A stretch of DNA of 13,855 nt from positions 1 to 13,855 of the forward strand of contig JAHRXB010000163.1 in NCBI GenBank assembly GCA_019104905.1. Direction: 5' to 3'. Below the pieces are notes generated by a model that ran no database searches, was not told where the DNA came from, and worked only from the letters and a program-made list of their open reading frames with translations. Shown piece after piece: positions 1 to 13,855 of this stretch. Source of the stretch: Bdellovibrio sp. Its GTDB lineage: Bacteria; Bdellovibrionota; Bdellovibrionia; Bdellovibrionales; Bdellovibrionaceae. Position 1 is the stretch's first letter; each line of letters begins with the position of its first letter. The position numbers and the translations under genes are program-made.

Positions 1-20
1 CTATATGCGGTACCCCGATC

Positions 21-50
21 TTGACATAAACGCCATAAGTTTCATATTTT
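21..50 (+). promoter_or_regulatory. Predicted sigma70-type promoter of the 157-aa gene
   Basis: A perfect -35 box TTGACA (21-26) is followed after 18 bp by TATTTT (45-50), a 5/6 match to the -10 consensus. Transcription would start near 57 and give a leader of roughly 80 nt before the ATG at 139. The assignment rests on consensus and spacing only. Confidence 0.5.
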
Positions 51-81
51 AGCAGCAATCGGCGGAAGCTGATTATCAAAT

Positions 82-137
82 GTCTCGGAAGAGACGAAAC
101 TTAACTGGGCTGTCGCCCAAATAATAGGAGGTATCCT
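82..137 (+). promoter_or_regulatory. Structured 5' leader with three short hairpins
   Basis: Three perfect stems lie in series before the start codon. They are GTCTC-GGAA-GAGAC (82-95), TGGGC-TGTC-GCCCA (106-119) and AGGA-GGTA-TCCT (126-137). The third contains the SD AGGAGGT, so folding could partly hide the ribosome site. The pairings are read directly from the sequence. A regulatory role is inference, supported only by similar arrangements before other genes in this window. Confidence 0.4.
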
Positions 138-138
138 T

Positions 139-612
139 ATGGTTCCACTTTCAGATCTTACTGCTTTATCTAAGCAGATCAATGAAGCCACTGAAGAAGC
201 AAATCAGACTCTTCGTGACTTCGAATCAAAACTTCTCACACTCAATCTTGGTGTTCCGGCAGACGCGCTAATAAGCCGAATAGATGTGCCCTTGGCGTAC
301 GCTCAAGGCCTTTTTCCAGGTAGAGACTTGCCTACGTCTGGTCCTTGTTATGACGAAATGTGGTTGAGCTGGCAGAAACTAAATGGAAAATGGCAGATTG
401 TGGTTACAAACCGGCTCTGCCAGAAGGCCGCAAAGGCGGATGAACCGGACCATTTACTTCGTGAAGAAGTTAGGGGCATTAGCAACCTTTCAAGAGAAGC
501 TCGGATTAAGGTGCTCAGTAATCTTGAAAAGCTCGTCGATGCGATTAAAAAATCGGGAGATAAGCTTTTAGGGGTTTTTGCAAAAGCTAAAGAACTGACG
601 GCCACAATTTAA
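139..612 (+). CDS. Hypothetical protein, 157 aa
   Basis: I do not recognise this protein. It starts at an ATG 7 nt after a strong SD (AGGAGGT, 126-132). The first 35 residues or so are rich in Glu, Gln and Leu and look helical. The middle (about 50-95) is more globular, with Pro, Gly, Tyr and several Trp (near residues 75, 78 and 85). The C-terminal third is charged and probably helical. There is no signal peptide or membrane segment, so it should be cytosolic. The gene appears monocistronic, with its own promoter-like sequence upstream and a hairpin terminator just after the stop. The strong SD, promoter and terminator make a real expressed gene likely, but its function is unknown. Confidence 0.75.
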   Translation: MVPLSDLTALSKQINEATEEANQTLRDFESKLLTLNLGVPADALISRIDVPLAYAQGLFPGRDLPTSGPCYDEMWLSWQKLNGKWQIVVTNRLCQKAAKADEPDHLLREEVRGISNLSREARIKVLSNLEKLVDAIKKSGDKLLGVFAKAKELTATI

Positions 613-622
613 GAAAATAAAT

Positions 623-649
623 GTCCGGTGGATAGGGTGTCCACCGGAC
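623..649. terminator. Bidirectional hairpin terminator between convergent genes
   Basis: A perfect 10-bp stem, GTCCGGTGGA (623-632) with TCCACCGGAC (640-649), has a 7-nt loop. It sits between the stop of the plus-strand gene (612) and the stop of the minus-strand gene (661). The minus strand continues into a T-rich run over 621-608. The plus strand reaches a T-rich run only after about 12 nt (661-667), so termination may be better on the minus strand. Confidence 0.75.
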
Positions 650-660
650 TGAAAATGAGA

Positions 661-1251
661 TTATTTTTTAAGTTTTTTGCGAGCGGCTACCTCGAGGTCC
701 CGAAGTTCAAGGCATTTCCAAACATCTGTTAATGCATTACGAGTATCGAGTAAATTTCTCAGGTAGGGCCATGAGGCTTCTGCACTAGTGTTAATTATAC
801 CAGATTCAGCAAGCTCGGGACCAGATGTTGAGATTTGAACCGACCAAACATCTCCGCCAGGATCAACATCCTTTCCAAGGTTCATTTCAAGTGAGCGCTT
901 GGCATTTTGATTTGTAGTCACGACAGTCAAACTGGCTTTTCTCTCTGCGAACATTAGGACCAGATTTTTACCATTATCGTTGAGCTTACGAAGAATTTGG
1001 GAAGCTGCCAGGAAAACACGTTCATCGTGATCTTCGTCCCATAGAAAGCAAATTATCTGACCAGTAGGTACATAGAGGTGGTAACTTTCATGATGACCTC
1101 GGCCGACTAGTGAGTCCTCTCGCTTTTCTAGGATCATCGGGAAATCGTGCTTTGCTCTCTCGATCTCGAGACCAATTAAGAGATCTGAGTCTTGAGAACC
1201 AAGCTCAACCAAACGCTGAAGTGTAAAGTTATTAAATGCGGAATCCGCCAT
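661..1251 (-). CDS. Hypothetical protein, 196 aa
   Basis: I do not recognise this protein. The ATG at 1251 has an AGGAG SD 6 nt upstream. The sequence looks soluble and mixed alpha/beta. An acidic N-terminus with an LVELGSQDSDLLIGLEIER-like stretch is followed by a hydrophobic core (about 65-105, with runs such as IICFLW and NLVLMF). The C-terminus is basic and probably helical, ending in RKKLKK. No catalytic motif is evident. It has its own near-consensus promoter, placed just downstream of the DUF2971 gene on the same strand, so it can be expressed independently of that gene. Its 3' end meets the bidirectional hairpin. Its neighbours suggest an island accessory role, but nothing in the protein itself identifies a function. 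Confidence 0.75.
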   Translation of the reverse strand: MADSAFNNFTLQRLVELGSQDSDLLIGLEIERAKHDFPMILEKREDSLVGRGHHESYHLYVPTGQIICFLWDEDHDERVFLAASQILRKLNDNGKNLVLMFAERKASLTVVTTNQNAKRSLEMNLGKDVDPGGDVWSVQISTSGPELAESGIINTSAEASWPYLRNLLDTRNALTDVWKCLELRDLEVAARKKLKK

Positions 1252-1262
1252 ATTTTCTCCTC

Positions 1263-1297
1263 GCCTTTCGGGCCTTAATGAACCTGGCTTTCGGCCA
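1263..1297 (-). promoter_or_regulatory. Paired CGAAA-loop hairpins in the leader of the 196-aa gene
   Basis: Read on the minus strand, the leader contains TGGC-CGAAA-GCCA (1297-1285) and then GCC-CGAAA-GGC (1273-1263). The two small stems carry identical CGAAA loops and lie immediately before the GAGGAG SD. Each stem is short (4 and 3 bp), so stability is uncertain. The repeated loop and position are what make them notable. Confidence 0.3.
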
Positions 1298-1344
1298 AGT
1301 TATTGAATAGATTTGCAGCAAGCTTTCGACTTACCACATGACAC

Positions 1345-1373
1345 ACTATAGCAAAAATTGTTTAAAAAGTCAA
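1345..1373 (-). promoter_or_regulatory. Near-consensus sigma70 promoter of the 196-aa gene
   Basis: On the minus strand, TTGACT (1373-1368), a 17-bp spacer and TATAGT (1350-1345) give 5/6 matches to both boxes with ideal spacing. It begins 2 bp beyond the stop codon of the DUF2971 gene. Transcription would start near 1338, giving a leader of about 86 nt. Confidence 0.7.
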
Positions 1374-1375
1374 GT

Positions 1376-2182
1376 TCAAAGTGGCTTAAAAGATAGTTTT
1401 GGCGGGTCGTACAGAGCAGATCTCGACACCGGCTTATTAAGTGGCTTTACCAGGCCTTTGCAAAGGTTCTCAAGATCAGCTCTCAAATGTGCGGGAGCAA
1501 GCGGAGAAATATGGATCTTGGTGATCAAGGTGCTTAGGTCACACTTGACGTATAGACCCTGCCCATCGACTGGCAGAGTGATGCTGGCTCGTAGCTCTCG
1601 CTCATGTTCAAATGACTTTCTTTTTATGGCTAAGATATAGTGCTGATGCCCCTTTTCAATCTCAGCCAAGTCGAAGTCTTCATACCGAACATTGTAAACG
1701 TAGATACGGTTTCCATTAACATCGCTAGGCAATGAACTTTGAAGTTGTCCGATGGTTGATTCAACAGCTATTCCCCTATCGGCATAGAGCTTCCACATAG
1801 CTTCTGATTCGTAGTTATTCATGTGCCAACAACTTATGCCGGTCTTTTTCTTTACTTCATCTGTGGCGTAGGAATGAAGGCTACCATAATCAGGCAAAGT
1901 CATTCCTTTAACTTTGGTCCCTATGTTCTGCATTATTGATCCGAAGACATTTTCTGTTATCGACTTCATTGCTTTGGCATGGCTGATAGGAATATGACCC
2001 TCGAATGGGTCATGAAAGTCCATGGCACATGGAAAATAAAGGGACTCATTAACTAGCAAAGAGATGAATCTTCCAAAATCCATATAGCGCCAAATTTTTT
2101 GTTTAGTATCTAAGTTCACGCATCCCGCCGGTCGAATGTTTCCAACAAGACTAACTTGGTATTTATTTGGTGGGAAGGGCAA
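1376..2182 (-). CDS. DUF2971 family protein, 268 aa
   Basis: The sequence has the layout I associate with DUF2971. It contains an early WRYMDFGRF block (31-39), an FxDPFEG-type turn (near 56-62), SCW (117-119), an ESEAMWKLYAD block (125-135) and a late basic/acidic KRKSFEHERELR block (187-198). The biochemical role of DUF2971 is not well established. From general knowledge, members are often found in mobile and defence-associated regions, which fits this context. I use the TTG at 2182 because no in-frame ATG lies upstream. No clear SD precedes it, and the next Met (residue 34) would delete the conserved WRY block. It is divergent from the RHH/Type ISP unit across a 96-bp gap. The family call is from pattern recognition only, and the start is uncertain. 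Confidence 0.75.
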   Translation of the reverse strand: MPFPPNKYQVSLVGNIRPAGCVNLDTKQKIWRYMDFGRFISLLVNESLYFPCAMDFHDPFEGHIPISHAKAMKSITENVFGSIMQNIGTKVKGMTLPDYGSLHSYATDEVKKKTGISCWHMNNYESEAMWKLYADRGIAVESTIGQLQSSLPSDVNGNRIYVYNVRYEDFDLAEIEKGHQHYILAIKRKSFEHERELRASITLPVDGQGLYVKCDLSTLITKIHISPLAPAHLRADLENLCKGLVKPLNKPVSRSALYDPPKLSFKPL

Positions 2183-2195
2183 TGACGCTGGACCA

Positions 2196-2256
2196 CATAC
2201 AGTCTGTATGCATTTTGTATTTTTATAAATTCATTTTGCATCTATCATTTATAAAA
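2196..2256. promoter_or_regulatory. Candidate operators in the divergent gap before the Type ISP unit
   Basis: The gap between the DUF2971 gene and the RHH gene holds a perfect palindrome, CATACA-GTC-TGTATG (2196-2210). It also holds a 10-bp inverted repeat, TTTTATAAAT (2221-2230) with ATTTATAAAA (2247-2256), spaced by 16 nt. Both arms of the second repeat are followed by similar ATTCAT sequence, so it also reads as a direct repeat. Such repeats at a divergent promoter suit control by the adjacent RHH protein, but binding is inferred. No confident -35/-10 pair is visible in the AT-rich stretch. Confidence 0.45.
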
Positions 2257-2278
2257 TTCATAGCTTGAGGATTTTTAG

Positions 2279-2479
2279 ATGAAAAACAGTGCCTACAAAA
2301 GCCTCGACCAGTTGGTCGGCGGTCCCGACGAACGCGTCCCCCTCTCCACGAGAGTTAAGAAAGACACAAAAGCCTACCTAAATCGTGAGGCCAAAACTCG
2401 CGGACTCACCGTCTCCACGCTTTCGGCGGCGATTTTAGATGATTACTGCAAAACGTTCCAAAAAGGTAAGAAGGGGTAG
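2279..2479 (+). CDS. Small ribbon-helix-helix-like regulator, 66 aa
   Basis: This is a short basic protein with an RHH-type layout. A strand-like RVPLSTRVKKD segment (about 19-29) is followed by a helix (about 30-41), a GLTVS turn (42-46), and a second helix ending in DDYCKTF. RHH proteins dimerise, insert paired strands into the DNA major groove and commonly bind tandem or palindromic operators. The ATG at 2279 follows a GAGG SD (2267-2270). The stop lies only 2 nt before the Type ISP ATG, and the AAGGGG SD of that enzyme is inside this gene, so translation is probably coupled. By position it could regulate the restriction enzyme, as control proteins do in some Type II systems. That role is inference. 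Confidence 0.75.
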   Translation: MKNSAYKSLDQLVGGPDERVPLSTRVKKDTKAYLNREAKTRGLTVSTLSAAILDDYCKTFQKGKKG

Positions 2480-2481
2480 TC

Positions 2482-5400
2482 ATGGTATCGGCTAAAATCA
2501 CTTCCATCCACGATCTACTCGAGCAATACAATGACCGTATAGTAAATCAGCGCGACAAAGGCACAAGCTTCGAGCGGCTTATGAAAAGCTATCTCGAGTT
2601 AGACCCACTTTATCAAGATCAGTTCAAGAAGGTTTATCTTTGGGGAGAGTGGCCGCACAAGACGACGGGCCAAGATTACGGTATCGATTTAGTAGCTGAG
2701 GGGCTCGATGGCGAGTTCACGGCTATCCAATGCAAGTTCTACGCGGCTTCTTATCAGGTTCAGAAAAAAGACATCGACTCATTCTTTAATGAATCAGGTA
2801 AGACCTTTACAGTTGATGGCAAGAAAAGGTCCTTTGCTCGAAGGATCATCATTTCAACATCAGACAACTGGAGTGAGCCTGCTGAAAAGTCCCTTCAAGG
2901 CCAAACAATCCCAGTTAGCCGCATTCATGTGAGAGAGCTTGAGCAAAGCCCAATCGATTGGTCAAAATTCAGCCTAGACAAACCTGAAAAGCTATCTTTG
3001 AAAGAAAAGAAAAAACTGAGACCTCACCAGCAGGAAGCTATTGGTAAAGTCATTGCCGGATTCAAAGAGGGCGACCGAGGCAAGCTCATCATGGCTTGCG
3101 GAACTGGTAAAACCTTTACCGCCCTTAAGCTTGCCGAGAAGGTCACAAAAAAAGAGGGCCTTATTTTATTCTTGGTTCCATCGATCTCTTTGCTGTCGCA
3201 GACCCTTCGCGAGTGGAGCGCTGAATCTGAAACACCCTTCCATGCTTTTGCGGTTTGCTCTGATAGCAAAGTCGGCAAACACAGCGAGGACATTTCAAAG
3301 CATGACCTTTCGATTCCGGCATCCACAGACGCAACTTCTTTGATCAAGGGCCTAGAGCGAGTCAAAAAAGATAAAAAGATGACAGTCATCTTCTCGACTT
3401 ATCAATCGATTGATGTTGTAAGCCAAGCTCAAAAGAAGGGACTTCCAGAATTTGACCTGATCATTTGTGACGAGGCTCACCGAACCACAGGTGTGACTTT
3501 AGTAGATAAGGAAGAATCCCACTTCGTTAAGGTTCACGAGCAAAAATTCATCAAAGGCAAAAAGCGAATCTATATGACTGCAACACCTAGAATTTTTGGT
3601 GATGCAGCTAAAACAAAGGCCGATGAGGCTGGGGCCGAGCTTTGCTCTATGGACGACGTGTCCCTTTACGGGCCGGAGTTTCACCGACTTGGATTTGGTA
3701 AAGCTGTCAGTGAGCATCTTCTTACAGATTACAAGGTTCTTGTCCTTGCGATTGATGAGAGCATCATTGATCCGAAGTTTCAGAAACGATTTGCGGATGA
3801 AAACCAAGAGATTCAACTTGAAGACATCGCAAAGATCATTGGCTGCTGGAACGGTTTATCAAAGCTATTTGTTGGCGAGGAGGCTGAGGTTGAAGATCGG
3901 CTGCCAATGAAGCGGGCTGTTGCTTTTGCTAGAGCCATCAAAGACTCAAAGCAAATCGCATCTGTATTTCAGAACGTCGTTCAGGAATACATCAAAAAGA
4001 ATCCTCAGCTTGATAATGTCTTAAACTGTGAGCTGGCTCATGTGGATGGAACCTTTAACGTTCTTGACCGAAATGCCAAACTCGATTGGTTAAAAGAAGA
4101 AGCTCCTGAAAATACCTGCCGCATTCTAACCAATGCTCGTTGCCTATCAGAAGGGGTCGATGTTCCAGCTCTTGATGCAGTTCTTTTCTTAAACCCTCGA
4201 GACTCAATGGTTGATGTGGTTCAATCTGTTGGTCGCATCATGCGTAAAGCCGAAGGAAAAAAGTACGGTTATGTCATTCTTCCAATCGGTATTCCAGCAG
4301 GTGTGCCCCCTGATGAAGCACTCAAAGACAACAAGAAGTACAAAGTCGTCTGGCAGGTGCTCCAAGCCTTGAGAGCCCATGACGACAGGTTCGATGCTGA
4401 GATTAACAAGATTGATCTCAATAAAAACAAGTCTTCAATGATCCAAGTGATCGGTGTTGGCAATGGCGAGAGGGAAGCCGGTGAAGGTAAAAGTAACCAA
4501 CCTCAGCAGCTAGCCTTTAATCTTCCAGAAATCGAAGAGTGGAAGGACGCAATCTACGCAAAGATCGTTCTGAAATGCGGTAGCCGCCCTTACTGGGAGA
4601 ACTGGGCCGCCGACGTCGCAAAGATCGCAGAGAAACATACAAAACAGATTCAAAAGCTACTCAAGTCCGATGACCCGAAACCCAAGAAGACTTTTGAAAA
4701 GTTCTTAAACGGAATCAGAAAGAACTTAAATCCATCAATCTCTGAGACCGATGCGATTGAGATGCTCTCACAGCAGCTCATCACAAAGCCGGTCTTTGAT
4801 GCCTTGTTTGAGCATTACAAGTTCACCGAAATGAACCCCGTATCTCAATCCATGCAATCAGTTCTGAAGGTATTTGAAGCGGGAACCATGAAAGAGGACG
4901 CGGCCACGCTGAAGTCCTTCTATGACAGCGTCAGAATGCGAGTTCGCGGTATCAACAACGCCGAAGCCCGACAGCGCGTGATCAAAGAACTTTATGATCG
5001 ATTCTTTAACGTCGCATTCAAGAAGATGTCCGAGCGTCTTGGCATTGTCTACACCCCAATAGAAGTGGTCGATTTTATCATCCAAAGCGTTGAAGACGTG
5101 ATGCAAGCTGAGTTCGGCAAGAGCCTTTCTGATGAAGGCGTTCACATCTTGGACCCATTCACCGGAACTGGGACGTTCATAGTTCGGCTTCTTCAAAGCG
5201 GAATCATCAAACCCCAAGATCTCAAAAGAAAGTTTGCGAGTGAGATTCACGCTAATGAGATCGTGCTACTTGCCTACTATATTGCATCCGTAAACATAGA
5301 AGAGACTTATCACGAACTGACTGGTGGAGAATACAAGCCGTTTGAGGGGGCAGTACTAGCAGATACGTTTCAACTTACTGAAGCCCCTATGCAGGGCTCC

Positions 5401-7299
5401 TTTGATGCGGCCTTGCCGGAGATTCATCGTCGAGTAGAGAGTCAAAAGAAAAAGAAAATCTCCGTTGTTATAAGTAATCCGCCATACTCAGTAGGACAGA
5501 CTGATGCAAACGACAACAATCAAAATCTCGAGTATCCAGAGTTAGACTCAAAGATTCGAAAAAGCTACGCAGAGGAATCAAAAGCAACGAATAAGAATAG
5601 CCTTTATGATTCGTACATACGGGGAATCAAATGGGCATCTGAACGGATAGCCGACGAGGGTGTAATTGGATTCGTTACCAATGGTTCATTCATCGACAGC
5701 AATGCCGCTGACGGGTTAAGAAAGTGCCTCGGTAAAGAGTTTTCAAAGATTTACTGCTTTAATCTTAGAGGAAACGCAAGAGCCTCAGGTGAAGAACGCC
5801 GCAAAGAGAAAGGGAATGTTTTTGGAGAGGGCTCACGAACTCCAGTTGCGATAACACTTCTATTAAAGTCGAGATCTAACAATAAATCAGGTGAGATTTT
5901 TTATTACGACATTGGGGACTATCTTTCCCAATCTGAAAAGCTAAAAATTGTATCAAGCTTCAAGAGCATTCGGACCATTCCTTGGGTAAAAATTCAGCCA
6001 AATCAGGATGGCGACTGGATAAACCAGCGCACGCCTGAGTTTGAAACATTTTTATCGATTGGAGAAAAGACGGAGGGTAGTGCTCGATCGGTCTTTGGTA
6101 TCTACTCCGCGGGAGTTAAGACGAATCGAGACTCTTGGTGCTATAACTTTTCAGCCAAAGAATTAGGTTCAGTTATGAGCAGAATGATTGCCTTCTATAA
6201 TTCAGAAGTAAGTCGCTTTGAAAGCATATCTCGAACTCAAAATGCAGGTATTGATGTCGATGAGTTCGTTAACAATGATCCCCAAAAAATTAGCTGGAAT
6301 CGTAGTTTGAAAGCTGACCTAGGTAGGTTTCGGAAATTCAGTTACCAAGAAGAATCTGTGTTTACTAGCACTTATCGGCCGTACTGTGCGACAAATTTAT
6401 ACATGAATAAGCACTTTAACGATATGACCTATAGGATTCCAAAGCTCTTTCCAACACCTCGACATAGCAACATTGTTTTTAGCGTAACTGGGTTAGGAAT
6501 TACCAAGCCATTTTCTCTTCTTATATCTAAGCGAGTACCAGATGTTCAATTGCTGGCTAACGGACAATGCTTTCCACTTTACTTCTATGAGCAGGCTGAA
6601 GAACACGAAACAGCAGATATGTTCAGTGATTCATTGATCACAGATGAGGATGGATACATAAAGCGACATGCTATTACAGATTTTGCGCTTACGAAGTTTC
6701 AAGCGGCTTATAGCGACAAGAAAGTGTCCAAAGAAGAAATCTTCTATTACATCTATGGACTCCTTCACTCGCCGATCTACAGAAGTAAGTATCAAAACGA
6801 TTTGAAGAAGATGTTGCCTCGTATTCCTTTTGCAAAAGACTTTTGGGGTTACAGCAAAAAGGGTCGAGAGCTTGCCGAAGTACATCTAAACTACGAATCT
6901 ATTGAGCCATTCAACCTCACAGAAGAGATTAAAGAGGGCGCACCCAAAAAGGCCAAAGAGCTTTATCGAGTCAATGAGGCTGGGATGAAGTTCCCTAAAG
7001 CCAAAAAGGAAGAAGATAGAACAACGATCATCTTCAATCAGTTCGTTACCCTAAAGGGCATCCCTGAGTCGGCATACGAATACGTGGTCAATGGTAAGCC
7101 TGCAATTGAATGGATAATGGAGAGATACGCAGTTACAACAGACAGAGATAGCGGAATCAAGAATGATCCCAATGAGTGGTCTGACGACCCTAGATACATT
7201 GTAGATCTTGTGAAAAGAATTGTTCGCGTAAGCCTTGAAACAAATCGAATTGTAAGTGAACTGCCGAAGTTTGAACTTATAGAAGAAAAGAAGCCTTAA
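2482..7299 (+). CDS. Type ISP restriction-modification enzyme (LlaGI/LlaBIII-like), 1605 aa
   Basis: This is a single-chain restriction enzyme, helicase/translocase and methyltransferase. In order: an Mrr-like PD-(D/E)XK nuclease with E31, D69 and Q83-x-K85; a superfamily 2 ATPase with Walker A ACGTGKT (205-211), DEAH (330-333), TAT (366-368) and QSVGRIMR (581-588); a helical coupler; an N6-adenine methyltransferase with DPFTGTGTF (891-899, AdoMet binding) and NPPY (999-1002, catalytic); and a C-terminal region of about 600 residues expected to recognise the target. Order and length match Type ISP enzymes such as LlaGI, about 1.58 kaa. Family members methylate one strand of an asymmetric site, translocate along DNA and cut after convergent collision. 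All key motifs are present and there is no frameshift, so it is probably active. The target sequence cannot be read from the protein. Confidence 0.95.
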   Translation: MVSAKITSIHDLLEQYNDRIVNQRDKGTSFERLMKSYLELDPLYQDQFKKVYLWGEWPHKTTGQDYGIDLVAEGLDGEFTAIQCKFYAASYQVQKKDIDSFFNESGKTFTVDGKKRSFARRIIISTSDNWSEPAEKSLQGQTIPVSRIHVRELEQSPIDWSKFSLDKPEKLSLKEKKKLRPHQQEAIGKVIAGFKEGDRGKLIMACGTGKTFTALKLAEKVTKKEGLILFLVPSISLLSQTLREWSAESETPFHAFAVCSDSKVGKHSEDISKHDLSIPASTDATSLIKGLERVKKDKKMTVIFSTYQSIDVVSQAQKKGLPEFDLIICDEAHRTTGVTLVDKEESHFVKVHEQKFIKGKKRIYMTATPRIFGDAAKTKADEAGAELCSMDDVSLYGPEFHRLGFGKAVSEHLLTDYKVLVLAIDESIIDPKFQKRFADENQEIQLEDIAKIIGCWNGLSKLFVGEEAEVEDRLPMKRAVAFARAIKDSKQIASVFQNVVQEYIKKNPQLDNVLNCELAHVDGTFNVLDRNAKLDWLKEEAPENTCRILTNARCLSEGVDVPALDAVLFLNPRDSMVDVVQSVGRIMRKAEGKKYGYVILPIGIPAGVPPDEALKDNKKYKVVWQVLQALRAHDDRFDAEINKIDLNKNKSSMIQVIGVGNGEREAGEGKSNQPQQLAFNLPEIEEWKDAIYAKIVLKCGSRPYWENWAADVAKIAEKHTKQIQKLLKSDDPKPKKTFEKFLNGIRKNLNPSISETDAIEMLSQQLITKPVFDALFEHYKFTEMNPVSQSMQSVLKVFEAGTMKEDAATLKSFYDSVRMRVRGINNAEARQRVIKELYDRFFNVAFKKMSERLGIVYTPIEVVDFIIQSVEDVMQAEFGKSLSDEGVHILDPFTGTGTFIVRLLQSGIIKPQDLKRKFASEIHANEIVLLAYYIASVNIEETYHELTGGEYKPFEGAVLADTFQLTEAPMQGSFDAALPEIHRRVESQKKKKISVVISNPPYSVGQTDANDNNQNLEYPELDSKIRKSYAEESKATNKNSLYDSYIRGIKWASERIADEGVIGFVTNGSFIDSNAADGLRKCLGKEFSKIYCFNLRGNARASGEERRKEKGNVFGEGSRTPVAITLLLKSRSNNKSGEIFYYDIGDYLSQSEKLKIVSSFKSIRTIPWVKIQPNQDGDWINQRTPEFETFLSIGEKTEGSARSVFGIYSAGVKTNRDSWCYNFSAKELGSVMSRMIAFYNSEVSRFESISRTQNAGIDVDEFVNNDPQKISWNRSLKADLGRFRKFSYQEESVFTSTYRPYCATNLYMNKHFNDMTYRIPKLFPTPRHSNIVFSVTGLGITKPFSLLISKRVPDVQLLANGQCFPLYFYEQAEEHETADMFSDSLITDEDGYIKRHAITDFALTKFQAAYSDKKVSKEEIFYYIYGLLHSPIYRSKYQNDLKKMLPRIPFAKDFWGYSKKGRELAEVHLNYESIEPFNLTEEIKEGAPKKAKELYRVNEAGMKFPKAKKEEDRTTIIFNQFVTLKGIPESAYEYVVNGKPAIEWIMERYAVTTDRDSGIKNDPNEWSDDPRYIVDLVKRIVRVSLETNRIVSELPKFELIEEKKP

Positions 7300-7581
7300 C
7301 TAAAGATTGTTGTCGAGATCTCTATTTTGAAGGCCATCAATGAGCTGATTAAATTCAGCTTTGATGGCTTCCTGTGAGTTGATCGGCTGGTATTTTAAGT
7401 TGACGTAGTTCGCGACGACTTGAGCTGCCGGGGTCTTTTCTTCAATGAAAGAAATGTTTCGACCAAGAGCCAATGCCCAGCCATTTAATCCAGACACAGA
7501 ATAGACCTTAAAACCAGAACCACCAGCGACAAGAACAGCCTCTTTCTTTTCGCCCGCGATTTTTAGTTCCTTTGATCTCAT
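7300..7581 (-). CDS. Hypothetical protein, 93 aa
   Basis: I do not recognise this protein. I start it at the ATG at 7581 because GAGGT lies 5 nt before it. A GTG nine codons upstream (7608) has no comparable ribosome site. The N-terminus is basic, followed by a strand-rich, Gly-containing middle (AVLVAGGSGFKVYSVSG, about 15-31, then GWALALGRNISF) and a C-terminal helix with many Gln, Asn and Glu. Its stop codon directly abuts the Type ISP stop (7299/7300), so the genes converge with no spacer. The last third also encodes a strong inverted repeat. Nothing reveals a function. Its position facing the restriction gene makes an accessory role possible but unproven. Confidence 0.6.
   Translation of the reverse strand: MRSKELKIAGEKKEAVLVAGGSGFKVYSVSGLNGWALALGRNISFIEEKTPAAQVVANYVNLKYQPINSQEAIKAEFNQLIDGLQNRDLDNNL
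7331..7370. repeat. Large hairpin inside the 3' end of the 93-aa gene
   Basis: The outer arms AGGCCATCAA (7331-7340) and TTGATGGCTT (7361-7370) pair with one G-T wobble. The inner arms AGCTGA (7343-7348) and TCAGCT (7355-7360) pair perfectly around a 6-nt loop, leaving a 2-nt bulge at 7341-7342. It starts 32 nt after the Type ISP stop, where a terminator would be expected, but no T-run follows on the plus strand. It may slow or end convergent transcription. Confidence 0.5.
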
Positions 7582-7689
7582 ATTTACCTCAATCCAGTGT
7601 CGCCGCACAATTCAGGCCAACTTCATTGGCGCCTCATTTTCAATCCACAATAATTTTGTCCGAAATACGGATCTTTCGTTCTTGATAAA

Positions 7690-7716
7690 TTGTGCTACAA
7701 GAATCTTGTGCTACAA
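7690..7716 (+). promoter_or_regulatory. Tandem palindromic operator boxes TTGTGCTACAA
   Basis: Two identical 11-bp boxes occupy 7690-7700 and 7706-7716, separated by 5 bp (16-bp period). Each is itself a palindrome (TTGT-GCT-ACAA). A weak extended -10-like TGCTACAAA (7709-7717) overlaps the second box, so a bound protein could block transcription. Paired short palindromes are typical RHH operators. The next gene, at 7742, encodes an RHH-like protein, which suggests autoregulation. Confidence 0.6.
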
Positions 7717-7741
7717 ACTATTTGGTGTCAAACTTAGAGCG

Positions 7742-7972
7742 ATGCAAAAAAAGAAAGACCCAAAACTTCCATCTGACTACGAGACGCTACGGATACGTAT
7801 GCCTCCCGAAATTGAACTGGAGAAAATCATGGATGAAGTTGAGAAGGTTAGGAAGCAGTTGAACAAGAAGAAGCCGCCAAGTCGGAAGGTTTGGATGGGA
7901 AATCACGTACTTCTTGCCGCTATTAAGCTGGGTTTAAAGGATCTTCGAGAAGGAGAGGCTCCACCTCTGTAA
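7742..7972 (+). CDS. Small RHH-like DNA-binding protein, 76 aa
   Basis: This small, highly charged protein has a strand-like ETLRIRMPPE segment (about residues 14-23) followed by a helix. A basic linker (KKKPPSR) leads to a second helix (about 50-67, including NHVLLAAIKLGLKDL). This resembles an RHH fold with an extended first helix, but the match is weaker than for the other two RHH proteins here. I prefer the ATG at 7742. A TTG start at 7682 would turn the twin palindromic boxes upstream into coding sequence. The SD is weak (AGAG, close to the start). The tandem operator lies 26 bp before the start and suggests self-regulation. It could instead be the antitoxin-like half of an incomplete pair, but no toxin-like partner is recognisable. 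Confidence 0.6.
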   Translation: MQKKKDPKLPSDYETLRIRMPPEIELEKIMDEVEKVRKQLNKKKPPSRKVWMGNHVLLAAIKLGLKDLREGEAPPL

Positions 7973-8010
7973 CTTGTTGGGGTCAATCTAAAGTAGATAA
8001 AAATAGAAAT

Positions 8011-8439
8011 ATGGCGAGACCAAAAGGACTTCAAAAAACTGGGGGACGACAAAAAGGGACCCCGAATAAGCGTACAAACGGCTTTCTAGATACTCTGGAC
8101 AGCAAGGGCATCAACTTGCTTGAAGAAGTATTGGACGAAGCCATGGCGCTTGAAGGCCGAGAGAAGGCCAACATCCTGCTAGATCTTCTTCCATACATTT
8201 ATCCAAAGCGAAGGCCAACAGAAGTACCTGCGTTTTCTATGAGCGACCACCTAGCATCACTCTCCATAACGGAACTAGCCAACCTTCGCACAGAGATTAG
8301 TCGCTTGATGGGAGAGGGTAAATCGCTTGAAGAGATTACTGATGAACAACTGGAACAATACAAAGCTCAAGCAGAACGCACTTTAATTGCCATCAACAAT
8401 CTTCGAAGTTTAAGGGATGATCCTTACAGCGACGCTTAG
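8011..8439 (+). CDS. Basic-tailed hypothetical protein with AT-hook-like motif, 142 aa
   Basis: The N-terminus has ARPKG (2-6) and then TGGRQKGTPNKRT (10-22), a basic Gly/Arg/Pro motif that resembles an AT-hook. From experience this motif occurs at the start of many small phage and mobile-element proteins. The rest is largely helical and acidic, with Leu-rich segments from about residue 75 onward. The ATG at 8011 lacks a clear SD. A TAGATA (7994-7999) could be a -10 giving an almost leaderless transcript, but no good -35 supports it. The last 4 bp overlap the convergent DUF4268 gene, with interleaved stop codons (TAG 8437-8439 on plus, TAA 8438-8436 on minus). DNA binding is plausible; the actual role is unknown. 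Confidence 0.65.
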   Translation: MARPKGLQKTGGRQKGTPNKRTNGFLDTLDSKGINLLEEVLDEAMALEGREKANILLDLLPYIYPKRRPTEVPAFSMSDHLASLSITELANLRTEISRLMGEGKSLEEITDEQLEQYKAQAERTLIAINNLRSLRDDPYSDA

Positions 8440-9392
8440 TTTGCATCGAGTCCATTCAAAAATGGCTTTATAGCTTTTTCTAGCCGTATCATGGAGTCTA
8501 GCATCTGATCCTGCAATTCAGACCATCTTTCAACCTGGGCGAGGCCGGAAGAAGAGATTGTCTTTCTTATCCGAGAAGCCCGCTTTGAATCGAGTCGGTC
8601 CCATTCAAGGCTTCCGCCAAACATAGTTTCAATCTTTTCTTTATCCCTAAGAAGAAGATCAAAAATGCGTTTGTTCTGCTCGCCTGAATTTTTATCTGTG
8701 TCGATATAAAAATCCACTGAAGCGGAATCGTTCCCGATGACGTAGGTGTATTTAATCCCACTAATTCCCGCACCAACACCAATCCAATGGTACTTACCAG
8801 GCGAAGTGTTGCTGAATAGTTTTGTTTTGCCTTTACTCTTTTCAAGTAAGCCCGCCCAAAACTCTTGCCGGTTTTGATGTCGGGACGCCCACTCTTTCTT
8901 TTGTTCACCCAATTCCTTAGCCTGGTTTGTCGGAGCAGCTAAAACTGAAAAAAGTGGTGCATAAGGGGAATCTCCGATGCGAACAGCTTCTACCTTAACA
9001 AGATAAAATCCAACTTCAGACGATGAGGATTCGTTGAGCCATTCGATCACCTTTTGATGTTCAGGACGTGCCTCTGTAGAGATCCAGATTGCAATCTGAG
9101 CTTCCATTCCGATCATGTATGTTAAAATCTGACCAAGATGGCTGTGATTGGTTCTTTCGAGTTGATTTTCAATAACGACCTGTTGGCCTTCTTCGTCTTC
9201 GCATACAAGATCTATAATAAAATCGCCAACTCGCTTTTCGCGACCAGTAACTGACAACTGTAGCCCTAATCTTTCAGATAGAACATCAATGTGATTTTCA
9301 AGCCACTTGGTAAAGTCGTACGCTTCGTGCGCAAAGGCTTGTCTTACGGGAAGGATTTCAAGTCTCGAGACCTCAGGAGTCCTGTTACTCAT
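8436..9392 (-). CDS. DUF4268 protein with N-terminal PD-(D/E)XK nuclease-like domain, 318 aa
   Basis: The N-terminal domain has a PD-(D/E)XK-like pattern. An FTKWLENHIDVL helix (27-38) precedes GDFIID (56-61), and the strand VVIENQ (72-77) carries an E-x-Q in place of the usual E-x-K, followed by a HLGQILTY helix. The C-terminal half (about 170-310) resembles DUF4268, with REFWAGLLEK, a YHWIGVGAG strand and an alternating charged/hydrophobic end. Such proteins are commonly annotated as uncharacterised nucleases near restriction genes. Nuclease activity and DNA substrate are inferred. It is the last gene of a three-gene operon. Its ATG overlaps the XRE stop by 4 bp (ATGA), with an AAGGG SD 7 nt before it, so its expression should follow the regulator's. 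The Lys-to-Gln change is tolerated in some PD-(D/E)XK families. Confidence 0.8.
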   Translation of the reverse strand: MSNRTPEVSRLEILPVRQAFAHEAYDFTKWLENHIDVLSERLGLQLSVTGREKRVGDFIIDLVCEDEEGQQVVIENQLERTNHSHLGQILTYMIGMEAQIAIWISTEARPEHQKVIEWLNESSSSEVGFYLVKVEAVRIGDSPYAPLFSVLAAPTNQAKELGEQKKEWASRHQNRQEFWAGLLEKSKGKTKLFSNTSPGKYHWIGVGAGISGIKYTYVIGNDSASVDFYIDTDKNSGEQNKRIFDLLLRDKEKIETMFGGSLEWDRLDSKRASRIRKTISSSGLAQVERWSELQDQMLDSMIRLEKAIKPFLNGLDAN

Positions 9393-9751
9393 GACTTACC
9401 CTTCACTCTTCGAAATTTAATCTCGAAGACTCCCCCGATCCACTCGTCGCCCATAAGAGCGTTTAACTCTTGATGCTTAGCGCTTTTTTCATCGGCACCG
9501 TTACCGAACATGAGATTGTCCAGGCTAACTCCCAATGAGTCGGCGACCTTCTTTACCTGCTTTACGTCTCGGGGATTGCTTCCGCTCAGCCAACCTGAAA
9601 GTGATTGCTTGGGAACGCCAGCTTTGCGCGCAAGTTGCGCAGCGGTCATATCATTTGCATCGAGATAAAATCGAAGTTGTTTCTTAAGAGTCATCGGAAG
9701 AACAATCGGGCGTTTTGTTTCCAATTTTAATAGAGCGTCCGACTTACTCAT
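9389..9751 (-). CDS. XRE-family helix-turn-helix regulator, 120 aa
   Basis: A Cro/cI-type helix-turn-helix spans about residues 22-83. It contains LKKQLRFYLDANDMTAAQLA, then RKAGVPKQSLSGWLSGSNP, and ends with VADSLGVSLDNLMFG. The N-terminal 20 residues are an extra tail. The C-terminus ends in a basic strand-like GGVFEIKFRRVKG. XRE proteins usually act as repressors, dimerising on palindromic operators. An SD GAGG lies 7 nt before the ATG. Both ends overlap neighbours by ATGA, with the recombinase stop upstream and the nuclease start downstream, so the three proteins are translationally linked. It is the natural candidate to repress this operon, possibly through the palindrome at 10485-10504. 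That target is inferred. Confidence 0.9.
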   Translation of the reverse strand: MSKSDALLKLETKRPIVLPMTLKKQLRFYLDANDMTAAQLARKAGVPKQSLSGWLSGSNPRDVKQVKKVADSLGVSLDNLMFGNGADEKSAKHQELNALMGDEWIGGVFEIKFRRVKGKS

Positions 9752-10467
9752 ACTAAATCCTCATCATCGGACTTTTGGTCCTCAACTCCGTACTTTTCGG
9801 TGTTGCCAATGGCCTTGCCTTCCGCACCCAAAACGACCGTATTTAGAGCAGTGAATTTTGTCGGGTTGGGCGTGTTTTCAACGGGGGATTTTTGAGCGTT
9901 TTTAATCGCCCTCGAAATTGTACCCATATGAGCGCCCGTTTCTTTTTGTATCTCGCGGTAGCTTTTGCCTTGATGATGAAGTTCAATGATCTTCGCCTCA
10001 TCGTGGATACGTGGTCTTCCAAACTTTTTCCCCATCGACTTTGCGTGTTCGAGGCCCATCATAGTACGTTCGCGCAGCAGGGACCTCTCAAACTCGCCCA
10101 AGCTCCCTAATACCTGAACAAAGAACCTTCCGGATGGGGTTGAGTAGTCCACATTGTCTTTGAGCGCTACAAACTTAACACCAATCTTTTCAAACTCTTC
10201 AAGGGTAGAAACTAAGTGCTTCAGGCTTCGAAATAGTCGATCCATTTTAACAACCATCACAACGTCCACTTCTTTGGATCTGACAAGACTCATTAGCCGC
10301 TTTAAGCCTGGTCGATTGTCAGTCGAACCGCTGTAGCCATGATCGACTAATTCTTCAGTGATAGACCATCCTCGATTGGTACAAGCTTTTCTAAGTTCTT
10401 CTATTTGAACTTGAGGGTTCTGATTATGATGGCTCGTGGATACACGGGAATACGTAACTGCTTTCAT
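9748..10467 (-). CDS. Serine recombinase, resolvase/invertase class, 239 aa
   Basis: This is a small serine recombinase that cuts and rejoins DNA through a covalent 5'-phosphoserine. YSRVS (6-10) places the nucleophile at S10. KMDRLFRS (74-81) supplies the catalytic Arg residues, and GEFERSLLRER (122-132) begins the dimer-interface helix. A GRPR linker (150-153) leads to a C-terminal helix-turn-helix (about 157-190). About 45 further residues, acidic at the end, extend beyond the usual length of this class. I start at the ATG at 10467, which gives the family-typical MKAVTYSRVS. An ATG at 10476 is equally possible, and neither has a strong SD. Its stop overlaps the XRE start by ATGA. Functions in the class include resolution, inversion and transposition; the target site here is unknown. 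Confidence 0.92.
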   Translation of the reverse strand: MKAVTYSRVSTSHHNQNPQVQIEELRKACTNRGWSITEELVDHGYSGSTDNRPGLKRLMSLVRSKEVDVVMVVKMDRLFRSLKHLVSTLEEFEKIGVKFVALKDNVDYSTPSGRFFVQVLGSLGEFERSLLRERTMMGLEHAKSMGKKFGRPRIHDEAKIIELHHQGKSYREIQKETGAHMGTISRAIKNAQKSPVENTPNPTKFTALNTVVLGAEGKAIGNTEKYGVEDQKSDDEDLV

Positions 10468-10484
10468 AAAATTCATCTTATCGC

Positions 10485-10504
10485 ATTGCATTACAATATG
10501 CAAT
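10485..10504. promoter_or_regulatory. Palindrome in the recombinase/RHH divergent promoter gap
   Basis: A perfect 7-bp inverted repeat, ATTGCAT (10485-10491) and ATGCAAT (10498-10504), has a 6-nt spacer and is centred in the short gap between the recombinase and RHH starts. A tentative minus-strand promoter, TTGAAA (10530-10525) with TGTATT after 17 bp (10507-10502), overlaps it. Binding here could control both directions. The XRE and RHH proteins are both candidate ligands. Confidence 0.5.
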
Positions 10505-10531
10505 ACAAATGTACTGTGATAGGCTTTCAAC

Positions 10532-10711
10532 ATGAGCAAACTTGAAATTCCAAAAAAAGAAAAGAGAAACAAGGCCTTAACGGTTCGTCTCCCCGAGGAT
10601 ACGGTCGAAAAACTAAAAGAGATCGCCGAAAGACATGAAGCCAGCCAGGCCGATGTTATTAAGGCCCTTATTGAAAAGGCTTACTCAGATCTAAAACCAA
10701 AGCGAAAGTAG
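10532..10711 (+). CDS. Ribbon-helix-helix protein (CopG/Arc-like), 59 aa
   Basis: This compact protein fits the RHH pattern well. A basic tail is followed by the strand ALTVRLPED (15-23), helix 1 (TVEKLKEIAERH), a turn (EASQ) and helix 2 (ADVIKALIEKAYSDL), with a basic end. The LTVRLPED strand is a typical RHH signature. It probably binds DNA as a dimer and could act on the palindrome just upstream, controlling itself and the divergent recombinase operon. It is followed 5 nt later by the start of the 64-aa gene, whose SD overlaps this stop codon, so the two are probably co-translated. RHH proteins are often antitoxins, but the partner does not look like a known toxin. No strong SD is visible before its ATG. 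Confidence 0.8.
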   Translation: MSKLEIPKKEKRNKALTVRLPEDTVEKLKEIAERHEASQADVIKALIEKAYSDLKPKRK

Positions 10712-10716
10712 GAAGA

Positions 10717-10911
10717 ATGAAAAGAGATGAGATAGACGCACTTGAAATGACTGGTTCGGAATACTTAACTCCCTGCTGTATCTTGTACCGAGATCTCTTT
10801 GCGGAAATTCAGAATCCGCCAGACCAGGGAGATTTTCACGAAGAAGTTCATCAATGCATTTTTTGTGGGGAAAAGATGCTCCTTGAGTTTTCTCGCCAGA
10901 ATGTTCACTAG
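10717..10911 (+). CDS. Small cysteine-containing protein, 64 aa
   Basis: I do not recognise a family. Four cysteines stand out, CC at residues 20-21 and C47-x-x-C50 in HQCIFCGEK, a spacing consistent with a small zinc-ribbon-like fold in a mainly acidic protein. Metal binding is inference. The start is supported by the SD AGGAAG placed over the preceding TAG, 5 nt downstream of the RHH gene, so the pair looks like an operon. In an RHH-led pair this position is sometimes held by a toxin, but no RelE, MazF, PIN or similar motif is visible. It ends 7 bp before the stop of the convergent 229-aa gene. Confidence 0.65.
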   Translation: MKRDEIDALEMTGSEYLTPCCILYRDLFAEIQNPPDQGDFHEEVHQCIFCGEKMLLEFSRQNVH

Positions 10912-10918
10912 ATTCAAC

Positions 10919-11608
10919 TTAAGCCTTTTCAAAGGCGTCAAGGTACGAATAAACGCCTAATTCCAGTTCATCAGCCATATCTCGTCTAAAAAGAATCTTT
11001 CGATAAGTTTTAACGGATTCATCTATAGATTTTTTATCCCTGCTTTTAGAAAGCATTTTTAAAGTGTTCTCTTTAATTCTTGCTTTAAAATCTCCAGTAC
11101 GAGCGAATCCGTCGCGATTCACCTTCGGAAAATAGAAAGGCAGGTCAGCGTTTTTGCCGTATCTCTGTTCGGACCAAGAATGAAACGCACCTTTATTCTC
11201 GATAAACTCCAAAAGTGATTCCGTTAGTTTCGGATTTCGATTTGCTTCCTCAATAACGGCTAAAAACCAAAGTTCAAAGTTTCCCGTTAATGTTTTTCGT
11301 CCCGGCTTTTTTAAGGCTTGTAGAAAGTCGCTATTCCCTTTCAAGACCATTTGGGCCTCTTTCATAAACTGAGATCGTGCCGTTAAAAGTGGTGACCGTA
11401 GTTTGTTGATTTCAGGAAGAACTTTCTTGAGAATCGAAACATCTTTTTTCATAGTTTCGATCGATCCAACCGAAGCGATAAGTTTAGAAATCTTCGCCTC
11501 AACCCTCGGCGCATACTTGGAAGTCGGTTTGAGTCCATAGAATCCGCATAGTACCTCTGCAATCAGTATTGCTTCTTTCTGCCAAATGGGAAGTTTATCA
11601 AAATTCAT
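10919..11608 (-). CDS. Hypothetical protein, 229 aa
   Basis: I do not recognise this protein. I place the start at the ATG at 11608, which has GAGGA very close upstream. A TTG three codons earlier is the other option. The protein is basic and apparently mostly helical. There is a hydrophobic first helix (about 8-27, including EAILIAEVLCGFYGL), a Lys-rich helical region to about residue 95, a KKPGRKTLTG loop (about 100-109), and an FELWFLAVIEEA helix. The C-terminal half is charged. The hydrophobic stretch is too interrupted by charge to be a clear membrane segment. It is divergent from the Vsr-like nuclease across about 190 bp and convergent with the 64-aa gene. A hairpin-forming GCCTTT/AAAGGC (10923-10936) overlaps its last codons. 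No catalytic signature is evident. Confidence 0.7.
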   Translation of the reverse strand: MNFDKLPIWQKEAILIAEVLCGFYGLKPTSKYAPRVEAKISKLIASVGSIETMKKDVSILKKVLPEINKLRSPLLTARSQFMKEAQMVLKGNSDFLQALKKPGRKTLTGNFELWFLAVIEEANRNPKLTESLLEFIENKGAFHSWSEQRYGKNADLPFYFPKVNRDGFARTGDFKARIKENTLKMLSKSRDKKSIDESVKTYRKILFRRDMADELELGVYSYLDAFEKA

Positions 11609-11799
11609 GGTCCTCAATTCTCGGTTTTCTCACGTCGTTCCGCGTGTCTTTAACCGTGCATCTTAGTTCTGCGATTTACGTTAATCATAATAACCGAGCA
11701 CGTGCCCAAGAAACAATATGTGGTGGAATTTGCCGGACAATTCTGCCCTTAAATCAAGGATTTACCCGTTATAGCGGGCGACATCCTAAGGGGTTAGGT
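11609..11799. promoter_or_regulatory. Divergent promoter region and multi-hairpin leader of the Vsr-like gene
   Basis: The gap between divergent genes has overlapping -10-like boxes, CATAAT on plus (11686-11691) and TATGAT on minus (11689-11684), but no good -35. Downstream are four stems in series: GAATT/AATTC (11726-11743), TAAATC-AAG-GATTTA (11750-11764), CCCG(T)-TATA-(G)CGGG (11765-11778) and CCTAA-GGGG-TTAGG (11785-11798). The last stem exposes a GGGG SD in its loop 1 nt before the ATG. This suggests control of ribosome access, which is inferred. Confidence 0.4.
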
Positions 11800-12579
11800 A
11801 TGAGCAAAGTCGAAGAGAAGAAACCAGAATCGAACAAAAAAACTAAAGCGAACATTTGGCGAGAGCATATGACGGAAAACCGAAACGCCAATGAGGATTG
11901 TGTAAGGTTGTCCATGATGCTTTCCCTGTACGGCAGGCTTTTTGGAGAGCGAACCAGATTCAATCAGTCAATTACACGAGTTCGTATTCAATCAAAGAAC
12001 AAGCGTCCTTCTCTAAGGGATCTAAAAAACCACTATCAAGTGATAGTGGCTGACCTTTCACATAGCGGTAAAAAAGCCATGGAGCGAACAGGGAGCGAGG
12101 AGATCGTGCGACGTACTCTAAAAGAAATGGGGAGCAATTTTATTCTCACCTCAGCTTGGATTGGTCGAAAGAATGTAGATCTCTTGCTACCTGGACTTAC
12201 GGGCTTAACTCGAGGGCAGGAAGGGCGTGGTATCCGATTCACAGGTGTGGCCATCGAGGTGGATGGAGCCGTCCACGACTTTACTCCAAAGTTTCTAGGA
12301 GACTTTGCTAAAGACAATTTTCTGAGTTTGATAGGAATTTTGCCAGTGCGAATTAGGAATGAAGAAACTCGCCGGAAAAACGTATTGGATGCACTTCGAG
12401 AAATGTCAGTTTATTCGGCCATGGATTCGAGGGCCAAAAGAAGAATGTGGAAGCGTATTTATCTTACTACTATTTTTCTCAATTGGAGGCCTCAGCAAAT
12501 TGAAGAAGTGTTCGGAATCAACTACGCGGCGGCAAAGCGACAAATCATTCAGCTCCTTTCGCTAGAAGGGAGTGTCTAA
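11800..12579 (+). CDS. Vsr/DUF559-like predicted endonuclease, 259 aa
   Basis: The middle of the protein resembles the Vsr/DUF559 branch of PD-(D/E)XK nucleases. It has an acidic helix GSEEIVRRTL (98-107), an NVDLLLPG strand with D127, a VAIEVDG strand with E153 and D155, H159-D160, and a later KDNFLSLIGILPVRI segment (171-185) typical of the fold's end. Residues 1-70 form a basic, Lys-rich extension. The C-terminus (about 215-253) looks helix-turn-helix-like and may bind DNA. DNA cleavage or nicking is inferred. The ATG at 11800 follows AAGGGG and TTAGGT. Earlier in-frame codons run into the divergent gene and lack support. Its TAA overlaps the next gene's ATG (TAATG), so it is coupled to a 51-aa ORF and probably to the large recombinase. 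It is unlike ordinary Vsr repair proteins in its added N- and C-terminal parts. Confidence 0.75.
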   Translation: MSKVEEKKPESNKKTKANIWREHMTENRNANEDCVRLSMMLSLYGRLFGERTRFNQSITRVRIQSKNKRPSLRDLKNHYQVIVADLSHSGKKAMERTGSEEIVRRTLKEMGSNFILTSAWIGRKNVDLLLPGLTGLTRGQEGRGIRFTGVAIEVDGAVHDFTPKFLGDFAKDNFLSLIGILPVRIRNEETRRKNVLDALREMSVYSAMDSRAKRRMWKRIYLTTIFLNWRPQQIEEVFGINYAAAKRQIIQLLSLEGSV

Positions 12580-12734
12580 TGTCAGACGGAAAGCCAAAGG
12601 CTCAATCGAACGAGACGCCTCATCAAAAGCTTCCTCAATATACCGCCGTTGAAGTTCGCAAAGCCGTTGAGGCGATCAGGCTTTTAATCAAAGTCAGAGA
12701 CCGTTGTCGGGAACAGGGCCTCATTAAGTGGTAA
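12579..12734 (+). CDS. Small coupled ORF, 51 aa
   Basis: This is a short ORF whose ATG shares one base with the preceding TAA (TAATG), the classic arrangement for reinitiation. The product has a polar N-terminus (SDGKPKAQSNETPHQK), then a probable amphipathic helix (about 22-46, including VEVRKAVEAIRLLIKVRDRC), ending in LIKW. I recognise no family. The tight coupling to the nuclease suggests a small partner or inhibitor, but that rests on position alone. It ends 79 bp before the large serine recombinase, so all three genes may form one transcript. Confidence 0.55.
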   Translation: MSDGKPKAQSNETPHQKLPQYTAVEVRKAVEAIRLLIKVRDRCREQGLIKW

Positions 12735-12763
12735 TGACAGAGAATTAGACAACTTTAGAACTG

Positions 12764-12811
12764 GGGATTTCTGGATTTTTATGGGGAAATCCCTTAAAAG
12801 ACCGGAGGTCT
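12764..12811 (+). promoter_or_regulatory. Two hairpins before the large recombinase, second enclosing the SD
   Basis: The first stem is GGGATTTC (12764-12771) with GAAATCCC (12786-12793), 8 bp around a 14-nt loop. The second is AGACC-GGA-GGTCT (12799-12811), a perfect 5-bp stem with a 3-nt loop. The SD GGAGGT (12804-12809) lies in its loop and 3' arm, so folding would hide it. Translation may need upstream ribosomes or unfolding. The pairing is observed and the control is inferred. Confidence 0.5.
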
Positions 12812-12813
12812 CT

Positions 12814-13855
12814 ATGGAAACAAATTGGATTGGAAGAAACAGAAAGGCGATTGCACCTCTTCGAGTAAGCAGTAGCGGTCAGGAGGGCAATACCTCTTGG
12901 TTGACTCAAAAGCGCGAGTGTGAAGAGTATTGCAAGCGCCACGGACTTGAGTTGATTGAGGCTGTAGCTATCGTTGAAACGGCCCGCAAATCAGAACTTC
13001 GCAAGAAGTACAAAACGGCTATTTCAAAAGCGCTCAAAAATGGTGTTCAACATATTCTCTTTCACAAATACGATCGCGAAGCTCGAAATTTGACGGACAA
13101 TGAGCAAAATGAAGATTTGGTTCGGCAGGGAAAAGTTGTTCTACATTATATCGCCGACAATAAAATTCTTCACGCCGGTAGCCCCGACTCTGAATTTTTC
13201 AATCGAGACATACAGGCAGCTATCAATAAAAATTACTCTCGCGATTTAAGTACAAAGGTGCGCAAATCTCATCGAGCCAAGGCTGAATCAGGATGGTGGC
13301 CAGGTTGCCGACCGCCCGATGGATACATCCAACAAAAGCCTAAGAATGAAAAAGGGTTTGAACGGCGGCGCGGTTCTGTGATCGTCCCTGATACCAATAT
13401 ACAGGCCGTAAGGCGCGTACAGCGCGAATTTGAGATTCGAGCCGAAGTTCCGACACCATCACTCAAAGAAATTAGAAATAGAATTATCGCTGAAGGGTTA
13501 ATTCCTCAGGATCAAGTTCATAAATACCATCCTAGTCTCGTTGAGAAACATTTAAAGAACATCTTTTATGATGGCCGGTTCGAATGGCTTGGCGTTGAAT
13601 ATGAAGGCAAGCATGAACGTATAATTACGTCTGAATTGTTTTGGAAAGTTCAGGAAACTTTTGGAAAAAAGAATAACTTCAGAAAGAATCCAAACGCCCT
13701 GTTCGGCCATGGATATATGAAATGCGCTGATGCTTCTTGCGGGTGTTCAATTATCTTTGATCCTAAAGTGAAGACCATCAAAGAAACTGGCGAAGTAAAA
13801 ACCTACAAATACTATCGATGCTCAAATGGCAAAAGGGTTCATCAAAGTCTCAAGG
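12814..13855 (+). CDS. Large serine recombinase, partial (3' end beyond the window)
   Basis: At least 347 residues are present, open to the window edge. The N-terminal domain has LRVSSSGQEGNTS (16-28), with S19 as the likely nucleophile, and a KYDREARN block (85-92) with catalytic Arg residues. A recombinase domain follows (about 150-290, including WWPGCRPPDGY), then the start of a zinc ribbon with C304, C309, C311 and C336. This order matches large serine recombinases that integrate and excise phages, transposons and SCCmec-like elements. The Tyr usual before the x-R-V-S core is replaced (APLRVS), and the helix linking the domains includes an unusually long polar insert. The SD GGAGGT before the ATG at 12814 is strong but sits in a hairpin. 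Such genes often lie near an element end; no attachment site can be identified from this window alone. Confidence 0.9.
   Translation, partial: METNWIGRNRKAIAPLRVSSSGQEGNTSWLTQKRECEEYCKRHGLELIEAVAIVETARKSELRKKYKTAISKALKNGVQHILFHKYDREARNLTDNEQNEDLVRQGKVVLHYIADNKILHAGSPDSEFFNRDIQAAINKNYSRDLSTKVRKSHRAKAESGWWPGCRPPDGYIQQKPKNEKGFERRRGSVIVPDTNIQAVRRVQREFEIRAEVPTPSLKEIRNRIIAEGLIPQDQVHKYHPSLVEKHLKNIFYDGRFEWLGVEYEGKHERIITSELFWKVQETFGKKNNFRKNPNALFGHGYMKCADASCGCSIIFDPKVKTIKETGEVKTYKYYRCSNGKRVHQSLK

Follow-up and report, generated by a model that had tools for sequence, protein, structure and literature searches.

A serine recombinase that shares an operon with a regulator and a putative nuclease may serve that nuclease, or it may serve the element in which both reside. 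We address this question in a 13,855-nucleotide stretch of Bdellovibrio sp. DNA (the window), which is the whole of contig C56 of its genome (G000; assembly of 2.93 Mb in 317 contigs). A preliminary description of the window had proposed that a serine recombinase, an XRE regulator and a DUF4268 nuclease, joined by two ATGA overlaps, are made in fixed proportion and could form a mobile defence module or a self-mobilising nuclease. Comparison with related genomes and loci leads us to suggest, with moderate confidence, that an integrative, phage-satellite-like Bdellovibrio island has here its dormancy (immunity) operon, with anti-phage cargo that would be co-made with the repressor.

Results

The operon recurs in related genomes

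The three genes lie on the minus strand as intact open reading frames, in the order small serine recombinase, XRE, DUF4268 (Table 1). Both four-nucleotide ATGA overlaps are exact (9748–9751 for recombinase/XRE, 9389–9392 for XRE/DUF4268), confirming the order and junctions described initially. The same trio occurs in G002, of the same genus, and in G024, of another genus in the same family, and is hence not confined to a single genome; it is found in three genomes of two genera. The DUF4268 proteins of G002 and G024 are 58% identical to that of the window.

Table 1 Coordinates of the operon and of neighbouring features in the window.
Feature	Position	Strand	Length	Remarks
Type ISP restriction-modification enzyme	2482–7299	+		PADLOC REase_MTase_IIG, 2229 bits
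142-aa protein	8011–8439	+	142 aa	Convergent with DUF4268 gene; no labelled family in PHROGs
DUF4268 protein, PADLOC PDC-S11	8436–9392	-	318 aa	Pfam and PADLOC matches
XRE/CI-type regulator	9389–9751	-	120 aa	C-terminal GxFE...RRVK tail common to relatives
Small serine recombinase, resolvase/invertase class	9748–10467	-	239 aa	Alternative start at 10476
RHH–recombinase intergenic region	10468–10531		64 bp	Probable control region
Arc-like ribbon-helix-helix (RHH) protein	10532–10711	+	59 aa	Divergent from operon
Large serine recombinase (Resolvase and Recombinase domains)	12814–13855	+		Cut by contig end

A single ATGA overlap is ordinary in bacteria. What goes beyond chance is the conservation of gene order, in G002 and G024, and of the ATGA between XRE and the third gene, rather than ATGA itself. 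This junction is ATGA in all four operons compared (window, G002, G024 and G022, the last being Bdellovibrio sp. KM01, of the same genus as the window genome), and it is kept in G022 although the third gene differs there. The recombinase/XRE junction varies: ATGA in two of the four (window and G022), a 1-nt overlap in G024 and a 2-nt gap in G002. An RHH gene occupies the same place in G002, G024 and G022, the window RHH being only ~25% identical to those of the three islands. No promoter match was found in the 64-bp region ahead of the recombinase.

DUF4268 itself was matched in 5 of the 99 genomes of the relatives' search and in 8 of the 143 genomes of the class, the window's own genome being counted in both. 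Profile searches of 80 species-genome DUF4268 loci, the best 80 of at least 538, found both other genes at one locus (L008, which is G024), with seven of the 80 holding too little upstream DNA to tell. As to the check on conservation proposed at the outset, the trio recurs in the three genomes, and it was not found in unrelated hosts among the genomes and loci searched. G096, which belongs to the same order but to another family, has an XRE of this profile ahead of a DUF4268-like match, with no recombinase at the locus (L007, 325–1992).

A CI-type regulator and a candidate nuclease

The small recombinase belongs to the Resolvase family (Pfam PF00239, 4.6e-44) and retains the motifs YSRVST, KMDRLFRS and GEFER, which we take to be the catalytic motifs of its family. 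It may span 9748–10476 (MNFMKAV...) or 9748–10467 (MKAV...), and its relatives begin at the position of 10467. The XRE protein matches HTH_3 (Pfam, 4.6e-9) and scores above the cut-off for Phage_CI_repr (26.5 against 22 bits), a match to the CI-type HTH family.

The DUF4268 protein consists of an N-terminal PD-(D/E)XK domain with a predicted EndoMS/NucS-like fold and a C-terminal DUF4268 domain (Pfam PF14088, 2e-33). This predicted fold agrees with the PD-(D/E)XK-like nuclease suggested in the preliminary description, and the protein falls into a PADLOC candidate defence family, PDC-S11, which it matches over its full length (PDLC04914, 1.1e-124, residues 6–315). The S in this name presumably denotes a single gene, but here the gene is the third of an operon. 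The residues of the N-terminal domain are D61, E75 and Q77, so that the third putative catalytic residue is Gln instead of Lys; Gln77 is invariant in 20 sequences. We did not file the protein as NucS, since it scores 20.8 bits against a cut-off of 216 with the curated model and lacks the lysine that we take to be the NucS catalytic residue at the equivalent position. In the accessible portions of published work, PDC-S11 is linked to resistance in P. aeruginosa by correlation only (of 10 strains that carry it, 90% fell into the resistant group), co-occurrence is reported in S. suis, and GmrSD domains are named as the commonest associates of DUF4268; the same portions contain no direct anti-phage test of the candidate.

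Relatives carry the operon in satellite-like islands

The G002 operon occupies part of a ~19.6-kb stretch, and the G024 operon part of a ~19.9-kb stretch, between a tRNA-Met gene and an integrase/excisionase pair. The ends of these two islands are approximate, since the far end is set by a copy of the tRNA 3' end that is weak (6 mismatches of 20 in G002, 5 of 20 in G024) and not clearly above chance, similarly poor matches occurring elsewhere in both regions. G022 has an exact att repeat of 16 nt, and integrase and tRNA site are present in all three islands. The operons of G002 and G024 face a large terminase gene in convergent orientation (phrog_38, 1e-112), which is adjoined by a small terminase gene, TerS phrog_4102 in G002, with a 98% identical counterpart in G024.

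Between G002 and G024, 14 shared backbone genes are 83–99% identical, compared with 54–86% for 10 flanking chromosomal genes (Mann-Whitney p 1.2e-4, leaving out three shared island genes of 31, 37 and 50% identity in the variable region). The variable region of G002 matches PDC-S14 strongly (1.4e-80) and, more weakly and only in part, a methylase and a restriction enzyme (1e-7, 9.6e-11). In that of G024 all matches are partial: one to a restriction enzyme (1.5e-9), one to a methylase (1.7e-19) and two to ZacB/DrmC-type proteins (2.8e-11, 9.4e-10); three of the 10 variable-region proteins given for the two genomes have no PADLOC match. Among the 13 of 24 G002 island genes scanned against PHROGs, the terminases are the sole structural ones, a result that the remaining genes could change; on this ground we regard the islands as satellite-like and not as full prophages. 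Besides these 13 genes, the trio was covered through its window homologues and three more genes by PADLOC only.

The third gene is exchanged in a related island

G022 keeps the recombinase and XRE, and its ATGA-coupled third slot holds a protein without sequence kinship to DUF4268 (189 aa; L148:6652–7221). It has a predicted PD-(D/E)XK nuclease fold and no match in Pfam, PADLOC or PHROGs; a word-based search across 5.8 billion proteins found only three other relatives. Nor is the slot always filled by a nuclease, since in 10 of 11 distant recombinase–XRE pairs the next gene appears by eye to be lipoprotein-, secreted- or membrane-like. A dedicated recombinase–nuclease machine, one way to read the preliminary description, is not supported, given this other cargo and the single DUF4268 locus among the 80 that has both partners. 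In G056 the XRE–cargo pair occurs without the recombinase, three genes separating it from TerL. At two further loci (L163:4005–7284 and L165:5672–6697) an XRE of the same subfamily, without an adjoining recombinase, precedes a 341-aa family that looks outer-membrane-like by eye; the L163 XRE is 61% identical to that of the window, and its 341-aa neighbour is followed by a trypsin-domain protein with a PADLOC match to RT-Protease_XI.

The recombinase and XRE of the window have opposite nearest relatives, which likewise speaks against a dedicated recombinase–nuclease machine. The recombinase is closest to that of the G022 island, which lacks DUF4268 (72% identity, compared with 53–54% to G002 and G024), whereas XRE has its nearest counterparts in the islands with DUF4268 (71–73% to G002 and G024, 53% to G022). 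This pattern suggests that XRE travels with the nuclease and that the recombinase goes with the island backbone. The XREs of the DUF4268 operons, three in all, group with moderate support (74) and the window–G022 recombinase pair with 99, so that an exchange of recombinase against XRE–cargo is suggestive only.

The window and its own genome

A G056 relative of the window's 142-aa protein is encoded directly upstream of, and overlapping, a large terminase gene; from this synteny, the 142-aa protein is probably small-terminase-like. The large serine recombinase is a possible integrase of the window's island. The contig ends inside this gene and has no att pair or tyrosine integrase, so the window's status as an island rests on its relatives. 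A second contig of the same genome (C256, L228) ends in an integrase (9643–10743) that is 67–68% identical to the island integrases and adjoins host genes orthologous to those flanking the tRNA-Met islands of G002 and G022. It probably carries another island, or part of the window's island, at the same site.

Elsewhere in the window, a 66-aa open reading frame ahead of the Type ISP enzyme (the two together at 2279–7299) resembles by eye a small gene beside the L157 recombinase, and a minus-strand protein (1376–2182) matches the PADLOC candidate PDC-S31 (2.8e-21) and phrog_34615. A 258-aa protein near the large recombinase (11803–12579) has no Pfam, PADLOC, PHROGs or NCBIfam match; by eye, it contains a Vsr/DUF559-like nuclease segment.

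Discussion

In the dormancy operon that we propose, XRE would act as a CI-like repressor that silences the divergent operon, running from RHH to the integrase, while the island is integrated. With the third gene ATGA-coupled to XRE, production of the repressor in the dormant state would bring with it production of the nuclease, much as lambda makes rexAB together with cI. A resident island would in this way guard its host and itself against incoming phages, through the cutting of DNA. The recombinase would be a part of the island backbone rather than the nuclease's dedicated partner, probably resolving multimers of the excised circle, binding the divergent control region, or both. Of the mobile defence module suggested initially, the mobile setting (the islands of relatives) and the candidate defence family stand, but not the recombinase as dedicated partner of the nuclease.

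Other readings share parts of this evidence. An unlikely one is a toxin–antitoxin-like pair, with XRE as antitoxin or autorepressor and the nuclease as toxin, serving island stability or abortive defence. The HTH gene does come first with the nuclease ATGA-coupled behind it, this XRE type appears to travel with DUF4268, and XRE has a very weak match to a HipB-type antitoxin (17.6 bits, cut-off 79). However, related XRE genes precede surface- or secreted-looking genes, and DUF4268 seems not to need XRE at the species-genome loci, since no XRE of the window-type profile was found at 79 of the 80 (the best of at least 538).

We consider it equally improbable that PDC-S11 is a stand-alone defence gene in a defence island, with recombinase and XRE as mobile-element passengers lacking a regulatory link to it. 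DUF4268 is widespread without either gene, and the window's contig holds further defence genes; this reading sits poorly with the ATGA that joins XRE and its third gene in all four operons and with the closer kinship of XRE among the DUF4268 operons.

The nuclease-fold protein could instead control recombination by the small recombinase, in the manner of XisH and XisF in the fdxN element of cyanobacteria. XisF–XisH–XisI likewise combines a recombinase of the serine class with a partner whose fold is PD-(D/E)XK-like, but XisF is a large recombinase (465-position model), and ours reaches 96.4 bits against a cut-off of 375 with the XisF equivalog model. This fold is widespread and the best match is not XisH, DUF4268 mostly occurs without a recombinase, a secreted-looking protein follows the fifth-best recombinase (G048), and the nearest relatives of recombinase and XRE differ; such control is very unlikely.

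Tn3-type resolvases have the same catalytic domain class and a short divergent control region, features that the window recombinase shares. A Tn3-family transposon resolvase, the ordinary explanation allowed for in the preliminary description, was rejected: there is no transposase among the 10 window proteins scanned with Pfam, and no strong inverted repeat at 7600–13855, where the best candidates match at 70% over 27 nt or at 94% over 16 nt. With the same lack of strong repeats, and only 64 bp on the promoter side, an invertase switch that flips a segment to turn the nuclease on or off is extremely improbable, despite the match of the recombinase to the DNA invertase family phrog_125 (PHROGs, 2.5e-54).

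The closest precedents for the proposed dormancy operon are lambda cI-rexAB and other repressor-linked prophage defence genes, in which the cargo sits immediately behind a CI-type regulator and is coupled to it. The cargo here is placed alike, but a recombinase precedes the regulator, and the cargo has a predicted PD-(D/E)XK fold or, elsewhere, looks secreted- or lipoprotein-like. The islands of relatives resemble phage satellites (PICI, P4-like, PLE) in having an integrase and excisionase at one end, a tRNA target, a size of ~14–20 kb, their own terminase gene or genes and defence cargo; among the island genes scanned, 13 of 24 against PHROGs in G002, no capsid or tail gene appeared. They differ in their predatory host and in the small serine recombinase inside the repressor operon, and the window differs in that its candidate integrase is a large serine recombinase. 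P4 and PLE satellites are reported to bear anti-phage systems (PMC8628076). Tab of the Pseudomonas prophage JBD26 is described as a gene between the terminase genes, on the opposite strand and with its own promoter, that blocks tail assembly (PMC10884400). As described there, Tab resembles our operon as a defence gene set against terminase genes on the opposite strand and expressed from a dormant element, which for the operon is our proposal, but it lies between the terminase genes, acts on tail assembly and is not a nuclease operon. Little literature was found on satellites in predatory Bdellovibrio, and none of the listed papers on Bdellovibrio prophages concerns such islands by title.

It is possible, though doubtful, that these islands form a new satellite family in predatory bacteria, with a recombinase–XRE switch, an exchangeable immunity slot and a recombination state coupled to nuclease defence; unrelated PD-(D/E)XK nucleases would then have replaced one another in the slot, and the nuclease may also act in the island's own recombination. 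On our best reading, the operon is of an already known kind, repressor-linked prophage cargo, and what is new is this Bdellovibrio-island variant of it. The slot that the recombinase–XRE pair marks offers a place to look for new immunity genes and has already yielded, in G022, a nuclease-fold protein that domain and defence databases do not match, and the operon opens the role of the candidate PDC-S11 to direct testing.
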